Of a stretch of 64,000 nt of DNA, positions 1-64,000 are shown piece after piece. Position 1 is the first letter of the stretch. Each line of letters begins with the position of its first letter. Below the pieces are notes generated by a model. It saw only the letters and a list, made by a program, of their open reading frames with translations. It was not told the DNA's origin and searched no databases. The DNA lies in NCBI GenBank assembly GCA_947492585.1, contig CANLND010000004.1, positions 1 through 64,000 of the forward strand, given 5' to 3'. The translations under genes and the position numbers were made by a program. This DNA is from an uncultured Paracoccaceae bacterium (lineage in GTDB: Bacteria > Pseudomonadota > Alphaproteobacteria > Rhodobacterales > Rhodobacteraceae).

Positions 1-205
1 TCAATGTCAAAGAGCAAACATTCAGAAGCAAAAACCAAACCGATGCGCCAATCTCTCGGCGCGCTCAGCCAGATCATCCTCATAAATGCCGCTGTCTCTC
101 CAGCGCGTCCCCCAGTCTTTCCTGAGCGTTACATCGTCTCTCCGATGCGTCCCTGGCAGCGTCTCCGCCGCCCCGCCGTGCGCCTCAGCGCCGCCGGTAG
201 AGGGG
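1..205 (-). promoter_or_regulatory. rRNA operon leader with boxA antitermination site
   Basis: On the minus strand bases 5-15 read GCTCTTTGACA, one base different from the Escherichia coli rrn boxA core (GCTCTTTAACA). This places the window edge inside the transcribed leader upstream of a 16S rRNA gene lying to the left. The GC-rich stretch from about 60 to 205 has open frames on both strands, but I read it as structured leader RNA, not as protein-coding sequence. Confidence 0.6.
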
Positions 206-234
206 GTTCTAAGGTTAACTACCCATCCCCGCAA
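206..234 (-). promoter_or_regulatory. putative rRNA operon promoter
   Basis: Read on the minus strand, TTGCGG (229-234) and TAGAAC (206-211) are separated by exactly 17 bp. This fits a sigma-70-type promoter. From memory it also resembles rrn promoters in Roseobacter relatives, where a TTGCAG-like -35 and TAGAAC -10 lie just before a CCCCCTC stretch. The DNA upstream (about 240-360) is AT-rich, as expected for a strong stable-RNA promoter. The 16S gene itself is not in the window, so the assignment depends on the boxA site near base 10. Confidence 0.55.
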
Positions 235-476
235 CCCCTAAATCAACAAAATGCAAAACTAATAACACATTCACATAAAAACCAAATGATTTCAATCACA
301 TACAGACAAAATCATCTAGGCAAATCCAACAAAAATCAGCGAAATACCCGACCAGATCCCCTCTCATTTGAGACAAATCCCCGACTCCACAGACTTACAC
401 ACAGCTTTACGCACACCCTCCCCGCTGAATCACTGCAAATCACTGGAATCACTCCGGCTTCAACACAAAACACCCC
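235..476. other. AT-rich intergenic region upstream of rrn promoter
   Basis: No convincing gene. The stretch is markedly more AT-rich than its surroundings (about 240-370) and lies directly upstream of the putative rrn promoter, so it may act as an UP-like or Fis-like activating region. It also separates the rrn promoter from the 3' end of the esterase gene. Confidence 0.4.
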
Positions 477-1115
477 TCACAGCCCCGACAGAACAGATCG
501 AAGCACCGGCAGTAACGCCTCGAGATTTACCGCAACGCCTTTCGCAGTTGGGTGCAGCCCATCCGCTTGAAGTAAATCGGTCATCGCGAGGCCTCTCTCG
601 TCAACGGCACGCAACATGCCTGCAAAGATATTGGGATAGAGAACCAGCTGATGCTGCGCAGCAAGATCGGGATAGATCGCATCAAATTCAGCTTTATATG
701 CCGTGCCGAAATTTCCCGGGGCAGAAACGCCGATCAGAAGGATGGCGAGCTCTTTACTTTGGGCCACCTCCACAATGGCCCCGAGATTGGCCCGCGCCTG
801 CGCAGGCGGCAACGCCCGCAACGCATCATTCCCCCCCAGCAGGATAACAATGGCGTCAAACGGTTCTGACAAGCTCCAGCCAATACGCGACACGCCCCCG
901 GCGGTGGTGTCGCCTGAAACACCGCCGTTCACCACCTCGATGTCAAACCCATCCGCCCGCAAACGGTCTTGTAGTTGGGGAACAAATCCCTGACCCTGCG
1001 GCAGACCGTACCCCTGAACGAGACTGTCGCCAAACGCCAGCAGGCGCAGCGGTTCTGCTACCGCGAGGCTTGCGTAAAAGATAAAAGCCAACGTAACGGC
1101 GATCTTGTGTAACAC
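477..1115 (-). CDS. tesA: arylesterase / SGNH-hydrolase (TesA-like)
   Basis: Predicted exported GDSL/SGNH-family esterase or lysophospholipase of the TesA type. The SGNH blocks appear in order: FGDSL (nucleophile Ser) shortly after the signal peptide, a GGVSGDTT block with the oxyanion Gly, GGND with the oxyanion Asn, and DGLHP with the catalytic Asp-His pair near the C-terminus. I chose the GTG at 1115 because a GGAG lies 8 bases upstream and the protein then begins with a Lys followed by a hydrophobic signal segment ending in AVA; longer versions start with an implausible leader. The gene is divergent from a YbbA/YbbP-type ABC exporter, the same association as in E. coli tesA-ybbA-ybbP, with about 48 bp between the start codons. 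Its true substrate cannot be read from sequence. Confidence 0.88.
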   Translation of the reverse strand: MLHKIAVTLAFIFYASLAVAEPLRLLAFGDSLVQGYGLPQGQGFVPQLQDRLRADGFDIEVVNGGVSGDTTAGGVSRIGWSLSEPFDAIVILLGGNDALRALPPAQARANLGAIVEVAQSKELAILLIGVSAPGNFGTAYKAEFDAIYPDLAAQHQLVLYPNIFAGMLRAVDERGLAMTDLLQADGLHPTAKGVAVNLEALLPVLRSVLSGL

Positions 1116-1163
1116 GTGAAACGCTCCATATCCCAATGAGAGACCCGCAAAAGGCCCATATAT

Positions 1164-1883
1164 ATGACCCAGACCACGTCCCCTGCCCCAAGTCACCCTG
1201 TGTTGCAGTTAACAGATGCGTGTCTCACGCTGAAAAACAACAGCGGCCCGGTGGAAATTCTGCATGACATTACCCTAAGTATCGAACAGGGCGAAACAGT
1301 TGGGCTGGTTGGGCCGTCAGGCTCGGGCAAATCTTCGTTGTTGATGATTATGGGCGGGTTAGAGCGGGCAACGGCGGGCAGCGTTGCGGCGCTTGGGCAA
1401 CCATTAAATGATCTGAGCGAAGACGCGCTGGCGCGGTTTCGCCGCGGGACCATGGGCGTGGTGTTTCAAAGCTTCCATTTGATCCCCACGATGACGGCGT
1501 TGGAAAATGTCGCCACCCCTCTGGAGTTGGCGGGCGCGCAGGATGCCTTTGCCCGTGCTGCCGCCGAGCTGGAAGCGGTCGGTCTGGCGCATCGCGGCGA
1601 TCACTTTCCCGCGCAGCTGTCTGGCGGAGAACAACAACGGGTGGCCCTGGCACGCGCCTTGGCGCCACGGCCGCGACTGTTGTTGGCGGATGAGCCCACT
1701 GGAAACCTGGATGCTGCCAATGGCCAGATCATCATGGACCTGATGTTTGATCTGCGCGACCGCTATGACATTACTTTGGTCATGGTGACACATGCGCCCG
1801 AACTTGCCGCGCGTTGTGATCGCGTGGTGCATCTGCGCGATGGCCGGATCGAAGCCACACATCACGCCGAGGCCGCAGAGTGA
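1164..1883 (+). CDS. ybbA: ABC transporter ATP-binding protein (YbbA/LolD-like)
   Basis: Cytoplasmic ATPase subunit (239 aa) of a MacB/LolD-type ABC transporter. Walker A is GPSGSGKS (around residue 50), the signature is LSGGEQQR (around residue 150), and Walker B ends in LLADEPTG followed by NLD. The ATG at 1164 has an AAAGG about 8 bases upstream. Its stop overlaps the GTG start of the permease gene (GTGA), so the two are translationally coupled. With the adjacent TesA-like esterase this reproduces the E. coli tesA-ybbA-ybbP arrangement. In that family the substrate is unsettled; export or extraction of a lipid-like or hydrophobic compound is the usual inference. Confidence 0.9.
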
Positions 1884-4414
1884 GCGGGGCAGCACAGGAC
1901 ACCCGGCGCCACGCCTGGCGTATTGCCCGGCGTGAGCTGCGCGGGGGCGTGCGGGGGTTCCGGATCTTTCTGGCGTGCCTGACGCTGGGGGTGGCGGTGA
2001 TTGCCGCCATTGGATCGTTGCGGGCCTCAATCGAAGGCGGGTTGGCCAGCGAGGGACGGGTACTGCTGGGGGGGGATGCCGAGCTAACCTTTACCTACCG
2101 CACCGCCCAGCCTGCAGAACAAACGTGGATGAAGGAGGTCGCGCGCGAGACATCTGAGCTGATTGATTTCCGTTCAATGGCCGTTGTCGGAGAGGAACGC
2201 AGCCTGACACAGGTCAAAGCGGTGGATGATCTATATCCCTTGGTGGGCAGTGTAGCGCTGTCGCCTGACCTGTCGCTGCCAGATGCGCTGGATGGACAGA
2301 ACGGCGTGCCAGGAGCCGTAATGGAGCGTGCCCTGGCGGATCGATTGGGCCTGACACCGGGCAGCCGGTTTCAGCTCGGGGTGCAGGAGTTTGTGCTAAG
2401 CGCGCTGCTTATCCGTGAACCAGACGCCGCCAGCGCAGGTTTTGCGTTGGCGCCGCGCACCTTGGTGCGGACCCGTGCGCTGGAGGCGTCTGGCCTTCTG
2501 GCTCCGGGGACATTGTTTACCAGCAAATACCGATTGATACTGCCGGTCGATACTGATCTGCAAACGTTGAAAGACGATAGCGAAGCGCTGTTTGCCGATA
2601 CGGGCCTGCGCTGGCGTGATGCGCGCAATGCGGCCCCCGGCGTACGCCGGTTTGTCGATCGGCTGGCCGCCTTTCTCATCCTTGTCGGCTTGTCTGGCCT
2701 TGCAGTGGGCGGTGTTGGGATCTCGGCCGCGGTGCGCGCCTATCTGGCGACCAAAACCGCAACCATCGCCATGCTGCGCACCCTGGGCGCAGATCGAAAC
2801 ACTATATTCCTGTGTTATTTTCTACAGATCGCCGTGATCTCCGCATTCGGCATCATATTGGGCCTATTTCTGGGCGGGGTATTCCCTTTGCTGCTGGGAC
2901 CAATGATAGAACAGGCGCTCCCCTTTCCGGCAGATATCAGCCTGTATCCATCCGCCCTGTTTGAAGCCGCCATCTATGGTGCGCTCACCGCCTTTTTGTT
3001 CACGCTTTGGCCTTTGGCCCGAGCGGAGCGCATCACCGCTGCCGCTTTGCTACGTGACACCCTGCACAGCACCAGCCACCGCCCGGCGTTGCGGTATATA
3101 TTGGCAAGCGGGGTGAGCCTTGGCGCGCTTGTGGGGTTGGCCAGTTGGTTCAGCGGTTCTGCCCGGCTGACACTGTGGATGGCGGCCGGATTGATCGGGG
3201 CACTTATCGTGCTGTGGCTGGCCGCCTGGGCGATGACATTTCTGGCCCGCACGCTTCAGCGCCGTGCAAGGGGCTGGCCCAGCCTGCGATGGGCGCTCAG
3301 CCAAATTGGCAACAGCCGGGAGGGCGCAACCGCCACAGTGATCGCATTGGGGCTGGGGTTGACCGTTCTGGCGGCCATTGGTCAAATTGACGGCAATATG
3401 CGCCGCGCCATTCAGGACAACCTGCCTGATCGGGCCCCGTCTTACTTCTTTGTCGACATCCAACGCGACCAAATGCCTGCCTTCCTCAACCGCGTTAAAA
3501 CTGACCCTGAGGTGAGCAAAGTCGAACAGGCCCCTATGCTGCGTGGCGTCATCACCCAAATCAATGGCAAACCCGCCAAAGAGGTCGCTGGCGATCACTG
3601 GGTTCTCCGTGGTGACCGTGGGGTGTCCTATGCCGACGCCATGCCACCACAGACCAAAGTCACAGCTGGGGATTGGTGGCCAGAGGCATATACTGGTCCG
3701 CCCCAAATCAGTCTTGCTCAGGAAGAAGCCACGGAAATGGGGATTTCATTGGGTGACAGCATGACCGTCAACATTCTAGGACGGGACATCACAGCCACCA
3801 TCACCAGCCTGCGCGAGGTTGATTTTTCCTCAGCGGGCATGGGCTTTATTCTGGTCATGAATGAAGCTGCGCTTCAGGCCGCCCCCCACAGCTTTATCGC
3901 CACGGTCTACGCGAGTCCCGATGCCGAAACACAGATCTTGCGCGACGTGGCCCAAGAAATGCCCAATGTCACCGCCATTCGCATGCGCGACGCCATTGAT
4001 AGAGTGGCCGATATTTTGCGCCAGCTGGCGGCAGCCACGGGTTATGGCGCTGCCGCTACATTGCTGACCGGATTTCTGGTGCTATTGGGAACAGCCGCGG
4101 CCGAAGAGCCTTCGCGTCGCTATGAAGCGGCTGTATTGAAAACCCTGGGGGCGTCGCGGGCACGGATCCTTGCCAGTTTTGCGCTGCGCACCATTTATCT
4201 AGGCGCCGCTGCCGGCATGGTGGCATTGTTGGCGGGGATCAGCGCAGCTTGGGCCGTCAACACCTATGTATTTGAGGCTGACTTTACCGTGATCTGGAGC
4301 AACGTGTTGCTGATCATCAGCGCAGGCATCACCGTGTCTTTGCTGGCAGGCATGGCCTTTGCCCACGCCTCTTTGCGCAGCCGCCCCGCGCAAGTATTGC
4401 GCACCAAAGACTAA
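1880..4414 (+). CDS. ybbP: FtsX-like ABC transporter permease (YbbP-like)
   Basis: Inner-membrane permease of 844 aa, partner of the preceding ATPase. It has an N-terminal membrane anchor (residues about 25-50), a large extracytoplasmic region, and two FtsX-type membrane domains (about residues 255-440 and 710-830) with the usual short cytoplasmic loops containing AMLRTLGA and AVLKTLGA. This two-domain layout and length match YbbP and not the shorter MacB or LolC/E. It starts at a GTG overlapping the upstream stop. Its last 4 bases overlap the end of the convergent nsrR gene, so there is no intergenic terminator here. Confidence 0.88.
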   Translation: MSGAAQDTRRHAWRIARRELRGGVRGFRIFLACLTLGVAVIAAIGSLRASIEGGLASEGRVLLGGDAELTFTYRTAQPAEQTWMKEVARETSELIDFRSMAVVGEERSLTQVKAVDDLYPLVGSVALSPDLSLPDALDGQNGVPGAVMERALADRLGLTPGSRFQLGVQEFVLSALLIREPDAASAGFALAPRTLVRTRALEASGLLAPGTLFTSKYRLILPVDTDLQTLKDDSEALFADTGLRWRDARNAAPGVRRFVDRLAAFLILVGLSGLAVGGVGISAAVRAYLATKTATIAMLRTLGADRNTIFLCYFLQIAVISAFGIILGLFLGGVFPLLLGPMIEQALPFPADISLYPSALFEAAIYGALTAFLFTLWPLARAERITAAALLRDTLHSTSHRPALRYILASGVSLGALVGLASWFSGSARLTLWMAAGLIGALIVLWLAAWAMTFLARTLQRRARGWPSLRWALSQIGNSREGATATVIALGLGLTVLAAIGQIDGNMRRAIQDNLPDRAPSYFFVDIQRDQMPAFLNRVKTDPEVSKVEQAPMLRGVITQINGKPAKEVAGDHWVLRGDRGVSYADAMPPQTKVTAGDWWPEAYTGPPQISLAQEEATEMGISLGDSMTVNILGRDITATITSLREVDFSSAGMGFILVMNEAALQAAPHSFIATVYASPDAETQILRDVAQEMPNVTAIRMRDAIDRVADILRQLAAATGYGAAATLLTGFLVLLGTAAAEEPSRRYEAAVLKTLGASRARILASFALRTIYLGAAAGMVALLAGISAAWAVNTYVFEADFTVIWSNVLLIISAGITVSLLAGMAFAHASLRSRPAQVLRTKD

Positions 4415-4887
4415 CTCAGAGCTGGTGCTTCGTTTTCGCGGGCTTCGGAACAGGCTGGCGTTTGCATCAACAGCACCAGCTCTGCGTTGCCACACACAAG
4501 ACCATCCAGCGTCACCTGATCCAGCGCAGCATAAAACGCCTCAGCCGCCTGTTGTAGCGCACCGCGCAACCGGCAGGCCGAAACCAGAGGGCATGTATTG
4601 TCGGCATCGGCAAAACATTCAACAATCGGCACAGGCCCCTCCACCTGCCGGAACACATCCCCGATACAGATCTCAGTCGCTGGACGGGCCAGCATGATCC
4701 CCCCCTTGCGGCCGCGTTGCGTTAACAGAAATTTCGATTGGCTCAACTGATTGATCACCTGCGCCAGATGGTTTTCTGAAATATTGCAGACCTCTGCAAT
4801 CTCCGCTTTGGTCACAAGACGCGCGTTATGGGTTGCACAATACATAAGCAGGCGCACTGCTATATTTGTTCGCTTGGTGATCCGCAT
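4411..4887 (-). CDS. nsrR: Rrf2-family nitric-oxide-sensing repressor NsrR
   Basis: Transcription factor of 158 aa with an N-terminal winged helix (residues about 1-70) and the Rrf2 iron-sulfur ligand region. Three cysteines in the pattern C-x(7)-C-x(5)-C near residue 95, within ECFADADNTCPLVSACRL, match the NsrR subgroup and separate it from IscR. NsrR proteins hold an Fe-S cluster that reacts with NO and relieves repression of NO-detoxification or denitrification genes. The ATG at 4887 has a GGAGG 6-8 bases upstream. The gene stands alone, with its probable targets outside the window, and its promoter region contains an FNR-type box (see 4946-4959). It ends by overlapping the permease gene tail to tail. 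Confidence 0.85.
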   Translation of the reverse strand: MRITKRTNIAVRLLMYCATHNARLVTKAEIAEVCNISENHLAQVINQLSQSKFLLTQRGRKGGIMLARPATEICIGDVFRQVEGPVPIVECFADADNTCPLVSACRLRGALQQAAEAFYAALDQVTLDGLVCGNAELVLLMQTPACSEARENEAPALS

Positions 4888-4945
4888 CTTAGCCTCCGTG
4901 ACAAAAGAGCACGTAATAGCGTGACACAGATCCAAAAAGCGCGAT

Positions 4946-4959
4946 TTGACATACATCAA
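4946..4959 (-). promoter_or_regulatory. FNR/NnrR-type box upstream of nsrR
   Basis: TTGAC-ATAC-ATCAA is a 9-of-10 match to the FNR/Dnr consensus TTGAT-N4-ATCAA. It lies about 65 bp upstream of the nsrR start. It suggests oxygen- or NO-dependent control by an FnrL/NnrR-type CRP-family regulator. Position relative to the transcription start is unknown. Confidence 0.55.
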
Positions 4960-4963
4960 ATAC

Positions 4964-4986
4964 CTGCATGGAAATCTGACATGCAG
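4964..4986. promoter_or_regulatory. perfect inverted repeat CTGCATG-N9-CATGCAG
   Basis: A perfect 7-bp inverted repeat with a 9-bp spacer, adjacent to the FNR-like box and upstream of nsrR. Symmetry and spacing suit a dimeric regulator. The owner is not identifiable; it could be autoregulation by NsrR or a second factor. Confidence 0.35.
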
Positions 4987-5360
4987 ACACCTTATTTTTG
5001 GGCGACGGCAGCCTTGTGAACACCAACACCCATTCCCCCCCTGATCCTCGACCAGTCCGGCTGACAGGCTGACAGGTTGGCGGCGCGCATGGATCCACGA
5101 GTAGTCGACGACCGTCACGCGGTAAACCTGCACTCATACAGTGAGGCAGGCACACCCGCATTTGTTAACACCACCGATGGCTAAAACCACCCTAAACTGA
5201 ATGACCGCGCGGAACCACAGTATCCCGACATCACCACCTGCCGCAGCGAAATACATCATCATCGACAGCTATTTTAACTTTGTATATTGACAACACAAAA
5301 TTGAAACACAATCTCGTTAAGCGAATACACAACAACAAATTAGAACTGGGAATTCGAAAA
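4987..5360. other. intergenic region between nsrR promoter and RTX gene
   Basis: About 370 bases without a convincing gene. The last 100 bases before the RTX gene are AT-rich and probably hold its promoter. No clear operator or RNA was recognised. Confidence 0.4.
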
Positions 5361-7001
5361 ATGGCAGATTTTATCGGCACTGAATTTTCTGACTCCATCG
5401 TCGGCGGCTTAGGTAACGATTTGCTCGACGGACTGGCAGGCGATGACACGCTGGTCGGACTTCAGGGCAACGACACCCTTCTCGGCGGTGACGGTGAGGA
5501 TCTGTTGGACGGCGGTGCGGGCAATGACACGCTGAACGGTGGTGAGGGCTTGGATCAGGCCAATTACATCTTTGACCCTGCCGGCATTGATGCTGATTTA
5601 GAAAGTGGCACCGTACGGGACGGTTTTGGCGATTTCGATACGCTGATCGACATCGAAGAGCTCGTCGGGAGCACCTACAATGACACGCTAGCAGGTGATG
5701 CGAACAACAACGGGTTGTTCGGCGCGGAGGGCGATGACCTCCTCTTTGGTCGGGGCGGAAACGACTTTTTCCGTGGTTACGAGGGTGACGACACCATATA
5801 CGGAGGCCAAGGTTTCGATACGGCGAGTTACACGCGCGCAGCAACAGGTGTGGTCGTTGATCTCAAGGATGGAACAGCATCTGATGGGTACGGCAGCACC
5901 GACACATTGGTCAACATCGAACGCGTCAACGGCAGCTACAACGGCGATGATCAGCTCTTTGGGAACGTCAAAGGCAATACCCTTAAGGGCTATGGTGGGA
6001 ACGATCACATCCAAGGTCGCGGCGGCATTGACACAATTTACGGCGGCGCGGGCAACGATACGCTGAACGGCGGTCGCGGAACGGATTGGGTTAAGTACTT
6101 TGATGCAGATGAAGGCGCCTTGGTCGACCTCGCATTGGGCACCGCGAATGACGGTGAAGGCGGTACAGACACGCTGAGAAACTTTGAGAACATCACAGGA
6201 TCAGATCTGGGGGATGACACGCTACGAGGTGACAATCGCGCCAATGTCCTCGACGGCTATGGTGGTGACGATCTGCTAAACGGTCGCGGTGGAAAGGACT
6301 GGCTGTGGGGTGGCGCAGGAAACGACGTTCTACGTGCAGGCGGTGGGCGTGACAAACTCTCTGTCAGTCTGGGCAACGACACATTGGATGGCGGACGTGG
6401 CGTGGACGAGCTGCGTTTTGATCGCGTCACGCGCGAGTTTGCCAACGATATCGGCGATGTCGTAGTGAATTTGCAGACGGGCACCGGATTTTCGACTGCT
6501 GACAAAACCGGTAGTTTGACCACGCTGCGCTCAATCGAAAACATCGCGGCAACCTATGAATTTGACGGCGAAACCCGCGAGCTGCAAATGGATCTGCGTG
6601 CCATTGGGAACGCAAAGAACAACCGCTTTGTTGGCGGCTCAGGCGATGACACCCTAAAAGGCAACGGCGGTCACGACGTGCTCAAAGGCGCGGCAGGCGA
6701 TGATCGTCTGGTGGGCGGCACGGGCCGCGACAGGCTGTGGGGCGACGAAGGCAATGATACTTTTGTGTTCCGTGGCAATTGGGGGAGCGACAGGATCAAG
6801 GATTTCACCCCAGGCGACGATGGTGACCTGATTGAGATCGGCGGAAGCACTGAAGTCGACAACTTTGCCGAATTCCTAGCCGCGTCCCAACAGATTGGCG
6901 ATGATGTCGTCTACGACTCAGGCAATGACGGACGCCGCGTGATCATCATCGAAGATATCCAGCTCGACGCATTGAGTAGCGACGATTTCGTCTTTGCGTG
7001 A
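5361..7001 (+). CDS. RTX-type calcium-binding repeat protein
   Basis: Secreted-type protein of 546 aa, acidic and rich in Asp, Gly and Asn, built from hemolysin-type nonapeptide repeats (GGxGxDxLx), for example GGLGNDLLDG and GGAGNDTLNGG, across most of its length. Blocks of the form 'VVDLKDGTASDG...DTL.NIE' recur between repeat groups. The last 60 residues, with FVFRGNWGSDRIKDF and a hydrophobic end LDALSSDDFVFA, look like a type I secretion signal region. No enzymatic domain is visible, so it may be a structural surface or matrix protein. The ATG at 5361 is preferred because the residues before it are Lys/Asn-rich leader and the sequence MADFIGTEFSDSI enters the repeats directly. A broken relative follows downstream. 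No type I secretion genes are nearby. Confidence 0.8.
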   Translation: MADFIGTEFSDSIVGGLGNDLLDGLAGDDTLVGLQGNDTLLGGDGEDLLDGGAGNDTLNGGEGLDQANYIFDPAGIDADLESGTVRDGFGDFDTLIDIEELVGSTYNDTLAGDANNNGLFGAEGDDLLFGRGGNDFFRGYEGDDTIYGGQGFDTASYTRAATGVVVDLKDGTASDGYGSTDTLVNIERVNGSYNGDDQLFGNVKGNTLKGYGGNDHIQGRGGIDTIYGGAGNDTLNGGRGTDWVKYFDADEGALVDLALGTANDGEGGTDTLRNFENITGSDLGDDTLRGDNRANVLDGYGGDDLLNGRGGKDWLWGGAGNDVLRAGGGRDKLSVSLGNDTLDGGRGVDELRFDRVTREFANDIGDVVVNLQTGTGFSTADKTGSLTTLRSIENIAATYEFDGETRELQMDLRAIGNAKNNRFVGGSGDDTLKGNGGHDVLKGAAGDDRLVGGTGRDRLWGDEGNDTFVFRGNWGSDRIKDFTPGDDGDLIEIGGSTEVDNFAEFLAASQQIGDDVVYDSGNDGRRVIIIEDIQLDALSSDDFVFA

Positions 7002-7140
7002 GGCGTCCAATTTTAGCACCCTGCCATTGCGCACAGCATACTCCCACACGCAAAGTCCACGCCCCTCACCCGGGTATCAGGCAGATTTCATCCGCCTACA
7101 GCAACGACGGAACGACGGCATTTTTTTTGAGGGTTACACA

Positions 7141-7551
7141 ATGTCATTCTTTGGCGGCACAATTGGGAACGACACCATCATCGGTGTTCAATTTTCAAAC
7201 CTAATGCTTGGCTGACGCAGAAACTGACGATCTGCGTGGCGGCAATGGGGATGATCTGTTGAACGGGGGAGCCCATCGTGACCAGCTTTGGGGGGGGACG
7301 GACAAGACACCTTTGTGTTCCGCGGCGGCTGGGGTCGTGACAAGATCAAGGATTTCGATATGGGCACCGATGGCTATGTGATCCACATCCATGGCAGATC
7401 TGAGGCGCAGGACTTTGATGGCTTTGTTGCGGCTGCGACCCAGATTGGGGACGATGTACTATATGATGCTGGCGGCGACGGGCGCCGAACGATCTTGATT
7501 GAAGACGTGCAGCTGTCTGATCTGACAGAAGACCATTTCTTGTTTGGTTAA
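7141..7551 (+). pseudogene. frameshifted short RTX protein, relative of upstream gene
   Basis: Begins with MSFFGGTIGNDTIIG and then hits a stop at 7213-7215. The RTX-like reading continues in the next frame (ETDDLRGGNGDDLLNGGAHRDQLWGG) until a run of eight G bases at 7290-7297, after which the original frame resumes as DGQDTFVFRGGWGRDKIKDF and ends in DHFLFG. The C-terminal 80 residues closely parallel the end of the upstream 546-aa protein (TFVFRG.WG.D.IKDF, QIGDDV.YD, GRR.I.IEDVQL). It therefore looks like a shortened tandem relative inactivated by two frameshifts. A sequencing error in the G run is possible for the second one. Confidence 0.6.
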
Positions 7552-7570
7552 CGGCAAACACAGCCAAACG

Positions 7571-7600
7571 AAAAAGCGGCGCCTCGAGGCGCCGCTTTTT
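7571..7600. terminator. bidirectional rho-independent terminator
   Basis: A near-ideal hairpin: 13-bp arms (A5 then GCGGCGCC on the left, its complement ending in T5 on the right) around a TCGA loop. It lies between the RTX pseudogene and the convergent gltX and can serve both strands. Confidence 0.9.
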
Positions 7601-7620
7601 CAGTTCAAAATTGTTGGCTG

Positions 7621-8946
7621 TTAACCGCGGGCACGAATGACCTGCAGTAGCGGCAACAAAGCCCCCATATCGGGGCCGCGTTCCATACCTGTGACGGCCT
7701 TGCGCAATGGCATAAACAGGCCTTTGCCCTTGCGACCGGTGGCTGTTTTCACCGCAGCGGTCCACTCTTTCCAGCTGTCCGCTGTATACGGGCCTTCGGG
7801 CAAAAGCGTCATGGCTTCGGCCACAAAATCTGCGTCCTCTTCGGCGATCATCGGCTCTGCGCCCTCTTGGCACAGGGTCCACCACCCAGCCAGATCTCTG
7901 AGCGTGGTAATATTGTCCTTGGCCACCTCCCAAAACGCAGCCTGTTGATCTGCTGACACGCCAATCGCGTTCAAATCTTCTACGACGGCCTCAACCGGCA
8001 GCCCCTGTAGATAACGCGCGGTCAGCGGGAACACATCCTGAACGTCGAATTTCGTCGGCGCAGACCCAAAACGAGAGATGTCAAAACCGTCGATCAGCTC
8101 CGACATATCGCTGCGCAACTCTACCGGATCAGACGAGCCTAACCGCGCCATCAGGCTGAGCAGCGCCATCGGCTGCACACCTTGTTCACGCAGATCGCGC
8201 AGGGCCAGCGTCCCAAGACGTTTGGACAGCGCTTCGCCCTGTGGGCCGGTCAGCAAAGAGTGGTGAGCAAATTCTGGCGGCGTGCCGCCCAATGCTTTGA
8301 TGATCTGGATCTGGGTCGCCGTGTTGGTCACGTGGTCCGAGCCACGCACCACATGGGTCACGCCCATTTCGGTGTCATCAACCACAGAGGCCAGCGTATA
8401 CAAAAATTGGCCATCGCCTCGGATCAACACGGGATCCGACACAGACGCCGCATCAATCGACACGTCGCCAACGACGCCATCGGCCCATTCGATACGCTCA
8501 TGGTCCAGCTTGAAACGCCAGACGCCATCGCCGCGTTCAGCCCGCAGTGCCGATTTTTCATCGTCGGACAGGTCCAGCGCCGCACGATCATAGACCGGGG
8601 GCTTGCCCATATTCAGCTGTTTCTTTCGCTTCAGGTCCAGCTCGGTGGGGGTTTCGAACGCTTCATAAAAGCGGGAAATGTCGCGCAGCTCATCCGCAGC
8701 GGCGATGTAGCGATCCATGCGGTCAGACTGACGCTCGATTTTGTCCCAGGTCAGGCCTAGCCATTCCAGGTCTTCCTTGATCGCGTCAACATATTCTTCT
8801 TTTGAACGCTCTGGATCAGTGTCGTCGATGCGCAGGATGAACGTCCCGCCAGCCTTGCGGGCGATCAGATAATTCATCAGCGCGGTGCGCAGGTTGCCCA
8901 CATGAATGTAACCGGTGGGCGACGGAGCAAAACGGGTGGTGGTCAT
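7621..8946 (-). CDS. gltX: glutamate--tRNA ligase
   Basis: Class I aminoacyl-tRNA synthetase (441 aa) that charges tRNA with glutamate. The Rossmann fold begins at RFAPSPTGYIHVGNLRTAL, where HVGN is the HIGH motif, followed by LRIDDTDPERS. The second signature is LSKRLGT, the KMSKS equivalent. The ATG at 8946 has a GGAG 7 bases upstream; the TTG directly before it is less likely. At 441 aa it is shorter than many bacterial GltX. Alphaproteobacteria often carry two GltX copies that divide tRNA-Glu and tRNA-Gln mischarging, so which one this is cannot be decided without the second copy. It is convergent with the RTX pseudogene. Confidence 0.93.
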   Translation of the reverse strand: MTTTRFAPSPTGYIHVGNLRTALMNYLIARKAGGTFILRIDDTDPERSKEEYVDAIKEDLEWLGLTWDKIERQSDRMDRYIAAADELRDISRFYEAFETPTELDLKRKKQLNMGKPPVYDRAALDLSDDEKSALRAERGDGVWRFKLDHERIEWADGVVGDVSIDAASVSDPVLIRGDGQFLYTLASVVDDTEMGVTHVVRGSDHVTNTATQIQIIKALGGTPPEFAHHSLLTGPQGEALSKRLGTLALRDLREQGVQPMALLSLMARLGSSDPVELRSDMSELIDGFDISRFGSAPTKFDVQDVFPLTARYLQGLPVEAVVEDLNAIGVSADQQAAFWEVAKDNITTLRDLAGWWTLCQEGAEPMIAEEDADFVAEAMTLLPEGPYTADSWKEWTAAVKTATGRKGKGLFMPLRKAVTGMERGPDMGALLPLLQVIRARG

Positions 8947-9065
8947 CAAGGTTCTCCTGTTGTCCGAGCTGTGTCACATGGGCTGTGTTTTGTCCAGTTG
9001 CTGGCGAGGAAAGCTCTGCGCAGGATCTGCCGATGCCAAAGGCCGTTAAGACAGGACGAAAACCA

Positions 9066-9494
9066 TTACCGTGGCGTGACCTCCCAGATTTTATTCAGAT
9101 CACTTAGACCCCGCTCAATCAGCTCCTCCAATACGGACAGATCGATATCCGCAAGCTTATTGACATATAGGCACGCCCGCCCGGTTTTGTGTTTGCCCAA
9201 TCTGGACAATATTGCCCCGTAATCCTGATAACCGGGCATGATATAAATTGAATGCCGTGCTTTGCGTGGGGCAAAACCGGTGGCCAAAAAATGCCCTTCA
9301 CGCCCACTGTTGTAGCGATAGTGGTATTGGCCAAACCCAATAATGCTGTCCCCCCACACAACTGGTCTGTACCCAGAAACACGCTGGAACAGCGCGGTCA
9401 GCGTTTCGGCCTCTGCACGACGTCGCATAGGTTCTAATGTGGCAACATAGGCCGCCACGCTTTGATCCGTCGGTTGGGTTTTGTTCTGGGACAT
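9066..9494 (-). CDS. DUF1801 domain-containing protein
   Basis: Small cytoplasmic protein (142 aa) of the DUF1801 (YdhG-like) family. Supporting sequence includes the N-terminal helix with ETLTALF, the P.VWGDSIIGFGQYHY.Y.SGREG core, and a C-terminal Lys-rich 'LGKHKTGRACLYVNKLADID' region. Function is unknown in the family. The start at 9494 (MSQNKTQP) is chosen over a GTG 24 bases upstream because family members begin near this point; no strong ribosome-binding site decides it. It is a single gene between gltX and the divergent hydrolase. Confidence 0.75.
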   Translation of the reverse strand: MSQNKTQPTDQSVAAYVATLEPMRRRAEAETLTALFQRVSGYRPVVWGDSIIGFGQYHYRYNSGREGHFLATGFAPRKARHSIYIMPGYQDYGAILSRLGKHKTGRACLYVNKLADIDLSVLEELIERGLSDLNKIWEVTPR

Positions 9495-9604
9495 ACCAAA
9501 TGATAGCCAACTGATCACGCGGACGTCATCAGTTTTTCATCGCCCTTTGCACCATTCGCACTAACTTCTTCGCATTAAAGTCCAGTTCTCCAGGGGGATC
9601 TCCG

Positions 9605-10540
9605 ATGACCTATTCTCTGACACGACGCGCCGCCCTAGGCGCAGCGGCAGCTTTGCCATTGATCTCTACCGCGCAACCTTTGATCGCCAAAGGCAGCATT
9701 GCGCCTGCCAAACTGTCGCTGAGCCACAGCTATCAAGTGGGGGATATGACCGTCACCACCTTATTGGACGGATCCGCCCTGCGGGACGGTCCAAAAGAAA
9801 TCTTTGGACAAAACGTCAGCACCGAAGAATTCAGTGCCGTTTCCGCGCGAAACTTCATTTCGGCTGAAATGACACAGTTTTACTTCACCCCAACGCTTGT
9901 ACAGGCCGGGCAGGATCTGGTGCTGTTTGACACGGGCCTTGGACGTGGAGGGCTTCAAGCTGCCCTGTCGCAGGTGGGTGTCACGCCAGATCAGATTGAC
10001 ATCGTGGTGATCACCCATATGCATCCCGATCATATCGGGGGCCTGATGAACGACCAAGGACCAGTGTTTGCCAATGCGCGGTATGTCACCGGAGCGACAG
10101 AATTCGATTTCTGGTCCAAGTTTGAACCCGGTCATCGTGTAGGTGATCTGGTCGCAAAAAACGTGGTGCCCTTGGCCGAAAAAATGCAATTTTTGTCCGA
10201 TGGGGACAGCGTCACATCTGGGATCACCGCCTTGGCAGCGGTTGGTCACACGCCGGGCCATATGGTCTATATGCTCGAAAGCAATGGTCAGCAACTGGTT
10301 CTGACGGCGGACCTGGCCAACCACTACGTCTGGTCGTTTGCACATCCCGACTGGGAGGTGCGTTTTGACATGGACAAAGCCGCGGCCGCCAAGGCGCGAC
10401 GGCACGTGCTGGGGATGTTGGCCGCAGATCGTCTGCCAATGATCGGCTATCACATGCCCTTCCCGGCCGCAGGCTATGTTGAAACACGTGATGACGGATT
10501 TCGTTTTGTCCCGCACAGTTATCAACTGAACGGACGCTAA
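9605..10540 (+). CDS. Tat-exported MBL-fold metallo-hydrolase
   Basis: Metallo-beta-lactamase-fold hydrolase of 311 aa, predicted periplasmic. The N-terminus MTYSLTRRAALGAAAALPLIS has a TRRAAL twin-arginine motif followed by a hydrophobic segment. The dinuclear metal site is shown by THMHPDHIGG (HxHxDH, about residue 138), GHTPGHM (third His), TADLAN (bridging Asp) and a C-terminal GYHMPFP (final His). The family covers lactonases, glyoxalases and other hydrolases, so the substrate is not predictable. The start has a GGGG 8-10 bases upstream. It stands alone, followed by palindromic intergenic DNA. Confidence 0.85.
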   Translation: MTYSLTRRAALGAAAALPLISTAQPLIAKGSIAPAKLSLSHSYQVGDMTVTTLLDGSALRDGPKEIFGQNVSTEEFSAVSARNFISAEMTQFYFTPTLVQAGQDLVLFDTGLGRGGLQAALSQVGVTPDQIDIVVITHMHPDHIGGLMNDQGPVFANARYVTGATEFDFWSKFEPGHRVGDLVAKNVVPLAEKMQFLSDGDSVTSGITALAAVGHTPGHMVYMLESNGQQLVLTADLANHYVWSFAHPDWEVRFDMDKAAAAKARRHVLGMLAADRLPMIGYHMPFPAAGYVETRDDGFRFVPHSYQLNGR

Positions 10541-10612
10541 AGAGTGCTCGCCTCACGCACTCTCGGCGATGCGCCCAGCCTCAGGGTGGCCCTCCCGCGC
10601 CCTCGGCCTCTT

Positions 10613-10677
10613 ACCGCCTTTTGAAAGGCGGTCACCGACCTCGATCTTGGGCGGAGCGCCGCGCTTTGCGCGGCGCT
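10613..10677. repeat. two intergenic palindromes
   Basis: Two perfect inverted repeats in the gap between the convergent hydrolase and nadE. The first has 9-bp arms (ACCGCCTTT, 10613-10632). The second has 10-bp arms AGCGCCGCGC around TTT (10655-10677). They resemble REP-like or transcription-stop structures but lack a clear T run. Confidence 0.6.
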
Positions 10678-10770
10678 ACGCCCAACTGGCACAGGTTTGT
10701 TTACAAGCCGAAGACAGGCGGGAGCGCTTGGTTGGGGATAAGCAACGCCAGAGCGGCTTCGATCATCCCA

Positions 10771-12432
10771 TTATACCTTGGGCGAACGCCAGCGGTTCAC
10801 AATGGGGAAACGGCGATCGAGCCAGAACGCGCGCGGTGTCAGGCGCGCTCCGGGCGCCGACTGAAACCGCTTGTATTCACTAATGAACACCAGATGCTCG
10901 ACCCGGCGCGCCATATCCTCATTGAAACCCGCAGCCACGCAGGCGGCAACAGATCCATCCTGATCCACCAGAATTTCCAAAATTGCGTCCAGTATCGGAT
11001 AGTCGGGAAGGCTGTCGCTGTCTTTTTGATCGTCCCGCAGCTCAGCACTGGGGGGTTTGTCGATCACATTGGGACGGATCACTTCCCCCGCGGGCCCCAT
11101 CATCCATTCTCGGTGATTGGCGTTGCGCCAGCGGCAGGTTTCAAAGACGCGGGTTTTGTACAGGTCTTTGATCGGATTATACCCGCCGTTCATATCACCA
11201 TAGATCGTAGCATAGCCCACTGCGACCTCGGATTTGTTCCCCGTGGTCAACAGCATCTCGCCAAATTTGTTGGACATCGCCATCAACAGCAAACCGCGCA
11301 AGCGCGACTGGATGTTTTCTTCGGTCACATCTGCATCACGCCCGGCAAACAGCGGCGCCAGCGTGTTGGTGATCGCCGCACGACCTTCGGCAATCGGCAC
11401 ATAATCGTAATGCACGCCCAGCGCCTTGGCGACCGCTTCGGCATCGTCCAACGATTCTGCTGAGGTATATTCCGAAGGCAGCATCACACAGCGCACGTTG
11501 TCCGCCCCGATTGCATCCACCGCGATGGCGGCAACGATGGCCGAATCTACTCCACCGGACAGTCCCAGCAGCACCTTGCCAAAGCCGCTTTTGCGCAAAT
11601 AGTCGCGCAAGGATTCAACCATCACGCGGTAGTCCTGTTCCCAGACATCTGGCAATGCGGCTTTGTCGCCTTCAACCGCGCGCCAGCCGTCAGGTGTACG
11701 TTCCAGATCCAAATGGGCAATCGCTGCGTCAAACACCGGCATCTGCAGCGCCAGAGCGCCGCCCGGGTTCAACGCAAAAGAGCCACCATCAAACACCTGA
11801 TCATCCTGTCCCCCAACCATGTTCAGGTAAATCACCGGCAGATCCGTTTCCACACAGCGCGCAACCATATGGTTCAGCCGCACATCCATCTTGTCGCGGT
11901 AATAAGGTGAGCCATTCGGGATCAGCAGAAATTCAGCCCCCGTTTCCTCAAGCGTTTCCGCCACATCGTCATGCCATCCGTCTTCGCAGATCGGGCTGCC
12001 AATTCGGACATCGCCCACCGCATAAGGCCCGGCCAACGGACCCGCATCAAAAATACGCACCTCATCAAAGACGGTTTCATTGGGCAAATGATGCTTCAGC
12101 ACTTTGGAGGCAATGCGCCCCTCTTTGAGAATCAGATAGGCATTATAAAGCTTACCGGCCTCAACCCACGGGCAGCCAATGGCCAGTGCAGGCCCCTCTG
12201 CGCAGGATTTCGCCAATGTTTCCGCCGCAGTCATCGCATCCTGATGGAATGCCGGCTTTTGTACGAGGTCCTGCGCATTATAGCCGGTCAGGAACATTTC
12301 GGGCAGAGCCACAAGGTCCGCCCCCGCATCACGCCCCTGTTGCCAGGCGGACAGCGCCTGTGCCGCATTGCCGTCGATATCTCCCACCACCGGGTTCAGC
12401 TGCGCCAATGTTACGCGAAAACGATCTGCCAT
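10771..12432 (-). CDS. nadE: glutamine-dependent NAD+ synthase
   Basis: Two-domain enzyme (553 aa) that makes NAD from nicotinic acid adenine dinucleotide, using glutamine as nitrogen donor. The N-terminal nitrilase-type amidohydrolase domain (about 1-260) shows LPEMFLTGY (Glu), KHHLPNETVFDE (Lys) and SPICEDGWH (Cys). The C-terminal synthetase domain has the PP-loop LLGLSGGVDSAI (around residue 280) and later TGNKSE and GGYNPIKDLYKT. The start MADRFRV at 12432 has an AAGGG 10 bases upstream; MNKMADRF at 12441 is the alternative. It lies alone, convergent with the hydrolase gene and divergent from the MORN gene. Confidence 0.93.
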   Translation of the reverse strand: MADRFRVTLAQLNPVVGDIDGNAAQALSAWQQGRDAGADLVALPEMFLTGYNAQDLVQKPAFHQDAMTAAETLAKSCAEGPALAIGCPWVEAGKLYNAYLILKEGRIASKVLKHHLPNETVFDEVRIFDAGPLAGPYAVGDVRIGSPICEDGWHDDVAETLEETGAEFLLIPNGSPYYRDKMDVRLNHMVARCVETDLPVIYLNMVGGQDDQVFDGGSFALNPGGALALQMPVFDAAIAHLDLERTPDGWRAVEGDKAALPDVWEQDYRVMVESLRDYLRKSGFGKVLLGLSGGVDSAIVAAIAVDAIGADNVRCVMLPSEYTSAESLDDAEAVAKALGVHYDYVPIAEGRAAITNTLAPLFAGRDADVTEENIQSRLRGLLLMAMSNKFGEMLLTTGNKSEVAVGYATIYGDMNGGYNPIKDLYKTRVFETCRWRNANHREWMMGPAGEVIRPNVIDKPPSAELRDDQKDSDSLPDYPILDAILEILVDQDGSVAACVAAGFNEDMARRVEHLVFISEYKRFQSAPGARLTPRAFWLDRRFPIVNRWRSPKV

Positions 12433-12610
12433 TTTGTTCATGCCCTTTGCCGTCCTATCCCTAGCCATTTACCAGATCAGCCGCCAAGGGGAAGGCCAGC
12501 CAGCAAAAGACATTGCGACACCGCCAACAGTCGCATAGTTTTTCCTCACACCGCTTTTGGTGACCGCCGTCCAATTTTGGACACTGATTTTTGGGCAGAC
12601 CGAGGTTTTC

Positions 12611-14056
12611 ATGTTCCGTCACCGCAGCCGACACGCGATTTTCACAGCTCTGATAGCGGCCAGCACCTGCCTGACCCCCTTGGCTTGGCCCCACACTGCT
12701 CATGCGCAAGAGACGCAGGTGATCACCACACAGGATGAAATCGGCGGAGAGTATACCGGCACGTTTCGGGGCGGGTTGCAGCACGGCACAGGCACCTACC
12801 GTCTCCCCAACGGCTATGAATATAGCGGCGATTGGGTGGACGGTGAAATTCGTGGTAACGGCACGGCGCGCTTTGAAAACGGATCCATCTACGAAGGACA
12901 ATTCGCAAAAGGCAAACCCGAAGGGCTGGGCAAAATCACGTTTGTCGACGGTGGCACCTATGAAGGCGAATGGCACGACGGAAAAATCAACGGTCAGGGT
13001 ATCGTCGTCTACAGTTCAGGCGAACGCTACGAAGGTAATTTCGTAGATGGAAAACAGTCCGGTCAGGGCACCATGCGCAATCCCAGCGGCTATCAATACG
13101 AAGGCAAATGGGTCGATGGTCGCAAAGAAGGACGTGGCAAAATCACCTATTCCAACGGCTCCGTTTACGAGGGCAATGTTGCAGATGGCAAATTGCAGGG
13201 CTTTGGCACGCTCACTCTTCCGGATGGGCTGATCTACGAAGGTGAATGGTTAAATGACAAAATGCATGGTCAGGGCAAGCTGACACAGATCAACGGAGAC
13301 ATCTACGAAGGCCCCCTGGTGGCCGGGCGCCGTCAGGGCGTGGGCAAGATCACTTATGCCAATGGCGAAACCTACGAAGGTATGTTTGACGACAATCTGC
13401 GCCACGGCGAGGGCACCTATACCGGGACCAACGGCTATATGTATTCGGGAAACTGGCAGTCCGGACGCATAGAAGGTCAAGGCAAAGTCACCTACCCGAA
13501 TGGCTCTGTCTACGAAGGCGCGTTTCGTGCTGATTTGGCAGATGGTCAGGGCAAAATCACCTATCCAGACGGCTCCACCTATGATGGCAACTGGGTCGCT
13601 GGTGTGATCGAGGGTGAAGGGATCGCAACCTACCCCAACGGCCTCACCTACATCGGGACCTTTAAAAACGCCAAAAACCACGGTCAGGGAGTGATGACCT
13701 ATGCCGACGGCTATCGCTATGACGGCGGCTGGCAGGACAACCTGCGCCACGGCGATGCGGTTGTCACCTATGCCGATGGTTCCATCTACACCGGCACGTT
13801 CCAAAAAGGACAGCGCCATGGCCAAGGTAAAATCCAGATGCCCGATGGATTTTCGTATGACGGGGACTGGTCCGAAGGTAAAATCACCGGCGAAGGCCTG
13901 GCGACTTATCCCAACGGAGATATCTATCAGGGCCGCTTCGTGAACAGCAAACGCCAGGGCCTCGGCACCATGCGCTATGCCAGTGGGCAAGAGGCCAGCG
14001 GCACCTGGGAGGACGGGGCGATCATCGATGGCACCGCCAACCAGATCCAAGAATAA
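12611..14056 (+). CDS. exported MORN-repeat protein
   Basis: Protein of 481 aa with an N-terminal signal peptide (MFRHRSRHAIFTALIAASTC, cleavage near AHA) followed by 18 complete MORN-type repeats and one degenerate one. Each unit is 23 residues of the form Y.G.W..G...G.G..TY.NG and covers nearly the whole mature protein. MORN repeats fold as an elongated beta-sheet and bind lipids or proteins; in a bacterium with a signal peptide this suggests an envelope scaffold. No enzyme domain is visible. It starts at the ATG at 12611, because the residues before it do not look like coding sequence. It is flanked by divergent nadE and a terminator at 14113. Confidence 0.85.
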   Translation: MFRHRSRHAIFTALIAASTCLTPLAWPHTAHAQETQVITTQDEIGGEYTGTFRGGLQHGTGTYRLPNGYEYSGDWVDGEIRGNGTARFENGSIYEGQFAKGKPEGLGKITFVDGGTYEGEWHDGKINGQGIVVYSSGERYEGNFVDGKQSGQGTMRNPSGYQYEGKWVDGRKEGRGKITYSNGSVYEGNVADGKLQGFGTLTLPDGLIYEGEWLNDKMHGQGKLTQINGDIYEGPLVAGRRQGVGKITYANGETYEGMFDDNLRHGEGTYTGTNGYMYSGNWQSGRIEGQGKVTYPNGSVYEGAFRADLADGQGKITYPDGSTYDGNWVAGVIEGEGIATYPNGLTYIGTFKNAKNHGQGVMTYADGYRYDGGWQDNLRHGDAVVTYADGSIYTGTFQKGQRHGQGKIQMPDGFSYDGDWSEGKITGEGLATYPNGDIYQGRFVNSKRQGLGTMRYASGQEASGTWEDGAIIDGTANQIQE

Positions 14057-14112
14057 CTCTGACGGCCGCGACAGTCGCGCGCTCACGCTATCAGATACAC
14101 TTTGTTATCTGT

Positions 14113-14143
14113 CAGAGGCGGGACAAGGCCCCGCCTCTGTTTG
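14113..14143. terminator. terminator between MORN gene and convergent oxidase gene
   Basis: CAGAGGCGGG and CCCGCCTCTG form a perfect 10-bp stem around ACAAGGC, followed by TTT. It lies 57 bp after the MORN stop codon and just before the stop of the convergent gene, so it can serve both. Confidence 0.75.
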
Positions 14144-14147
14144 CGAC

Positions 14148-14828
14148 TTAGCCAATGCGGATCTGTTGCAGGTGCTGGGGCTGTGTGACCCCCTCTAAAT
14201 TGGCAGGATCCGCGATGGGGGAGCCAATTTTTGTTTCAAACGGCACAACACCAGCCCAAATGGGCAATTCATAATCTTCGACATCATCTTTGGGCGCGCC
14301 GGTGCGAATTTTGGCCGCGGCCTCATCGATTCGCATACGCAACACACCGGTTGCCTTCACCTCTTGATCCGTCATTGCCCGCAGCATCTCCCAACGTCCC
14401 GGAAACAGCTGATCGACCATAGCCTCCAGATGCCCCGCCACCTTTGAGGCGCTTTGCACCCGCTCTGCCGTGCCAAAAATCATTGCCGACCGGTAATTGA
14501 CCGAATGATGAAAGGCGGAGCGTGCCAGCACATAACCGTCCAGACAGGTGACGCTCATACAGACCTTTTGCCCGTCCATCGCCCGCAAGGCACGGCTTGC
14601 AGAGGATCCATGCCAATAAACATACTCCCCCTCGCGCCACTGCAGGGTCGGCAGAATCGAGGGCGCGCCGTCCAGCTGATAGGCAATCTGCGCCAGCGGC
14701 ATCGCGGCCAGCACCTGATACAGCGTTTCGCGATCATAGTGCCCCCGGTTATGCGCACGGCGCAAACGGCTGCGGTTGGTTTTTAAACTGTCATCTTGGC
14801 GGGAATGATCTGCGGTGTCCTGTGACAT
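14148..14828 (-). CDS. pyridoxamine 5'-phosphate oxidase-family FMN-binding protein
   Basis: Cytoplasmic split-barrel flavin-binding protein of 226 aa. Family features include the early NRGHYDRETLYQVLAAMPLAQIAYQLDG strand-helix start, the conserved YVYWHGSSASRALRAM segment, VCMSVTCLDGYVLARSAFHHSVNYRSAMIFG, and the C-terminal PIWAGVVPFETKIG. This matches the 5-nitroimidazole-resistance/PNPOx-like group and not PdxH proper. It is divergent from a MocR-type regulator with an aminotransferase domain, which in such pairs often controls the neighbour; a link to vitamin B6 or amine metabolism is therefore inferred. Confidence 0.82.
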   Translation of the reverse strand: MSQDTADHSRQDDSLKTNRSRLRRAHNRGHYDRETLYQVLAAMPLAQIAYQLDGAPSILPTLQWREGEYVYWHGSSASRALRAMDGQKVCMSVTCLDGYVLARSAFHHSVNYRSAMIFGTAERVQSASKVAGHLEAMVDQLFPGRWEMLRAMTDQEVKATGVLRMRIDEAAAKIRTGAPKDDVEDYELPIWAGVVPFETKIGSPIADPANLEGVTQPQHLQQIRIG

Positions 14829-14928
14829 GGGATCCTCAAATATTATGTGTTCAAAGTCTCTGTCGTGCTAACGTCAAATTGGATCATTTCAAATGTCCAC
14901 TTTATGACAAAACAAGCAGACCAATTTC

Positions 14929-16296
14929 ATGCAATTGCCAAAGCTCACCGCGCCGTCCGACACGCCCTTGTACGTGCAGATTGCAGACGATCTGCGCGAA
15001 CAGATTCAAAGCGGCGGGCTGGCGCCCAAAACCCGCCTGCCCGCCTCGCGCAGCTTGGCGGCAGATCTGGGCCTGTCGCGTACGACCTGTGTTGCCGCCT
15101 ACGATCAGCTGATCGCCGAAGGTTATCTTGAGACCCGGCGCGGCGCCGGCGTTTTTGTCGGGGACATCGCACTATTACAAAGCCCCCCCTCCCTCCCCCT
15201 CACGACCTCTCTGCCCGGCCCGTCCAAGCCCACGCTGTTGTCAGCAGGCACGCCCGATCCACGGATTTTTCCTGTGCGGGCCTGGGCGCGTGTGATTGCA
15301 CAGGTGGGGCGCGAAGATCCGCATGCGTTGTCAGAACGCCAAGATGCCTTTGGGGATCCAATATTACGCCGAGAGATCGCCGCTTATGTGGCCCGCTGGC
15401 GTGGCATCCATGCGCATCCCGATCAGATCATTGTCACCAGCGGCGCCCGCGAGGCACTGGAACTGGCGATGGAGGCACTAATTGCAGGCGAAGACATCGC
15501 TCTGGAAACCCCCGGATTTTCCCCAACGTATCGCTATGCGCAGCGTCGAGGGTGGAACATTTCCGCCTTGCAGGTGGGGACACGCGGTGCGCAACTGCCG
15601 CACCAAATGGCAAAGGTGACGGTGCTGACCCCGTCCCATCAGTTTCCATTGGGCGGCGCCCTGCCCGTGGCGCCACGTTTGGCGTTTTTGCAGGCTGCGC
15701 AGGCCCGTGATGGCTGGATTATCGAGGATGATTTCGACAGTGAGTTTCGCTACACCGGGCAGCCCCTCCCTGCGATGGCCGCGCTCGATAAGGGGGGGCG
15801 CTGTCTGTATATTGGCACGTTTTCCAAAACCTTCAGCCACGCGTTGCGATTGGGGTATCTGATCTTACCGCCCGCACTGGTTCCACCGTTTCGAACCCAA
15901 TTTGCCCATCCCAGCTCGGGAGCCGCGATCACCGCACAGCGACCACTGGCGCAATTCATGGCCTCAGGCCAATATGATCGCCACATTCGACGCGCCCGCC
16001 GGATCTACGGTGAACGCTATGACATCGCCAGCACCTGCCTGTCCAAATGGCCCGCCCGCCTGGGTCACTTCGCACGTCATCGGGCGGGTATGCAAATCGC
16101 GTATCATCTGGACGGGCAACTGTCTGACAAAACTCTCTGTGCACATGCGGCGCAGGCGGGCTTTGACCTCACCCCGATGTCGTCGCACGCTGGCCCAGCC
16201 AAGGCCAATGGCCTGTTGATCGGGTTTTGCGCCACCGATGCAAAAGATTTGCCAGATCAGTTCAGCCAATTGCAACAGATTGTACAGTACAGTTGA
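14929..16296 (+). CDS. MocR/PdxR-type GntR regulator with aminotransferase domain
   Basis: Fusion protein of 455 aa. The N-terminal GntR winged helix (residues about 10-80) contains PLYVQIADDLREQI and LPASRSLAADLGLSRTT. The C-terminal region (about 110-450) is a fold-type I aminotransferase-like domain, with TSGAREALEL, the PLP-binding lysine in YIGTFSKTFSHALRLGY, and DDFDSEFRY. MocR proteins bind PLP or an amino compound and usually act as regulators without catalysis. It is divergent from the FMN-binding PNPOx-like gene with about 100 bp between them, so that gene is the best candidate target. It is unlikely to be TauR, because no taurine gene is adjacent. Confidence 0.87.
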   Translation: MQLPKLTAPSDTPLYVQIADDLREQIQSGGLAPKTRLPASRSLAADLGLSRTTCVAAYDQLIAEGYLETRRGAGVFVGDIALLQSPPSLPLTTSLPGPSKPTLLSAGTPDPRIFPVRAWARVIAQVGREDPHALSERQDAFGDPILRREIAAYVARWRGIHAHPDQIIVTSGAREALELAMEALIAGEDIALETPGFSPTYRYAQRRGWNISALQVGTRGAQLPHQMAKVTVLTPSHQFPLGGALPVAPRLAFLQAAQARDGWIIEDDFDSEFRYTGQPLPAMAALDKGGRCLYIGTFSKTFSHALRLGYLILPPALVPPFRTQFAHPSSGAAITAQRPLAQFMASGQYDRHIRRARRIYGERYDIASTCLSKWPARLGHFARHRAGMQIAYHLDGQLSDKTLCAHAAQAGFDLTPMSSHAGPAKANGLLIGFCATDAKDLPDQFSQLQQIVQYS

Positions 16297-16349
16297 TTTC
16301 CTCAACTTTGCGTCTTTTCATTTGATCCGGGCTTTGTATAAATCACCTT

Positions 16350-16436
16350 ATGAACACACACGCAGATATCCTTTTGAATGACAACGCCGCCCGCGGCGTG
16401 TCTCTGCGTGGCCTACTGCTCCTAATCCGCCTCTGA
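16350..16436 (+). CDS. leucine-rich leader peptide of leuA
   Basis: A 28-codon reading frame starts at ATG 16350 and ends at TGA 16434-16436, about 80 bp before leuA. It carries eight Leu codons, four of them consecutive (CTA CTG CTC CTA, codons 22-25) followed by Ile and a final Leu. This density is characteristic of a transcription-attenuation leader peptide that senses charged tRNA-Leu. Such leaders are known for leu and ilv operons in proteobacteria. Too short for standard gene calling. The stop codon falls inside the left arm of the following hairpin. Confidence 0.8.
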   Translation: MNTHADILLNDNAARGVSLRGLLLLIRL

Positions 16437-16465
16437 GCGTGCCTTGTGGCGCGTCCGCTCAGAGG
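16430..16465 (+). promoter_or_regulatory. leuA attenuator hairpin
   Basis: CCTCTGAGCG (16430-16439) and CGCTCAGAGG (16456-16465) are perfectly complementary over 10 bp and form a hairpin that overlaps the stop codon of the leader peptide. Ribosome position on the Leu run would decide whether it forms. No strong T run follows, so whether it is a terminator, an antiterminator or a structure that hides the leuA start is not settled. Confidence 0.6.
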
Positions 16466-16519
16466 AGGCCCCGATCGCGCCAGTTTGGATTTGGAACAGA
16501 ACCTTAGAAAGCATCTGAC

Positions 16520-18091
16520 ATGACAACTGCATCCGACAAAGATCGCGTCTGGATTTTTGACACTACTCTGCGCGATGGTGAGCAAAGCCCCGGCGCCACA
16601 ATGACCCATGATGAAAAGCTCGAGATTGCCGGGCTGCTGGACGATATGGGTGTCGACATTATCGAAGCCGGTTTCCCCATCGCCTCCGAAGGGGATTTTC
16701 GCGCCGTGAGCGAAATCGCGGAGCGGTCTAAAAATTCGGTGATCTGTGGTCTGGCACGCGCCAACTTCAAAGACATCGACCGTTGCGCCGAAGCCGTGCG
16801 CCACGCCGCACAGCCGCGTATTCACACCTTTATCGGCACGTCTGAACTGCACCGCGCCATTCCCAATCTCACCATGGATGAGATGGCCGACAAAATTCAC
16901 GAGACAGTGACCCACGCCCGCAATTTGGTGGACAACGTGCAATGGTCGCCGATGGATGCCACCCGCACCGAATGGGATTACCTGTGCCGCGTGGTCGAAA
17001 TCGCCATCAAGGCGGGTGCCAGCACCATCAATATCCCCGACACCGTGGGCTATACCGCGCCAGCCGAAAGCGCCGATCTGATCAAACGTCTGATCGAAAC
17101 AGTACCCGGCGCAGATGAGGTGATTTTTGCCACCCATTGTCACAATGATCTGGGCATGGCCACGGCGAATTCACTGGCTGCGGTAGCGGGCGGTGCACGT
17201 CAGATCGAATGCACCATCAATGGTCTGGGCGAACGTGCCGGCAATACCGCGCTGGAAGAGGTCGTGATGGCGCTGAAAGTGCGCAATGATATCATGCCGT
17301 GGCACACCAAGATCGACACCCAAAAGATCATGCATATCTCGCGCCGCGTGGCGACGGTGGCTGGTTTCCCGGTGCAATACAACAAAGCGATCGTGGGCAA
17401 AAACGCCTTTGCCCACGAAAGCGGCATCCATCAGGATGGCATGCTGAAGAACAAAGAAACCTTTGAAATCATGCGTCCCGAAGATGTGGGCCTGTCGGGC
17501 ACTGCGCTGCCCCTTGGCAAACATTCCGGCCGTGCTGCGCTGCGCGACAAACTGGACCAGCTGGGCTTTGAGATTGGTGATAACCAGCTCAAAGATCTGT
17601 TTGTCCGTTTCAAAGATCTCGCCGACCGCAAGAAAGAAGTGTTTGACGATGACATCATCGCGCTGATGCGCGCAGGCGAGGATGCGGATGATCATCTGCA
17701 ACTGGTCTCGATGAAAGTCGTCTGTGGCACCGGTGGTCAGGCCGAATCCATACTGGAAATGGAAGTGGACGGTGCCGACGTCAGCGCCGTCGAAAACGGC
17801 GATGGCCCGGTCGACGCAACATTCAAGGCAATCCGCAAGATCTATCCCAATTCGGCCCGCCTGCAATTGTATCAGGTGCACGCTGTGACCGAAGGCACGG
17901 ATGCGCAGGCCACCGTTTCGGTGCGACTGGAAGAAGACGGCATCATCACCACCGGCGAATCAGCCGACACGGATACGGTGGTGGCGTCTGCCCGCGCTTA
18001 TATCAATGCGCTGAACCGTCTGATCATCCGTCGCGGCAAGATGGGCGAAGGCGCTGACGCACGCGAAATTTCCTACAAAGATCTGGCCTAA
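16520..18091 (+). CDS. leuA: 2-isopropylmalate synthase
   Basis: First committed enzyme of leucine synthesis (523 aa); it condenses acetyl-CoA with 2-oxoisovalerate. The catalytic TIM barrel (about 1-280) has FDTTLRDGEQSPGA near the N-terminus, GFPIASEGDF, and HCHNDLGMATANS with the metal-binding His residues, then a flexible linker and a C-terminal LeuA allosteric domain (about 390-520) that binds leucine for feedback inhibition. Length matches long-form LeuA. Expression is probably controlled by the Leu-rich leader peptide upstream. It is followed by a strong terminator, so it is a single-gene transcript. Confidence 0.95.
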   Translation: MTTASDKDRVWIFDTTLRDGEQSPGATMTHDEKLEIAGLLDDMGVDIIEAGFPIASEGDFRAVSEIAERSKNSVICGLARANFKDIDRCAEAVRHAAQPRIHTFIGTSELHRAIPNLTMDEMADKIHETVTHARNLVDNVQWSPMDATRTEWDYLCRVVEIAIKAGASTINIPDTVGYTAPAESADLIKRLIETVPGADEVIFATHCHNDLGMATANSLAAVAGGARQIECTINGLGERAGNTALEEVVMALKVRNDIMPWHTKIDTQKIMHISRRVATVAGFPVQYNKAIVGKNAFAHESGIHQDGMLKNKETFEIMRPEDVGLSGTALPLGKHSGRAALRDKLDQLGFEIGDNQLKDLFVRFKDLADRKKEVFDDDIIALMRAGEDADDHLQLVSMKVVCGTGGQAESILEMEVDGADVSAVENGDGPVDATFKAIRKIYPNSARLQLYQVHAVTEGTDAQATVSVRLEEDGIITTGESADTDTVVASARAYINALNRLIIRRGKMGEGADAREISYKDLA

Positions 18092-18120
18092 AGCCCCACG
18101 ATTTTGATCCAAAAACCAAT

Positions 18121-18145
18121 AGGGCGCCCCGCGGCGCCCTTTTTT
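18121..18145 (+). terminator. rho-independent terminator of leuA
   Basis: AGGGCGCC and GGCGCCCT form an 8-bp stem around CCGC, directly followed by a T6 run. It lies 30 bp after the leuA stop and shortly before the convergent rlmJ. Confidence 0.9.
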
Positions 18146-18168
18146 GCATCTGCTATGCTTTTCAGGTG

Positions 18169-18954
18169 TTAGAGCGTATCAAAAATTGAGTCGATCCGCG
18201 CAGCTTCGTCGCTGGTGCCATAAGGGGCGTTCACAAAAAACATACCGGATCCAATCATTCGGTGACCTTCGCGGGCCGGAGGAAAGCGCACCTCATGGCG
18301 CAGCGCGCCTGGTAGATTTTGATGTTCAAGCGCGTTCAACATAGGCACATGTGCACCATCCGTCAGGATCGGATACCACAGGGCAATGATGCCGACGTTC
18401 CATTTTTTGTGCAGCTTGGCGATAAATCCCGGAATTTGGCCGTAATCGGATTTGATCTCATAGCTTGGGTCAATCACCACCAGCCCGCGCCGCGGTGTAG
18501 GCGGGGACAGCGATTGTGCCAGTTCAAACCCGTCTTGCTGATAAATCTTGGCCCGACGTCCCAACATCGCCGAATGCAGGGCCTCGTTTTCGCCGGGATG
18601 GAGCTCTGCCAGATGCATGCTGTCGGTAGGGCGCAACAGCGCCGACGCCACCAATGGGGAGCCGGGATACGCCTGCGCGCCATGGGCGTCACGTGTCGCC
18701 GCAATGGCCCTATGCAGGGGGTGGTCCGCGGGCAAGATCTGTTCGCTCAGCACGCGCAGGATACCCGCCGCCGCTTCGCCGGTTTTGACCGCCTCTGCCG
18801 CATTCAGCTGATACAGCCCCCGCCCGGCATGAGTTTCCATATAGGTCAACGGTTTATCCTTGCGCGTCAGATAAGACAGCACAAAAGCCAAGAGCGCGTG
18901 TTTCTGGACATCCGCCAGATTCCCCGCGTGATAGATATGTTGATACGACAGCAT
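18169..18954 (-). CDS. rlmJ: 23S rRNA (adenine(2030)-N6)-methyltransferase
   Basis: RlmJ-type rRNA methyltransferase (261 aa), which modifies A2030 of 23S rRNA. The signature N-terminus MLSYQHIYHAGNLADVQKHALLAFVL is nearly invariant in the family. YMETHAGRGLYQL forms the SAM-binding motif, and VVIDPSYE is the DPPY-type catalytic motif. The start at 18954 is set by this conserved N-terminus; an in-frame ATG 27 bases upstream is not conserved. It is convergent with leuA. Confidence 0.92.
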   Translation of the reverse strand: MLSYQHIYHAGNLADVQKHALLAFVLSYLTRKDKPLTYMETHAGRGLYQLNAAEAVKTGEAAAGILRVLSEQILPADHPLHRAIAATRDAHGAQAYPGSPLVASALLRPTDSMHLAELHPGENEALHSAMLGRRAKIYQQDGFELAQSLSPPTPRRGLVVIDPSYEIKSDYGQIPGFIAKLHKKWNVGIIALWYPILTDGAHVPMLNALEHQNLPGALRHEVRFPPAREGHRMIGSGMFFVNAPYGTSDEAARIDSIFDTL

Positions 18955-19076
18955 GGCGCTTGTGTAGCGGTTCTCACGCACCGGTAAAAGAGCGCAAGAG
19001 ATGATCTGGTGATAAACGAAATCTCAATCTGAATGAGCCACTCTGTGGTTAGATTTTCGCCCGCAAAAAGCAGGTT

Positions 19077-19844
19077 ATGATGTCCCTCAGAATGAGACTT
19101 TACCAGATTGCCCTGATGGGCTGTGCCTGTGTCTTGCCAATAGATGGCAGTGCCAGCCCCCATTCATTGGTTGGGACACAGTTTTTTTTACACAAAACAT
19201 CAGCTCCTCCGCCAACGCAAGGCGCAGATCTGCGTCAACGCGGAACCCCAGTGCCCGAAGATACCGGACGTGGCGCGGTTGCCCTGCGGTCTGGTGCCGC
19301 AAGCCTGTTTCGCGGGCGCGATGATGGTGGCCTATTTGCCCCTGTCCTGACGGCTCCCCACGCCCCCCCTGCCGCCAAACAGCTGATGCAGCTGATTGCG
19401 CAGGCCGAAGCAGGCAAAGCCGGATATGATGCCGTGCAACATGGCGCCAGACGCCGCCCGACCAAACCGCCAACATCTATGACAGTTGCCGAAATCTACG
19501 ATTGGATTAACCGAACCCCCGGCCAGCCCCATGCGATCGGTCGCTATCAGCTGATTCCCGCAACTTTGCGACGTCTGGTCAAACACCAAGGTGTTGGCCT
19601 GCACGAACGGTTCACCCCAGATATTCAGGATCGGCTGGCGCATCAGTTACTGGAAGAGGCCGGGCTGAGCGATTTCCGGTCCGCGGCGATGTCACGTGAA
19701 ACATTTATGCTGAACCTAGCAAAAATCTGGGCAGGCCTGCCGACCTCCAACGGAAAATCCTATTACGAGGGCTATGCAGGCAACAGCGCGGTGCTGAGCT
19801 GGGCACATTTCAAAGCGGAATTCCAACGCATCTTCCCCAGCTAG
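19077..19844 (+). CDS. exported lysozyme-like protein
   Basis: Protein of 255 aa with an N-terminal signal-like segment (QIALMGCACVLPIDGSAS), a proline-rich and low-complexity linker (about 30-95), and a C-terminal globular domain. That domain, from LMQLIAQAEAGKAGYDAVQ to ILSWAHFKAEFQRIFPS, contains an early Glu after 'IAQAEAG', IYDWINRTPGQPHAIGRYQLIP and a Q..LA..LLEEAGL helix. These resemble phage-lysozyme/GH104-like muramidases. A role in cutting peptidoglycan is inferred; the exact family should be checked. It lies next to the mre/mrd cell-shape operon, which also concerns the wall. Confidence 0.6.
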   Translation: MMSLRMRLYQIALMGCACVLPIDGSASPHSLVGTQFFLHKTSAPPPTQGADLRQRGTPVPEDTGRGAVALRSGAASLFRGRDDGGLFAPVLTAPHAPPAAKQLMQLIAQAEAGKAGYDAVQHGARRRPTKPPTSMTVAEIYDWINRTPGQPHAIGRYQLIPATLRRLVKHQGVGLHERFTPDIQDRLAHQLLEEAGLSDFRSAAMSRETFMLNLAKIWAGLPTSNGKSYYEGYAGNSAVLSWAHFKAEFQRIFPS

Positions 19845-19971
19845 ACCAGAATTGGCGCAACCCCCACCACCCCAACGTGCCGCTGACCCGGGTCTTCCAA
19901 GTTTCCCATTTGCCCCCCTGCATCAAAAACTCAACGCAACACGCAGGCGAAAAGGCGCTAGTTACACATAA

Positions 19972-21117
<1,146 letters not shown>

Positions 21118-21179
21118 GGCGTTGCGGTGCCTGCTGACAAATCGGCGGCACCCTCAACGAAACGCCCGAAAGGAGCGAT

Positions 21180-22112
21180 TTGGCCCGAGATCGGTCTCAG
21201 CGTGAAGATTATGCAACCCCTCTGCGCCGCCTGCTGATCGGGGTGCTGTGCTTGTGCCTGTTTGCGTTTTTCATTGTTTGGCGCATCGACAATCCCCGCG
21301 TAGAACGCTTCCGGGCCAAAGTGGTGGATCACGTGGTCCCCAATATGGACTGGGTGATGGCGCCGGTGACAGGCAGCATCAATCTGCTGCGAGACTTCCA
21401 AAGCTACCAGCGTTTGTCAGAGCAAAATCAGGAATTGCGCTCCGAACTGCGTCAGATGCGCGCTTGGAAAGAGGCGGCCTTGCAGCTGGAACAGGAAAAC
21501 GCACGCCTGTTGGACCTGAACAATGTACGCCTTGATCCCCGCCTGACCTATATCACTGGCGTGGTGATGGCCGACAGCGGATCGCCATTTCGCCAATCGG
21601 TGTTGCTGAACATCGGCTATCGCGATGGGTTGCAGGACGGCTGGGCCGCGATGGACGGTATTGGGCTCGTGGGGCGCATTTCCGGTACCGGGAAAACCAG
21701 CGCTCGCGTGATTTTGCTGACAGATCCAGCCAGCGCAATTCCGGTCATCATTCAGCCATCCGGCCAATCCGCGCTGGTGTCAGGGGACAATACCATTTCT
21801 CCGGCTCTGAACTTTTTGGAAAACGCCGATCTTGTACGCCCAGGAGACCGGGTCGTGACTTCTGGCGATGGATCCGTATTTCCCGCGGGACTGTTGGTCG
21901 GACAGGTCGCCCAAGACCGCACCGGCCGCCTGCGCGTGCGCCTGTCTGCCGACTATGAGCGCCTCGAATTTCTGCGGGTGCTGCGCCATCACGGCACCGA
22001 AGTCATTCTTGATTCTGGCGGGTTGATTGTGCCGGATCCAGGAACACCAACTCCACGCGAGCGTCCCGAAGACCTGGACACCTCCAGCGAGGACCAACCC
22101 AGCAATGGCTAG
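21180..22112 (+). CDS. mreC: rod shape-determining protein MreC
   Basis: Bitopic inner-membrane protein of 310 aa that links MreB to periplasmic wall enzymes. It has a single N-terminal membrane helix (LLIGVLCLCLFAFFIVW, about 17-34), a coiled coil (about 75-110, SEQNQELRSELRQMRAWKEAA region), then the beta-rich MreC domain with GIGLVGRISGTGKTSARV and GVVTSGDGSVFPAGLLVG-like segments. It starts at TTG 21180, supported by an AAAGGAG 6 bases upstream. The Pro- and Glu-rich tail is variable in the family. Stop overlaps the start of mreD by 8 bases. Confidence 0.93.
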   Translation: MARDRSQREDYATPLRRLLIGVLCLCLFAFFIVWRIDNPRVERFRAKVVDHVVPNMDWVMAPVTGSINLLRDFQSYQRLSEQNQELRSELRQMRAWKEAALQLEQENARLLDLNNVRLDPRLTYITGVVMADSGSPFRQSVLLNIGYRDGLQDGWAAMDGIGLVGRISGTGKTSARVILLTDPASAIPVIIQPSGQSALVSGDNTISPALNFLENADLVRPGDRVVTSGDGSVFPAGLLVGQVAQDRTGRLRVRLSADYERLEFLRVLRHHGTEVILDSGGLIVPDPGTPTPRERPEDLDTSSEDQPSNG

Positions 22113-22641
22113 CACGCCGCAAACCCGTATCTGGCTGATGCGCCTTATGTTTCCCGCGCTGTCATTTGCCATTCTATTTGCCCACCTTCTTCCGCTGGAC
22201 ACCCTTCCACGGGGGTGGGCTCCACCGGATTTAATACTGGGGCTGGCGCTGGCATGGTCCCTGCGACGACCTGATTATTTGCCAACGCTATCAATCTTTT
22301 TCACCATGTTGATGGCAGACCTGCTGCTGTATCGCCCTCCGGGCCTCATGACGATGTTGACAATCCTGGGGTGTGAATTTTTAAAAACCCGGGTCCTGCC
22401 CCATCGTGAAACGGCGTTTGTCAGCGAGTGGTTTTCAGTCGCATTGGTGATCACCGCGATTACTGTGCTCAATCGCACAATTTTGAACGTGACCAACACC
22501 GGTCAAGCGCCTTTGACACTTTCCATGATACAGATGATCATGACAATTGGTATTTATCCCCTGCTGGTTCTGTTCTGCCAAAGCGTCCTACGCGTGCGCA
22601 AACTGTCTCCCAGCGAAGCAGATGCAGTGCGAGGCCGTTGA
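22105..22641 (+). CDS. mreD: rod shape-determining protein MreD
   Basis: Small polytopic inner-membrane protein (178 aa) of the elongasome. About five hydrophobic segments are visible, for example LMRLMFPALSFAILFAHLLP and PPDLILGLALAWSLR. It starts at ATG 22105, overlapping the mreC stop, and its stop TGA overlaps the first base of mrdA (TGATG). The recognisable context is stronger evidence than the sequence, because MreD diverges quickly. Confidence 0.88.
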   Translation: MASTPQTRIWLMRLMFPALSFAILFAHLLPLDTLPRGWAPPDLILGLALAWSLRRPDYLPTLSIFFTMLMADLLLYRPPGLMTMLTILGCEFLKTRVLPHRETAFVSEWFSVALVITAITVLNRTILNVTNTGQAPLTLSMIQMIMTIGIYPLLVLFCQSVLRVRKLSPSEADAVRGR

Positions 22642-24587
22642 TGAAACGCACCCCTAGAGATCAGGAACACAGCCACCGCGTGCTGTCCCGGCGCGCGCTT
22701 TTGTTGGGTGGGCTACAACTGGGATTTGCCGGTGGTCTGGCGGCACGAATGCGGTTCCTTCAGGTGGATCAGGCAGATGAATTCCGCCTATTGGCCGAAG
22801 AAAACCGCGTAAACTTCGAACTTTTACCACCTGCGCGCGGGCGCATTTTTGACCGCAACGGCACAGTCATTGCGAAAAACTCTCCATCCTATCGCATTGT
22901 AATCGTTCCAGAAAACACCCCCGACATCGACGCCGCGATCACCAAGCTGCGCCAGTTGGTTGAAATTTCTGACGAGGAGATCAAAGAAGCCCTAGAGGAC
23001 ATTGAGGCCGGCAGACGCTACCACCGCATCACGCTTGCGGATCAGGTGACCTGGGAAGACATTGCACGGGTCGCAGCCAATGCGCCCGCACTGTCGGGCA
23101 TCTCGCCCGAGGTTGGCCTGACGCGGGTTTATCCCCAAAATGCGGACTTTGCCCATGTGGTTGGGTATGTGGGCCCGGTCTCGGATTACGACCTGTCCAA
23201 GATGGACGATCCCGATCCCATCCTGCTGACCCCGCGGTTCCAATTCGGCAAAGTTGGCTTTGAATCCAAGCTCGAAGAACGGCTGCGTGGCAAGGCCGGC
23301 ACCAAGCGGGTCGAGGTCAACGCCGGCGGCCGTGTCATGCGTGAGCTGGGTCGCCGTGAGGGCGAAGCAGGCAGAGACATGCAGCTGACTCTGGACGCCA
23401 ATCTGCAAAGCTATGCGCAGACGCGATTGGGCAACGAAAGTGCCAGCGCGGTGGTCATCGATTGTGAAACCGGAGATCTGCGCGCAATCTGTTCGTCCCC
23501 CAGTTTTGATCCAAACCTGTTTGTGCGCGGGATTTCGGGCAAAAACTACCGCGACCTGACCAGCAATATCTACCGCCCCCTTGCGAACAAATCGGTACAG
23601 GGCGTCTACCCACCTGGCTCCACCTTCAAAATGGTCGTCGCATTGGCCGCACTGGAAGAGGGCATTGTCGGCACCGAAGACACGGTCTGGTGCCCCGGCC
23701 ATCTCGAAGTCTCAGGCCGGCGCTTTCACTGCTGGAAACGCGCGGGGCATGGGCATGTCAATCTGAATGGCTCGCTCAAAGGCTCCTGCGACGTTTACTA
23801 TTATGATCTCGCGATCAAGGTTGGCATCGAAAAGATTTCGGCCATGGCACGTCGGCTGGGACTGGGCGTACGCCATGATCTACCCATGTCTGCGGTGGCG
23901 AGCGGTCTCGCCCCTGACAAAGACTGGAAATTCAAAGTCCATGGCCAGGACTGGCTGGTCGGTGATACGGTAAACTCGTCGATTGGGCAGGGCTATATGC
24001 TGGCCTCCCCGATGCAGCTGGCAGTCATGACTGCTCGCTTGGCCACGGGCCGCGCGGTTGAACCGCGCCTGTTGAAATCCATCGACGGCATTGATCAACC
24101 CTCAGGTGCAGGCGAGAGCATGGGGTTGAACGAAAACAACCTGCGCTTTGTGCGCAAGGGCATGTATTCAGTCAGCAACGAACGCCGGGGCACGGCCTAT
24201 CGCAACCGTATCGTCGCAGATGGCCTCAGAATGGCGGGCAAGACCGGCACCAGCCAAGTGCGTAACATTACCGCCGCCGAACGTGCCGCAGGCGTGATCC
24301 GCAACGAAGACTTGCCTTGGGAACGGCGCGACCATGCCTTGTTTGTCAGCTTTGCACCCTATGACAATCCCAAATACGCAATCTCTGTGGTGGTTGAACA
24401 CGGCGGCGGTGGATCAACGGCCGCAGCCCCAATTGCACGCGATATTCTGCTACAGGCGCTGTACGATGGCCCGCCACCGCTGACCGCCTACCCCAAACGT
24501 GACCGCCCTCGGATCAAGGCGCTGCAGGAACGTCTGAAACGTGAGCAGGAACAGGCCCACAAACCGTCGGTGAAAGACCAAGCATGA
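22641..24587 (+). CDS. mrdA: penicillin-binding protein 2
   Basis: Class B transpeptidase of the elongasome, 648 aa. A membrane anchor (about 17-36) is followed by a dimerisation domain with RGRIFDRNG and a transpeptidase domain. The active serine is S327 in PPGSTFK (SxxK), SxN is represented by GSCD (a variant with Cys for the usual Asn-preceding residue), and KTG is K534-T535-G536 in AGKTGTSQV. It lies directly between mreD and rodA with overlapping codons, so MrdA and its SEDS partner RodA are made together. The reaction is peptidoglycan cross-linking in side-wall synthesis. Confidence 0.95.
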   Translation: MKRTPRDQEHSHRVLSRRALLLGGLQLGFAGGLAARMRFLQVDQADEFRLLAEENRVNFELLPPARGRIFDRNGTVIAKNSPSYRIVIVPENTPDIDAAITKLRQLVEISDEEIKEALEDIEAGRRYHRITLADQVTWEDIARVAANAPALSGISPEVGLTRVYPQNADFAHVVGYVGPVSDYDLSKMDDPDPILLTPRFQFGKVGFESKLEERLRGKAGTKRVEVNAGGRVMRELGRREGEAGRDMQLTLDANLQSYAQTRLGNESASAVVIDCETGDLRAICSSPSFDPNLFVRGISGKNYRDLTSNIYRPLANKSVQGVYPPGSTFKMVVALAALEEGIVGTEDTVWCPGHLEVSGRRFHCWKRAGHGHVNLNGSLKGSCDVYYYDLAIKVGIEKISAMARRLGLGVRHDLPMSAVASGLAPDKDWKFKVHGQDWLVGDTVNSSIGQGYMLASPMQLAVMTARLATGRAVEPRLLKSIDGIDQPSGAGESMGLNENNLRFVRKGMYSVSNERRGTAYRNRIVADGLRMAGKTGTSQVRNITAAERAAGVIRNEDLPWERRDHALFVSFAPYDNPKYAISVVVEHGGGGSTAAAPIARDILLQALYDGPPPLTAYPKRDRPRIKALQERLKREQEQAHKPSVKDQA

Positions 24588-25723
24588 CCTACCTTGCCAA
24601 CAACGCCCAAAGCATCCCCACAGGTTTTCGCAAGATCCTGTTCCTGAACTGGCCTCTGGTGTTGTTGATGACGTCGGTGGCCAGTGTTGGGTTTTTGATG
24701 CTGTATTCGGTGGCAGGCGGGTCGTTTTCCCCATGGGTAGAGCCACAGTTCAAACGCTTTTTACTGGGCCTTGGCGTCATGCTGTTTGTCGCCATGATCC
24801 CGATCTGGTTTTGGCGCAATGTCTCTGCCGTGGCCTATCTGGTGTCCTTTGGCCTGCTGCTGGCAGTTGAATTTTTTGGCAGCGTCGGCATGGGAGCACA
24901 GCGCTGGATTGATCTTGGATTTATGCGCCTACAGCCCTCGGAACTGATGAAAATCACCCTGGTGATGTTGCTGGCGGCCTATTACGACTGGTTGCCGCCT
25001 GAAAAAACCTCACGTCCGTTCTGGGTGGTCCTCCCCGTCCTTATGATCCTCATTCCCACGGCGTTGGTTTTGAAGCAGCCGGACCTTGGCACCTCTATCC
25101 TGTTGATGGCGGCGGGCGGCGGCGTGATGTTTCTGGCCGGGGTGCACTGGGCCTATTTCGCCGCTGTCATTGCCTCGGGCGTGGGGCTGGTTGCCGCTGT
25201 CTTCCAAAGCCGGGGCACCGAGTGGCAGCTTTTAAAGAACTACCAGTACCGCCGTATTGATACGTTTTTGGATCCGTCGCAGGATCCTTTGGGCGCGGGA
25301 TACCACATCACCCAGTCGAAAATCGCGCTTGGATCCGGGGGGTGGTCTGGACGCGGATTTATGCAGGGCACCCAATCGCGGCTGAACTTCCTGCCAGAAA
25401 AACATACCGATTTCATTTTCACCACCTTGGCCGAAGAGTTTGGCTTTATCGGCGGCCTTTCCCTGCTCAGCATCTATATGCTGGTGATCATCTTTGCGAT
25501 TGCAGCGGCCATCGCCACCAAAGATCGTTTTTCCGCTCTGGTGACCATGGGCATCGCCCTGACCTTCTTCCTGTTCTTTGCGGTGAACATGTCGATGGTC
25601 ATGGGACTTATGCCGGTTGTCGGCGTCCCATTGCCCATGGTGTCATATGGCGGCTCGGTCATGCTGGTGCTGATGGGCGCTTTTGGCCTGATCCAAAGCG
25701 CAAATATCCACCGCCCGCGATAA
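24584..25723 (+). CDS. rodA: rod shape-determining SEDS glycosyltransferase RodA
   Basis: SEDS-family peptidoglycan polymerase (379 aa) with about ten membrane helices. Diagnostic segments are GAQRWIDLGFMRLQPSELMK, KQPDLGTSILL (with the catalytic Asp region), YQYRRIDTFLDPSQDPLGAGYH, KHTDFIFTTLAEEFGFIGG and GVPLPMVSYGGSVML. Its ATG overlaps the mrdA stop by 4 bases (ATGA). It ends the mre/mrd operon; no obvious terminator follows within 60 bp. Confidence 0.96.
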   Translation: MTYLANNAQSIPTGFRKILFLNWPLVLLMTSVASVGFLMLYSVAGGSFSPWVEPQFKRFLLGLGVMLFVAMIPIWFWRNVSAVAYLVSFGLLLAVEFFGSVGMGAQRWIDLGFMRLQPSELMKITLVMLLAAYYDWLPPEKTSRPFWVVLPVLMILIPTALVLKQPDLGTSILLMAAGGGVMFLAGVHWAYFAAVIASGVGLVAAVFQSRGTEWQLLKNYQYRRIDTFLDPSQDPLGAGYHITQSKIALGSGGWSGRGFMQGTQSRLNFLPEKHTDFIFTTLAEEFGFIGGLSLLSIYMLVIIFAIAAAIATKDRFSALVTMGIALTFFLFFAVNMSMVMGLMPVVGVPLPMVSYGGSVMLVLMGAFGLIQSANIHRPR

Positions 25724-25785
25724 GATCCACCCCCACTCCGAATTTAGGTCAAAGGGTTTTTCGATATGATCAAAGTCTATGAAAC

Positions 25786-26712
25786 ATGATCCGGATTGCA
25801 TTTTCAGCGTCAGATGCGCTTTGGGACAGCTACCAAACCCTGATCCCAGATGCCTGCGACGCGCAAGGGCTAACAGTTGATCTACAAAGAGATCACCTAG
25901 CAGAGACCGTGGATTATCTGGTCTATGCGCCCCAATCAGATCTTCAGGATTTCACGCCCTTCACCCGCTGCAAGGCTGTCTTTAGCCTCTGGGCCGGGGT
26001 GGAACATATCGTCAGCAACGCCACACTGACCCAACCGCTGTGCCGCATGGTCGATCCGGGCCTGACCGACGGCATGGTGGAATGGGTCACAGCCCATGTG
26101 CTGCGCTATCATCTTGATCTCGATACAACCCTGAACACCCAAGATCACTGGCGCCCAAACGTGCCGCCACTGGCCGTTGAGCGCCCGGTCACCATATTGG
26201 GGCTCGGCGCGCTGGGTCAGGCCTGTGCCCACAGCCTTACCCGGCTCGGATTTCCGGTAACCGGCTGGTCACGCAGCCCCAAAACCTTGGATGGCATCAC
26301 CTGCCTGCACGGGGACGGTGGCCTCCAACAGGCTCTGTCCACCGCAGAAATCCTCGTGCTGTTGCTGCCCGACACCACCGAAACACAAGACATAATAAAC
26401 GCACAGACGCTGGCACAGCTGCCGCAGGGGACCCGCCTGCTCAACCCCGGACGCGGCACGTTAATCGATGATCAGGCCTTAGTGAGCGCGCTCGACACCG
26501 GCCACATCGCCCATGCCACGCTGGATGTGTTTCGTACCGAACCCTTGCCGCACAGGCATCCCTATTGGGCCCACCCCAATGTCACCGTGACGCCGCATAT
26601 CGCCGCCGAAACCCGCCCTGTGACGGCCGCACAGGTCATCGCGGAAAACATCGCACGCGGCGAAGCGCGCAAGCCGTTCAAACATCAAGTCAACCGCACC
26701 CGCGGGTATTAA
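25786..26712 (+). CDS. ghrA: glyoxylate/hydroxypyruvate reductase A
   Basis: NAD(P)H-dependent D-2-hydroxyacid dehydrogenase of the GhrA type, 308 aa. The nucleotide-binding fold has ILGLGALGQACAHSL (GxGxxG), the later LPDTTETQDIINA segment, and catalytic residues Arg in NPGRGTLIDD, Glu in FRTEPLP and His in TPHIAAE. GhrA reduces glyoxylate and hydroxypyruvate; family members also act on other 2-oxoacids. It follows rodA by 62 bp but is probably transcribed separately. A hairpin terminator lies after it. Confidence 0.88.
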   Translation: MIRIAFSASDALWDSYQTLIPDACDAQGLTVDLQRDHLAETVDYLVYAPQSDLQDFTPFTRCKAVFSLWAGVEHIVSNATLTQPLCRMVDPGLTDGMVEWVTAHVLRYHLDLDTTLNTQDHWRPNVPPLAVERPVTILGLGALGQACAHSLTRLGFPVTGWSRSPKTLDGITCLHGDGGLQQALSTAEILVLLLPDTTETQDIINAQTLAQLPQGTRLLNPGRGTLIDDQALVSALDTGHIAHATLDVFRTEPLPHRHPYWAHPNVTVTPHIAAETRPVTAAQVIAENIARGEARKPFKHQVNRTRGY

Positions 26713-26775
26713 AACAGACCTGACCCGTGCCTCAGCGCCTGCTTCTTTTTGGCAAAAAATACCCCCGCCGGAGGC

Positions 26776-26799
26776 AGCGCCCGCTCCGGGCGCTTTTGT
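26776..26799. terminator. terminator between ghrA and convergent peptidase gene
   Basis: AGCGCCCG and CGGGCGCT form an 8-bp stem around CTC followed by TTTTG. It sits in the 92-bp gap between two convergent genes. A 14-base sequence just before it recurs at 36497 (see findings). Confidence 0.8.
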
Positions 26800-26804
26800 T
26801 TCGG

Positions 26805-28820
26805 TCAACCGGCCTGCAATCCACGCCCTTTCAACAGCGCCTCAACACCCGGCAGCCGTCCCCGAAACGCGCGATACAAATCCGCCGGGTCCTGTGACCC
26901 GCCCGTGGACAAAATACAGGTTTCCAGCGCGCGGGCCCGCTCAGCATCAAAGGCGCCGTTTGCCTCCTCAAAAGACGCAAATGCATCCGCATCCATCACC
27001 TCGGACCACATATAACTGTAATATCCGGAACTATAGCCATCCCCTGCAAAGACATGGGCAAACTGCGGTGTCGCATGACGCATGGTGATCGCGGTTGGCA
27101 TCCCAATCTCAGACAAAACCTCAGCCTGTCTAACCATCGGGTCCGCCGGTGCCCCTCCGTCATGGAACGCCAGGTCCACGAGGGCTGAGGCCACGTATTC
27201 CACGGTCTGAAATCCCATATCATACGTCGCCGCTCCCAGAACCTTGGCCAGCAGATCCTCTGGCATGGCCTCTCCGGTCTCGGCATGAAGCGCAAATTCC
27301 TGCAACACCTCAGGCACTTCCAGCCAATGTTCATAAAGCTGCGAAGGAAGTTCCACAAAATCACGCGCCACCGAGGTCCCCGAGATGCTTTCATATGACA
27401 CATCTGACAACATCTGATGCAGTGCGTGGCCAAATTCATGGAACAAGGTGCGCGCATCATCCCAGCTCAACAAGGCCGGTTCGCCCTTAGCAAAATTACA
27501 AACGTTGATCACAACAGGTGTCTGCACAGAGGGGAATTTTGCCTGACTGCGCATCGCAGAACACCACGCACCAGAACGTTTAGAGCCCCGAGCAAAATAA
27601 TCTCCGATGAACACGGCCACATGTTTGCCGTCGCGCGTCACCTCCCAGGCGCGACAATCCGCATGATACAGCGGCACATCCAGCGGCGCGAACGTCAACC
27701 CAAACAGGCGGTTGGCACAGGCAAACGACGCTTCGATGATTTGGTCCAACTGTAGATACGGCTTCAATTCTGCCTCATCCAGGTCATGCTCAATCACCCG
27801 CCGTTTTTCAGAGTAATACCGCCAATCCCAAGGCTCCAGTTCACCATTGATCCCGTCGTCACGCATCATCTGGGTCAGGATTTCGGCGTCGGCTTCGGCC
27901 TGTGCCTTGGCTGGTCCCCAGACATCCATCAACAGCTGGCGCACCGCGTCTGGCGTTTTGGCCATCTCGGTTTCCAACTTATAATCAGCAAAACATGCAT
28001 ACCCCAGCAGCTGCGCCCGCTCCTCACGCAATTTCAGCGTCTCAGCTGCACTGGCGCGATTGTCGGTCTCCCCCCCATTTGCTCCCCGCGCGACAAAGGC
28101 ATTAAACGCGATTTTCCGCAAATCGCGCCGGGGCGAAAACTGCAAAAACGGCGTGATCAAGGATCGCGACAGGGTCACCACCGGACCATCCACACCCTTT
28201 TCTTCTCCGGCCGCACGTGCAGCCGACACCACAAAATCAGGCAGGCCTTCCAGATCGTCTTCGGACAGTTTCAAAAACCACGCGCGCTCGTCCGCCAACA
28301 GGTTCTGGGTAAAACTCGTACCCAAGGTCGCCAACCGCCCTTTGATCTCTTGCATTCGTTGGTCCGCCTCCCCTTCCAGAGCCGCCCCTCCGCGCACAAA
28401 TCCCCGGTGCGTCAGCATCAAAACCCGCGCCTGTTCTTCGGTCAAATCGAGTGTGTCGCGCTGATCCCAAACCGCCTGCACGCGGGCATACAGAGCCTTG
28501 TTGGCGGTAATTGCAGAAAAATGCGCCGCCAGTTTGGGTGAAAATTCACGTTGCAGCGCTTCACGCGCGGGGTTGCTGTCAGCGCCAGCCACAGTGAAAA
28601 ACACTGACAGGACCTGTTCCAATGGTTGGCACGGTGTTTCCAGCGCCTCGATTACATTGGCAAAACCCGGCGGCGTCACGTCCGATGCAATCGCATCAAT
28701 CTGCGCGGTATGTGCCGCCAAAGCCGTATCCAGCGCGGGCGCGAAATGGTCATCCGAAATCTCAGCAAACGGGGCAATACCAAACGGTGTTGTCCAGGTC
28801 TGTAACAGCGGGTTGGTCAT
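26805..28820 (-). CDS. M3 family metallopeptidase (oligopeptidase A/Dcp-like)
   Basis: Cytoplasmic zinc endopeptidase or dipeptidyl carboxypeptidase (671 aa) of the thimet oligopeptidase family. The zinc motif is LFHEFGHALHQML (HExGH), followed by a downstream ligand Glu in the F.ELPSQLYEHW segment. Typical flanking text is YFARGSKRSGAWCSAMR and GYSSGYYSYMWSEVMDADAF. It degrades short peptides such as cleaved signal peptides. Start at 28820 is backed by a strong GGAGGAG 7 bases upstream; the longer frame begins with an unlikely Arg-rich leader. OpdA (PrlC) and Dcp are hard to separate by eye, so no symbol is given. Confidence 0.92.
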   Translation of the reverse strand: MTNPLLQTWTTPFGIAPFAEISDDHFAPALDTALAAHTAQIDAIASDVTPPGFANVIEALETPCQPLEQVLSVFFTVAGADSNPAREALQREFSPKLAAHFSAITANKALYARVQAVWDQRDTLDLTEEQARVLMLTHRGFVRGGAALEGEADQRMQEIKGRLATLGTSFTQNLLADERAWFLKLSEDDLEGLPDFVVSAARAAGEEKGVDGPVVTLSRSLITPFLQFSPRRDLRKIAFNAFVARGANGGETDNRASAAETLKLREERAQLLGYACFADYKLETEMAKTPDAVRQLLMDVWGPAKAQAEADAEILTQMMRDDGINGELEPWDWRYYSEKRRVIEHDLDEAELKPYLQLDQIIEASFACANRLFGLTFAPLDVPLYHADCRAWEVTRDGKHVAVFIGDYFARGSKRSGAWCSAMRSQAKFPSVQTPVVINVCNFAKGEPALLSWDDARTLFHEFGHALHQMLSDVSYESISGTSVARDFVELPSQLYEHWLEVPEVLQEFALHAETGEAMPEDLLAKVLGAATYDMGFQTVEYVASALVDLAFHDGGAPADPMVRQAEVLSEIGMPTAITMRHATPQFAHVFAGDGYSSGYYSYMWSEVMDADAFASFEEANGAFDAERARALETCILSTGGSQDPADLYRAFRGRLPGVEALLKGRGLQAG

Positions 28821-28987
28821 GATGGATCTCCTCCAGCGGTCAACGGCACGCGCAACAGTCCGCCGTTGTTCTATGATTTTGAGGGCAGCCTGCCTGTCGC
28901 GCACAGCCGCTGCAACCACGTTTGTACCTCGCGCAGGCCGCGCGGCATAAATCTTATGGCTGTTTGTCTTTCAAAACGGTGCACGGC

Positions 28988-30058
28988 TTAGCACTGTTTC
29001 CCAGCACGTGTCGCGGCGCAAATAGGACATTCCGCAGCTGGTTTCAGCGAAATTCTCCGGGTCTCGGCGTAAAGCGCATCGTAGATCAGCATGGCCCCAC
29101 GCAGGGGCGCGCCCGCACCGGTGATCAGCTTGAGCGCTTCAACCCCCATCATTGCACCAATCACACCGGGTAAAGGCCCCACAACCCCGGCCTGCGCGCA
29201 GGAGGGCGCAAGCCCAGGGGCGGGAGCGGTCGGAAAGACACATTGATAACATGGGCCGCTTTCCGCGGGATGGAACACCGAAATCTGCCCTTCCCACTGC
29301 GTCAACGCACCGGAGATCAACGGCTTACCCGACGCAACAGCCACCGCGTTGGCCAAATAACGCGTTTCAAAATTATCAGTGCCGTCGAGGATCAGATCAT
29401 ACTCTGCAAACAGTTCACCGGCGTTCTCGTGGGTCAGTCGACGATGATAGGGGTGCACCGTCACATAAGGGTTCTGCGCAGTCATGGCCGCCTCGGCAGA
29501 AAACACCTTGGGCGTACCGATATCAGCGTCGCGGTGGATCACCTGCCGTTGCAGATTGGCGTTTTCGACCAGATCGTCATCCACCACACCAATGGTACCA
29601 ACGCCTGCCGCCGCGAGATACTGCAATACGGGCGCGCCAAGGCCTCCGGCACCAATCACCAATACCGACGCCTGTTTGATCTTCTTTTGCCCAGCGCCAC
29701 CAATTTCATGCATTACGATATGGCGGGCATACCGGTTCAATTCCGTATCGCTAAAGCTGGGCGATGACGCGGTGTGATCCTTCATGTCTTTCTCCTCACG
29801 GTGGCGGGCCCGCTGACGCAACAACTGCACCCCCTTGCCGTAGCCAAGCCCCAAAAGTCCTAGCCCGCCCAGGATCAACCAGCTTGAAGCAGAGCCCCCC
29901 GTGGCCATGCGCAACGGCGCCCCCTCCGGCAAAGTCAATTGCACGGTCAACACCATGACATATAGCAGGAGCACCAGCGCCGCTCTCACCAGTGTCGACA
30001 CGCCTATCAAACGCCCACCCCACCAGATCAGCCCGGCAATCCCGAGCACCAACAGCAT
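28988..30058 (-). CDS. membrane-tethered MoeB/ThiF-family adenylyltransferase
   Basis: E1-like protein of 356 aa. An N-terminal part (1-80) has two or three membrane helices (LLVLGIAGLIWWGG, VRAALVLLLYVMVLTVQL, WLILGGLGLLGLGY), and a C-terminal ThiF/MoeB domain (from about 100) has VLVIGAGGLGAP (nucleotide loop), DDDLVENANLQRQVIH, LDGTDNFETRYL (catalytic Asp), CYQCVFP and CPIC (zinc Cys pairs). MoeB activates the C-terminus of MoaD in molybdopterin synthesis. This fused form is common in Rhodobacteraceae. ATG at 29785 inside the gene has an ideal AGGAG 6 bases upstream, so a soluble shorter form is possible. Its start overlaps the dut stop. Confidence 0.85.
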   Translation of the reverse strand: MLLVLGIAGLIWWGGRLIGVSTLVRAALVLLLYVMVLTVQLTLPEGAPLRMATGGSASSWLILGGLGLLGLGYGKGVQLLRQRARHREEKDMKDHTASSPSFSDTELNRYARHIVMHEIGGAGQKKIKQASVLVIGAGGLGAPVLQYLAAAGVGTIGVVDDDLVENANLQRQVIHRDADIGTPKVFSAEAAMTAQNPYVTVHPYHRRLTHENAGELFAEYDLILDGTDNFETRYLANAVAVASGKPLISGALTQWEGQISVFHPAESGPCYQCVFPTAPAPGLAPSCAQAGVVGPLPGVIGAMMGVEALKLITGAGAPLRGAMLIYDALYAETRRISLKPAAECPICAATRAGKQC

Positions 30059-30513
30059 CAGCGCCGTCCCGTGGACCCGAATCCACCAGTCCCCCGTGGT
30101 GTTTCACTCAAATCCTGAGCCTGCTCAAACTGCGCCTGCACCACCGGAGCCACCACCATTTGGGCGATGCGGTCCCCATGAGAAATCTCAAACGTCTCCG
30201 CTCCGGCGTTCATAACAATCACGCCCAAAGGCCCGCGATAATCACTGTCGATCGTGCCGGGGCTGTTGGGCAGCGTTATGCCGTGTTTCAAAGCCAAGCC
30301 AGAGCGCGGCCGAATTTGCACTTCGAATCCCTGTGGGATCTCCAAACGCAATCCCGTTGGCACCAAACAGCGCGCACCGGGTTCTAACAGAACTGAGCCG
30401 CGATCAGCAAAATTCGCCCGGAGATCCGCCCCCGCAGCCCCCGCCGTTTCGTATGATGGCACGGGCAATGCCTGATCCGCCTCGGGCTCATAGTCAAACC
30501 GAACTGTCACCAT
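30058..30513 (-). CDS. dut: dUTP diphosphatase
   Basis: Trimeric dUTPase (151 aa) that hydrolyses dUTP to dUMP, keeping uracil out of DNA. All five family motifs are seen: AGADLRA (1), [11 protein letters not shown] (2), [12 protein letters not shown] (3, with catalytic Asp), GDRIAQMV (4), and the P-loop-like tail [10 protein letters not shown] (5). Length is standard. It is likely cotranscribed with coaBC upstream (43 bp gap) and the MoeB-like gene downstream (1-base overlap). Confidence 0.96.
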
Positions 30514-30556
30514 GGTTGTTCTTTCATCTTGTCAAAATAGGCACACCGCTGGTGCG

Positions 30557-31753
30557 TCAGGTTGTCAATGCCGCTGCAATACGGTCAGCCAATTGCACGG
30601 CAACAGCCTCTTTGGACATGCGCGGCCACGTTTCAACACCCTCGTCGGTGATCAACACCACCGCGTTTTCACGCCCCCCCATTATGCCCGTTTCCGGGGA
30701 CACATCATTGGCAACAATCCAATCACAGCCCTTGCGCTTTCGTTTGGCCGTGGCGTTGTCCAATACATCATTGGTTTCCGCCGCAAAGCCGACCACCAGC
30801 GCGGGCCGCCCCTCTTTCATCTGGGCCACCCCACGCAAAATGTCGGGATTTTCACCAAATGCCAGCACAGGCAGACCGTCTTTGGATTTCTTGAGCTTGC
30901 GGTCGCTGGCAGAGGTTACATGCCAATCCGCCACGGCTGCGGCAAATACTCCGGCATCCGCTGGCAGCGCCGCCTGTACCGCCGCGTCCATGTCGCGTGC
31001 GCTTTCCACGGGAACCACGTCGACGCCCTCAGGCGGGCGCACCGTTGCCGGGCCCGTGATAAAGACCACCTCAGCGCCCAATGCCCGCAGAGCACGGGCC
31101 ACCGCTGTGCCTTGCGCTCCAGACGAACGGTTGGCGATATAGCGCACCGGGTCAATCGGTTCATGGGTCGGACCAGAGGTCACGATAACCCGCTTACCGG
31201 CCAAAGGCCCACTGGCAAAGAAATCAACAACCGCCGCGCGGATCTCTTCTGGCTCTGCCAATCGACCCGGACCAAATTCACCGCACGCCATGCCCCCCTC
31301 ATTTGGCCCCACAACTTGGATCCCATCCTGACGCAACACCGTCAAATTGCGCTGCGTGGCCGGGTGCTTCCACATGCGCACATTCATCGCAGGCGCAAGC
31401 AACACCGGCGTATCCGTTGCCAGCAACAGGGTTGAGGCCAGATCATTGGCCAACCCCTGCGCCATTTTGGCCATCAGATCCGCCGTTGCGGGCGCCACCA
31501 CCACCAGATCGGCGCTGCGCGACAACTGGATATGCCCCATCTCCGCCTCCGCCGTCAGATCAAACAAATCACGATGGACCCGCCCCCCCGTGAGCGCGGA
31601 CACAGACAGGGGCGTCACGAACTCTTCGCCCGCTTTGGTTAAAACTGACGTCACCCGCGCGCCCGCGTCTTGCAAGCGCCGGATCAGTTCCAGCGATTTA
31701 TAGGCCGCGATGCCTCCACCGATGATCAGAAGAATATGTTTGCCTGCCAGCAT
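30557..31753 (-). CDS. coaBC: bifunctional phosphopantothenoylcysteine decarboxylase/synthase
   Basis: Two-step enzyme of coenzyme A synthesis (398 aa). The CoaC part (1-185) is an FMN flavoprotein with GGGIAAYKSLELIRRL, catalytic-type PAMNVRMWKHPA and the GGMACGEFGPGRLAEP cysteine motif. The CoaB part (190-398) has VIVTSGPTHEPIDPVRYIANRSSG for CTP-linked activation of phosphopantothenate and NDVS near the end. It starts with MLAGKHILLIIGG. It heads the coaBC-dut-moeB-like run on the minus strand. Confidence 0.95.
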   Translation of the reverse strand: MLAGKHILLIIGGGIAAYKSLELIRRLQDAGARVTSVLTKAGEEFVTPLSVSALTGGRVHRDLFDLTAEAEMGHIQLSRSADLVVVAPATADLMAKMAQGLANDLASTLLLATDTPVLLAPAMNVRMWKHPATQRNLTVLRQDGIQVVGPNEGGMACGEFGPGRLAEPEEIRAAVVDFFASGPLAGKRVIVTSGPTHEPIDPVRYIANRSSGAQGTAVARALRALGAEVVFITGPATVRPPEGVDVVPVESARDMDAAVQAALPADAGVFAAAVADWHVTSASDRKLKKSKDGLPVLAFGENPDILRGVAQMKEGRPALVVGFAAETNDVLDNATAKRKRKGCDWIVANDVSPETGIMGGRENAVVLITDEGVETWPRMSKEAVAVQLADRIAAALTT

Positions 31754-31872
31754 CTTGCCACCCCTGCCTTGGATCAGCCCTCACTGTATAAGCTGACCCC
31801 GCCAAGGGAAACGATTTTTACAAGCACTCACGTGCCTTTCACTGGCCCGTCGGGTCTGGCACGCCCCGCACA

Positions 31873-32751
31873 TTATTGCAGGAGGTTCCGCACCTCGTGG
31901 GACCTGTGCTCCAGAGATTTGCGCATTTTCTGAAACGCCGCTGCCTCCAGCTGGCGCACTCGTTCTTTTGACAGGCCCAGTTCCTTGCCAAGGCTTTCCA
32001 GGGTTCTGGGCTGCTCCTTCAACTTGCGATCTCGCACGATCAATTGCTCACGTGCGCTCAGATCATCCATGGCGCGGGCCAGCCAACGACGCAAACGCCC
32101 CCGGTCCAAATGATCTTGTACCACCTCGTCGGCCTGCGCCCGATCATCCTCCAGCGCTTCGATCCACTCGCGTCCGTCATCCTCAGATGATTGCACCGCA
32201 TTTAGAGAGAAATCCGCACCAGACAAACGCCCATCCATCATCGTAACATCCCGCAGCGGAACGCCAATCTCAGACGAAATCTGCTGCAACAACTGGTGTT
32301 TGTCTAACGTTACGCCTTCAGATTGCGCGCCGCGCTCCAGCTGCGCTTGCACCCGTCGCATGTTAAAGAACAAAGATTTCTGCGATGAGGTCGATCCGAT
32401 CCGCACCATCGACCAGTTGCGCATGACATATTCCTGAATGGAGGCTTTGATCCACCAGACCGCATAGGTCGAAAAACGCACCCCGCGATCAGGGTCAAAT
32501 TTATCGGCCGCCTTCATCAGGCCCAATCCAGCCTCCTGAATCAGATCATTCATCGGCGCGCCATAGCGTTTGAATTTTGCGGCCATCGAAATCGCCAGCC
32601 GCATATAGGCCGTGATCAAACGATGCAACGCACGTTCATCGCGCTGATCGCGCCACGCATAGGCCAGCTGCAGTTCAGTTTCAGCGTCCAGCAACTCCGC
32701 TTTCATCGCCAGCTTTGGCAGCGGATTGGAGATGGAATCGTATCGTGCCAT
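31873..32751 (-). CDS. rpoH: RNA polymerase factor sigma-32 (RpoH2-type)
   Basis: Alternative sigma factor of 292 aa. Region 2 shows LIQEAGLGLMKAADKFDPDRGVRFSTYAVWWIKASIQEYVMRNW, with RpoH-typical NWSMVRIGSTSSQKSLFFNMRR (the RpoH box region), then sigma-4 with LGLSKERVRQLEAAAFQKMR. Rhodobacterales normally carry two RpoH proteins; the sequence (QLERGAQSEG, ending HEVRNLLQ) looks like the RpoH-II class linked to oxidative and singlet-oxygen stress. Which paralogue this is should be checked. It is upstream of and divergent from cobU, with 260 bp between them, and stands alone. Confidence 0.87.
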   Translation of the reverse strand: MARYDSISNPLPKLAMKAELLDAETELQLAYAWRDQRDERALHRLITAYMRLAISMAAKFKRYGAPMNDLIQEAGLGLMKAADKFDPDRGVRFSTYAVWWIKASIQEYVMRNWSMVRIGSTSSQKSLFFNMRRVQAQLERGAQSEGVTLDKHQLLQQISSEIGVPLRDVTMMDGRLSGADFSLNAVQSSEDDGREWIEALEDDRAQADEVVQDHLDRGRLRRWLARAMDDLSAREQLIVRDRKLKEQPRTLESLGKELGLSKERVRQLEAAAFQKMRKSLEHRSHEVRNLLQ

Positions 32752-33011
32752 ATTTACCCCCAGAACCAGATTTGCGGTGTACGCCCTGTGGTGGGTTTTT
32801 GATCACGTCTTGCGTCGGCCAGCGGTATGTGCGGTATCATGTAAACACACGACAGAATGCGTAATGCACCGCGTGGCGACTTGCCGTTTTAGGCGTTCTG
32901 CCCTTCGCAATCGCTTGGATACGTCTTGGTATATTCAGCCCTGATGACTTGTCTTAGCCTCGGGCGGCAGGTACCCACAGGAACATCCTATTGGTCTTCA
33001 GGGTAATAAAA

Positions 33012-33530
33012 ATGCGCGGCTCTGTCACACTTATTCTTGGAGGCGCGGCTTCTGGCAAGTCGCTTCATGCTGAAAACATCTGCCTATCCTCCGGAAAAGA
33101 CAGAGTTTATTGGGCAACTTCGAAAATTTACGATAGCGAAATTCAAATCAAGGTAGACCGCCATATCCTGCAACGCGGCTCCGGTTGGCGCACCATCGAA
33201 GAGCCTTACGAGGCCGCAAGGGTGCTGCCCGAGCTGCCGCATTCAACCGTGTGCCTGATGGATTGCGCCACAATGTGGCTGACCAACCATCTGCTAAACG
33301 ATCATGATCTCGCGGCCGCGCAGGCCGATCTGTTTGCCGCATTGGACCGCTGCGCGGCGGATGTCGTTATTGTCAGCAATGAAACCGGCATGGGCATCGT
33401 TCCTGAAAACGCACTAGCCCGGCGCTTTCGCGAGGCTCAGGGTCGCTTAAACTGCGCCTTGGCCACCCTCGCAGATCGCGTGGAACTGGTAGCCGCAGGC
33501 CTGCCACTGGTTTTGAAGGCCCCGACATGA
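33012..33530 (+). CDS. cobU: bifunctional adenosylcobinamide kinase/guanylyltransferase
   Basis: Cobalamin nucleotide-loop enzyme (172 aa). It has the P-loop LILGGAASGKS at the very N-terminus, KDRVYWATSKIYDSEIQIKVDRHILQR with the guanylylated His region (RHILQR), LMDCATMWLTNHL and VSNETGMGIVPEN. It phosphorylates adenosylcobinamide and transfers GMP. The ATG at 33012 is preferred over the TTG at 32991 because AGGG lies 8 bases upstream. It overlaps the next gene by 4 bases. Confidence 0.94.
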   Translation: MRGSVTLILGGAASGKSLHAENICLSSGKDRVYWATSKIYDSEIQIKVDRHILQRGSGWRTIEEPYEAARVLPELPHSTVCLMDCATMWLTNHLLNDHDLAAAQADLFAALDRCAADVVIVSNETGMGIVPENALARRFREAQGRLNCALATLADRVELVAAGLPLVLKAPT

Positions 33531-34111
33531 CTGTCACCCGTTTCTTCCTTGTCCGCCATGGCCCTACCCATGCCAAATCCATGGTCGGCTGGTCGGATCT
33601 ACCTGCAGATCTAAGTGACACCGCCAAACTACAGCGCATGTCTGACGCCTTGCCACAGCAGGCGCGTGTTATCAGTTCAGATCTGTCGCGTGCTGTCAGC
33701 ACTGCAGACGCTCTCCAAGGGGCCCGCCCCCGCCTGCCCCATGATCCCGCTCTGCGCGAGATGCACTTTGGCGCATGGGAGCTGCGTCGGTGGGCTGAAA
33801 TCGACGCCGAAACCCCAGATCACATCCGTGCCTTTTGGGAAACGCCCGGCGATATCGCCCCGCCACAAGGCGAAAGCTGGAACACCCTGCGCCACCGGGT
33901 GGACGCCGCGATGAATCACCTGGTGCAGTGCTATCCGGGAGAGACCCTGATTGTGGTTGGGCATTTTGGGCAAATTTTAACCCAAGTGCAGCGCGCCCAG
34001 GGCTTGACCGCCACCGACGCCTTTGCGCATCATATCGACAACCTATCCGTCAGCGACCTGTTCCATGACGCGTCAGGTTGGCATGCAGGCCGCATTAATC
34101 AAAATCTGTGA
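33527..34111 (+). CDS. histidine phosphatase family protein (CobC-like)
   Basis: Phosphoglycerate-mutase-like phosphatase of 194 aa. The catalytic motif is FFLVRHGPTHAKS (RHG) near the N-terminus, with a second His in VVGHFGQIL, and SSDLSRAVSTADAL and EMHFGAWELRRWAEID are typical. Coupling to cobU (ATGA overlap) makes alpha-ribazole-5'-phosphate phosphatase (CobC) the most likely job, in the lower-ligand branch of cobalamin synthesis. The family is broad, so the symbol is left empty. Confidence 0.85.
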   Translation: MTVTRFFLVRHGPTHAKSMVGWSDLPADLSDTAKLQRMSDALPQQARVISSDLSRAVSTADALQGARPRLPHDPALREMHFGAWELRRWAEIDAETPDHIRAFWETPGDIAPPQGESWNTLRHRVDAAMNHLVQCYPGETLIVVGHFGQILTQVQRAQGLTATDAFAHHIDNLSVSDLFHDASGWHAGRINQNL

Positions 34112-34199
34112 TCAATAATGAAATAATCATTCATTTTGCGAAACCCACCCTATCCTCTACCTTACTGGCGAAATGACTTAGAAACTAGGATTTATTGCA

Positions 34200-34880
34200 A
34201 TGTATGATCTGTTTATCGGGGATCGCCTGTTTTCCAGCTGGTCTCTGCGCGGTTGGCTGATGCTTGAGAAATTTGCACTCCCACATCAGGTTCACATGAT
34301 TGGCCTGTATTCGGGCACCATGGCCGAAGATATGAAATCTCTGGCGCCCGCGCGCCTTGTTCCCACCTTGCGCACCCCCGAAGGCACCGTGATTGGTGAA
34401 AGCCTGGCCATGGCTGAAACCTTGGCGGAACGTCACACAGAGGCCGGTCTGTGGCCACAAGATGCCGCCGCGCGCGCAACCGCACGGTGGCTTTGCGCGG
34501 AAATGGTTGGCGGGTTTATGGACCTGCGTGCCGATTGCTCGATGCAGCTGCGTCACATCTGGCAGGGATTTGAGCCGTCAAATGGGGTAAAACGGGATCT
34601 TGCCCGGATAGAGACCCTCTGGGCCCATGCCCGCGCCACCCGAACTGTCGACGGTCCATATCTGTTTGGCGACTATTCTCTGGCGGATGTGTTCTACACC
34701 CCGGTGGCCGCCCGGATCATCGGCTATGACCTGCCCGTAGAGGCTGAAAACCGAACCTATTGCAAGACATTGCTCGCGGATCCGGCGGTGCAGAACTGGC
34801 GCCGCGAAGCCCTGAAGCACACCTATGATCCGATGCCATACGATCTGGATCTCCCCTCTCGCAACTGGGACGTCAGCTGA
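34200..34880 (+). CDS. glutathione S-transferase family protein
   Basis: Soluble GST-fold protein (226 aa). The N-terminal thioredoxin-like half (1-80) has LFIGDRLFSSWSLRGWLMLEKF, a Ser at the catalytic-like place, and VPTLRTPEGTVIGESLAMAETLAER, the usual cis-Pro and GSH-binding ES pair. The helical half carries YLFGDYSLADVFYTPVAARI. It is closest by eye to the group of bacterial GSTs with a SSWSLRGW motif. Substrate unknown. It sits alone before comM; a small hairpin follows at 34885-34912. Confidence 0.87.
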   Translation: MYDLFIGDRLFSSWSLRGWLMLEKFALPHQVHMIGLYSGTMAEDMKSLAPARLVPTLRTPEGTVIGESLAMAETLAERHTEAGLWPQDAAARATARWLCAEMVGGFMDLRADCSMQLRHIWQGFEPSNGVKRDLARIETLWAHARATRTVDGPYLFGDYSLADVFYTPVAARIIGYDLPVEAENRTYCKTLLADPAVQNWRREALKHTYDPMPYDLDLPSRNWDVS

Positions 34881-34884
34881 ATGA

Positions 34885-34912
34885 TTTAATGCCGTCTTAA
34901 TGGCGGCATTAA
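34885..34912 (+). terminator. hairpin after GST gene
   Basis: TAATGCCG and CGGCATTA form an 8-bp perfect stem around TCTTAATGG within 35 bp of the GST stop. No T run follows, so termination is uncertain. Confidence 0.45.
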
Positions 34913-34964
34913 CCCTTCAGAAACCAAGATGGCGAACCCTAGGCGACAAAAGGGGACAGCCATC

Positions 34965-36482
34965 ATGATGACCCGCAGCCATACTGTAGCCTTCCAGGGG
35001 GTCGAAGCCCGCCCTGTAGAAGTGCAATGTGCCGTTGCGCCGGGCCTGCCTGCCTTCAATATCGTCGGCCTGCCAGACAAAGCAGTCACTGAGGCCCGCG
35101 AACGGGTGCGCGCCGCCTTCTCCAATATGTCGATCGCGCTTCCCTCCCGCCGGATCACCATCAATATGGCCCCGGCAGACCTGCCCAAAGAAGGGTCGCA
35201 TTTCGACCTCCCCATCGCCTTGGCCCTTCTGGCTGCCTTAGACATCGTTCCTGCGGAAACGGCCGAAGGAACAATCGCACTCGGAGAGCTGTCGCTGGAT
35301 GGAAAACTGATGCCGGTGTTGGGGGCGTTGCCCGCAGCCGTGGCCGCCGTCGAGGTCGACAAACAGCTATTGTGTCCCAAGGCCTCCAGCGCCGAAGCCG
35401 CGTGGGTCCAGGCTGCCAGCGTCATCGGCGCCGGAACCCTGCTTGATGTGGTGCGCCACTACACAGGGCAGATGCCCCTGCCATTAGCCCAACCCGGCGA
35501 AATCACCACCGACAGCAACCATAAAGACCTGCGTGATGTCAAAGGGCAGGAACGCGCCAAACGCGCGATGGAAATTGCCGCCGCCGGGCGCCACCATATG
35601 TTGATGATCGGCACGCCGGGATCAGGAAAATCCATGTTGGCCGCGCGCATGGCCTCACTCCTCCCCCCTTTGTCTCCCGCCGAAGCCTTAGACACCTCGA
35701 TGATCCAGTCGCTCTGTGGCCTGCTGACCCAAGGCGGCATTCACCGCCACCGCCCGTTTCGTGAACCCCATCACACGGCCTCAATGGCGGCCATCGTAGG
35801 GGGCGGACGGCGGGCCCAGCCGGGCGAAATCAGTCTGGCCCACAATGGCGTGCTGTTTCTAGATGAATTGCCCGAATTTAGCCGCCCGGTGCTGGAAACC
35901 CTGCGCCAGCCAATGGAAACCGGCGAGGTCATGGTGGCCCGCGCCAATGCCCACGTGAAATACCCCTGCCGTTTTTTGCTTCTGGCCGCCGCAAACCCCT
36001 GTAAATGCGGATACCTCAGCGACCCCGCCCGGGCCTGCGCCAGGGTGCCAAAATGCGGCGCCGATTATCTCGGCCGCATCTCTGGTCCGTTGATGGATCG
36101 GTTTGATCTGCGCATTGATGTACCGCCAGTCCCCTTCTCCGATCTGGATCTCCCCCCCAGCAACGAAGGCTCAGCCGAGGTCGCCGCGCGCGTGGCACAG
36201 GCCCGCGCGCTCCAGTCCGAACGGTATGCAAAAATTGCAAACTGCACCCAAAACGCGGACGCCGAAGGCGCTGTACTGGATGCGATCGCCACGCCCTGTG
36301 CCGACGGGCGCGCCCTGTTGCAAAAGGCGGCAGATCGTTTTGGCCTCACAGCCCGCGGCTATCATCGGGTCCTGCGTCTCGCCCGCACGATTGCGGATCT
36401 CGCCCAGTCTGAAAACGTTGAACGCTCCCACCTCGCCGAAGCCATCAGCTTTCGCCTCATGCCCACAGACTCACCACGCTAG
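34965..36482 (+). CDS. comM: YifB/ComM family Mg-chelatase-like ATPase
   Basis: AAA+ ATPase of 505 aa. An N-terminal ChlI-type Lon-protease-like domain (HTVAFQGVEARPVEVQCAVAPGLPAFNIVGLPDKAV..) precedes the AAA domain with Walker A MIGTPGSGKSMLA, Walker B-like GVLFLDELPEF and sensor AAANPCKCGY, followed by a C-terminal Mg-chelatase domain. ComM helicases promote branch migration in natural transformation; YifB has a less clear role. ATG at 34965 (MMTRSHT) follows AGGGG at a 10-base distance; an upstream ATG at 34929 is poorly supported. Confidence 0.92.
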   Translation: MMTRSHTVAFQGVEARPVEVQCAVAPGLPAFNIVGLPDKAVTEARERVRAAFSNMSIALPSRRITINMAPADLPKEGSHFDLPIALALLAALDIVPAETAEGTIALGELSLDGKLMPVLGALPAAVAAVEVDKQLLCPKASSAEAAWVQAASVIGAGTLLDVVRHYTGQMPLPLAQPGEITTDSNHKDLRDVKGQERAKRAMEIAAAGRHHMLMIGTPGSGKSMLAARMASLLPPLSPAEALDTSMIQSLCGLLTQGGIHRHRPFREPHHTASMAAIVGGGRRAQPGEISLAHNGVLFLDELPEFSRPVLETLRQPMETGEVMVARANAHVKYPCRFLLLAAANPCKCGYLSDPARACARVPKCGADYLGRISGPLMDRFDLRIDVPPVPFSDLDLPPSNEGSAEVAARVAQARALQSERYAKIANCTQNADAEGAVLDAIATPCADGRALLQKAADRFGLTARGYHRVLRLARTIADLAQSENVERSHLAEAISFRLMPTDSPR

Positions 36483-36553
36483 AAACGTGGCAACAGATGC
36501 TTCTTTTTGGCTGGAAATACCCCGGGGTGAAGGCGCGCCCCAATGGGCGCGCA

Positions 36554-36575
36554 GAGGGGCAGAGCCCCTTATTTT
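36554..36575 (+). terminator. terminator after comM
   Basis: AGGGGC and GCCCCT form a stem around AGA, followed by TATTTT. A second palindrome (GCGCGCCC ... GGGCGCGC, 36533-36552) precedes it. It lies between convergent comM and gshB. Confidence 0.6.
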
Positions 36576-36580
36576 CCGCA

Positions 36581-37513
36581 TCACAGTTTGGCTTCGATCG
36601 CCTGCCAGACCTTTTCCGCAATGTTAATGCCGTCAAACCGTTCCAACTCCTGAATACCCGTCGGAGAGGTCACATTGATTTCGGTCAGATAGTCACCAAT
36701 CACATCGATCCCAACAAACACCTGCCCCTTTTCCCGCAACAACGGACCGATGGCGGCACAAATCTCAAGATCGCGTTCGGTTAATCCAATTTTCTCAGGG
36801 CGCCCGCCGACGTGCATGTTGGACCGGGTCTCTCCTGCCGCGGGCACACGGTTGATGGCACCAACTGGTTCGCCATCAACCAAAATAACCCGCTTGTCGC
36901 CATTACTGACATCCGGCAAGAATTTCTGCACAATCAGTGGCTCACGGCTAAAGCCTGTGAACAGCTCATGCAGTGACGTCAGATTGCGATCGTTGGCGTC
37001 CAGCCGGAACACCCCTGCACCGCCGTTGCCATACAACGGCTTCAGAATAATATCGCCGTGCTTTTCCTTGAACGCCTTGATCGTTGTCAAATCGCGGGCA
37101 ATCGCGGTGGGTGGCGTTAGATCCGGGAAATCCAAAACCAGCAGTTTTTCAGGATAGTTACGCACCCAGAACGGATCATTCACCACCAGCGCCTGACCTT
37201 TCAGACGGTCCAATAGATGGGTCGATGTGATGTAGTGCATGTCAAACGGAGGATCCTGACGCAGCCAGATCACATCAAAATCCGCCAGATCCACCTCACG
37301 TGCGGCGCCCAGAACCGCAGGCGCATCTGCGACCCGCTGCACGGTCATATCATGGCCGCGCGCGGTGATGCGCCCCTCCTGATAGGCCAGCTGATCTGGA
37401 GCGTAATAAAACAGCTCATGCCCACGCGCCTGCGCCTCTTCCGCCAGACGAAAGCTGCTGTCAGCATTGATATCAACACCCATGATCGGGTCCATCTGAA
37501 AGGCTATTTTCAT
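36581..37513 (-). CDS. gshB: glutathione synthase
   Basis: ATP-grasp enzyme (310 aa) that joins gamma-glutamylcysteine to glycine. Supporting motifs: [34 protein letters not shown] at the N-terminus, [13 protein letters not shown], the ATP-grasp [14 protein letters not shown] segment, [25 protein letters not shown], and the metal-binding [19 protein letters not shown]. It lies in a minus-strand run with yraN and rsmI, a common neighbourhood in alphaproteobacteria. Confidence 0.96.
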
Positions 37514-37588
37514 GGCACAGGTCCTTTGTCGTGCTGTCAGACTAAGTCCAAGGCTATGTGGCCCACAGGGGGAACACTTTCAATGGGG

Positions 37589-37966
37589 TCAGCCTAGACC
37601 AATTGCGTTTTCAAGTATTTCAATCCGTCCCTGCCCATCGACAAGGGCCACATCAAAGCGCGTCTCGCTCAGCGCACCCCGCGACGTTGTGGCCAGAAAC
37701 GCCTCGGCGCTGGCATAAATTCGCGCCACCTGACGCGGCGACAAACGCGCCGCAGCCGTCGCAAAACTGCGGCTATGTTTGACTTCGACAAACACCAGTT
37801 GTGTGTCTTTTTGCAGGATCAGATCAATCTCACCAGCCGCAGATTTCCAACGTTCCGCAACCGCCCTGTAGCCCAGCGCCTGATAATGGCGCAGCACGCT
37901 GTGTTCGGCCGCCGCCCCGGCGTGATAGGCCATCTGGCCTTTTGTGTACCGGGGCGGCTGCGCCAT
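37589..37966 (-). CDS. yraN: YraN family protein (UPF0102)
   Basis: Small predicted nuclease-fold protein of 125 aa. A restriction-endonuclease-like motif is visible: GEIDLILQKDTQLVFVEVKHS (D...ExK arrangement). Family members have no firmly known role. It begins 2 bases before the end of rsmI and so is coupled to it; rsmI-lpoA-yraN is a conserved cluster in many proteobacteria. Confidence 0.88.
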   Translation of the reverse strand: MAQPPRYTKGQMAYHAGAAAEHSVLRHYQALGYRAVAERWKSAAGEIDLILQKDTQLVFVEVKHSRSFATAAARLSPRQVARIYASAEAFLATTSRGALSETRFDVALVDGQGRIEILENAIGLG

Positions 37967-37968
37967 GA

Positions 37969-38829
37969 TCAGTCCTCGGCCTTGGCCATATCCAGCGCCA
38001 TTTGATAGATTTTGCGGCGCGGCAACCCATGCAGTTTCGCCACAACGTCGGCTGCATCCTTCACTGAATTGTCCTTCAACGCCGCCCGCAGATCACTTTC
38101 CAAATCTGCAGCACTGACTTCAGGTGCTCGGGCGCGATCAATCAGCAGAACTATTTCCCCCTTCACCGGTTTGTCGTCTAGGCTTTGCGCCAATTCAGAC
38201 AGGGGCAAACGCCGGATCTCTTCAAACTTTTTGGTCAACTCACGACATAGGGCCGCCGGACGGTCTCCCAAAACCGCCAGCATGTCTTTGACCGATGCGG
38301 TCACCCGTTTGGGGGATTCATAAAACGCCAACGTGCCCGGAATTTCGCGCAATTCTTCCAGCCGTTTGCGCCGCGCACCGGTGGCATTGGGCAAAAAGCC
38401 CGCAAAAAAGAACGCATCCGTGGGCAATCCCGCCAGCGTCAACGCGGTCACAGCTGCCGTGGCACCGGGCGCTGCGGTCACCAAATGACCCGCTTCAGCG
38501 GCGGCGCGGCTCAGATCATAGCCCGGATCGGCAATAAGTGGCATTCCCGCCTCAGAGGCATAAGCCACGGATTTCCCTTGGGCGATGGCCTCCATCAAAC
38601 GGTTACGAATGCCTTCTCCACTGTGATCATGGTAGGCGACCACCTGCCGACCATTCAACGGAACACCGTGAATTTCCAATAACTTACGCAAAGATCGCGT
38701 GTCCTCTGCCGCGATCAGATCGGCGGCGGCAAAAATGTCGAGCGCCCGCAGTGTGATGTCACGCGCGGTGCCGATGGGCGTTGCAACAAAATATAAACCT
38801 GGCTGCAAACGGATGTTCTTGTGATTCAA
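37969..38829 (-). CDS. rsmI: 16S rRNA (cytidine(1402)-2'-O)-methyltransferase
   Basis: SAM-dependent tetrapyrrole-methylase-fold enzyme of 286 aa that methylates C1402 of 16S rRNA. Motifs: LYFVATPIGTARDITLRALDIFAAADLIAAEDTRS at the N-terminus, YHDHSGEGIRNRL, SEAGMPLIADPGYDLSRAA, and PGATAAVTALTLAGLPTDAFFFAGFLP. It is divergent from the LpoA-like gene with about 86 bp between start codons and leads the rsmI-yraN-gshB run. Confidence 0.95.
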   Translation of the reverse strand: MNHKNIRLQPGLYFVATPIGTARDITLRALDIFAAADLIAAEDTRSLRKLLEIHGVPLNGRQVVAYHDHSGEGIRNRLMEAIAQGKSVAYASEAGMPLIADPGYDLSRAAAEAGHLVTAAPGATAAVTALTLAGLPTDAFFFAGFLPNATGARRKRLEELREIPGTLAFYESPKRVTASVKDMLAVLGDRPAALCRELTKKFEEIRRLPLSELAQSLDDKPVKGEIVLLIDRARAPEVSAADLESDLRAALKDNSVKDAADVVAKLHGLPRRKIYQMALDMAKAED

Positions 38830-38915
38830 CTCTGGACCCGCCTTGTCGGTCGTTTATTATCCTGCTTTGAACCCAACACGGCGCAGCGCGTCGGATTATG
38901 GAGCATCAAGTCATT

Positions 38916-40085
38916 ATGTTTGCTGTTTTCAGAAACGCCCGCAAGGCCGCATGTGCCGCAGCGGTCGCGATTTCCTCGCTTGCCCTCGTCGCCTGTGAAC
39001 CTGTTTCCCTGTCGACCGGCCCCACGATCAACACCTCAAAGCCGGTTCCGGTTGCGCTGTTGGTGCCGCGAGGCTCGTCCAAACAGGGCGATGCGATCAT
39101 GGCACAAAACCTTGAAAACGCCGCGCGTATGGCGATGGCCGATCTACAGGGCGTGCAAATCGACCTGCGCGTTTATGATACCGCTGGCGTGCCCGCCACT
39201 GCCGCCTCGGCGGCGACGCAAGCGGTAAATGATGGCGCCCGCATTATTCTTGGCCCCGTGTATGCCGAAGCTGCCAATGCTGCAGGTTTAGCCGCTGCGC
39301 AGCGCGGTGTGAACGTGCTGGCCTTTTCCAACAATACAGCCATTGCAGGCGGCAATGTCTACATTCTGGGGCCAACCTTTGACAACACCGCCCGGCGGTT
39401 GACCAAATTCGCCGCAGCGCAAGGCAAATCCAAACTCTTGGTGGTCAGCGGTGATGATGCGGCAGGTTTGGCAGGTCGGGATGCGATCAACCGCGCGGCG
39501 TCACGCTCTGGCGCCTCCGTCGCAGGATCGGTCAGCTATCAACTGTCGCAACAGGGCGTGATCAACGCAATCCCAGTGATCCGCAACGCCGCAGGCAAAG
39601 GCGCGAATGCGGTGTTCATGACAGCCACAACCGCGGGCGCGCTGCCGCTGTTGACGCAGCTGTTGCCCGAAGCAGGCGTGCGCCCGTCACAATACCAATA
39701 CATCGGCCTGACCCGGTGGGACATTCCCCAGCAGACACTGGCGTTGCCCGGCGTACAAGGCGGCTGGTTTGCGCTGCCTGATCCGATAAAAGGCCAGCAA
39801 TTCCGCCAACGCTACACCGCAACGTATGGCGACGCCCCACTGCCCATTGGCGGGCTGGCCTATGATGGTATCGCAGCCATCGGTGCGCTGGTCGCGGCTG
39901 GCAATTCCGAAGCGCTGACCGGTGCGGCACTCACGCAGGGCGCAGGTTTTCAGGGCACTGGCGGGGTCTTCCGCCTGCGTCCAGATGGCACCAATGACCG
40001 CGGGCTTGCGGTTGCCACAATCCAAGACAAGAAAGTTGTGATCCTTGACCCTGCCCCCACCAGCTTTGCCGGAGTCGGCTTCTGA
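38916..40085 (+). CDS. penicillin-binding protein activator, LpoA-like lipoprotein
   Basis: Lipoprotein of 389 aa. The signal peptide ends at a lipobox (LVAC, lipidated Cys27), followed by a periplasmic-binding-protein-like domain: VALLVPRGSSKQGDAIMAQNLENAARMAM, ARIILGPVYAEAANAAG, NVYILGPTFDNTARRLTKF. LpoA proteins activate class A penicillin-binding proteins in other bacteria; here that is inferred from fold and from the rsmI-yraN neighbourhood. Start at ATG 38916 gives a normal lipoprotein signal; upstream ATG 38898 is weaker. The 3' end overlaps the proposed start of glnD. Confidence 0.85.
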   Translation: MFAVFRNARKAACAAAVAISSLALVACEPVSLSTGPTINTSKPVPVALLVPRGSSKQGDAIMAQNLENAARMAMADLQGVQIDLRVYDTAGVPATAASAATQAVNDGARIILGPVYAEAANAAGLAAAQRGVNVLAFSNNTAIAGGNVYILGPTFDNTARRLTKFAAAQGKSKLLVVSGDDAAGLAGRDAINRAASRSGASVAGSVSYQLSQQGVINAIPVIRNAAGKGANAVFMTATTAGALPLLTQLLPEAGVRPSQYQYIGLTRWDIPQQTLALPGVQGGWFALPDPIKGQQFRQRYTATYGDAPLPIGGLAYDGIAAIGALVAAGNSEALTGAALTQGAGFQGTGGVFRLRPDGTNDRGLAVATIQDKKVVILDPAPTSFAGVGF

Positions 40086-42873
40086 TCTGCGGCCGCAAAC
40101 CTCAGTCCAAATTCCCAAAACTCAGGCGTCGCTTCTGCTGGCGCCTGAACTGATTATTGATGTTCCGACGTTACAGGCTGACATTCGTGTCCTAGCACAA
40201 GACAAGGCCGGACCAGACCTGCGCAGCGCAGTTGTCCAGTTGCTCCGCAGTGCCAATACAAACGGCCGCGGTGCAATTGCTGAGGCCTTTGCTAAAACCC
40301 CGTGGGAAGCACAGGCCCTCACTCGGTCCTACAGTTTTCTAACCGACGGGATACTCACCGTTGCTCTGTTCACCGCCCAAGAACTGATCCATCCGCTGTC
40401 CAATCCCACCCGCGGTGAGCGCATTGCGGTGATGGCTGTGGGCGGCTATGGCCGCGGTGAAATGGCACCGTTTTCCGACGTCGACCTGCTGTTTCTCACG
40501 CCTTACAAAATCACGGCTTGGGCCGAGAGCGTGATCGAAACAATGCTGTATATCCTGTGGGATCTGCGGCTCAAGGTTGGGCACTCGAGCCGCACCATCA
40601 AAGATTGCATTCGTCTGGGCGCCGAAGACTACACCATCTGCACGGCCATGCTGGAGCATCGTTTTCTGGGCGGAGACGCGCCTTTGGCCCAAGAGTTAGA
40701 GGAACGCCTGAACGCTGAACTGTTCAGCCAGAACGCCCGCGAGTTTGTTGACGCCAAACTGTCCGAACGTGAAATCCGCCATGAAAAGCACGGCCAGCGA
40801 TACATGGTGGAACCCAACGTCAAAGAGGGCAAAGGCGGATTGCGTGATTTGCAATCGTTGTTTTGGATCGCCAAATATCTGTATCGTGTCACCACCGTTG
40901 CCGAATTGGTCGATCTCGGCATTTTTCGCCCGGAAGAGTTTGAATTTTTTGCCAAGGCCGAAAATTTTCTTTGGGCCGTGCGGGGGCATCTGCATCTGGT
41001 AGCAGGCCGCGCCACGGAGCAGCTCAGCTTTGATCTACAGGTCGAAGTGGCCAATCGGTTGGGGTATCGAAATACAGCCGGGCGGCGTGGCGTAGAACTG
41101 TTCATGCAGGACTATTTCCGCCATGCGACACGCGTTGGCGATGTCACCCGCATTTTGTTGACCAAACTGGAAGAAAGCCAACAAAAGGCGGACCCCCTGC
41201 TGCAGCGTATTTTCCGCCGCAAGAAACAGGTAAAACCGGGCTATAAGGTTGTCCACAATCGCCTGCATATCAGCGATGAAGAAAGCTTTTTCGCCGACTA
41301 TCTAAACCTGCTGCGGATCTTCGAAGAAGCCTTGCGCACTGGGATGCTGATCCATGCCGATGCAATGCGGATGATCACCGCACACCTGCATCTGATCAAC
41401 GATAACATGCGCAACAACCGCGAAGCGCAGCGCATTTTCCTGGATCTTTTGGTCAAACACGGCAACCCTGAACGCGCTCTGCGCCGGATGAACGAACTTG
41501 GCGTGCTGTCTGCGTTTGTGCCCGAATTTCAGCCCATTGTAGCGATGATGCAGTTCAATATGTATCACTCCTACACCGTGGACGAACACACCATTCAGGT
41601 CATCGCAAACTTTGATCACATCGAACGCGGTGATCTGGAGGACGAGCTCCCGCTGTCCTCAGAAATTCTGCGCAAAGGCCTGAACCGCAAGGTGCTGATG
41701 GTGGCCATGCTGCTGCATGATATCGGCAAAGGCCGCGAGCAGGATCATTCGATCCTAGGCGCCAAGATCGCGCGCAAAGTGGCGCCGCGTTTGGGCCTAA
41801 ACAAAGCCGACAGCGAAACCGTAGAATGGTTGGTCCGCTATCACCTGCTGATGTCGGACATGGCGCAAAAACGCGACATCTCTGATCCACGCACCGTGCG
41901 TGACTTTGCCAAAGCGGTGCAAACAGTGAAGCGCCTGGATCTGCTACTGTTGCTGACAGTTTGTGACATTCGTGGCGTTGGCCCGGACACCTGGAACAAT
42001 TGGAAGGCTACGCTGCTGCGCAATCTCTATGCGCAGACACGCGCCGCGCTGGAAAATGGCATGGAAGCCTTGAACCGAGAACATCGAGGCACCGAAGCGA
42101 AAAAGCACCTGCGAGCCGCGCTGCCCAGCTGGTCCAAAGCTGAGTTGAAGCGCGAAACCGCGCGCCACTACGCCCCCTATTGGCAGGGGTTGCAGGTCTC
42201 GGCCCATGTGGATTTTGCACAAATGCTGCGCGAGCTGGACGCCCGCAAAGACGAGGGCACCGTGCAAATCCGTTTGCATCCAGATGAAGACCGGGACGCA
42301 ACCCGTGCCTGTTTTGCCATGCCAGATCACCCCGGCATTTTTGCCCGCGTGGCCGGGGCGCTTGCTCTGGTTGGGGCGAATGTCGTCGATGCGCGTTCTT
42401 ACACGACAAAAGACGGCTACGTCACCGACGCCTTCTGGATTCAGGATGCCGACGGACACCCCTTTGAAGTGGCCCGCCTGCCGCGTCTCAGCCAAATGAT
42501 CGACAAAACGCTCAAAGGTGAAGTGATCGCACGCGATGCGCTGAAATCCCGCGACAAGATCAAAAAACGCGAACGCGCCTTTAAAGTGCCGACCCATATC
42601 ACCTTTGATAATGATGGGTCCGAAATCTACACCATCATCGAGGTCGATACCCGGGATCGCCCCGGACTGTTGTATGATCTGGCCCGCACATTGGCCGATT
42701 TGAACGTCTATGTCGCCAATGCTGTGATCGTGACCTATGGCGAACAAGTGGTCGATACCTTCTATGTAAAGGACATGTTTGGGCTGAAATACTACTCAGA
42801 GTCCAAACAACGCACCTTGGAAAAGAAACTGCGCGAAGCCCTCTCGGCTGGCGTAAAACGAGCCCAGACATGA
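40045..42873 (+). CDS. glnD: [protein-PII] uridylyltransferase / uridylyl-removing enzyme
   Basis: Nitrogen-status sensor of about 942 aa that uridylylates PII when glutamine is low and deuridylylates it when glutamine is high. Nucleotidyltransferase domain: AVGGYGRGEMAPFSDVDLLFL (about residue 135). HD domain: MLLHDIGKGREQDHS. Two C-terminal ACT domains bind glutamine (from about 755 and 860). The start is uncertain: TTG 40045 overlaps the preceding gene by about 40 bases, TTG 40066 is an alternative, and no ATG precedes the conserved part. It is followed by murJ with a 4-base overlap. Confidence 0.94.
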   Translation: MTLPPPALPESASDLRPQTSVQIPKTQASLLLAPELIIDVPTLQADIRVLAQDKAGPDLRSAVVQLLRSANTNGRGAIAEAFAKTPWEAQALTRSYSFLTDGILTVALFTAQELIHPLSNPTRGERIAVMAVGGYGRGEMAPFSDVDLLFLTPYKITAWAESVIETMLYILWDLRLKVGHSSRTIKDCIRLGAEDYTICTAMLEHRFLGGDAPLAQELEERLNAELFSQNAREFVDAKLSEREIRHEKHGQRYMVEPNVKEGKGGLRDLQSLFWIAKYLYRVTTVAELVDLGIFRPEEFEFFAKAENFLWAVRGHLHLVAGRATEQLSFDLQVEVANRLGYRNTAGRRGVELFMQDYFRHATRVGDVTRILLTKLEESQQKADPLLQRIFRRKKQVKPGYKVVHNRLHISDEESFFADYLNLLRIFEEALRTGMLIHADAMRMITAHLHLINDNMRNNREAQRIFLDLLVKHGNPERALRRMNELGVLSAFVPEFQPIVAMMQFNMYHSYTVDEHTIQVIANFDHIERGDLEDELPLSSEILRKGLNRKVLMVAMLLHDIGKGREQDHSILGAKIARKVAPRLGLNKADSETVEWLVRYHLLMSDMAQKRDISDPRTVRDFAKAVQTVKRLDLLLLLTVCDIRGVGPDTWNNWKATLLRNLYAQTRAALENGMEALNREHRGTEAKKHLRAALPSWSKAELKRETARHYAPYWQGLQVSAHVDFAQMLRELDARKDEGTVQIRLHPDEDRDATRACFAMPDHPGIFARVAGALALVGANVVDARSYTTKDGYVTDAFWIQDADGHPFEVARLPRLSQMIDKTLKGEVIARDALKSRDKIKKRERAFKVPTHITFDNDGSEIYTIIEVDTRDRPGLLYDLARTLADLNVYVANAVIVTYGEQVVDTFYVKDMFGLKYYSESKQRTLEKKLREALSAGVKRAQT

Positions 42874-44414
42874 AACCAATAAAATTGATGTCCGGCTTTA
42901 TGACCGTCGGATTTTGGACGCTCGCCAGTCGCGTGCTGGGGTTTCTGCGTGAAATCCTGATCACGGCCTACATCGGCCCCGGCCCTTTGATGGATGCCTT
43001 TGTGGCGGCCTTCCGCCTCCCCAATATGTTTCGCCGTTTCTTTGCCGAAGGCGCGTTTAATGCGGCCTTTGTGCCTGCCTTTGCCAAACGGTTAGAGAGT
43101 GGCGACAACCCGCAGGGCTTTGCCCAGGATGCGTTCAACTGGCTGGCGGCTTCGGTCCTTGTTCTGGTGGCGCTTGGCATGATTTTCATGCCTGCATTGG
43201 TCTGGATCACCGCCAGTGGGTTTGCGGGTGATGCGCGCTTTGACATGGCGGTGGGGTATGGGAAAATCGCCTTTCCCTATATTCTGTGCATGTCATTGGC
43301 GGCGCTGTTTTCCGGTGTTTTAAACGCCACCGGCCGTTTCGCCGCCGCCGCCGCCGCGCCGGTATTGCTAAACATTTTCACCTGCGTCGCCATGGTTGCC
43401 GGAGCGATGCTCGGCGGTGCGGTGATCGACTGGTTGATCTGGACTATCCCCGTGGCGGGTGTGGCACAGCTGGCGCTGGTCTGGATTGCCGCTGATCGTG
43501 CGGGCATTCGATTGCGCCCCGGCCTGCCCCGTCCCAGCCCCGAAATGGGAAAATTGCTGCGTGTCGCCCTGCCTGCGGCATTGGCTATGGGCGTCACCCA
43601 GATCAACCTTGTGGTGGGACAATTGGCGGCCTCTGACATTGCGGGCGCGGTCAGTTGGCTGTTTGTCGCAGACCGCCTATATCAGCTGCCCCTTGGAGTG
43701 ATCGGCATTGCCATTGGCATCGTCCTGTTGCCGGATCTGTCCCGCCGCCTGCGCGCCGATGACACGACAGGCGCGCGCAATGCCTATTCCCGTGCAGGCG
43801 AGTTTTCTCTGCTGTTCACCCTCCCCTCAACCGCAGCCTTTATCGCCATTCCGCTGCCGCTGGTCTCGGTGCTGTATGAACGCGGCGCAACCACAGCCAC
43901 CGATACGCAGGCCATTGCACTGGCGGTGGCCATCTACGGCGTCGGTCTGCCTGCCTTTGTGCTGCAAAAAGTGCTGCAACCCTTGTATTTCGCCCGCGAA
44001 GACACCCGCAGCCCATTTCGCTTTGCGCTGGTGGCCATGGTGATTAACGCAGGCCTTGCGCTGGGGCTGAAGCCGATGCTGGGCTGGATATCCCCCGCCA
44101 TTGCCGCCACCGCGGCAGGTTGGGCAATGGTGGCTCTGCTATGGTTAGGCTCCCTGAAAATGGGTGACGTCGCCCGGTTTGATCAACGTTTTTGGTCGCG
44201 CAGCCTGCGCATCACAGCTGCCTCGGCGATTATGGGCGGTGCGGTCTTTGCAGTCTTTCAGACGTTCGAACCGTGGTTCTACACCGACAGCTGGCGTTAT
44301 CTGGCCCTTTTGTTGCTGATCTTCCTTGGCGCGATTGTCTATTTCAGCGTGGCACAAGCAATCGGTGCCGTGCGTCTGGGCGATCTGAAATCGTCAATGC
44401 GCCGCGCGCGCTAA
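42870..44414 (+). CDS. murJ: murein biosynthesis integral membrane protein MurJ
   Basis: Lipid II flippase of the MOP superfamily (514 aa) with about 14 membrane helices. The N-terminus TVGFWTLASRVLGFLREILITAYIGPGPLMDAFVAAFRLPNMFRRFFAEGAFNAAFVPAF is highly typical, and VAIYGVGLPAFVLQKVLQPLYFAREDTR is seen later. Its ATG overlaps the glnD stop by 4 bases, a common glnD-murJ pairing in alphaproteobacteria. A strong terminator follows. Confidence 0.96.
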   Translation: MKPIKLMSGFMTVGFWTLASRVLGFLREILITAYIGPGPLMDAFVAAFRLPNMFRRFFAEGAFNAAFVPAFAKRLESGDNPQGFAQDAFNWLAASVLVLVALGMIFMPALVWITASGFAGDARFDMAVGYGKIAFPYILCMSLAALFSGVLNATGRFAAAAAAPVLLNIFTCVAMVAGAMLGGAVIDWLIWTIPVAGVAQLALVWIAADRAGIRLRPGLPRPSPEMGKLLRVALPAALAMGVTQINLVVGQLAASDIAGAVSWLFVADRLYQLPLGVIGIAIGIVLLPDLSRRLRADDTTGARNAYSRAGEFSLLFTLPSTAAFIAIPLPLVSVLYERGATTATDTQAIALAVAIYGVGLPAFVLQKVLQPLYFAREDTRSPFRFALVAMVINAGLALGLKPMLGWISPAIAATAAGWAMVALLWLGSLKMGDVARFDQRFWSRSLRITAASAIMGGAVFAVFQTFEPWFYTDSWRYLALLLLIFLGAIVYFSVAQAIGAVRLGDLKSSMRRAR

Positions 44415-44421
44415 ACAATAA

Positions 44422-44452
44422 AAAGAGCGCCAGCGGTTGCGCGGCGCTCTTT
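44422..44452. terminator. terminator between murJ and rhomboid-like gene
   Basis: AAAGAGCGCC and GGCGCTCTTT form a 10-bp perfect stem, preceded by A and followed by ATC; it works in both directions and lies between two convergent genes. Confidence 0.88.
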
Positions 44453-44509
44453 ATCATCATGTTGATATACCACCGGGGCAGCTGCCAGCCGCGCGCCGCC
44501 CGCCCAAGA

Positions 44510-45196
44510 CTAGTCGCGCCGAATGCGTGACCGGATGCGCGCCCAACCGCCCGGCACCAGGAAAAACGACAGACCAAACCCGGTGGCAAAGCCCCCCAAA
44601 TCCGCGACCCAATCAGGACGACCACCAAAAATCAGCCCAAACAACAGCTGGATCCCCATCAACATGGCAATCAGCGAAAACGCCCGCGACTGCTGTTCAC
44701 CGATCTGCGCGAGGGATGTCCACAACACAAACGTATAGGCCCCAATCAAACCATAGACCGCCGGGAACCCACCAATCAGCGGATATTGCCCACCAACGAC
44801 CAGCGCATAAACCACCGCGCCCGACACGCCCGACAGAACAAAGATCACCAACATCGCCAGCTCACCAAACAGTTCTGCGACCATTTTTCCCAAAGCCAGC
44901 AGAAACACGCAGACAAAAATGGCTTGGGTGAAACTGCCATGCACAAACATATAGGTCACTGTGCGCATCAGGTGTTCGCTGGGCCATTGGCCAGTGTCCC
45001 ACATCCACCAAAAGATTTCAGGGCTAAAACTGTAGGTCTGTTGTGCGTCCAATCGCCAGCCAATCGCCTCGGGGCCGCCGACAATGCCACGCGCGCCAAG
45101 CCCAAGAACACATTCGATCCCAATCAAAAACAGCGCCAAGGCCACCACCACGGGTGGTAGCGAATTGAACGGGGATTGCGGCTCGGTTTCACTCAT
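44510..45196 (-). CDS. rhomboid-like membrane protein lacking catalytic residues
   Basis: Polytopic membrane protein (228 aa) with six hydrophobic segments and rhomboid-fold features: a WPSEHLMRTVTYMFVHGSFTQAIFV segment resembling the rhomboid HxxxN region, GGFPAVYGLIGAYTF where active rhomboids have GxSGA, and DWVADLGGFATGFGLSFF where they have HLGG. The nucleophile Ser is Pro and the general-base His is Asp, so it is probably an inactive rhomboid (iRhom/derlin-like role). The same substitution appears, as I recall, in close relatives. It is divergent from trpS. Confidence 0.82.
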   Translation of the reverse strand: MSETEPQSPFNSLPPVVVALALFLIGIECVLGLGARGIVGGPEAIGWRLDAQQTYSFSPEIFWWMWDTGQWPSEHLMRTVTYMFVHGSFTQAIFVCVFLLALGKMVAELFGELAMLVIFVLSGVSGAVVYALVVGGQYPLIGGFPAVYGLIGAYTFVLWTSLAQIGEQQSRAFSLIAMLMGIQLLFGLIFGGRPDWVADLGGFATGFGLSFFLVPGGWARIRSRIRRD

Positions 45197-45311
45197 GGTT
45201 CTGCTCCTTGATCTGCACCCTTAGAAGACACTGACGCCCCCATGGTTGACGATGCGATGCGCCATGGGTAAGCGACTGGAGTGCATTTATCCAGACGGGA
45301 GATTTCAAGGC

Positions 45312-46340
45312 ATGAGCGAAACCAGCTTCACCCCCCGCGTTTTTTCGGGCATCCAGCCTTCGGGCAACCTGCACCTGGGCAACTACCTGGGCGCCTTGAA
45401 GCGATTTGTGGACTGGCAAGCCAAAGATGTCGAAAGCATCTACTGCATGGTGGACCTGCATGCGATCACCGTCTGGCAGGATCCCAAGGATCTGCAAAAA
45501 TCGACGCGTGAGCTGTGCGCGGGCTTTATTGCAGCAGGCCTTGATCCCGAAAAATCGATCCTGATCAACCAGTCTCAGGTGCCTGAGCACGCGCAACTGG
45601 CGTGGATCTTCAACTGCGTCGCCCGTATGGGCTGGATGCAGCGGATGACACAATGGAAGGACAAGGCAGGTAAGAACGCACAAAACGCCTCGTTGGGTCT
45701 GTTTGCTTATCCCGCGTTGATGGCGGCGGACATTCTGACCTATCACGCCACCCATGTGCCCGTGGGCGAGGACCAGAAACAACATCTGGAACTGGCACGT
45801 GACATCGCGACCAAGTTCAACCACGACTACGGTGTTGATTTCTTCCCCATCCCCGAACCCGTCATCGAAGGGGCCGGCACCCGCGTGATGTCCTTGCGCG
45901 ATGGATCCAAAAAAATGTCCAAATCAGACGTTTCAGATGCCAGCCGCATCAACCTGACGGATGATGCAGACACCATCGCCAAAAAAATCCGCAAGGCCAA
46001 AACAGACCCCGACGCGCTACCCTCTGAGGCCAAAGGCCTGGAAGAGCGCCCCGAGGCGCGCAATCTGGTCAACATCTACGCAGCCCTGAATGGCCAGTCA
46101 GTGGATCAGGTTCTGGCAGATGTCGGTGGCAAACAGTTCTCGGAGTTCAAACCAATGCTGGCTGAACTGGCAGTGGCCAAGATGTCCCCGATCACCACGG
46201 AAATGTCGCGTCTGATGGAAAACCAAGACGAGATTGACAAGATTTTGACCCGTGGTTCTGAACGCGCCCGCGAAATCACCACTCCGATCCTGCGCAAGAC
46301 CTATGACATCGTTGGCATGGTGCCACCTGTCGCACGATAA
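45312..46340 (+). CDS. trpS: tryptophan--tRNA ligase
   Basis: Class Ic aminoacyl-tRNA synthetase (342 aa). [20 protein letters not shown] holds the HIGH-type motif, and SKKMSKSD is the KMSKS loop, with [16 protein letters not shown] just before. The start at ATG 45312 (MSETSFTPR) gives a conserved N-terminus; an in-frame ATG at 45246 overlaps the divergent promoter region and is disfavoured. A strong terminator follows at 46364. Confidence 0.95.
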
Positions 46341-46363
46341 GGTGCATCAGGTGCTGGAAATTT

Positions 46364-46399
46364 AAAATGCCGCGTCCTGAACAGGATGCGGCATTTTTT
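46364..46399 (+). terminator. rho-independent terminator of trpS
   Basis: A long stem (AAAATGCCGC.TCCT against AGGA.GCGGCATTTT, one G-T pair) around GAAC, ending in a T6 run. It separates trpS from the tRNA gene. Confidence 0.9.
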
Positions 46400-46532
46400 A
46401 CAACTGCACTGAACCTGTTGATAACATGTGGACTTCTCTATCTCCGCAAGAAAACGCACTCAAAACACATTTTCTTTGCATTTCCGGCTTGACCCTACAG
46501 CGCGGAAGCCGTAAATCGCCTCCACACAGTGT

Positions 46533-46609
46533 GGCGGAGTAGCTCAGCTGGTTAGAGCAGCGGAATCATAATCCGCGTGTCGGGGGTTCAAGTCCCTCCT
46601 CCGCTACCA
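46533..46609 (+). tRNA. tRNA-Met (anticodon CAU)
   Basis: Cloverleaf sequence of 77 nt including an encoded CCA. Acceptor GGCGGAG pairs with CTCCGCT (final G-U). D-arm GCTCAGCTGGTTAGAGC. The anticodon stem GCGGA/TCCGC encloses the loop ATCATAA with CAT at the anticodon. T-arm GGGGGTTCAAGTCCCTC. The G-U first pair and C-rich pattern fit elongator tRNA-Met as usual in alphaproteobacteria; tRNA-Ile2 (lysidine-modified CAU) cannot be fully excluded. Its last part is the attachment site of the inserted element, so the 3' end from 46598 is shared with the element. Confidence 0.92.
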
Positions 46610-48179
46610 CCAAACCCCCCAAGTTTTTGGAATGGTCGAAGATCAGTGCGCTCAAGCGCCCTCTAACTTCGACGGGAACACCGTCTTCTTCTGCTGGTGA
46701 TACAACAATCTCCGCGATCAGATCGCGCACGACATCGCGCGTTTTAGGGTCTGGCTGACCATCATTCTCCTGCATCGACGAAAACATGTCATTCAACGCA
46801 GCGGCATAGGTTGCGGGGGAGGCAGGATCGAACCTCACCTGCTGCTCCTGCTCATCCAGCGCCATTAGTGCGCATTTGGCCTCTTCAGCGTCTTCCTTGG
46901 CCGAAACGAGCAGAACCTCTCCCTCCTCGCCAGAAAGGATTCCTTTTTCAAAAAGGCCCAAGCGTGTCTCAAAGAGACTGCTCGCTTCTTTAAGCTGACG
47001 CTCCAGTTTCGTTCGATCAGGCTGTCCGCTTGCACTCAGCCTGCGACGCTCAGCATTGTAAACCTCAATAAAGGCCTCGACGTAGCTGGCGTTCGAAAGA
47101 ACGCCGCGGAGACTGGCAAACAGCTCCGCCTCAATCTTGTCGAGGCGCACTTTCTTAGTGTTGGAACAGGAGCCGCTTTCCGCGGCCGTCGAGCACCGGA
47201 TCCGAATGGCACTGCCCTTTCGGTCATGAATGGACATTCCGCCGCCACAGCAACCACATTTTAGCAGGCCCGAAAATGGGCGCGCGGGTCGCCGGGTTGA
47301 TTTCCCCGAACGTTTCGCCTGCGACTGCTTTGCAAGGCGCGCCTGCACCGTGTCCCAGAGCGCTTCATCAACAATGCGCAGATGCGGAACATCCGAGTAC
47401 TTCCATGACTCCTGAGGTTTTTCACGGCTAATGCGCTTACCCGTCTCCGGGTGGCGCATCATCTTCACACGATCCCACACCAGAACGCCTGCGTACAGAG
47501 CGTTTCTAAGGATCCCGTAACCACGCTTGCCATTACCATTCAGCGTTGACGCATTCCACTTTGCACCGCGCGGCGGAAGCACACCTCGTGCGTTCAAATC
47601 ATGCGCAATATCCCGAGGAGACACGCCTTCGGCATAGGCTTCATAGATCTGCCGAATAACATCCGCTTCATGCGTCGTGACCTGCAGTTCTCCTGCCCGC
47701 CCTGGCACCGGCGTATAGCCATAGGCCTTTCCGCCTGCGCTGAGTCCCTCGGAAATATTCCCAGACATGCCGCGATGCACCTTTTCGCGCAGGTCCTTCA
47801 TGAAAATGGTCCCCGTGAGGCCGCGAACGGCGATGTCCAGATCTGACTGCACACCGTCGCTGACCGAAATGATCTCTACACCAGAAAAGCGCAGCAATTT
47901 TTGCACTTTGTGCAAGTCTGCAGCATCCCGACTAATTCGGTCGACACACTCAATGATCAGCGCATCGAAATCTCCAGAACTCGCTGCCTCCAGAAAACCT
48001 GCGAGACCAACGCGCCCGATAAGCGTTTCAGAAGTTCTAGCACGGTCTTCAAAGGCTGCAACTTCACGAAATCCTTCGCGGACTATGTATTCCCTGCAGA
48101 GATCCATTTGATCTTCAATGGAACGGTCTGATTGCATTGTGCTCGAATAGCGGGCGTAGATTGCTGCGCGTCGTTGCAT
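46566..48179 (-). CDS. large serine recombinase (integrase)
   Basis: Site-specific recombinase of 537 aa. The resolvase domain (1-150) has AAIYARYSSTMQSDRSIEDQ with the nucleophile Ser, and CVDRISRDAADLHKVQKLL. A recombinase domain follows (about 165-290, GYTPVPGRAGELQV..YGILRNALYAGVLVWDRVK), then a zinc ribbon (CGCCGGGMSIHDRKGS..C..C) and a C-terminal coiled coil (about 370-440). Start ATG 48179 has GAGGAG 9 bases upstream. The last residues (AEEGLEPPTRGL) are encoded by the antisense strand of the tRNA gene, so they come from the chromosome and not the element. Serine integrases use a 2-bp crossover, but a 17-bp repeat is present here. Confidence 0.92.
   Translation of the reverse strand: MQRRAAIYARYSSTMQSDRSIEDQMDLCREYIVREGFREVAAFEDRARTSETLIGRVGLAGFLEAASSGDFDALIIECVDRISRDAADLHKVQKLLRFSGVEIISVSDGVQSDLDIAVRGLTGTIFMKDLREKVHRGMSGNISEGLSAGGKAYGYTPVPGRAGELQVTTHEADVIRQIYEAYAEGVSPRDIAHDLNARGVLPPRGAKWNASTLNGNGKRGYGILRNALYAGVLVWDRVKMMRHPETGKRISREKPQESWKYSDVPHLRIVDEALWDTVQARLAKQSQAKRSGKSTRRPARPFSGLLKCGCCGGGMSIHDRKGSAIRIRCSTAAESGSCSNTKKVRLDKIEAELFASLRGVLSNASYVEAFIEVYNAERRRLSASGQPDRTKLERQLKEASSLFETRLGLFEKGILSGEEGEVLLVSAKEDAEEAKCALMALDEQEQQVRFDPASPATYAAALNDMFSSMQENDGQPDPKTRDVVRDLIAEIVVSPAEEDGVPVEVRGRLSALIFDHSKNLGGLVVAEEGLEPPTRGL
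46598..46614. repeat. attachment site, left border (attL core)
   Basis: The 17 bases CCTCCGCTACCACCAAA cover the last 12 bases of the tRNA gene including CCA and five further bases. The same 17 bases recur at 63233-63249. The two copies define the borders of the inserted element. Confidence 0.85.
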
Positions 48180-48286
48180 GTTAGTGATCTCCTCGCATCC
48201 AGTTGTGCTGCTGCCCGGGCCAAATCCCGGACAAATTCAAGCAACCCGGAATCTGGCGCCGGGTTGCACTTTGCTGCGGAAGACAT
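48083..48286 (-). CDS. small hypothetical protein upstream of recombinase
   Basis: Frame of 67 codons from MSSAAKCNPAPDSGLLEFVRDLARAAAQ; in-frame ATG 48340 could extend it by 18. The helical segment LLEFVRDLARAAAQ recalls small proteins placed just before serine recombinases in alphaproteobacterial elements. It overlaps the recombinase start by 97 bases, so only part may be translated. A GAAGAG lies about 6 bases before the start. Function unknown, possibly a directionality factor. Confidence 0.4.
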   Translation of the reverse strand: MSSAAKCNPAPDSGLLEFVRDLARAAAQLDARRSLTCNDAQQSTPAIRAQCNQTVPLKIKWISAGNT

Positions 48287-48496
48287 GGGGATCTCTTCAG
48301 AATTCGAAAAATCGGTTTGATACGGTTTTTGAATGCTCATTTCTGCTCGCCTTTTCACTTTTGCGAGCGGGAGATCGGTCTCTTCAAAAAAATCAGAAAC
48401 GCGGTATGAAACGTCGGCTGGAAAGCGGCAATCCATGCAATCCGTGCCCCAAAGCGAGGCGCGGGAACGTCTCAGACGCACTGGGCGACTTTAGCG

Positions 48497-48910
48497 CTAA
48501 GCTCCTGCAATAAACCTGTTTGTTTCAGCGATCGCAGCGAGCTTGTCATCGAGCGCGCACTTGGCGCCCCGCAGCTGCCGCCATCGCCATGCGAGATTGA
48601 TGAGATCAATCGCTTTCGCGTCAAAGATCTGCTCGGTCTCGATATTCTGCTGCAGCGCTCGATCACCCAGACCTTCACGATACTGGTTGGTGAATTTTCT
48701 GATATGCTCACCCAGCAGGTGAAGGCGATCCTCATCCAATTCCTCCAATCCGCGTCGCTCATGGAGTTTCTGCAGCAGATCCTGAATGAGTTGTTTCGTT
48801 GTGCCCAGAGGCACAAGCCCCGCTTCCTGCCATTCGTCGGCAAGCAGGCGACCATGGTAGATTGCCGCCAGCGTCAGCTCGTGCACCTCGCGTTCGGTTT
48901 CGATATCCAT
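48497..48910 (-). CDS. hypothetical protein of the element
   Basis: Predicted soluble protein of 137 aa starting MDIETEREVHELTLAAIYHGRLLADEW, with several helices rich in Leu and Arg (LIQDLLQKLHERRGLEELDEDRLHLLGEHIRKF), and no recognised domain. The longer frame to 48979 has an unlikely Arg-rich start. It is followed by the recombinase on the same strand and preceded by another small element gene. It may be a regulatory or structural helper. Confidence 0.65.
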   Translation of the reverse strand: MDIETEREVHELTLAAIYHGRLLADEWQEAGLVPLGTTKQLIQDLLQKLHERRGLEELDEDRLHLLGEHIRKFTNQYREGLGDRALQQNIETEQIFDAKAIDLINLAWRWRQLRGAKCALDDKLAAIAETNRFIAGA

Positions 48911-48991
48911 ATTGGATCCTCCAGTGGGTGAGGCCACACCATGCAGCCTCTCAAGACGCCGATGGAGGGAGAGGCCCACCGACGAGTGCGC

Positions 48992-49354
48992 TCAGGCGGC
49001 GCGAGAGATATCCAGCCGATGGTGGAGCCGGAGCAGGACATCCTGGAGTGCTTCGGTCAGCAGGCACAGGTCCTCGACGTAAGGTGCAGCGGGATCGAGA
49101 TCCGCAAAATACGCCGATTCTGGTCGGCTGAGATCATGAACATGCTCCAGCGAGAGCAACTCATGGAGCTGCACCAGGTCCTGTTGCAAGCGCCGAGTGA
49201 GCACCGGGGCGCTGCAGATTTCGTCGATAAGCGTGATGCTCGCCTTTAACGCAGGTTTGCCGCCGAGCAGGAGCGAGGCGTTCTGCAGGGCTTCGGAGTG
49301 GAATTGCAGGAAATCCTGCAATTCACCATGGGGCGGGGTAGTCAGGTCGAACAT
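48992..49354 (-). CDS. hypothetical protein of the element
   Basis: Small protein of 120 aa, starting MFDLTTPPHGELQDFLQFH, with GAGGAG 6-8 bases upstream of the ATG. It is rich in Leu and Asp and predicted helical (LKASITLIDEIC, LQQDLVQLHELLSLEHVHDL). No family recognised. It sits between the primase gene and the 48497 gene, probably cotranscribed. Confidence 0.65.
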   Translation of the reverse strand: MFDLTTPPHGELQDFLQFHSEALQNASLLLGGKPALKASITLIDEICSAPVLTRRLQQDLVQLHELLSLEHVHDLSRPESAYFADLDPAAPYVEDLCLLTEALQDVLLRLHHRLDISRAA

Positions 49355-49767
49355 CACGTTCTCCTCGGTTGCCGAGCGCAGGACGCGCGCGGCTTCAAGA
49401 CCCGGCTGGGCTTGTGCATTCCCGGACCGGCCATTCACAGCCGACCCGGGCACCCACACTCTCGCAACGAGGAACCGTTGTTACCCGGCCCCTGAGGAGC
49501 TTGCGTTTCCGGTCGCGCCCTCGGCCAAAAGGGTGCGATCGGAAATGCAGGATCCATCAGGGTTTGCCCGACCATCCTGGAAGTCCTCGGAGTTTTCTCC
49601 GGACATGTCTGTGCCGACGCTGTTGCCGCGGGGCTATCCGCCGTAGGCTTCATGTCCCGATTGCTCGTGGCATATGCCGTTGGGGAGGTGGGGGTCGCTC
49701 TTTTCTCCCCCTGGCGGGGCCAGGGCCGCTGGCTACGCCCCTGAAACGGGCACGGACCTGTCCGGCA
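49355..49767. other. intergenic region of the element
   Basis: About 410 bases between two minus-strand genes. Open frames on both strands are GC-driven and show no protein-like pattern or ribosome-binding site. I see no clear repeats, RNA or operator. Confidence 0.4.
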
Positions 49768-51072
49768 TCACGCTGCCGCCAGAACAGGGAGCATTCCATC
49801 GCGTTTCAGCTCGTAATATTTGGTTCGGCCGATGCCGAGTTTTTCCCAGGGCTTTTCACGTGAGGCATTGTTCTTTGCCAGGTATTCCTCCCGGGACACA
49901 GCGCCATTCTCCGAGCGACGCTGCCGTTCCGCCTCCGCCTTACGACGCCTTCTTTCCAAAACCGGGATGACCTGCTGCAGGCCAAGACGGCGCGCCATTT
50001 CAGGCGTGACGCCGAGTCCACCTGCGATCGTCGCGCCTTTGTAATGATATCGACCGTCACCCCAGACCAACACCGTTCTGGTGAGCCTGGCCTTCTTCTC
50101 TGCCTGTCTGGCGATCGCATTGACTTCCCCGGGCTTCAGCCCGGGTGTTGCACTTGCGGCCATCTTCCGCACTTCCTCTTCGATGTCCCTGATGCCGGGA
50201 ATGTGCGTGAGGCAAGTCGCATGGAAATGCAGCCAGGTGTTCCGCAAGCCTGACGGGATCACGCCGCCGTGGGCATTTCGAAAGATTTCCAGATCATCCA
50301 GGATCAGCTTGAAACGCTTCGCCTGCGGCAGCCCCTTGGGCACTGATAAGCCTCTGGGCCGCTTTTTCCCTTTCTTCTGCTTCTTACGCTCCTCCAATTC
50401 CTCGCGGGTCGGTCTACCACTGGCTTTGAAGATGTTATCTGCCAGGGCATCGAAGCCGTATCGTCTTCCGGTGCCGCCTGAGACACGGACCACCTTGCCG
50501 GACTTTTCATTGATGGTTCCGGGTATCCGGAAAACCCTTGTGGCATCGCTGCAGGCCTTATCCGCCCCAAAAGATGTGGAGAACTCGATCAGGGCACTCA
50601 TCGCCCCCTGCCAGCGCGGGAGCGCCGAAACCGGTGTTTGCTCGATCAGCCAGATAGCAGCGAGGCCCCGGCCGGTGTGGATGAAGATGGAAGGCTGTGG
50701 CATTCGTGAAACCAGCAGATGCGCGGAATATGTCGCCTGCACCTCGTCCGGTGATTTCCCACACCATTGCGGGGCGTCGAAATAGTCGAGATCTACATAG
50801 AGCGAGTTCAGCGCAGCGAGGTGCCTGCCTTGTCGCCCCTTCCAGAAACGGTTGAGGGTCAGAAAGCTGGTTTGATCGAGAAACAGCGGCATCTGCATGA
50901 TCATGCCTGCGTGTTCGAGCGAAAAGTTCTCCACTTCGTCGCCGCCTTGTTTGCACAGAACCGCCGCACGCCCGCGGGAGCCTTCAGGGTGCAACAGGCG
51001 GAAATATTCCTCGGCAGAGAGGTCTGAAATCTGGTCGAGCGGGGCGAATTCGCTGGGATCTGTATGCTTCAT
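49768..51072 (-). CDS. replication protein with primase-like (AEP) domain
   Basis: Replication-initiation-type protein of 434 aa. Motifs of an archaeo-eukaryotic-type primase are visible: YVDLDYFDAPQW (the D-x-D pair), PQPSIFIHTGRGLAAIWL (the sxH-like motif), and CSDATRVFRIPGTINEKSG. A middle basic linker (REELEERKKQKKGKKR) is followed by a C-terminal helix-turn-helix-like part (LGIGRTKYYELKRDG). Similar proteins act as plasmid or element primases. It is divergent from the KfrA-like gene, with repeats in between that may be an origin. Confidence 0.72.
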   Translation of the reverse strand: MKHTDPSEFAPLDQISDLSAEEYFRLLHPEGSRGRAAVLCKQGGDEVENFSLEHAGMIMQMPLFLDQTSFLTLNRFWKGRQGRHLAALNSLYVDLDYFDAPQWCGKSPDEVQATYSAHLLVSRMPQPSIFIHTGRGLAAIWLIEQTPVSALPRWQGAMSALIEFSTSFGADKACSDATRVFRIPGTINEKSGKVVRVSGGTGRRYGFDALADNIFKASGRPTREELEERKKQKKGKKRPRGLSVPKGLPQAKRFKLILDDLEIFRNAHGGVIPSGLRNTWLHFHATCLTHIPGIRDIEEEVRKMAASATPGLKPGEVNAIARQAEKKARLTRTVLVWGDGRYHYKGATIAGGLGVTPEMARRLGLQQVIPVLERRRRKAEAERQRRSENGAVSREEYLAKNNASREKPWEKLGIGRTKYYELKRDGMLPVLAAA

Positions 51073-51203
51073 CCCAAGGAATTACGTCCCGCGCCGACAT
51101 CGCGGAAAAAATCGGCTTGAATTGGTTTTCAGGCTGAAACCAGGGCCAGGCAGCAACGCATCCGAATGTCTGTCAGCGACATTCAGACAAACTTATCTGA
51201 CTT

Positions 51204-51262
51204 ACTTACTGACAAACTTTCCGACTTTACTAACGAACAAATACACCTACTAACTTACTGAC
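51204..51262. repeat. iteron-like direct repeats
   Basis: ACTTACTGAC occurs at 51204-51213 and 51253-51262 with related CTGAC sequences between (51196, 51211, 51222). The stretch is AT-rich and lies between the primase-like gene and the KfrA-like gene. A palindrome CCGTTT-TTGG-AAACGG follows at 51311-51326. This may be an origin of replication or an operator, but no copy number of repeats is high enough to be sure. Confidence 0.35.
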
Positions 51263-51367
51263 ATTACTTGCATTTTAAGATTATGCAAAAAAGTTTGAAA
51301 GTTTGTTTCTCCGTTTTTGGAAACGGACCCAAGTCCCTCCTGCAAACGGCAACAACAGGAGTAAGTC

Positions 51368-52000
51368 ATGCCTCGCCCCCCTCTCAATTCCGACCCGAAG
51401 ATCATCGAGACCGGTGAAACGTTGGAGAAAAATCTCGGCCGGGAGATCACCGCCACAGACATTCACAAGGCCTTTGAAGGCAAGGGCAATTACAAGCGGA
51501 TCCGCAGGGTCTGGGAGGATCATCTTGCAACGAAAGGTGAAGAACAGCTCCAAGACACCCCGCTGCCAGACGACACACAAGAACAGATCAGCAAAGCGGT
51601 AACTGCACTTGAAGCAAGTGTGGAGACCATCGTCCGGGGGCAGATCGCTCGAATGACAGAACAGAGTGTCCGGCAATTCGCTCTCCGCGAACGCGACTTT
51701 GCCATGCTGGAGGCCGAACATGCGAAGAAAGTTCAGGCGCTGGAGGAAGAGATCGCATATTTGACCGACTGCCTCGACCGGCTTGAGGCAGAAAAATTGG
51801 TCACATATGTCGATGCCCCCGACGACGTACCCGCACAACCTGCGGTGTCAAAACCGGCTCCGGCTGCGGCCGCCCTGGCGGAGGGTCGTAAGCGTCCAAA
51901 TCGACCTCTGCAGAAAACTCATCCGGCGGCTCGCAAGACGGCTCTTTCATTCCCGTCTGCGCCGAAGAAATCGCCATCTCCCACATCGAATCCGACCTGA
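51368..52000 (+). CDS. KfrA-like DNA-binding protein
   Basis: Protein of 210 aa. The N-terminal KfrA-type DNA-binding domain (about 5-60) has a helix-turn-helix-like TATDIHKAFEGKGNYKRIRRVW. A coiled coil (residues about 65-140, ALEASVETIVRGQ..LEEEIAYLTDCLDRLEAEK) follows, then a Pro/Ala-rich basic tail. KfrA proteins are plasmid-borne regulators linked to stable maintenance. The start has GGAG upstream. The last 200 bases (51801-52000) are antisense to the end of the relaxase gene; the low-complexity tail may partly reflect this. Confidence 0.7.
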   Translation: MPRPPLNSDPKIIETGETLEKNLGREITATDIHKAFEGKGNYKRIRRVWEDHLATKGEEQLQDTPLPDDTQEQISKAVTALEASVETIVRGQIARMTEQSVRQFALRERDFAMLEAEHAKKVQALEEEIAYLTDCLDRLEAEKLVTYVDAPDDVPAQPAVSKPAPAAAALAEGRKRPNRPLQKTHPAARKTALSFPSAPKKSPSPTSNPT

Positions 52001-53024
52001 CGCTGTCGAACTGCGCGGAAGTTTCGACGACGGTCTCCGCTTCCGCAGCAGTCCTTGCATCCTGAAGCCGACGTTTTTCAGCGTCGGCTTTTTCCTTTCT
52101 TTCGGCTTCCCGCTCCGTTGCAATCCGGGCAGATTCTTCCAGCCGGTCCTGTTCGCGCTGCAAGGCTCGCAAGTGCAGCCAGGTGCGCCAGAGATCATCA
52201 TTGTGCTCCTGGGTTTCGGCCCTGCGTTGCCCCGCCGTGCTGGTATCGCCTCCATCTTCTTCCAGACGGCGCGACCTTTCGGCCCGGCAAGGACCAAGAT
52301 GATCCTGAGGAATGAGACCGGCCGGGGCATCCCCAGCTTTGGCCATATCTTCGTAGGATCGAAGATCGACCCGTGTCGGTGAGCCGATCCGTTTCAACGC
52401 CGCATTGGTCCGTTTTTGCCACTCCTGGCGAATGCGAAGGATTTCTTCGGGGCCGGTCTTCTTGTCATCCAGAATTCTGGTCTTGTCGCCGAACGCGCCG
52501 GTTTCCGCGCAAACTTTTCGGGTCGTGAGCAGGATGTGTGCATGAAAATTTCGATTGGTCCGAGTCGGGTCGAAAAGCGCTGTCAGGTATTCCTGGGTAT
52601 CCGTGGCCAGCTTGCCGGCGTTATGACGCCGTTCCTCATCCCGATCCAGAAATCGGGGCGCATGGATGTCAGCCTGGACGGCAACACCATATTCGTCACG
52701 CAGCCACAGTGAAACTCCACGAACAAGCCTCACCTGTTCGGCGAGCGGTAGCTCGGTCGGCAGGGATGGGCGCAGCTCCCTGATGACCCGGGCATTGCGC
52801 CGGGTCTCTGCACGCTCTGCCTCGTTCCAGAGAGCTTCGGCATCGCCGCTCCAGTTGATGAGTTCATGCGAGAGAAGCCCGCCAAGTTTGCCTGCTCGAA
52901 ATCGCTGCCCCAGCCGCTCGTCCCGGTAGGACGTGCGGGCGGTATAGGCGGCGGATTTGACGGCGGACCTGCCATCGGCGCGAGAATGGACGACGACTTC
53001 GAGGCGACTTGCTGGATGTATCAT
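51801..53024 (-). CDS. MobA/MobL family relaxase
   Basis: Conjugative relaxase of the MOBQ type (407 aa). The N-terminal domain (to about 220) begins HPASRLEVVVHSRADGRSAVKSAAYTARTSYRDERLGQRF, which is typical, and the HUH metal motif is NRNFHAHILLTTRK. A basic Arg/Glu-rich coiled coil (residues about 250-330) and an acidic tail follow. It nicks DNA at oriT and pilots a single strand for transfer using a helper T4SS, which is not present here. Start ATG 53024 precedes a divergent mobC-like gene with a candidate oriT between them. Confidence 0.86.
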   Translation of the reverse strand: MIHPASRLEVVVHSRADGRSAVKSAAYTARTSYRDERLGQRFRAGKLGGLLSHELINWSGDAEALWNEAERAETRRNARVIRELRPSLPTELPLAEQVRLVRGVSLWLRDEYGVAVQADIHAPRFLDRDEERRHNAGKLATDTQEYLTALFDPTRTNRNFHAHILLTTRKVCAETGAFGDKTRILDDKKTGPEEILRIRQEWQKRTNAALKRIGSPTRVDLRSYEDMAKAGDAPAGLIPQDHLGPCRAERSRRLEEDGGDTSTAGQRRAETQEHNDDLWRTWLHLRALQREQDRLEESARIATEREAERKEKADAEKRRLQDARTAAEAETVVETSAQFDSVRSDSMWEMAISSAQTGMKEPSCEPPDEFSAEVDLDAYDPPPGRPQPEPVLTPQVVRVRRRGHRHM

Positions 53025-53086
53025 CCATGGGAGGTCGGGCCTGAACCCGACTTCCGCTCCTTAGCCCCGCCGGCCAGGCGCGCAGA

Positions 53087-53113
53087 CAAACTTCAGTTTG
53101 CGTAACTGCGCGC
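53087..53113. other. candidate oriT (MOBQ-type)
   Basis: CAAACT-TC-AGTTTG is a 6-bp inverted repeat followed by CGTAACTGCGCGC. Both the layout and GTAA.TGCGC.C resemble the oriT of RSF1010 (inverted repeat then GGTAAATGCGCCCT). It lies between the relaxase and the MobC-like gene, where oriT normally is. Confidence 0.55.
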
Positions 53114-53216
53114 ATCACCTTTTCAGGGTGTGCGAGGGCCGCACTGACGTCGGCCGGGGGACGCCCCTTTCAATCCCCAGGAGCAGAAACGAGATTCAGG
53201 AACCATTTCCTGTTCG

Positions 53217-53492
53217 ATGAGTGCAAAATGGAGCAGAAAATTGGCAAACCTCGAAACTCAAATTGAACAGGCGCAGCAACGCCTGCGGGATCTCCAGGCG
53301 AAGGTACGAAAACAGAAGCGTAAGAATGAGACTCGAAGGTTGATAATCTACGGCGCCGCCGCTCTTGCGCTGCTGGACGATTTTGACGGCGATCAGCGCA
53401 ACCGTTTTGTAACGCGGTTAAATTCCAAAATCACCCGCTCAGCGGATCGAGGTTTTCTGGGGCTGGAGAAACTATCAAATTCGGCAAATTAG
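53217..53492 (+). CDS. small mobilization protein (MobC-like)
   Basis: Protein of 91 aa with an N-terminal coiled coil rich in Gln, Arg and Lys (LANLETQIEQAQQRLRDLQAKVRKQKRKNETRR) and a short hydrophobic/helical end (LIIYGAAALALLDDFDGDQRN). The pattern fits accessory proteins that help MobA/MobL relaxases open oriT. Its position directly opposite the relaxase across oriT supports this. No strong ribosome-binding site was seen. Confidence 0.6.
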   Translation: MSAKWSRKLANLETQIEQAQQRLRDLQAKVRKQKRKNETRRLIIYGAAALALLDDFDGDQRNRFVTRLNSKITRSADRGFLGLEKLSNSAN

Positions 53493-53582
53493 TTTTTCGC
53501 TTTCCCGACACGAACCCACTTCATTTCTGGGTGAGCAACCACCCGATAACTTTACTGCTTTGAACGGGATAAGCATGTGCGA

Positions 53583-53978
53583 ATGATCGACAGCCCAAAG
53601 ACCTACATAAGTACAAGAGCGGATGGGCCTTACGCGTTTTACGAAGAAAGCGCGCTGAACCCATACAATACCACGGAATAGCTCCTTCAATACGCACAGG
53701 ATGCCATTGAAAACCATGACACATCTTGGGACGATTTCGGTGATGCCTATGGTATCCTCGGCGCATACGTACTGAAATTCGAGGGCGATGAAACTGGCGA
53801 AGTTTTCGACCAAGTGCTGAACGCCGCAGACATCACGCAACGAGGTCTGCAAATACTGAATGCAGCGACAAAGGGAGAAGATGTCGAAGCCATGTTAGAA
53901 AATCGGCGCGACGAAATTTATGCTGAGGCCAACTGCCCCAATGATCACGTCGCCGATGGAATTCGGCGCAAATCGTAG
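53583..53978 (+). pseudogene. hypothetical protein with one internal stop
   Basis: Protein-like frame of 131 codons starting MIDSPKTYISTRADGPYAFYEESALNPYNTTE, interrupted by TAG at 53679-53681 (codon 33), and continuing as LLQYAQDAIENHDTSWDDFGDAYGIL to a final stop at 53976. A CAG-to-TAG nonsense change would explain it. The acidic, well-patterned downstream part suggests real former coding sequence. No family recognised. The same DNA is open on the other strand, but that reading is less protein-like. Confidence 0.4.
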
Positions 53979-54265
53979 GTCTGAATGCGATACACGAACC
54001 CTCCGTTCATATAGAAACCTCGTCGGCTTCACCAGGTTGAGCACCGCCAGATCGGCTGGATTTGAAACAGTCAGTGAAAAATCTGTGCGCTTGTTCGGGA
54101 AAACCGATGTTCGTAGTGCAGAACAGCCTCGCCAGTTTCATCATCGGTATGGATGACAAGACAAGGGCGATCCTTTTGACCAGATCGGTCGGAATGGGGG
54201 AAGCGAAAAGAAACGATGTCGCCAGTGGAAAGCGGACGGGCTGCGCCCGGCACATGTGCCGTCAT
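53979..54265 (-). pseudogene. broken small protein, possibly PemK/MazF-like
   Basis: Starting at 54265, MTAHVPGAARPLSTGDIVSFRFPHSD continues to a frame break after 'DRPCLVIHTDDETGEAVLHYEH'. Protein-like reading then moves to another frame (TTNIGFPEQAHRFFTDCFKS) and to a third (NPADLAVLNLVKPTRFLYERRVRV). Two frameshifts therefore seem to divide one gene. The GDIVSFRFP..D....DRPCLVI opening recalls SH3-like PemK/MazF toxins, but I am not certain of the family. Confidence 0.3.
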
Positions 54266-54575
54266 GGGGGGCTCCAGGAATGGTGGAAATCTTGTCGCCC
54301 TGTCTTTAAATTCATCCTTCGGACGTCTCTGAGTGCTCTCTTCGAGTTCAGTGAAGAGAGCTAAGTGATTACGTAAATTGGGATATTTCTCAAATCCGCT
54401 CACGGGAGATGAAACAAAACTTTATGCCGAAATTGCAAATAAATTGGCTTCGGTTTTCTGAATTTCGGCCAATGCGATCAACATTAGGTTGCGCAAGCCA
54501 CTACCGGCCCATAGAAATTTCACACATAGTCAATTACGGCCATGCCATTTCAGAACGACCACGAACGGAATTTCC

Positions 54576-57287
54576 ATGAACCCCACTGAGATCTTCGAAG
54601 CCCTTGAACAGATCTCTGACAAGCCGTTCAGCGCTGAAGAATTTCCCTTCGAGTTTGCCCAGGCCACCGATGTCGCCCAAGCGGCGATTGCCAAGCTGCG
54701 CAATGGCACAACCAACAAGTCGGATCAGCCTGGTGGTGTCCTGGTAAACAAAAAGTTCCACTTTGCGCCAGCCATGGCCGGATTGGCCGATGTTACCCTG
54801 GAGGCCCTGCGAAACTCCCAGAAGACCGCCACCGCCAAACCGGCGATCCTGATTGCCACCGATGGCGAAATGGTGGCTGCCCAGCAACGGGTCAGCGGAG
54901 AGACCTTGCATTGCCGTTTTGACGAGATCGGGGACAAATTCGGCTTCTTCCTGCCTGCTGCGGGCAAGGAACGCTATGAGGCAGCCGAAGAAAACCCGAT
55001 CGACGTCAAAGTCACCGCCAAACTGGCCAAGCTTTATGACGCACTGGTTCGCAAGAACCCGGATTGGGCCAGTGATGAACGTCGGCATGAGATGAACCAG
55101 CTGATGATGCGGCTGATCTTCTGCATGTTTGCCGAGGATGTGGGCATCTTCCCCGACAACCAGTTCAGTCAGATCCTGTTCAACCATGCGGGCAACAAGG
55201 GCGAGGAAGCACGCGAGGTGATTATCGCTTCCTTCACCGCTATGAACCAACCCAAGGACAAGCGCAGCGATCTTCCTGCCTGGGCGGGTGACCTGGAATA
55301 TGTGAACGGCGGGCTATTCGCGGGATCCATCGACGCGCCTGTCTTTGACGTGACCGCCTATCGCTATCTGCGCGATGCCTGTGATGAGGATTGGCGCGAG
55401 ATCAATCCGGACATCTTTGGCTCCATGATCCAGTCGGTGGCTGATCCAAAACAGCGCAGCGAGCTGGGGATGCACTACACCTCGGTGCCCAATATCATGA
55501 AGGTGATCGGGCCGCTGTTCCTGGATGACCTCGATGGTGAGATCGACAAGGTCTGGGAACGGCCCAATGGCCTGCGCAGGGTGCTGACGCGGATCGAGGG
55601 GATCCGGGTGTTCGACCCCGCCTGTGGGTCAGGCAACTTCCTGGTCGTATCCTACCGTCAGCTACGCGAACGCGAGATGCGGATCCTGGAACGGCTGGAG
55701 GAGCTGACAGCGGAGAGCACGAAAGAGATGTTCTCGGCCGTGAAGATCGCCAATTTCCACGGGATCGAGATCACCGATTTTGCGGCCGAGACCGCCAAGC
55801 TGGCGCTGTTCATCGCCGAATATCAGGCTAATGCGGTTTTCAAAGAGGTCTTTGGCCAGGGCCCGGCCAGCCTGCCGCTGCGTGAGAGCGCCCATATCGT
55901 TTGTGACAATGCTCTGCGTGTAGATTGGGAAGAGGTCTGTCCACCTCCTGGAGAGGGAGAGGAGGTCTTCATTGCGGGCAATCCGCCATTCCTCGGATCG
56001 ACATATCAGAACAAAGAGCAAAAAGCTGATCTTGCCTTTGTGTTCAAGGAGCACGTGAAGAACTTCGCAGCTTTCGATTTCGTAGCAGCATGGTTTTTCA
56101 AGGCGTCACGATTTATTCGCGGATGCGATGCTAAGGCTGCGTTGGTGTCCACCAATTCCATTTGCCAAGGTTATTCCGTGGCAGCACTCTGGCCAACCAT
56201 CCTTGGTTCGGAGCTGGAGATTGGCTTCGCGCACAGAGATTTCAAATGGCGCAATAATGCATCTGCAAATGCTGCGGTGATTTGCTCGATCGTGGGTATT
56301 CGAAATGTGGAAAGGCAAGCCAAAAGGCTAATCGTCGACACCATCGAAACTGCGGTGGCAAATATCAATTCGTATCTTGTTGGCGGGCCAATTGTCTATG
56401 TGCAAGGCACTCGGCAGGCTCTGTTCGACCTTCCAAACATGGACTACGGAAACAAACCTGTTGAAGGTGGCAATCTCATAGTCAGTGAGGCAGAGAAGGC
56501 TGACTTGATCACCAATGATCCACGAATTGAACGATTTCTGAGGCCCTTCATGGGGTCACAAGAGGTCACCAAGGGATTTCGGCGCTATTGCTTCTGGATC
56601 ACCAACGAGACCCTGAACGAAGCGCTTTCGATTCCCGAAATCGCGGAACGGGTGGAAAAGGTAAGAGAGTTTCGCGAAGGAAGCCCTGATGCATACGTTC
56701 GTGAAAAGCTTCTTCCGCTTTCCCATCGTTTTAAGCAGGTGTTCGAAGCCAAAGACCATCTTTTTATCATCCCTCGGCACACAGGTGAAAACAGGCATTA
56801 CCTTCCGGCGGCCCGCTTGGATTCAGAGGTCATTTGTTCAGATGCGGCAATGGCACTCTACGATGCTCCGGACTGGACTTTCGCCCTGTTTTCGTCGCGC
56901 ATGCACATGATCTGGATTGCCACAGTCTGCGGTAAAATCAAAACCGACTACCGATATTCCAACACCTTGGGTTGGAATACCTTCCCGGTCCCGAAGTTCT
57001 CAGAGGATGAGCTTGAAGCCCTCAATGCCTCGGCTCGCAAGATTCTAAAGTGCCGCTATTCTCATTACCCGGCGACCATCGCCGAGCTCTATGATCCGGA
57101 CAAAATGCCCGACGACCTGCGCGCGGTGCATCGGGAGAATGATGAGCTGTTGGAGACCATGTATATCGGTCGGCCCTTCCGCAATGACACCGAAAGGCTG
57201 GAGCATCTTTTCAAGCTCTATGCCGCCAAGATCAAACAGATTGAAAAACAGGCCGCGAATTCCAAACGCGGCAAAAGGAGCAAATAG
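54576..57287 (+). CDS. MmeI-like class I DNA adenine methyltransferase
   Basis: Large protein of 903 aa. N-terminal helical region (1-200) with KNPDW and MNQLMMRLIFCMFAEDVGIF, typical of the MmeI/Type IIG-like methyltransferase family. The methyltransferase domain follows: GMHYTSVPNIMKVIGPLFLDDL at about 298-318, SAM motif I VFDPACGSGNFL (about 345-356), HGIEITDFAAETAKLALF, and motif IV AGNPPFLGS (NPPF at 469-472), which marks an N6-adenine enzyme. A C-terminal half probably recognises DNA. I see no PD-(D/E)xK nuclease motif in the N-terminus, so restriction likely depends on its partners. It heads an operon with a helicase (0-base gap) and a GIY-YIG nuclease. ATG 54576 follows a weak CGGA; a TTG far upstream is unlikely. 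Confidence 0.85.
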   Translation: MNPTEIFEALEQISDKPFSAEEFPFEFAQATDVAQAAIAKLRNGTTNKSDQPGGVLVNKKFHFAPAMAGLADVTLEALRNSQKTATAKPAILIATDGEMVAAQQRVSGETLHCRFDEIGDKFGFFLPAAGKERYEAAEENPIDVKVTAKLAKLYDALVRKNPDWASDERRHEMNQLMMRLIFCMFAEDVGIFPDNQFSQILFNHAGNKGEEAREVIIASFTAMNQPKDKRSDLPAWAGDLEYVNGGLFAGSIDAPVFDVTAYRYLRDACDEDWREINPDIFGSMIQSVADPKQRSELGMHYTSVPNIMKVIGPLFLDDLDGEIDKVWERPNGLRRVLTRIEGIRVFDPACGSGNFLVVSYRQLREREMRILERLEELTAESTKEMFSAVKIANFHGIEITDFAAETAKLALFIAEYQANAVFKEVFGQGPASLPLRESAHIVCDNALRVDWEEVCPPPGEGEEVFIAGNPPFLGSTYQNKEQKADLAFVFKEHVKNFAAFDFVAAWFFKASRFIRGCDAKAALVSTNSICQGYSVAALWPTILGSELEIGFAHRDFKWRNNASANAAVICSIVGIRNVERQAKRLIVDTIETAVANINSYLVGGPIVYVQGTRQALFDLPNMDYGNKPVEGGNLIVSEAEKADLITNDPRIERFLRPFMGSQEVTKGFRRYCFWITNETLNEALSIPEIAERVEKVREFREGSPDAYVREKLLPLSHRFKQVFEAKDHLFIIPRHTGENRHYLPAARLDSEVICSDAAMALYDAPDWTFALFSSRMHMIWIATVCGKIKTDYRYSNTLGWNTFPVPKFSEDELEALNASARKILKCRYSHYPATIAELYDPDKMPDDLRAVHRENDELLETMYIGRPFRNDTERLEHLFKLYAAKIKQIEKQAANSKRGKRSK

Positions 57288-59360
57288 ATGGCTCAGATGC
57301 TCAATGTGACCTACGGGCGCTCAAAATCCTCGACCAACGCCATGGGCATGCGCGAAATGCAGGCGCGGGCCTATGCGGCGCGGGCGGCGCAATTTCTGCT
57401 GCTGAAAGCTCCTCCGGCGGCTGGGAAAAGCCGTGCACTGATGTTCATCGCGCTCGACAAGATGCGCCATCAGGCCCGTGAAAAGACCATCGTCTGCGTG
57501 CCAGAAACCTCGATCGGCGGGTCATTCCGCTCGACGGATCTGACCAGCTATGGGTTCGAGGCGGACTGGGAGGTCGAGGATAAGTGGAACCTTTGTCTGA
57601 CCGGGGATGACGCCCAGGACCGCAAGGTGAAGGCCTTTGTTGAGTTCATGGCCTCGGACGCAGAGGTGCTGGTCTGCACCCATGCTACCTTCCGCTTTGC
57701 CTATGACAAGGTGGTCGAGGATCAGGGGATTGAGGCGTTTGACGATTGCTTCATCGCGGTGGATGAATTCCATCATGTCTCGGCGTCGGATCACAACCGC
57801 CTGGGCGTGATCTTGCGGGCCCTGGTGGCGCGGGAGAAATGCCACTTGATGGCGATGACCGGCAGCTATTTCCGTGGCGACGCGGATCCGGTTCTACGTC
57901 CGGAAGATGAGGCCAAGTTCACCACGATCACCTACAGCTACTACGAACAGCTGGAGGGCTATGAGCACCTCAAGGCGCTTGGAGTGAATTATCAGTTCTA
58001 CAAGGGAAATTATACCAACGGCCTCGAAGGCGTGCTGGATCCGGCGCAAAAGACCATCATCCACATTCCTCACCGTGGCTCGTCTGAGGCGTTCGATGAC
58101 AAGAACAACGAGGTCGGGAAGATCATGGATTTCCTCGGCAAACACGTCGGGCGGGAGCCGGAAACCGGATTTGATCTGATTGAGTTGCCGGACAGGCGGA
58201 TTCTGAAGATTGCCGACCTCGTGGATGACGGACCGGGGCGCAGCATCGTCAAGACGGCCCTTTCGCGCGAGATCAAAGGCGCGAATGGCAAGCGGGATGA
58301 TGCGGCGGATCGCGCAAAGGTGGACATCATCATCGCGCTTGGCATGGCCAAGGAAGGGTTTGACTGGGTCTGGTGCGAACATGCGCTGACCATCGGGTAT
58401 CGGTCATCACTGACCGAGATCGTGCAGATCATCGGCCGGGCCACACGCGACGCTCCAGGCAAGCCACGTGCAGTCTTTACCAACCTGGTAGCAGAACCGG
58501 GGGTAGAAACCGGCGTTGTGTCCGACGCAGTCAACGACATGCTCAAGGCGATCTCAGGCTCGCTGCTGATGGAGCAGGTGCTGGCCCCGAACTTCAAGTT
58601 CTACCGCCGCGAAGACGGGGATGTGCGAGAGCCCGTGCAAACCGATGGGCAAGGCAACGTCATGATCGGCATCAAGGGCTTGATTGAGCTGCCCACTAAG
58701 CGCGCCAAGGAAATCTGCGAACAGGACATGCAGGACCTTCTTGCCGCGGCCTGTCAGGCCATGGACAAGCGCGTTCTGGCACCTGACACGGCCCCAGAGG
58801 TCGCCACCCAGATGATTCTGACCGACATCATCGAAACGCGCTATCCGGACCTCAGCGACGAAGAAACCGAAAGCGCGCGTCAGCATCTTGCAGCGCACAT
58901 GAACATCCAAACCCTTGCCCGTCGGGAAGTGGAGCATGGAATGGCAGAAGCCGCTGCGGTTTTTGAAGGCAACGAGACGGGAACTGAAGACAAGGGCGAA
59001 GCGGAAACAGACAGCGCTCCGAACACGCTTCTCCAGATGGTAAAGAAGTTCATCAACGTGCGAGAGATTGACGTCGATCTTATCGACAGCGTGAACGCCT
59101 TCCACGAACGGTTCGAAGTCGCTTCAAAATCACTGGATGCGCAGCTGTTGCAGCATGTGCAGTCCGCCATGGTTGCAATCCGAGTGGCCATGACGGAGGA
59201 AGAAGCGCGAACGCTTTGGCCACGGATCAAGGCATTTCGGGCTGCAGAGGGGCGTGAACCCTCTCTGAACGCGCCAGATGCTTTGGAAAAGCGGATGGCC
59301 GAGGCGTTAGCTTGGCTCAAAACGCAGAAAGCCAAACGTATGCGGGAAGGGGTACAGTGA
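57288..59360 (+). CDS. SF2 DEAD/DEAH-box-type helicase of a defence-like operon
   Basis: Superfamily 2 helicase of 690 aa. Walker A is APPAAGKS (41-48), motif II is DEFHH (159-163), motif III-like MTGSYFRG is at 190-197, motif V includes MAKEGFDW (353-360), and motif VI is QIIGRATRD (380-388). The DEFH box is used by restriction-related and DNA-repair helicases. Residues from about 500 form an extra helical and acidic region without known domains. Start ATG directly follows the methyltransferase stop (TAGATG), and the stop overlaps the start of the GIY-YIG gene (TGATG), so all three are co-translated. Confidence 0.88.
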   Translation: MAQMLNVTYGRSKSSTNAMGMREMQARAYAARAAQFLLLKAPPAAGKSRALMFIALDKMRHQAREKTIVCVPETSIGGSFRSTDLTSYGFEADWEVEDKWNLCLTGDDAQDRKVKAFVEFMASDAEVLVCTHATFRFAYDKVVEDQGIEAFDDCFIAVDEFHHVSASDHNRLGVILRALVAREKCHLMAMTGSYFRGDADPVLRPEDEAKFTTITYSYYEQLEGYEHLKALGVNYQFYKGNYTNGLEGVLDPAQKTIIHIPHRGSSEAFDDKNNEVGKIMDFLGKHVGREPETGFDLIELPDRRILKIADLVDDGPGRSIVKTALSREIKGANGKRDDAADRAKVDIIIALGMAKEGFDWVWCEHALTIGYRSSLTEIVQIIGRATRDAPGKPRAVFTNLVAEPGVETGVVSDAVNDMLKAISGSLLMEQVLAPNFKFYRREDGDVREPVQTDGQGNVMIGIKGLIELPTKRAKEICEQDMQDLLAAACQAMDKRVLAPDTAPEVATQMILTDIIETRYPDLSDEETESARQHLAAHMNIQTLARREVEHGMAEAAAVFEGNETGTEDKGEAETDSAPNTLLQMVKKFINVREIDVDLIDSVNAFHERFEVASKSLDAQLLQHVQSAMVAIRVAMTEEEARTLWPRIKAFRAAEGREPSLNAPDALEKRMAEALAWLKTQKAKRMREGVQ

Positions 59361-60559
59361 TGCCAAGACCCACCCTTGATGACATCTTCGCCGAGCCGGA
59401 CAAGTTTGGCCTTCTACAAGTCGCCCCTCAGAAGCAGGCTGTGTCGAAATCTGACGGCGGGACAGCTGTGCTCAGCGACGTTACGCGGTTTTTCGAACAC
59501 CACTGCCGTCTGCCGGATTCCGACGCCGAAGACCACGAAGAAATGCGCCTCGGAACCATTTGGGACAAATTGAGGCAAGCCCCGACCCAGGACATGCTGG
59601 AGGCGGACACGCTGGGCCTTTTGACAGCACCCGAGCCTGCACAGCTGAACTGGCGTGACGAACCCGCAGAATATGATGTCCCGGACAGTCTGGATGACAT
59701 TTTTGCGGATGATGATCTTGAAGTGCCTGCGGAGTTCTCGGACCTCCGTCACGTCACCCCGTCGGCTGAGAGGCACCAGCCTGACCACCGGGCCGAGTTC
59801 TTCCCCTGCTCCGATTTCGACCAATTCGAGGCGAAGTTTTCGAAAATTCAGGCCGCTTTGGAAGCGGGTGAGCGTACAACAAAGATCGTTGAGAAATGGG
59901 CGATTATTGAACCTGTTGCTGGGGATGTTTTCATCCGAAATGGGCTTTTGTGCCTCGTGGTTGAACGGATGCGCAAATCTTCCGGCGGACTTTCCCAGGA
60001 AGACCGGCTGCGCATCGTGTTGTCCAACGGCACAGAAAGCGACCCTATGGTTTCTTCGTTTCGCAAAGCGCTGAACGACGACAAAACGGCCCGTTCCGTT
60101 CAGAAAGTCGGGTTGGGGCCGCTTGATCCTGAATGGGAGGCTGACCAGCTGGCCGTTGCCGGAACGATCTATGTTGCAAAATCCCGATCCGATGATCCAA
60201 ACATCCGGCCGCACCGCGATATTCTTCACAAAATCGGAGTAACCAGCCAGGACGTGAAACGACGGGTAGCCGACGCAAAAAACGACCCGACCTTCCTACT
60301 GGCCCCTGTAGAGGTCGTTGCCACTTATCAACTGGCGAACCTTCCAAGAGAAAAGGTCGAGAACCTACTGCATCGTTTCTTCGAAGCCGCCCGCCCAGCG
60401 GAACTCTTTATTCTGGATCGCTTTGGCAAGAAGGTGCATCCCAAAGAGTGGTTTTTTGTCTTGCCGGAACATGTGAGCCAGGCAGCGAAGCTGATACAGC
60501 GACAAAAGCTTCATTTATACCAATACAACCCCAAAAGTCAGGCAATCGAGAAGAAATAG
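59360..60559 (+). CDS. GIY-YIG nuclease-domain protein of the operon
   Basis: Protein of 399 aa. An acidic N-terminal half (1-150) contains two copies of an LDDIF motif (TLDDIFAEPDKFGLL at 5-19, SLDDIFADDDLEVP at 110-123). A C-terminal GIY-YIG domain has GTIYVAKS (268-275, GIY), LHKIGVTSQDVKRRVADAK (289-307, YIG with the catalytic Arg) and ENLLHRFF (E334, metal-binding Glu), ending with PKEWF. The start is the ATG overlapping the helicase stop. It is the likely nuclease of the three-gene module. Confidence 0.82.
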   Translation: MPRPTLDDIFAEPDKFGLLQVAPQKQAVSKSDGGTAVLSDVTRFFEHHCRLPDSDAEDHEEMRLGTIWDKLRQAPTQDMLEADTLGLLTAPEPAQLNWRDEPAEYDVPDSLDDIFADDDLEVPAEFSDLRHVTPSAERHQPDHRAEFFPCSDFDQFEAKFSKIQAALEAGERTTKIVEKWAIIEPVAGDVFIRNGLLCLVVERMRKSSGGLSQEDRLRIVLSNGTESDPMVSSFRKALNDDKTARSVQKVGLGPLDPEWEADQLAVAGTIYVAKSRSDDPNIRPHRDILHKIGVTSQDVKRRVADAKNDPTFLLAPVEVVATYQLANLPREKVENLLHRFFEAARPAELFILDRFGKKVHPKEWFFVLPEHVSQAAKLIQRQKLHLYQYNPKSQAIEKK

Positions 60560-60591
60560 CGCTCGAACAGCCTGGAAACCAAGGTATCAAG

Positions 60592-60801
60592 ATGTTTCGA
60601 CAAGAAGTAACAATCCTGAACTTCAAGGCGATTGAAAAACCGTGGAAGCCATCGACAGCAACGAGGCACTGCGTGAAACTGTTAGGGCATAGCCTCATGG
60701 CGCGCGATTTCGAGCGTCAGGTCGCCGAATTCCAGATCCGCGCAGCCGTCCTTAACGGCCACACCGCGCTCGGCATACCGGTCACAGAACCCACAGGATA
60801 G
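60592..60801 (+). pseudogene. 3' fragment of an IS5-like transposase
   Basis: The last 45 residues, LLGHSLMARDFERQVAEFQIRAAVLNGHTALGIPVTEPTG, match the end of DDE transposases of IS elements common in Roseobacter genomes, as I recall them. The N-terminal 400 or so residues are missing. The reading frame merges upstream with unrelated sequence next to the GIY-YIG gene. It is a remnant left by an IS near the right end of the element. Confidence 0.5.
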
Positions 60802-60863
60802 GTGCCTCCGGGGACAGGGAAGGTCCGCGCTTCAGGCTCTTTGCGCAACAAATCCCTCTGGAT

Positions 60864-61262
60864 TTATCTCAGAGGAACAAGGCCTTTTCGCACCAGTTTT
60901 CTCCGCTTCGAACTGCATTCCTCATGGGCGCTGCTAAAATGTGGAGTTTCGAGGAGTTCCAAGAAAAAGTGAATATTACCGTTGTCCGCAAAAGTTTCAG
61001 CTCCGTTCCCAAATGCAGGTAAGGTGCTCACTTTTCCGCGCATCTTAGACAGGACATGCTGCGGCTCGTATCGGTCCGGATCATGTGCCGTGATTTCCCA
61101 AAGGCCAATATTTTTGCCTCCGACCGAATGAGTATAGATGGTGATTTCGTTCGGGGGATCACCTTCGCACATGTCGGGATACAGTTCCGCGATTGCTGAG
61201 CGCCATGCCGCGATTTTTTATAGATCTGCAATGATCGCTTTGTTAGCGCTTGTGAGATCCAT
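60864..61262 (-). pseudogene. hypothetical protein with early stop
   Basis: Reading starts MDLTSANKAIIADL, then TAA at codon 15, then KIAAWRSAIAELYPDMCEGDPPNEITIYTHSVGG on to a stop at 60864. A CAA-to-TAA nonsense change would restore 131 codons. ATG at 61172 (MCEGDPPNE) may still allow a shorter product. No family recognised. It is preceded on the same strand by another small frame at 61392-61535. Confidence 0.4.
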
Positions 61263-61391
61263 CAGAGCTTATTGCCAAAGTACGCAACCAGAAAACGGAC
61301 GCAGTCTTCAGAACCTCTGAGGCCCTCACGGGTGGCTCGGCCAGCGCTCTGCTCAGTAGAGCCCGCGCGGTTCTGAGGTTCGAAATTCTGT

Positions 61392-61535
61392 TCAACTAAT
61401 TTTCTCCTCGTTGTGCTGCCACTTGTCATCGCACACAATGTAAATTGGCCCCTGTTGTTGGTGATCAAGGAAAACGCAAAATGTGAGGGACGAATGATCC
61501 CCCGTAATTGCCAGATCAGCATCGTCATCAAACAC
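61392..61535 (-). CDS. small hypothetical protein
   Basis: Frame of 47 codons from GTG 61535: VFDDDADLAITGDHSSLTFCVFLDHQQQGPIYIVCDDKWQHNEEKIS. Composition (acidic, with D/N/S) is protein-like. No ATG or good ribosome-binding site is seen, so it may be a truncated gene whose start was lost. The 51-bp repeat at 61453-61503 lies in it. Family unknown. Confidence 0.35.
   Translation of the reverse strand: MFDDDADLAITGDHSSLTFCVFLDHQQQGPIYIVCDDKWQHNEEKIS
61453..61503. repeat. 51-bp direct repeat, copy 1
   Basis: Starts TGTTGTTGGTGATC and ends GATCCCCC. The same 51 bases recur without mismatch at 63091-63141. The pair encloses the second RTX gene. Here it lies inside the small frame on the minus strand. 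Confidence 0.8.
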
Positions 61536-61756
61536 AAGATGGCCAGCTATATATAAAACCCCTTCCTCTTACCCAAGCAATAGCACAAGGGAAGGTTGAG
61601 GACACTGAACAAAGACTTCCATTCTAACTTGAACTACTTTCCCTCACCGCACCTTTCAAAGGTATGGATAACCCGACTCATAAGTAAATCCAGGCGCACG
61701 CTATACGCGTACAAGCGAACATTCGCACAAACCATTGATTACAAGGTGGATCTTCT
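61504..61756. other. upstream region of second RTX gene
   Basis: AT-rich DNA without a gene; probably contains the promoter of the RTX gene at 61757, which has an AAGGTGG 7-9 bases before its ATG. Confidence 0.4.
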
Positions 61757-62863
61757 ATGCGTGATATCTCTAACCTGCCCGGTCAAACATTGCTATCTGA
61801 AATGCAAGGCGGGGATTTTAGCTTTGCAAAAGAAAACCTAATTAGCCAGTTTGGCGGTTCCAACGCGAGCGATCCATGGGTGATCGCGGGACAAACCTAC
61901 ACTCAAAGCCTTTCCATCAATTACTATGACGCCGCTTCAGCATCAGATGGTCTGGTCGACAATACCGGCTGGAATCGGAAACTTGTCTTCCTCGGCAACA
62001 ATCTGGAATTCAATTCAGATGGGTTTCCGACATCTGGCGATATCGAAGCAATCGTATTCATGAATGTTCATGAACAAGTCCTGGTTGGGGCAATTGACCT
62101 TGAAGGAGTGTCCGCAGCTGACTTCTACGCAGCATGGAGCAGCAACACTTTGAGCGACGATACCACCTTTCTCAACTCCATCTTTGATTCCGACGACCCA
62201 AATGGCGACTTGATCACAGGTACTACTGGCGACGATGTGATCAACGGAACAACCGCAGATAACATGATCGAAGCGGGCACTGGAAACGACTCAGTTGACG
62301 GCGGCGCGGGAAACGACACCATTTCTGGCGCCGGAGGTCGTGACCTTCTTCGTGGAGAGGAGGGCAACGACAAGCTCTTTGGCAACAGTGGCAGCGACAA
62401 ATTGGTCGGTGGGACTGGCGGAGACGTGCTGAAGGGCGGTGGCGGGCGCGACAAGCTCTTTGGCAACAGTGGCAGCGACAAATTGGTCGGTGGAACTGGC
62501 GGAGACATGCTGAAGGGCGGTAGCGGGCGCGACAAACTCTTGGGGGGAAGTGGTACAGATTACCTAAAAGGCGGCAGAGGTAACGATAAATTAGACGGAG
62601 GTGCTGGCAACGACAGACTCGTCGGAAATGCTGGCGCAGATGACTTTATATTTTCATCTGGGTTGGACCTCGTGCAAGATTTCGGGAGCCGCGATCAAGT
62701 GGACTTGCGAAAAGCCGATGGCATCGACGATTATGACGACCTCATCGCAAACCATATCCAGCAAGGCGGCGACGGAGTTATTATTGTAGATAACGACGGA
62801 GACGAGATGACTTTGTACGGAATCGATATCGCCGATCTGGATCAAGGCGATTTCATTTTCTAA
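61757..62863 (+). CDS. RTX-type calcium-binding protein of the element
   Basis: Protein of 368 aa. The N-terminal 155 residues form a non-repetitive domain (MRDISNLPGQTLLSEMQGGDF..WVIAGQTYTQSLSIN..FFLGNNLEF-type text), and from about 155 to 315 it has RTX repeats (GTGNDSVDGGAGNDTI). It ends in a probable type I secretion region (DGVIIVDNDGDEMTLYGIDIADLDQGDFIF). An 81-bp segment (62369-62449) is directly repeated (62450-62530) with three base changes. It lies inside the element and is flanked by 51-bp direct repeats, so it may have been acquired separately. No secretion genes are near. Confidence 0.75.
   Translation: MRDISNLPGQTLLSEMQGGDFSFAKENLISQFGGSNASDPWVIAGQTYTQSLSINYYDAASASDGLVDNTGWNRKLVFLGNNLEFNSDGFPTSGDIEAIVFMNVHEQVLVGAIDLEGVSAADFYAAWSSNTLSDDTTFLNSIFDSDDPNGDLITGTTGDDVINGTTADNMIEAGTGNDSVDGGAGNDTISGAGGRDLLRGEEGNDKLFGNSGSDKLVGGTGGDVLKGGGGRDKLFGNSGSDKLVGGTGGDMLKGGSGRDKLLGGSGTDYLKGGRGNDKLDGGAGNDRLVGNAGADDFIFSSGLDLVQDFGSRDQVDLRKADGIDDYDDLIANHIQQGGDGVIIVDNDGDEMTLYGIDIADLDQGDFIF
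62369..62530 (+). repeat. 81-bp tandem duplication in RTX gene
   Basis: Two adjacent 81-bp units (62369-62449 and 62450-62530) differ at three positions; each encodes 27 residues, DKLFGNSGSDKLVGGTGGD(V/M)LKGG(G/S)GR. This points to a recent internal duplication of RTX units. Confidence 0.9.
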
Positions 62864-62900
62864 AGCAGCGTTCAGCCAGACCCATTCAAAACAACTTAGC

Positions 62901-62928
62901 AAGCCTGCAACGAACAGTTGCGGGCTTC
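62901..62928 (+). terminator. hairpin after RTX gene
   Basis: AAGCCTGCAAC and GTTGCGGGCTT form an 11-bp stem with one G-T pair around GAACA. It lies 38 bp after the RTX stop; the T run is weak. Confidence 0.5.
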
Positions 62929-63000
62929 AACTTTCAGGTCGAAGCCTCGTTTTCTGCGCTTATATGGCAAAAAGGCATTCCAAAGGGCATACTAATGTAC

Positions 63001-63099
63001 GGGTAATCCCCCCATTTTTAATGGGGCTCAGCCGTAGAACTCACGCGGCTGTTTTTAGTTTCATAGCGGGTGTCATTCCACCGATGCCCATGTTGTTGG
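63001..63099 (-). pseudogene. IS3-family transposase 3' remnant with terminal repeat
   Basis: On the minus strand, from 63099 to the TGA at 63041-63043, the reading is NNMGIGGMTPAMKLKTAA, which matches the last residues of IS3-family OrfB transposases (N.GIGGMTPA.KL). The sequence beyond the stop (63002-63022), GTAATCCCCCCATTTTTAATG on the plus strand, looks like the terminal inverted repeat of such an IS. The rest of the IS is missing; the sequence upstream of the fragment is the 51-bp repeat, marking a breakpoint. Confidence 0.65.
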
Positions 63100-63141
63100 T
63101 GATCAAGGAAAACGCAAAATGTGAGGGACGAATGATCCCCC
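63091..63141. repeat. 51-bp direct repeat, copy 2
   Basis: Identical to 61453-61503 over 51 bases. It joins directly to the IS3-type transposase end. Copy 1 and copy 2 lie 1,638 bp apart and enclose the second RTX gene. Confidence 0.8.
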
Positions 63142-63232
63142 CAAAAGGAAACACCCCCCTTTGATCACGACCGGGGATGCGAAACTACAAAACTACAGAG
63201 ACTTACAAGGTGGGGTCTGTGACCAGGACGGA

Positions 63233-63249
63233 CCTCCGCTACCACCAAA
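63233..63249. repeat. attachment site, right border (attR core)
   Basis: CCTCCGCTACCACCAAA, identical to the end of the tRNA gene at 46598-46614. Beyond it the sequence returns to chromosomal DNA leading to tpa. Confidence 0.85.
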
Positions 63250-63720
63250 TTCACCAGAAATCTTCATAACAGTTAAGGCCATCGGCCTCCCTCGTCGCGT
63301 ACTACCCCTGCATCGCTGCGAATGCCAAAATTTTAGGCTCCAACTGCTGTTAAAGTTCTGATCTCTCTGAAACGTAAACACCTCCGCGCCACGCAATCCG
63401 CTCCCTTTTACGCTCAGCGATACCGTAAACGGCGGCACCGGAGCCCAGAGATGGTGCATCAGGCACGCAGCCAACGGAAATAGCGTAACAAATTGCCCGC
63501 TTCGCCTCCGTCAAACCCCTTATTTTTCTGAACCTGCGCGATTTCATCCAGCAACATCGCTCCTAATCGTCGCTTTTGACGATTCCTCAGAACTGGCCCT
63601 AATGCGCGCACAAAGCTGGCCCTATCCTTAGATCTATTAATGCGTTTTGACAGTTTTATGAAGCGGTACGGCGTAGGCACGTCGGTAGCCCAAAGAATCT
63701 CTCTCGCGAAAGGACCTGTC
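63250..63720. other. upstream region of tpa beyond the element
   Basis: About 470 bases without a convincing gene; frames here are short and not protein-like. The last 130 bases hold TauR-like boxes (63593-63625) and the start region of tpa. A regulator gene such as tauR, often beside tpa, is not present. Confidence 0.45.
63593..63625 (+). promoter_or_regulatory. TauR-like direct repeats upstream of tpa
   Basis: CTGGCCCTAA (63593-63602) and CTGGCCCTAT (63616-63625) are direct repeats 23 bp apart. They differ by one or two bases from CTGGACYTAA, the site reported for the MocR-type regulator TauR of Rhodobacter capsulatus at tpa, as I remember it. They lie about 100 bp before the tpa start, a fitting place for an activator. 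Confidence 0.55.
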
Positions 63721-64000
63721 ATGCAAGGCGCGTTCACAGAAAACGATCTCACCCACGTCGTCGAGGCCGATAAGGCCCACATGTGGCACCACCTGTTCCA
63801 GCACAAAGCGCTGGAAACCTCTGATCCCCGCATTATCGTTGAGGGCAAGGGGATGCGCGTTTGGGACCAAAACGGCAAGGAATACCTTGACGCTGTGTCC
63901 GGCGGCGTTTGGACCGTCAACGTTGGCTATGGCCGCGAAAGCATCGCCGAAGCCGTGCGCGATCAGCTGGTCAAGCTGTGCTACTTTGCCAACACTGCAG
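63721..64000 (+). CDS. tpa: taurine--pyruvate aminotransferase (partial, 5' end)
   Basis: The first 93 residues of a class III aminotransferase, starting MQGAFTENDLTHVVEADKAH; the rest lies past the window. GKGMRVWDQNGKEYLDAVSGGVWTVNVGYGRESIAEAVRDQL is typical of the omega-aminotransferase N-terminus. The detailed match to Tpa, as I recall it, together with the TauR-like boxes supports taurine degradation (taurine plus pyruvate to sulfoacetaldehyde plus alanine). AAAGGA lies 6 bases before the ATG. The catalytic lysine region is not in view, so substrate is inferred. Confidence 0.8.
   Translation, partial: MQGAFTENDLTHVVEADKAHMWHHLFQHKALETSDPRIIVEGKGMRVWDQNGKEYLDAVSGGVWTVNVGYGRESIAEAVRDQLVKLCYFANTA

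What the first reader, a model, noticed from the sequence alone, without database searches (positions are those of the whole stretch)
54576..60559. Three-gene MTase-helicase-GIY-YIG operon, a likely uncharacterised defence system
Seen: an MmeI-like adenine methyltransferase (motifs FDPACGSGNFL and NPPF), an SF2 helicase (DEFHH) and a GIY-YIG protein are co-translated with gaps of 0 and an overlap of 1 base, as cargo of a mobile element. Known: methyltransferase plus helicase plus nuclease is the logic of restriction. What is unusual is the combination. MmeI-type enzymes normally carry their own nuclease domain and no helicase, and I see none here; DISARM would need DrmA/DrmB/DrmC, BREX would need PglZ/BrxC, and Type III would need a fused Res nuclease. 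Inference: the methyltransferase marks self, and the helicase feeds non-methylated DNA to the GIY-YIG nuclease.
Basis: partly seen in the sequence, partly recalled or inferred. Interest (0 to 1): 0.85.

Follow-up and report, generated by a model that had tools for sequence, protein, structure and literature searches.

The report
Known methylase-helicase-nuclease defence operon
Three adjacent genes on a small mobile element encode a DNA-marking enzyme, a DNA motor and a likely DNA-cutting enzyme; this trio is already described (dnmA-yeeB-yeeC), probably works as a split restriction system, and its mechanism is still untested.

Summary
In detail: MTase 54576-57287, SF2 helicase 57288-59360 and T5orf172/GIY-YIG protein 59360-60559, inside a ~16.6-kb tRNA-Met element. 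The trio is a fixed unit: 75 of the 80 nearest genome loci show all three in order, the other 5 stop at a contig end; in an even draw of 398 Pseudomonadota genomes, 22 of 24 helicase-bearing genomes agree and 2 stop at a contig end. But 'uncharacterised' is wrong: this is the published dnmA-yeeB-yeeC cluster, proposed as Type I-like R-M, inactive against the phages tested in B. subtilis, reported protective in Vibrio crassostreae (PMC9973331, PMC7261158). Added here: trio MTases lack the MmeI D-E-K nuclease residues (0 of 67, 0 of 15) that solo relatives keep (10 of 10); helicase and GIY-YIG residues are conserved; the nearest relative found has a swapped recognition domain; the site is predicted as GCGRm6AG; the MTase-helicase junction takes varied insert genes. 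Best reading: a split, ATP-dependent restriction system; a new member of a known kind, moderate interest.

The parts
54576..57287 (+). MmeI-family N6-adenine DNA methyltransferase (DnmA-like) without the N-terminal nuclease motif
   Evidence: Pfam MmeI_N/hel/Mtase/TRD/C; phmmer to MmeI 5hr4 E 4.6e-148; nuclease motif absent
54576..55055 (+). N-terminal domain (aa 1-160) homologous to the MmeI N-terminal domain, D..ExK residues not kept
   Evidence: PF20464 E 2.7e-22; alignment with solo relatives
56388..56996 (+). target recognition domain; residues at MmeI-equivalent positions predict 5'-GCGRm6AG-3'
   Evidence: rules from PMC4833311 passages
57288..59360 (+). SF2 helicase/translocase (YeeB-like)
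   Evidence: DEAD/ResIII; motif residues 17 of 17 and 80 of 80 loci; AF2 model and Foldseek SF2 hits
59360..60559 (+). T5orf172/MUG113 GIY-YIG nuclease-like protein (YeeC-like) with a conserved N-terminal region
   Evidence: Pfam; key residues 78 of 79, one gapped; AF2 model
46533..46609 (+). tRNA-Met, integration target
   Evidence: ARAGORN
46598..46614 (.). left 17-bp attachment-site repeat (3' end of tRNA-Met)
63233..63249 (.). right 17-bp attachment-site repeat
46566..48179 (-). large serine recombinase (probable integrase of the element)
   Evidence: Resolvase/Recombinase/Zn_ribbon_recom
49768..51072 (-). RepB-primase-like protein (below the Pfam cut-off, 22.9 against 24.3 bits)
51801..53024 (-). 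MobA/MobL relaxase
51368..52000 (+). KfrA_N-like protein (weak, 20.3 against 26.1 bits)

Best explanation
A three-subunit restriction-modification system of the dnmA-yeeB-yeeC kind. The MmeI-type MTase recognises a short asymmetric site (predicted GCGRAG) and methylates its adenine on one strand. When that site is unmethylated on incoming DNA, the MTase acts as the recognition subunit for the SF2 helicase, which translocates using ATP, and the GIY-YIG protein supplies the cut that the N-terminal nuclease domain makes in MmeI-type solo enzymes. In logic it resembles Type I/Type ISP enzymes split over three chains. Shown here: gene order, near-obligate linkage, absence of the in-cis nuclease motif, retained motor and nuclease residues, exchanged recognition domain. 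Inferred: methylation of this site, complex formation, translocation, cleavage, and protection of this host.
For: Trio complete in order in 75 of 80 genome loci, the other 5 stopping at a contig end, and in 22 of 24 genomes of the phylum draw, the other 2 stopping at a contig end. MmeI-type D-E-K nuclease residues: 0 of 67 trio MTases that align there (76 examined, 9 gapped, one of the 67 gapped at one of the three) and 0 of 15 in the class sample, against 10 of 10 solo relatives. Helicase motif residues 17 of 17 class loci and 80 of 80 genome-collection loci (those loci were picked by patterns that include two of the motifs). GIY-YIG G268/Y271/K291/G293/R302/E334/E363 78 of 79, one gapped. 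Relative L173: 92.6-97.7% identity in the other MTase domains and 94.1% in the helicase, but 41.2% in TRD aa 605-758, i.e. a specificity exchange. Coupled specificity pair K-D, E-R or R-D in 74 of 76. Junction inserts include GmrSD_N, Fic, SLFN_AlbA_2 and KilA-N genes. V. crassostreae deletions of dnmA and yeeB homologues raised sensitivity to some phages, as reported in PMC9973331.
Against: The B. subtilis trio did not restrict plasmid transformation (PMC7261158) or the three phages tested, and its site is not under-represented in phage genomes (PMC9973331). In V. crassostreae other phage subclades were unaffected (same passage). Nothing here shows cleavage or complex formation. The GIY-YIG model gave no PDB match at E <= 0.001. 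Broken or partial copies exist: G045 (GIY gene truncated), G065 (MTase and GIY pieces without helicase), G034 (MTase with internal stops), G495 (MTase in two frames), viral contigs L207 and L215 (short helicase, no GIY).
Confidence: 0.62

Rival explanations
1. An orphan regulatory methyltransferase beside a decayed restriction module, as proposed for B. subtilis DnmA: methylation is kept for gene regulation and the helicase and nuclease are inactive.
For: B. subtilis knock-outs gave no phage or transformation phenotype, and DnmA alters gene expression (PMC9973331; PMC7261158).
Against: In this window all three frames are open, and the motor and nuclease residues conserved among relatives are kept, not expected of relics; the 80 loci were picked partly by two helicase motifs, but the 17 loci were not. 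The element looks mobile, and the nearest relative found has exchanged the TRD.
Confidence: 0.15
2. A defence system that blocks phage DNA replication or transcription without cutting (BREX-like), the GIY-YIG domain serving DNA binding or another substrate.
For: PMC9973331 calls the T5orf172 domain largely uncharacterised, with predicted functions involving DNA binding, and reports no site avoidance in phage genomes.
Against: Conservation of the GIY-YIG key residues (78 of 79, one gapped) and the link of the partners with absence of the MTase's own nuclease motif.
Confidence: 0.17
3. A plain Type IIG/IIL enzyme, as the PADLOC model would label it, with two unrelated neighbours.
For: PADLOC PDLC03598 REase_MTase_IIG, 896.8 bits, E 3.6e-270.
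Against: Nuclease motif absent; the neighbours are near-obligate.
Confidence: 0.03

Closest known systems
dnmA(yeeA)-yeeB-yeeC cluster, Bacillus subtilis and Vibrio crassostreae homologues (PMC9973331, PMC7261158; passages read)
   Same: MmeI-like m6A MTase without nuclease motif, SF2 helicase at +1, T5orf172/GIY-YIG protein at +2, same order; horizontally acquired setting
   Different: The B. subtilis YeeB and YeeC are reported to lack stretches in their C-terminal domains and gave no phenotype; the window copy has open frames with conserved residues kept, and its predicted site (GCGRAG) differs from GACGAG
MmeI (Type IIL), PDB 5hr4
   Same: Spacer, MTase, TRD and C-terminal domains over aa 122-888, E 4.6e-148
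   Different: MmeI carries its nuclease in the same chain (PMC7261158) and has no helicase partner (recalled); here the D..ExK residues are gone and two partner genes follow
Type ISP enzymes (LlaBIII, 4xqk) and Type I HsdR (EcoR124I)
   Same: ATP-dependent SF2 motor working with an m6A MTase (recalled); both are among the Foldseek hits of the helicase model
   Different: Those fuse the motor with a nuclease of another family (recalled); here motor, recogniser and nuclease are three chains and the nuclease is GIY-YIG. The fold matches are to the SF2 core only, and other SF2 helicases rank higher
DISARM / BREX
   Same: Remote MTase similarity to DrmMI (E 8.4e-36) and PglX (E 2.3e-6)
   Different: No DrmA/B/C, PglZ or BrxC among the families shown for the three proteins (for the MTase 25 of 45 shown) or for ten further element ORFs scanned with Pfam

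Membership tests
dnmA-yeeB-yeeC cluster | MmeI-like MTase lacking the N-terminal endonuclease motif | tested here: met
dnmA-yeeB-yeeC cluster | helicase at +1 and T5orf172/GIY-YIG protein at +2, same strand | tested here: met
   relatives
dnmA-yeeB-yeeC cluster | direct sequence homology to the B. subtilis YeeA/YeeB/YeeC proteins | not tested
   No B. subtilis chromosome was opened. A MmeI_TRD hit in B. subtilis was seen among the controls, and the trio occurs in Cohnella, Tumebacillus and Anaerovirgula loci L166, L170, L172
dnmA-yeeB-yeeC cluster | m6A at a non-palindromic site | not testable with these tools
   Needs a methylome; motif predicted only
Type IIL (MmeI) / Type IIG | MTase, TRD and C-terminal architecture | tested here: met
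Type IIL (MmeI) / Type IIG | nuclease motif D..ExK in the same chain | tested here: not met
Type III R-M | Res subunit with helicase and fused nuclease, with a Mod subunit (recalled) | tested here: not met
   ResIII helicase domain only, no nuclease domain found in the helicase chain by Pfam
Type ISP R-M | nuclease, motor, MTase and TRD in one polypeptide (recalled) | tested here: not met
   three separate genes
DISARM | DrmA, DrmB and DrmC present (recalled) | tested here: not met
   PADLOC shows only DrmMI-type similarity, in the MTase
BREX | PglZ and BrxC present (recalled) | tested here: not met
   ten other element ORFs by Pfam

The most novel reading that the evidence does not exclude
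The trio is a distinct, still unnamed class of ATP-dependent restriction-modification: an MmeI-type enzyme gave up its own nuclease, keeping a dead nuclease domain perhaps as a docking surface, and became the exchangeable recognition subunit of a YeeB motor and a GIY-YIG cutter. Its operon also carries a built-in slot between methylase and helicase that captures further defence or toxin-type genes.
Probability: 0.4. Interest if true: 0.62.

Novelty: new member of a known kind. Interest (0 to 1): 0.4.

Why it matters
The only member studied closely in the papers I could read, that of B. subtilis, looked inactive, so how this widespread trio works is open. The helicase was found in 24 of 398 Pseudomonadota genomes, the window's own included. 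An apparently intact copy with a predicted site, plus a close relative with an exchanged recognition domain, makes the question directly testable. The PADLOC model that matches the MTase would label it Type IIG although it lacks that class's nuclease motif, so counts of R-M types may be affected.

Tried and rejected
Type IIG/IIL as the whole answer: rejected because the nuclease motif is missing. DISARM, BREX and Type III: defining partners not found. A fixed fourth component between MTase and helicase: rejected, since the gap exceeds 250 nt in only 25 of 76 loci and the inserted genes differ, although some insert families recur by eye. Apparent exceptions: G375 seemed to lack the MTase and G422 to hold only an MTase fragment, but a whole-genome search found the MTase ~7 kb upstream on the same contig and strand in both. 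G045 seemed to lack GIY; a gene fragment was found, running into phage-like sequence (terminase-like and methylase-like frames by eye); an assembly fault is not excluded. The GIY-YIG model gave no PDB match at E <= 0.001, only weak ones, most of them EF-P/IF5A or ribosomal chains. The helicase model (mean pLDDT 78.5) matched the general SF2 core (query TM-score 0.20-0.40 in the rows shown), so no identity is claimed for its C-terminal region. The first TRD-pair count by regular expression missed many rows and was replaced by an alignment-column count. The regular-expression test for the nuclease motif found it in 0 of 76 trio and 8 of 10 solo enzymes (one miss had its frame extended upstream, the other departs from the expression); the column-based count is the one used. 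Rows dropped: MTase frames under 500 aa were left out of the alignment (L042, L056, L058). An empty site was not shown: in six same-genus regions the tRNA is present, but none matched the left and right flanks side by side; the stretches held were 3-12 kb.
Full report
OBSERVATION. Pfam gives the complete MmeI chain (N, spacer, MTase, TRD, C) for the first, DEAD/ResIII for the second, and MUG113/T5orf172 for the third. The MTase aligns with MmeI (PDB 5hr4) over aa 122-888, E 4.6e-148.

MOBILE SETTING. A large serine recombinase (46566-48179) overlaps the 3' end of tRNA-Met (46533-46609). A 17-bp stretch at that tRNA end (46598-46614) recurs exactly at 63233-63249, giving an element of about 16.6 kb with MobA/MobL and a RepB-primase-like gene. 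In same-genus genome G349 the genes that follow the right repeat lie near the same tRNA with about 8 kb of other DNA between, and G348 carries sequence like the recombinase end at that tRNA, so the tRNA looks like an insertion hot spot. I did not find an empty site. Relatives of the element's own mobility genes were rarely seen near other trios: among 123 loci searched, INT 2, RepB 1, MobL 1; but those loci hold at most 6 kb on each side, so more distant mobility genes would be missed. The helicase is also on plasmids: 261 of 72,556 records match, 152 over at least 80% of it.

CO-OCCURRENCE. Class draw: 16 of 337 genomes, the window's own included, have the helicase (17 loci). With wider flanks, an MTase (whole, cut by a contig end, or interrupted) lies upstream in 17 of 17 and a full-length GIY frame downstream in 16 of 17; in the seventeenth (G045) the GIY gene is a fragment running into phage-like DNA. 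By record title the 75 include Verrucomicrobia, Lentisphaerae, Chlamydiae, Bacteroidetes, Treponema and Bacillota; the non-Bacillota ones of these are MAGs, where misbinning is possible. Two cyanobacterial MAG loci (L136, L139) are among the 5 cut. Even draw of 398 Pseudomonadota genomes: 24 with the helicase. Of these, 4 (G000, G154, G145, G267) were in the class sample and are complete; of the other 20, 18 have MTase and GIY (two with ~7 kb between MTase and helicase; the MTase frame is partial or split in L245, L251 and L252) and 2 begin at a contig end. Viral contigs: 31 of 43 complete, 10 at a contig end, 2 (L207, L215) without GIY and with a short helicase. One class genome (G065) has MTase and GIY pieces without the helicase.

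LOST NUCLEASE IN CIS. Solo MmeI-like proteins of the class sample, from genomes without a helicase match, keep the D...E-x-K residues in 10 of 10 (two are from one genome, G199; an eleventh row labelled solo in the script, L059, is really a trio member cut at its N-terminus). Trio MTases keep them in 0 of 15 (class) and 0 of 67 (genome collection; 76 examined, 9 gapped at these columns, one of the 67 gapped at the D). The domain itself remains recognisable (PF20464 E 2.7e-22); it is remodelled, so single columns may be misaligned, but a search by expression also found the motif in 0 of 76 (and in 8 of 10 solo enzymes). So absence of the in-cis cutter goes with presence of the helicase and GIY-YIG partners. 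This correlation is the strongest evidence here that the partners supply it. Absence of the motif in a set of MmeI homologues flanked by yeeB- and yeeC-like genes was already noted by Morgan et al. 2009, which I saw only as cited in PMC7261158.

ACTIVE-SITE CONSERVATION. All 17 helicase motif positions checked are invariant in 80 of 80. Those loci were found with two patterns (MAKEGFD, A[VI]DEFHHV), so invariance of the residues in them is partly by selection; Walker A (K40-S48), T191, G192, I381, R384 and R387 are outside the patterns, and the same 17 positions are invariant in the 17 class loci, which were found without patterns. In the GIY-YIG protein G268, Y271, K291, G293, R302, E334, E363 and W364 are kept in 78 of 79, the other being gapped. 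Reading these as the GIY-YIG catalytic set is from general knowledge of the fold. AF2 models: GIY-YIG protein mean pLDDT 85.1, pTM 0.43; helicase 78.5, pTM 0.68. Foldseek: no PDB match at E <= 0.001 for the former; SF2 helicases including Type ISP LlaBIII and HsdR for the latter, with low TM-scores.

SPECIFICITY. Residues at the MmeI-equivalent contact positions are D705/K720/Q721 (base 1), Y624/K627 (base 2), R734/D756 (base 3), A757/R793 (base 4) and K789/D791 (base 6). With the rules in PMC4833311 (passages) these predict 5'-G-C-G-R-m6A-G-3'; bases 6 and 3 are firm by those rules, base 4 good, bases 1 and 2 tentative. Across 76 trio MTases the base-6 pair is K-D 33, E-R 33, R-D 8, other 2. 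The nearest relative found, L173 (94.1% identical helicase, 86.7% GIY), is 92.6-97.7% identical in the other MTase domains but 41.2% over TRD aa 605-758, and its DNA alignment to the window is broken over 56297-56849 (aa ~574-758). This is a recognition-domain exchange, as expected of an R-M system under pressure to change specificity. Its base-2 and base-4 residues (R/Q; L) predict a different site.

THE JUNCTION SLOT. In 25 of 76 loci the MTase-helicase gap exceeds 250 nt. Ten inserted frames were scanned: GmrSD_N, Fic, SLFN_AlbA_2 with HATPase_c_4, and KilA-N above cut-off, one Abi_2/HEPN-like below cut-off, five without a match. In L154 and L249 a short second match to the MTase C-terminus lies between the insert and the helicase side, which hints at how inserts are taken up. 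The window copy has no insert.

MECHANISM. Most likely the MTase is the recognition subunit, the helicase an ATP-driven motor loaded at unmethylated sites, and the GIY-YIG protein the cutter. A motor would also help with a known problem of one-strand methylation at an asymmetric site: after replication one daughter carries unmethylated sites all in one orientation, and Type III/ISP enzymes cut only after meeting in opposite orientation (recalled). Complex formation, translocation and cutting are inferred. Against it: B. subtilis deletion of dnmA gave no growth defect and nearly the same transformation efficiency (PMC7261158), and yeeB/yeeC deletions no phage effect (PMC9973331). The missing growth defect on losing the MTase is what a Type I-like arrangement predicts, since the nuclease would need the MTase to find its site. 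PMC9973331 reports that in V. crassostreae deletion of the dnmA and yeeB homologues raised sensitivity to some phage subclades and not others, citing Piel et al. (bioRxiv 10.1101/2021.05.05.442762; not read), and suggests that the B. subtilis proteins lack C-terminal stretches.

KNOWN OR NEW. The cluster is in print as dnmA-yeeB-yeeC; I read passages of PMC9973331 and PMC7261158. My nine paper searches, read as listings, showed none that I recognised as giving its mechanism or a system name; the library holds open-licence papers only, and Morgan 2009 and Makarova 2011 were not held. PADLOC would file the MTase as Type IIG. Verdict: observation confirmed, mechanism plausible, novelty claim not upheld; a new, apparently intact member of a known kind.

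Noticed in passing
between MTase and helicase in 25 of 76 loci, e.g. L113, L122, L130, L143, L148, L152, L154, L155, L160, L163; G375:C9 and G422:C67: The MTase-helicase junction is a recurrent insertion slot for differing genes (of ten frames scanned: GmrSD_N, Fic, SLFN_AlbA_2, KilA-N, one Abi-like below cut-off, five unassigned), up to ~7 kb.
   Followed up: partly
L154 (4260-4508) and L249 (11634-11798): A short second match to the MTase C-terminus lies between MTase and helicase beside the inserted genes, as if insertion duplicated the MTase end.
   Followed up: no
L173 (IMG/VR contig) against window 54466-60486: A relative with 87-90% DNA identity across the trio except an unaligned block at window 56297-56849, most of the recognition domain: a specificity exchange.
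   Followed up: yes
PADLOC model PDLC03598: The model matches this nuclease-less trio MTase as a Type IIG restriction enzyme, so automated defence counts may misfile this system.
   Followed up: partly
window 61757-62863: A protein with RTX calcium-binding nonapeptide repeats lies inside the element, downstream of the trio.
   Followed up: no
window 54071-54403: Weak PemK/MazF-like match (below the Pfam cut-off) just upstream of the trio on the other strand; a possible toxin-antitoxin remnant.
   Followed up: no
plasmid collection: 72 of the 261 plasmid records with a helicase match are from Acinetobacter, and YeeB and YeeC-like genes are described beside blaOXA-23 in A. baumannii (PMC9241911, passages).
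   Followed up: no
G065 (L042), G034 (L061), G045 (L058): Partial or decaying copies: helicase missing, MTase with internal stops, and GIY gene truncated beside phage-like sequence, respectively.
   Followed up: partly
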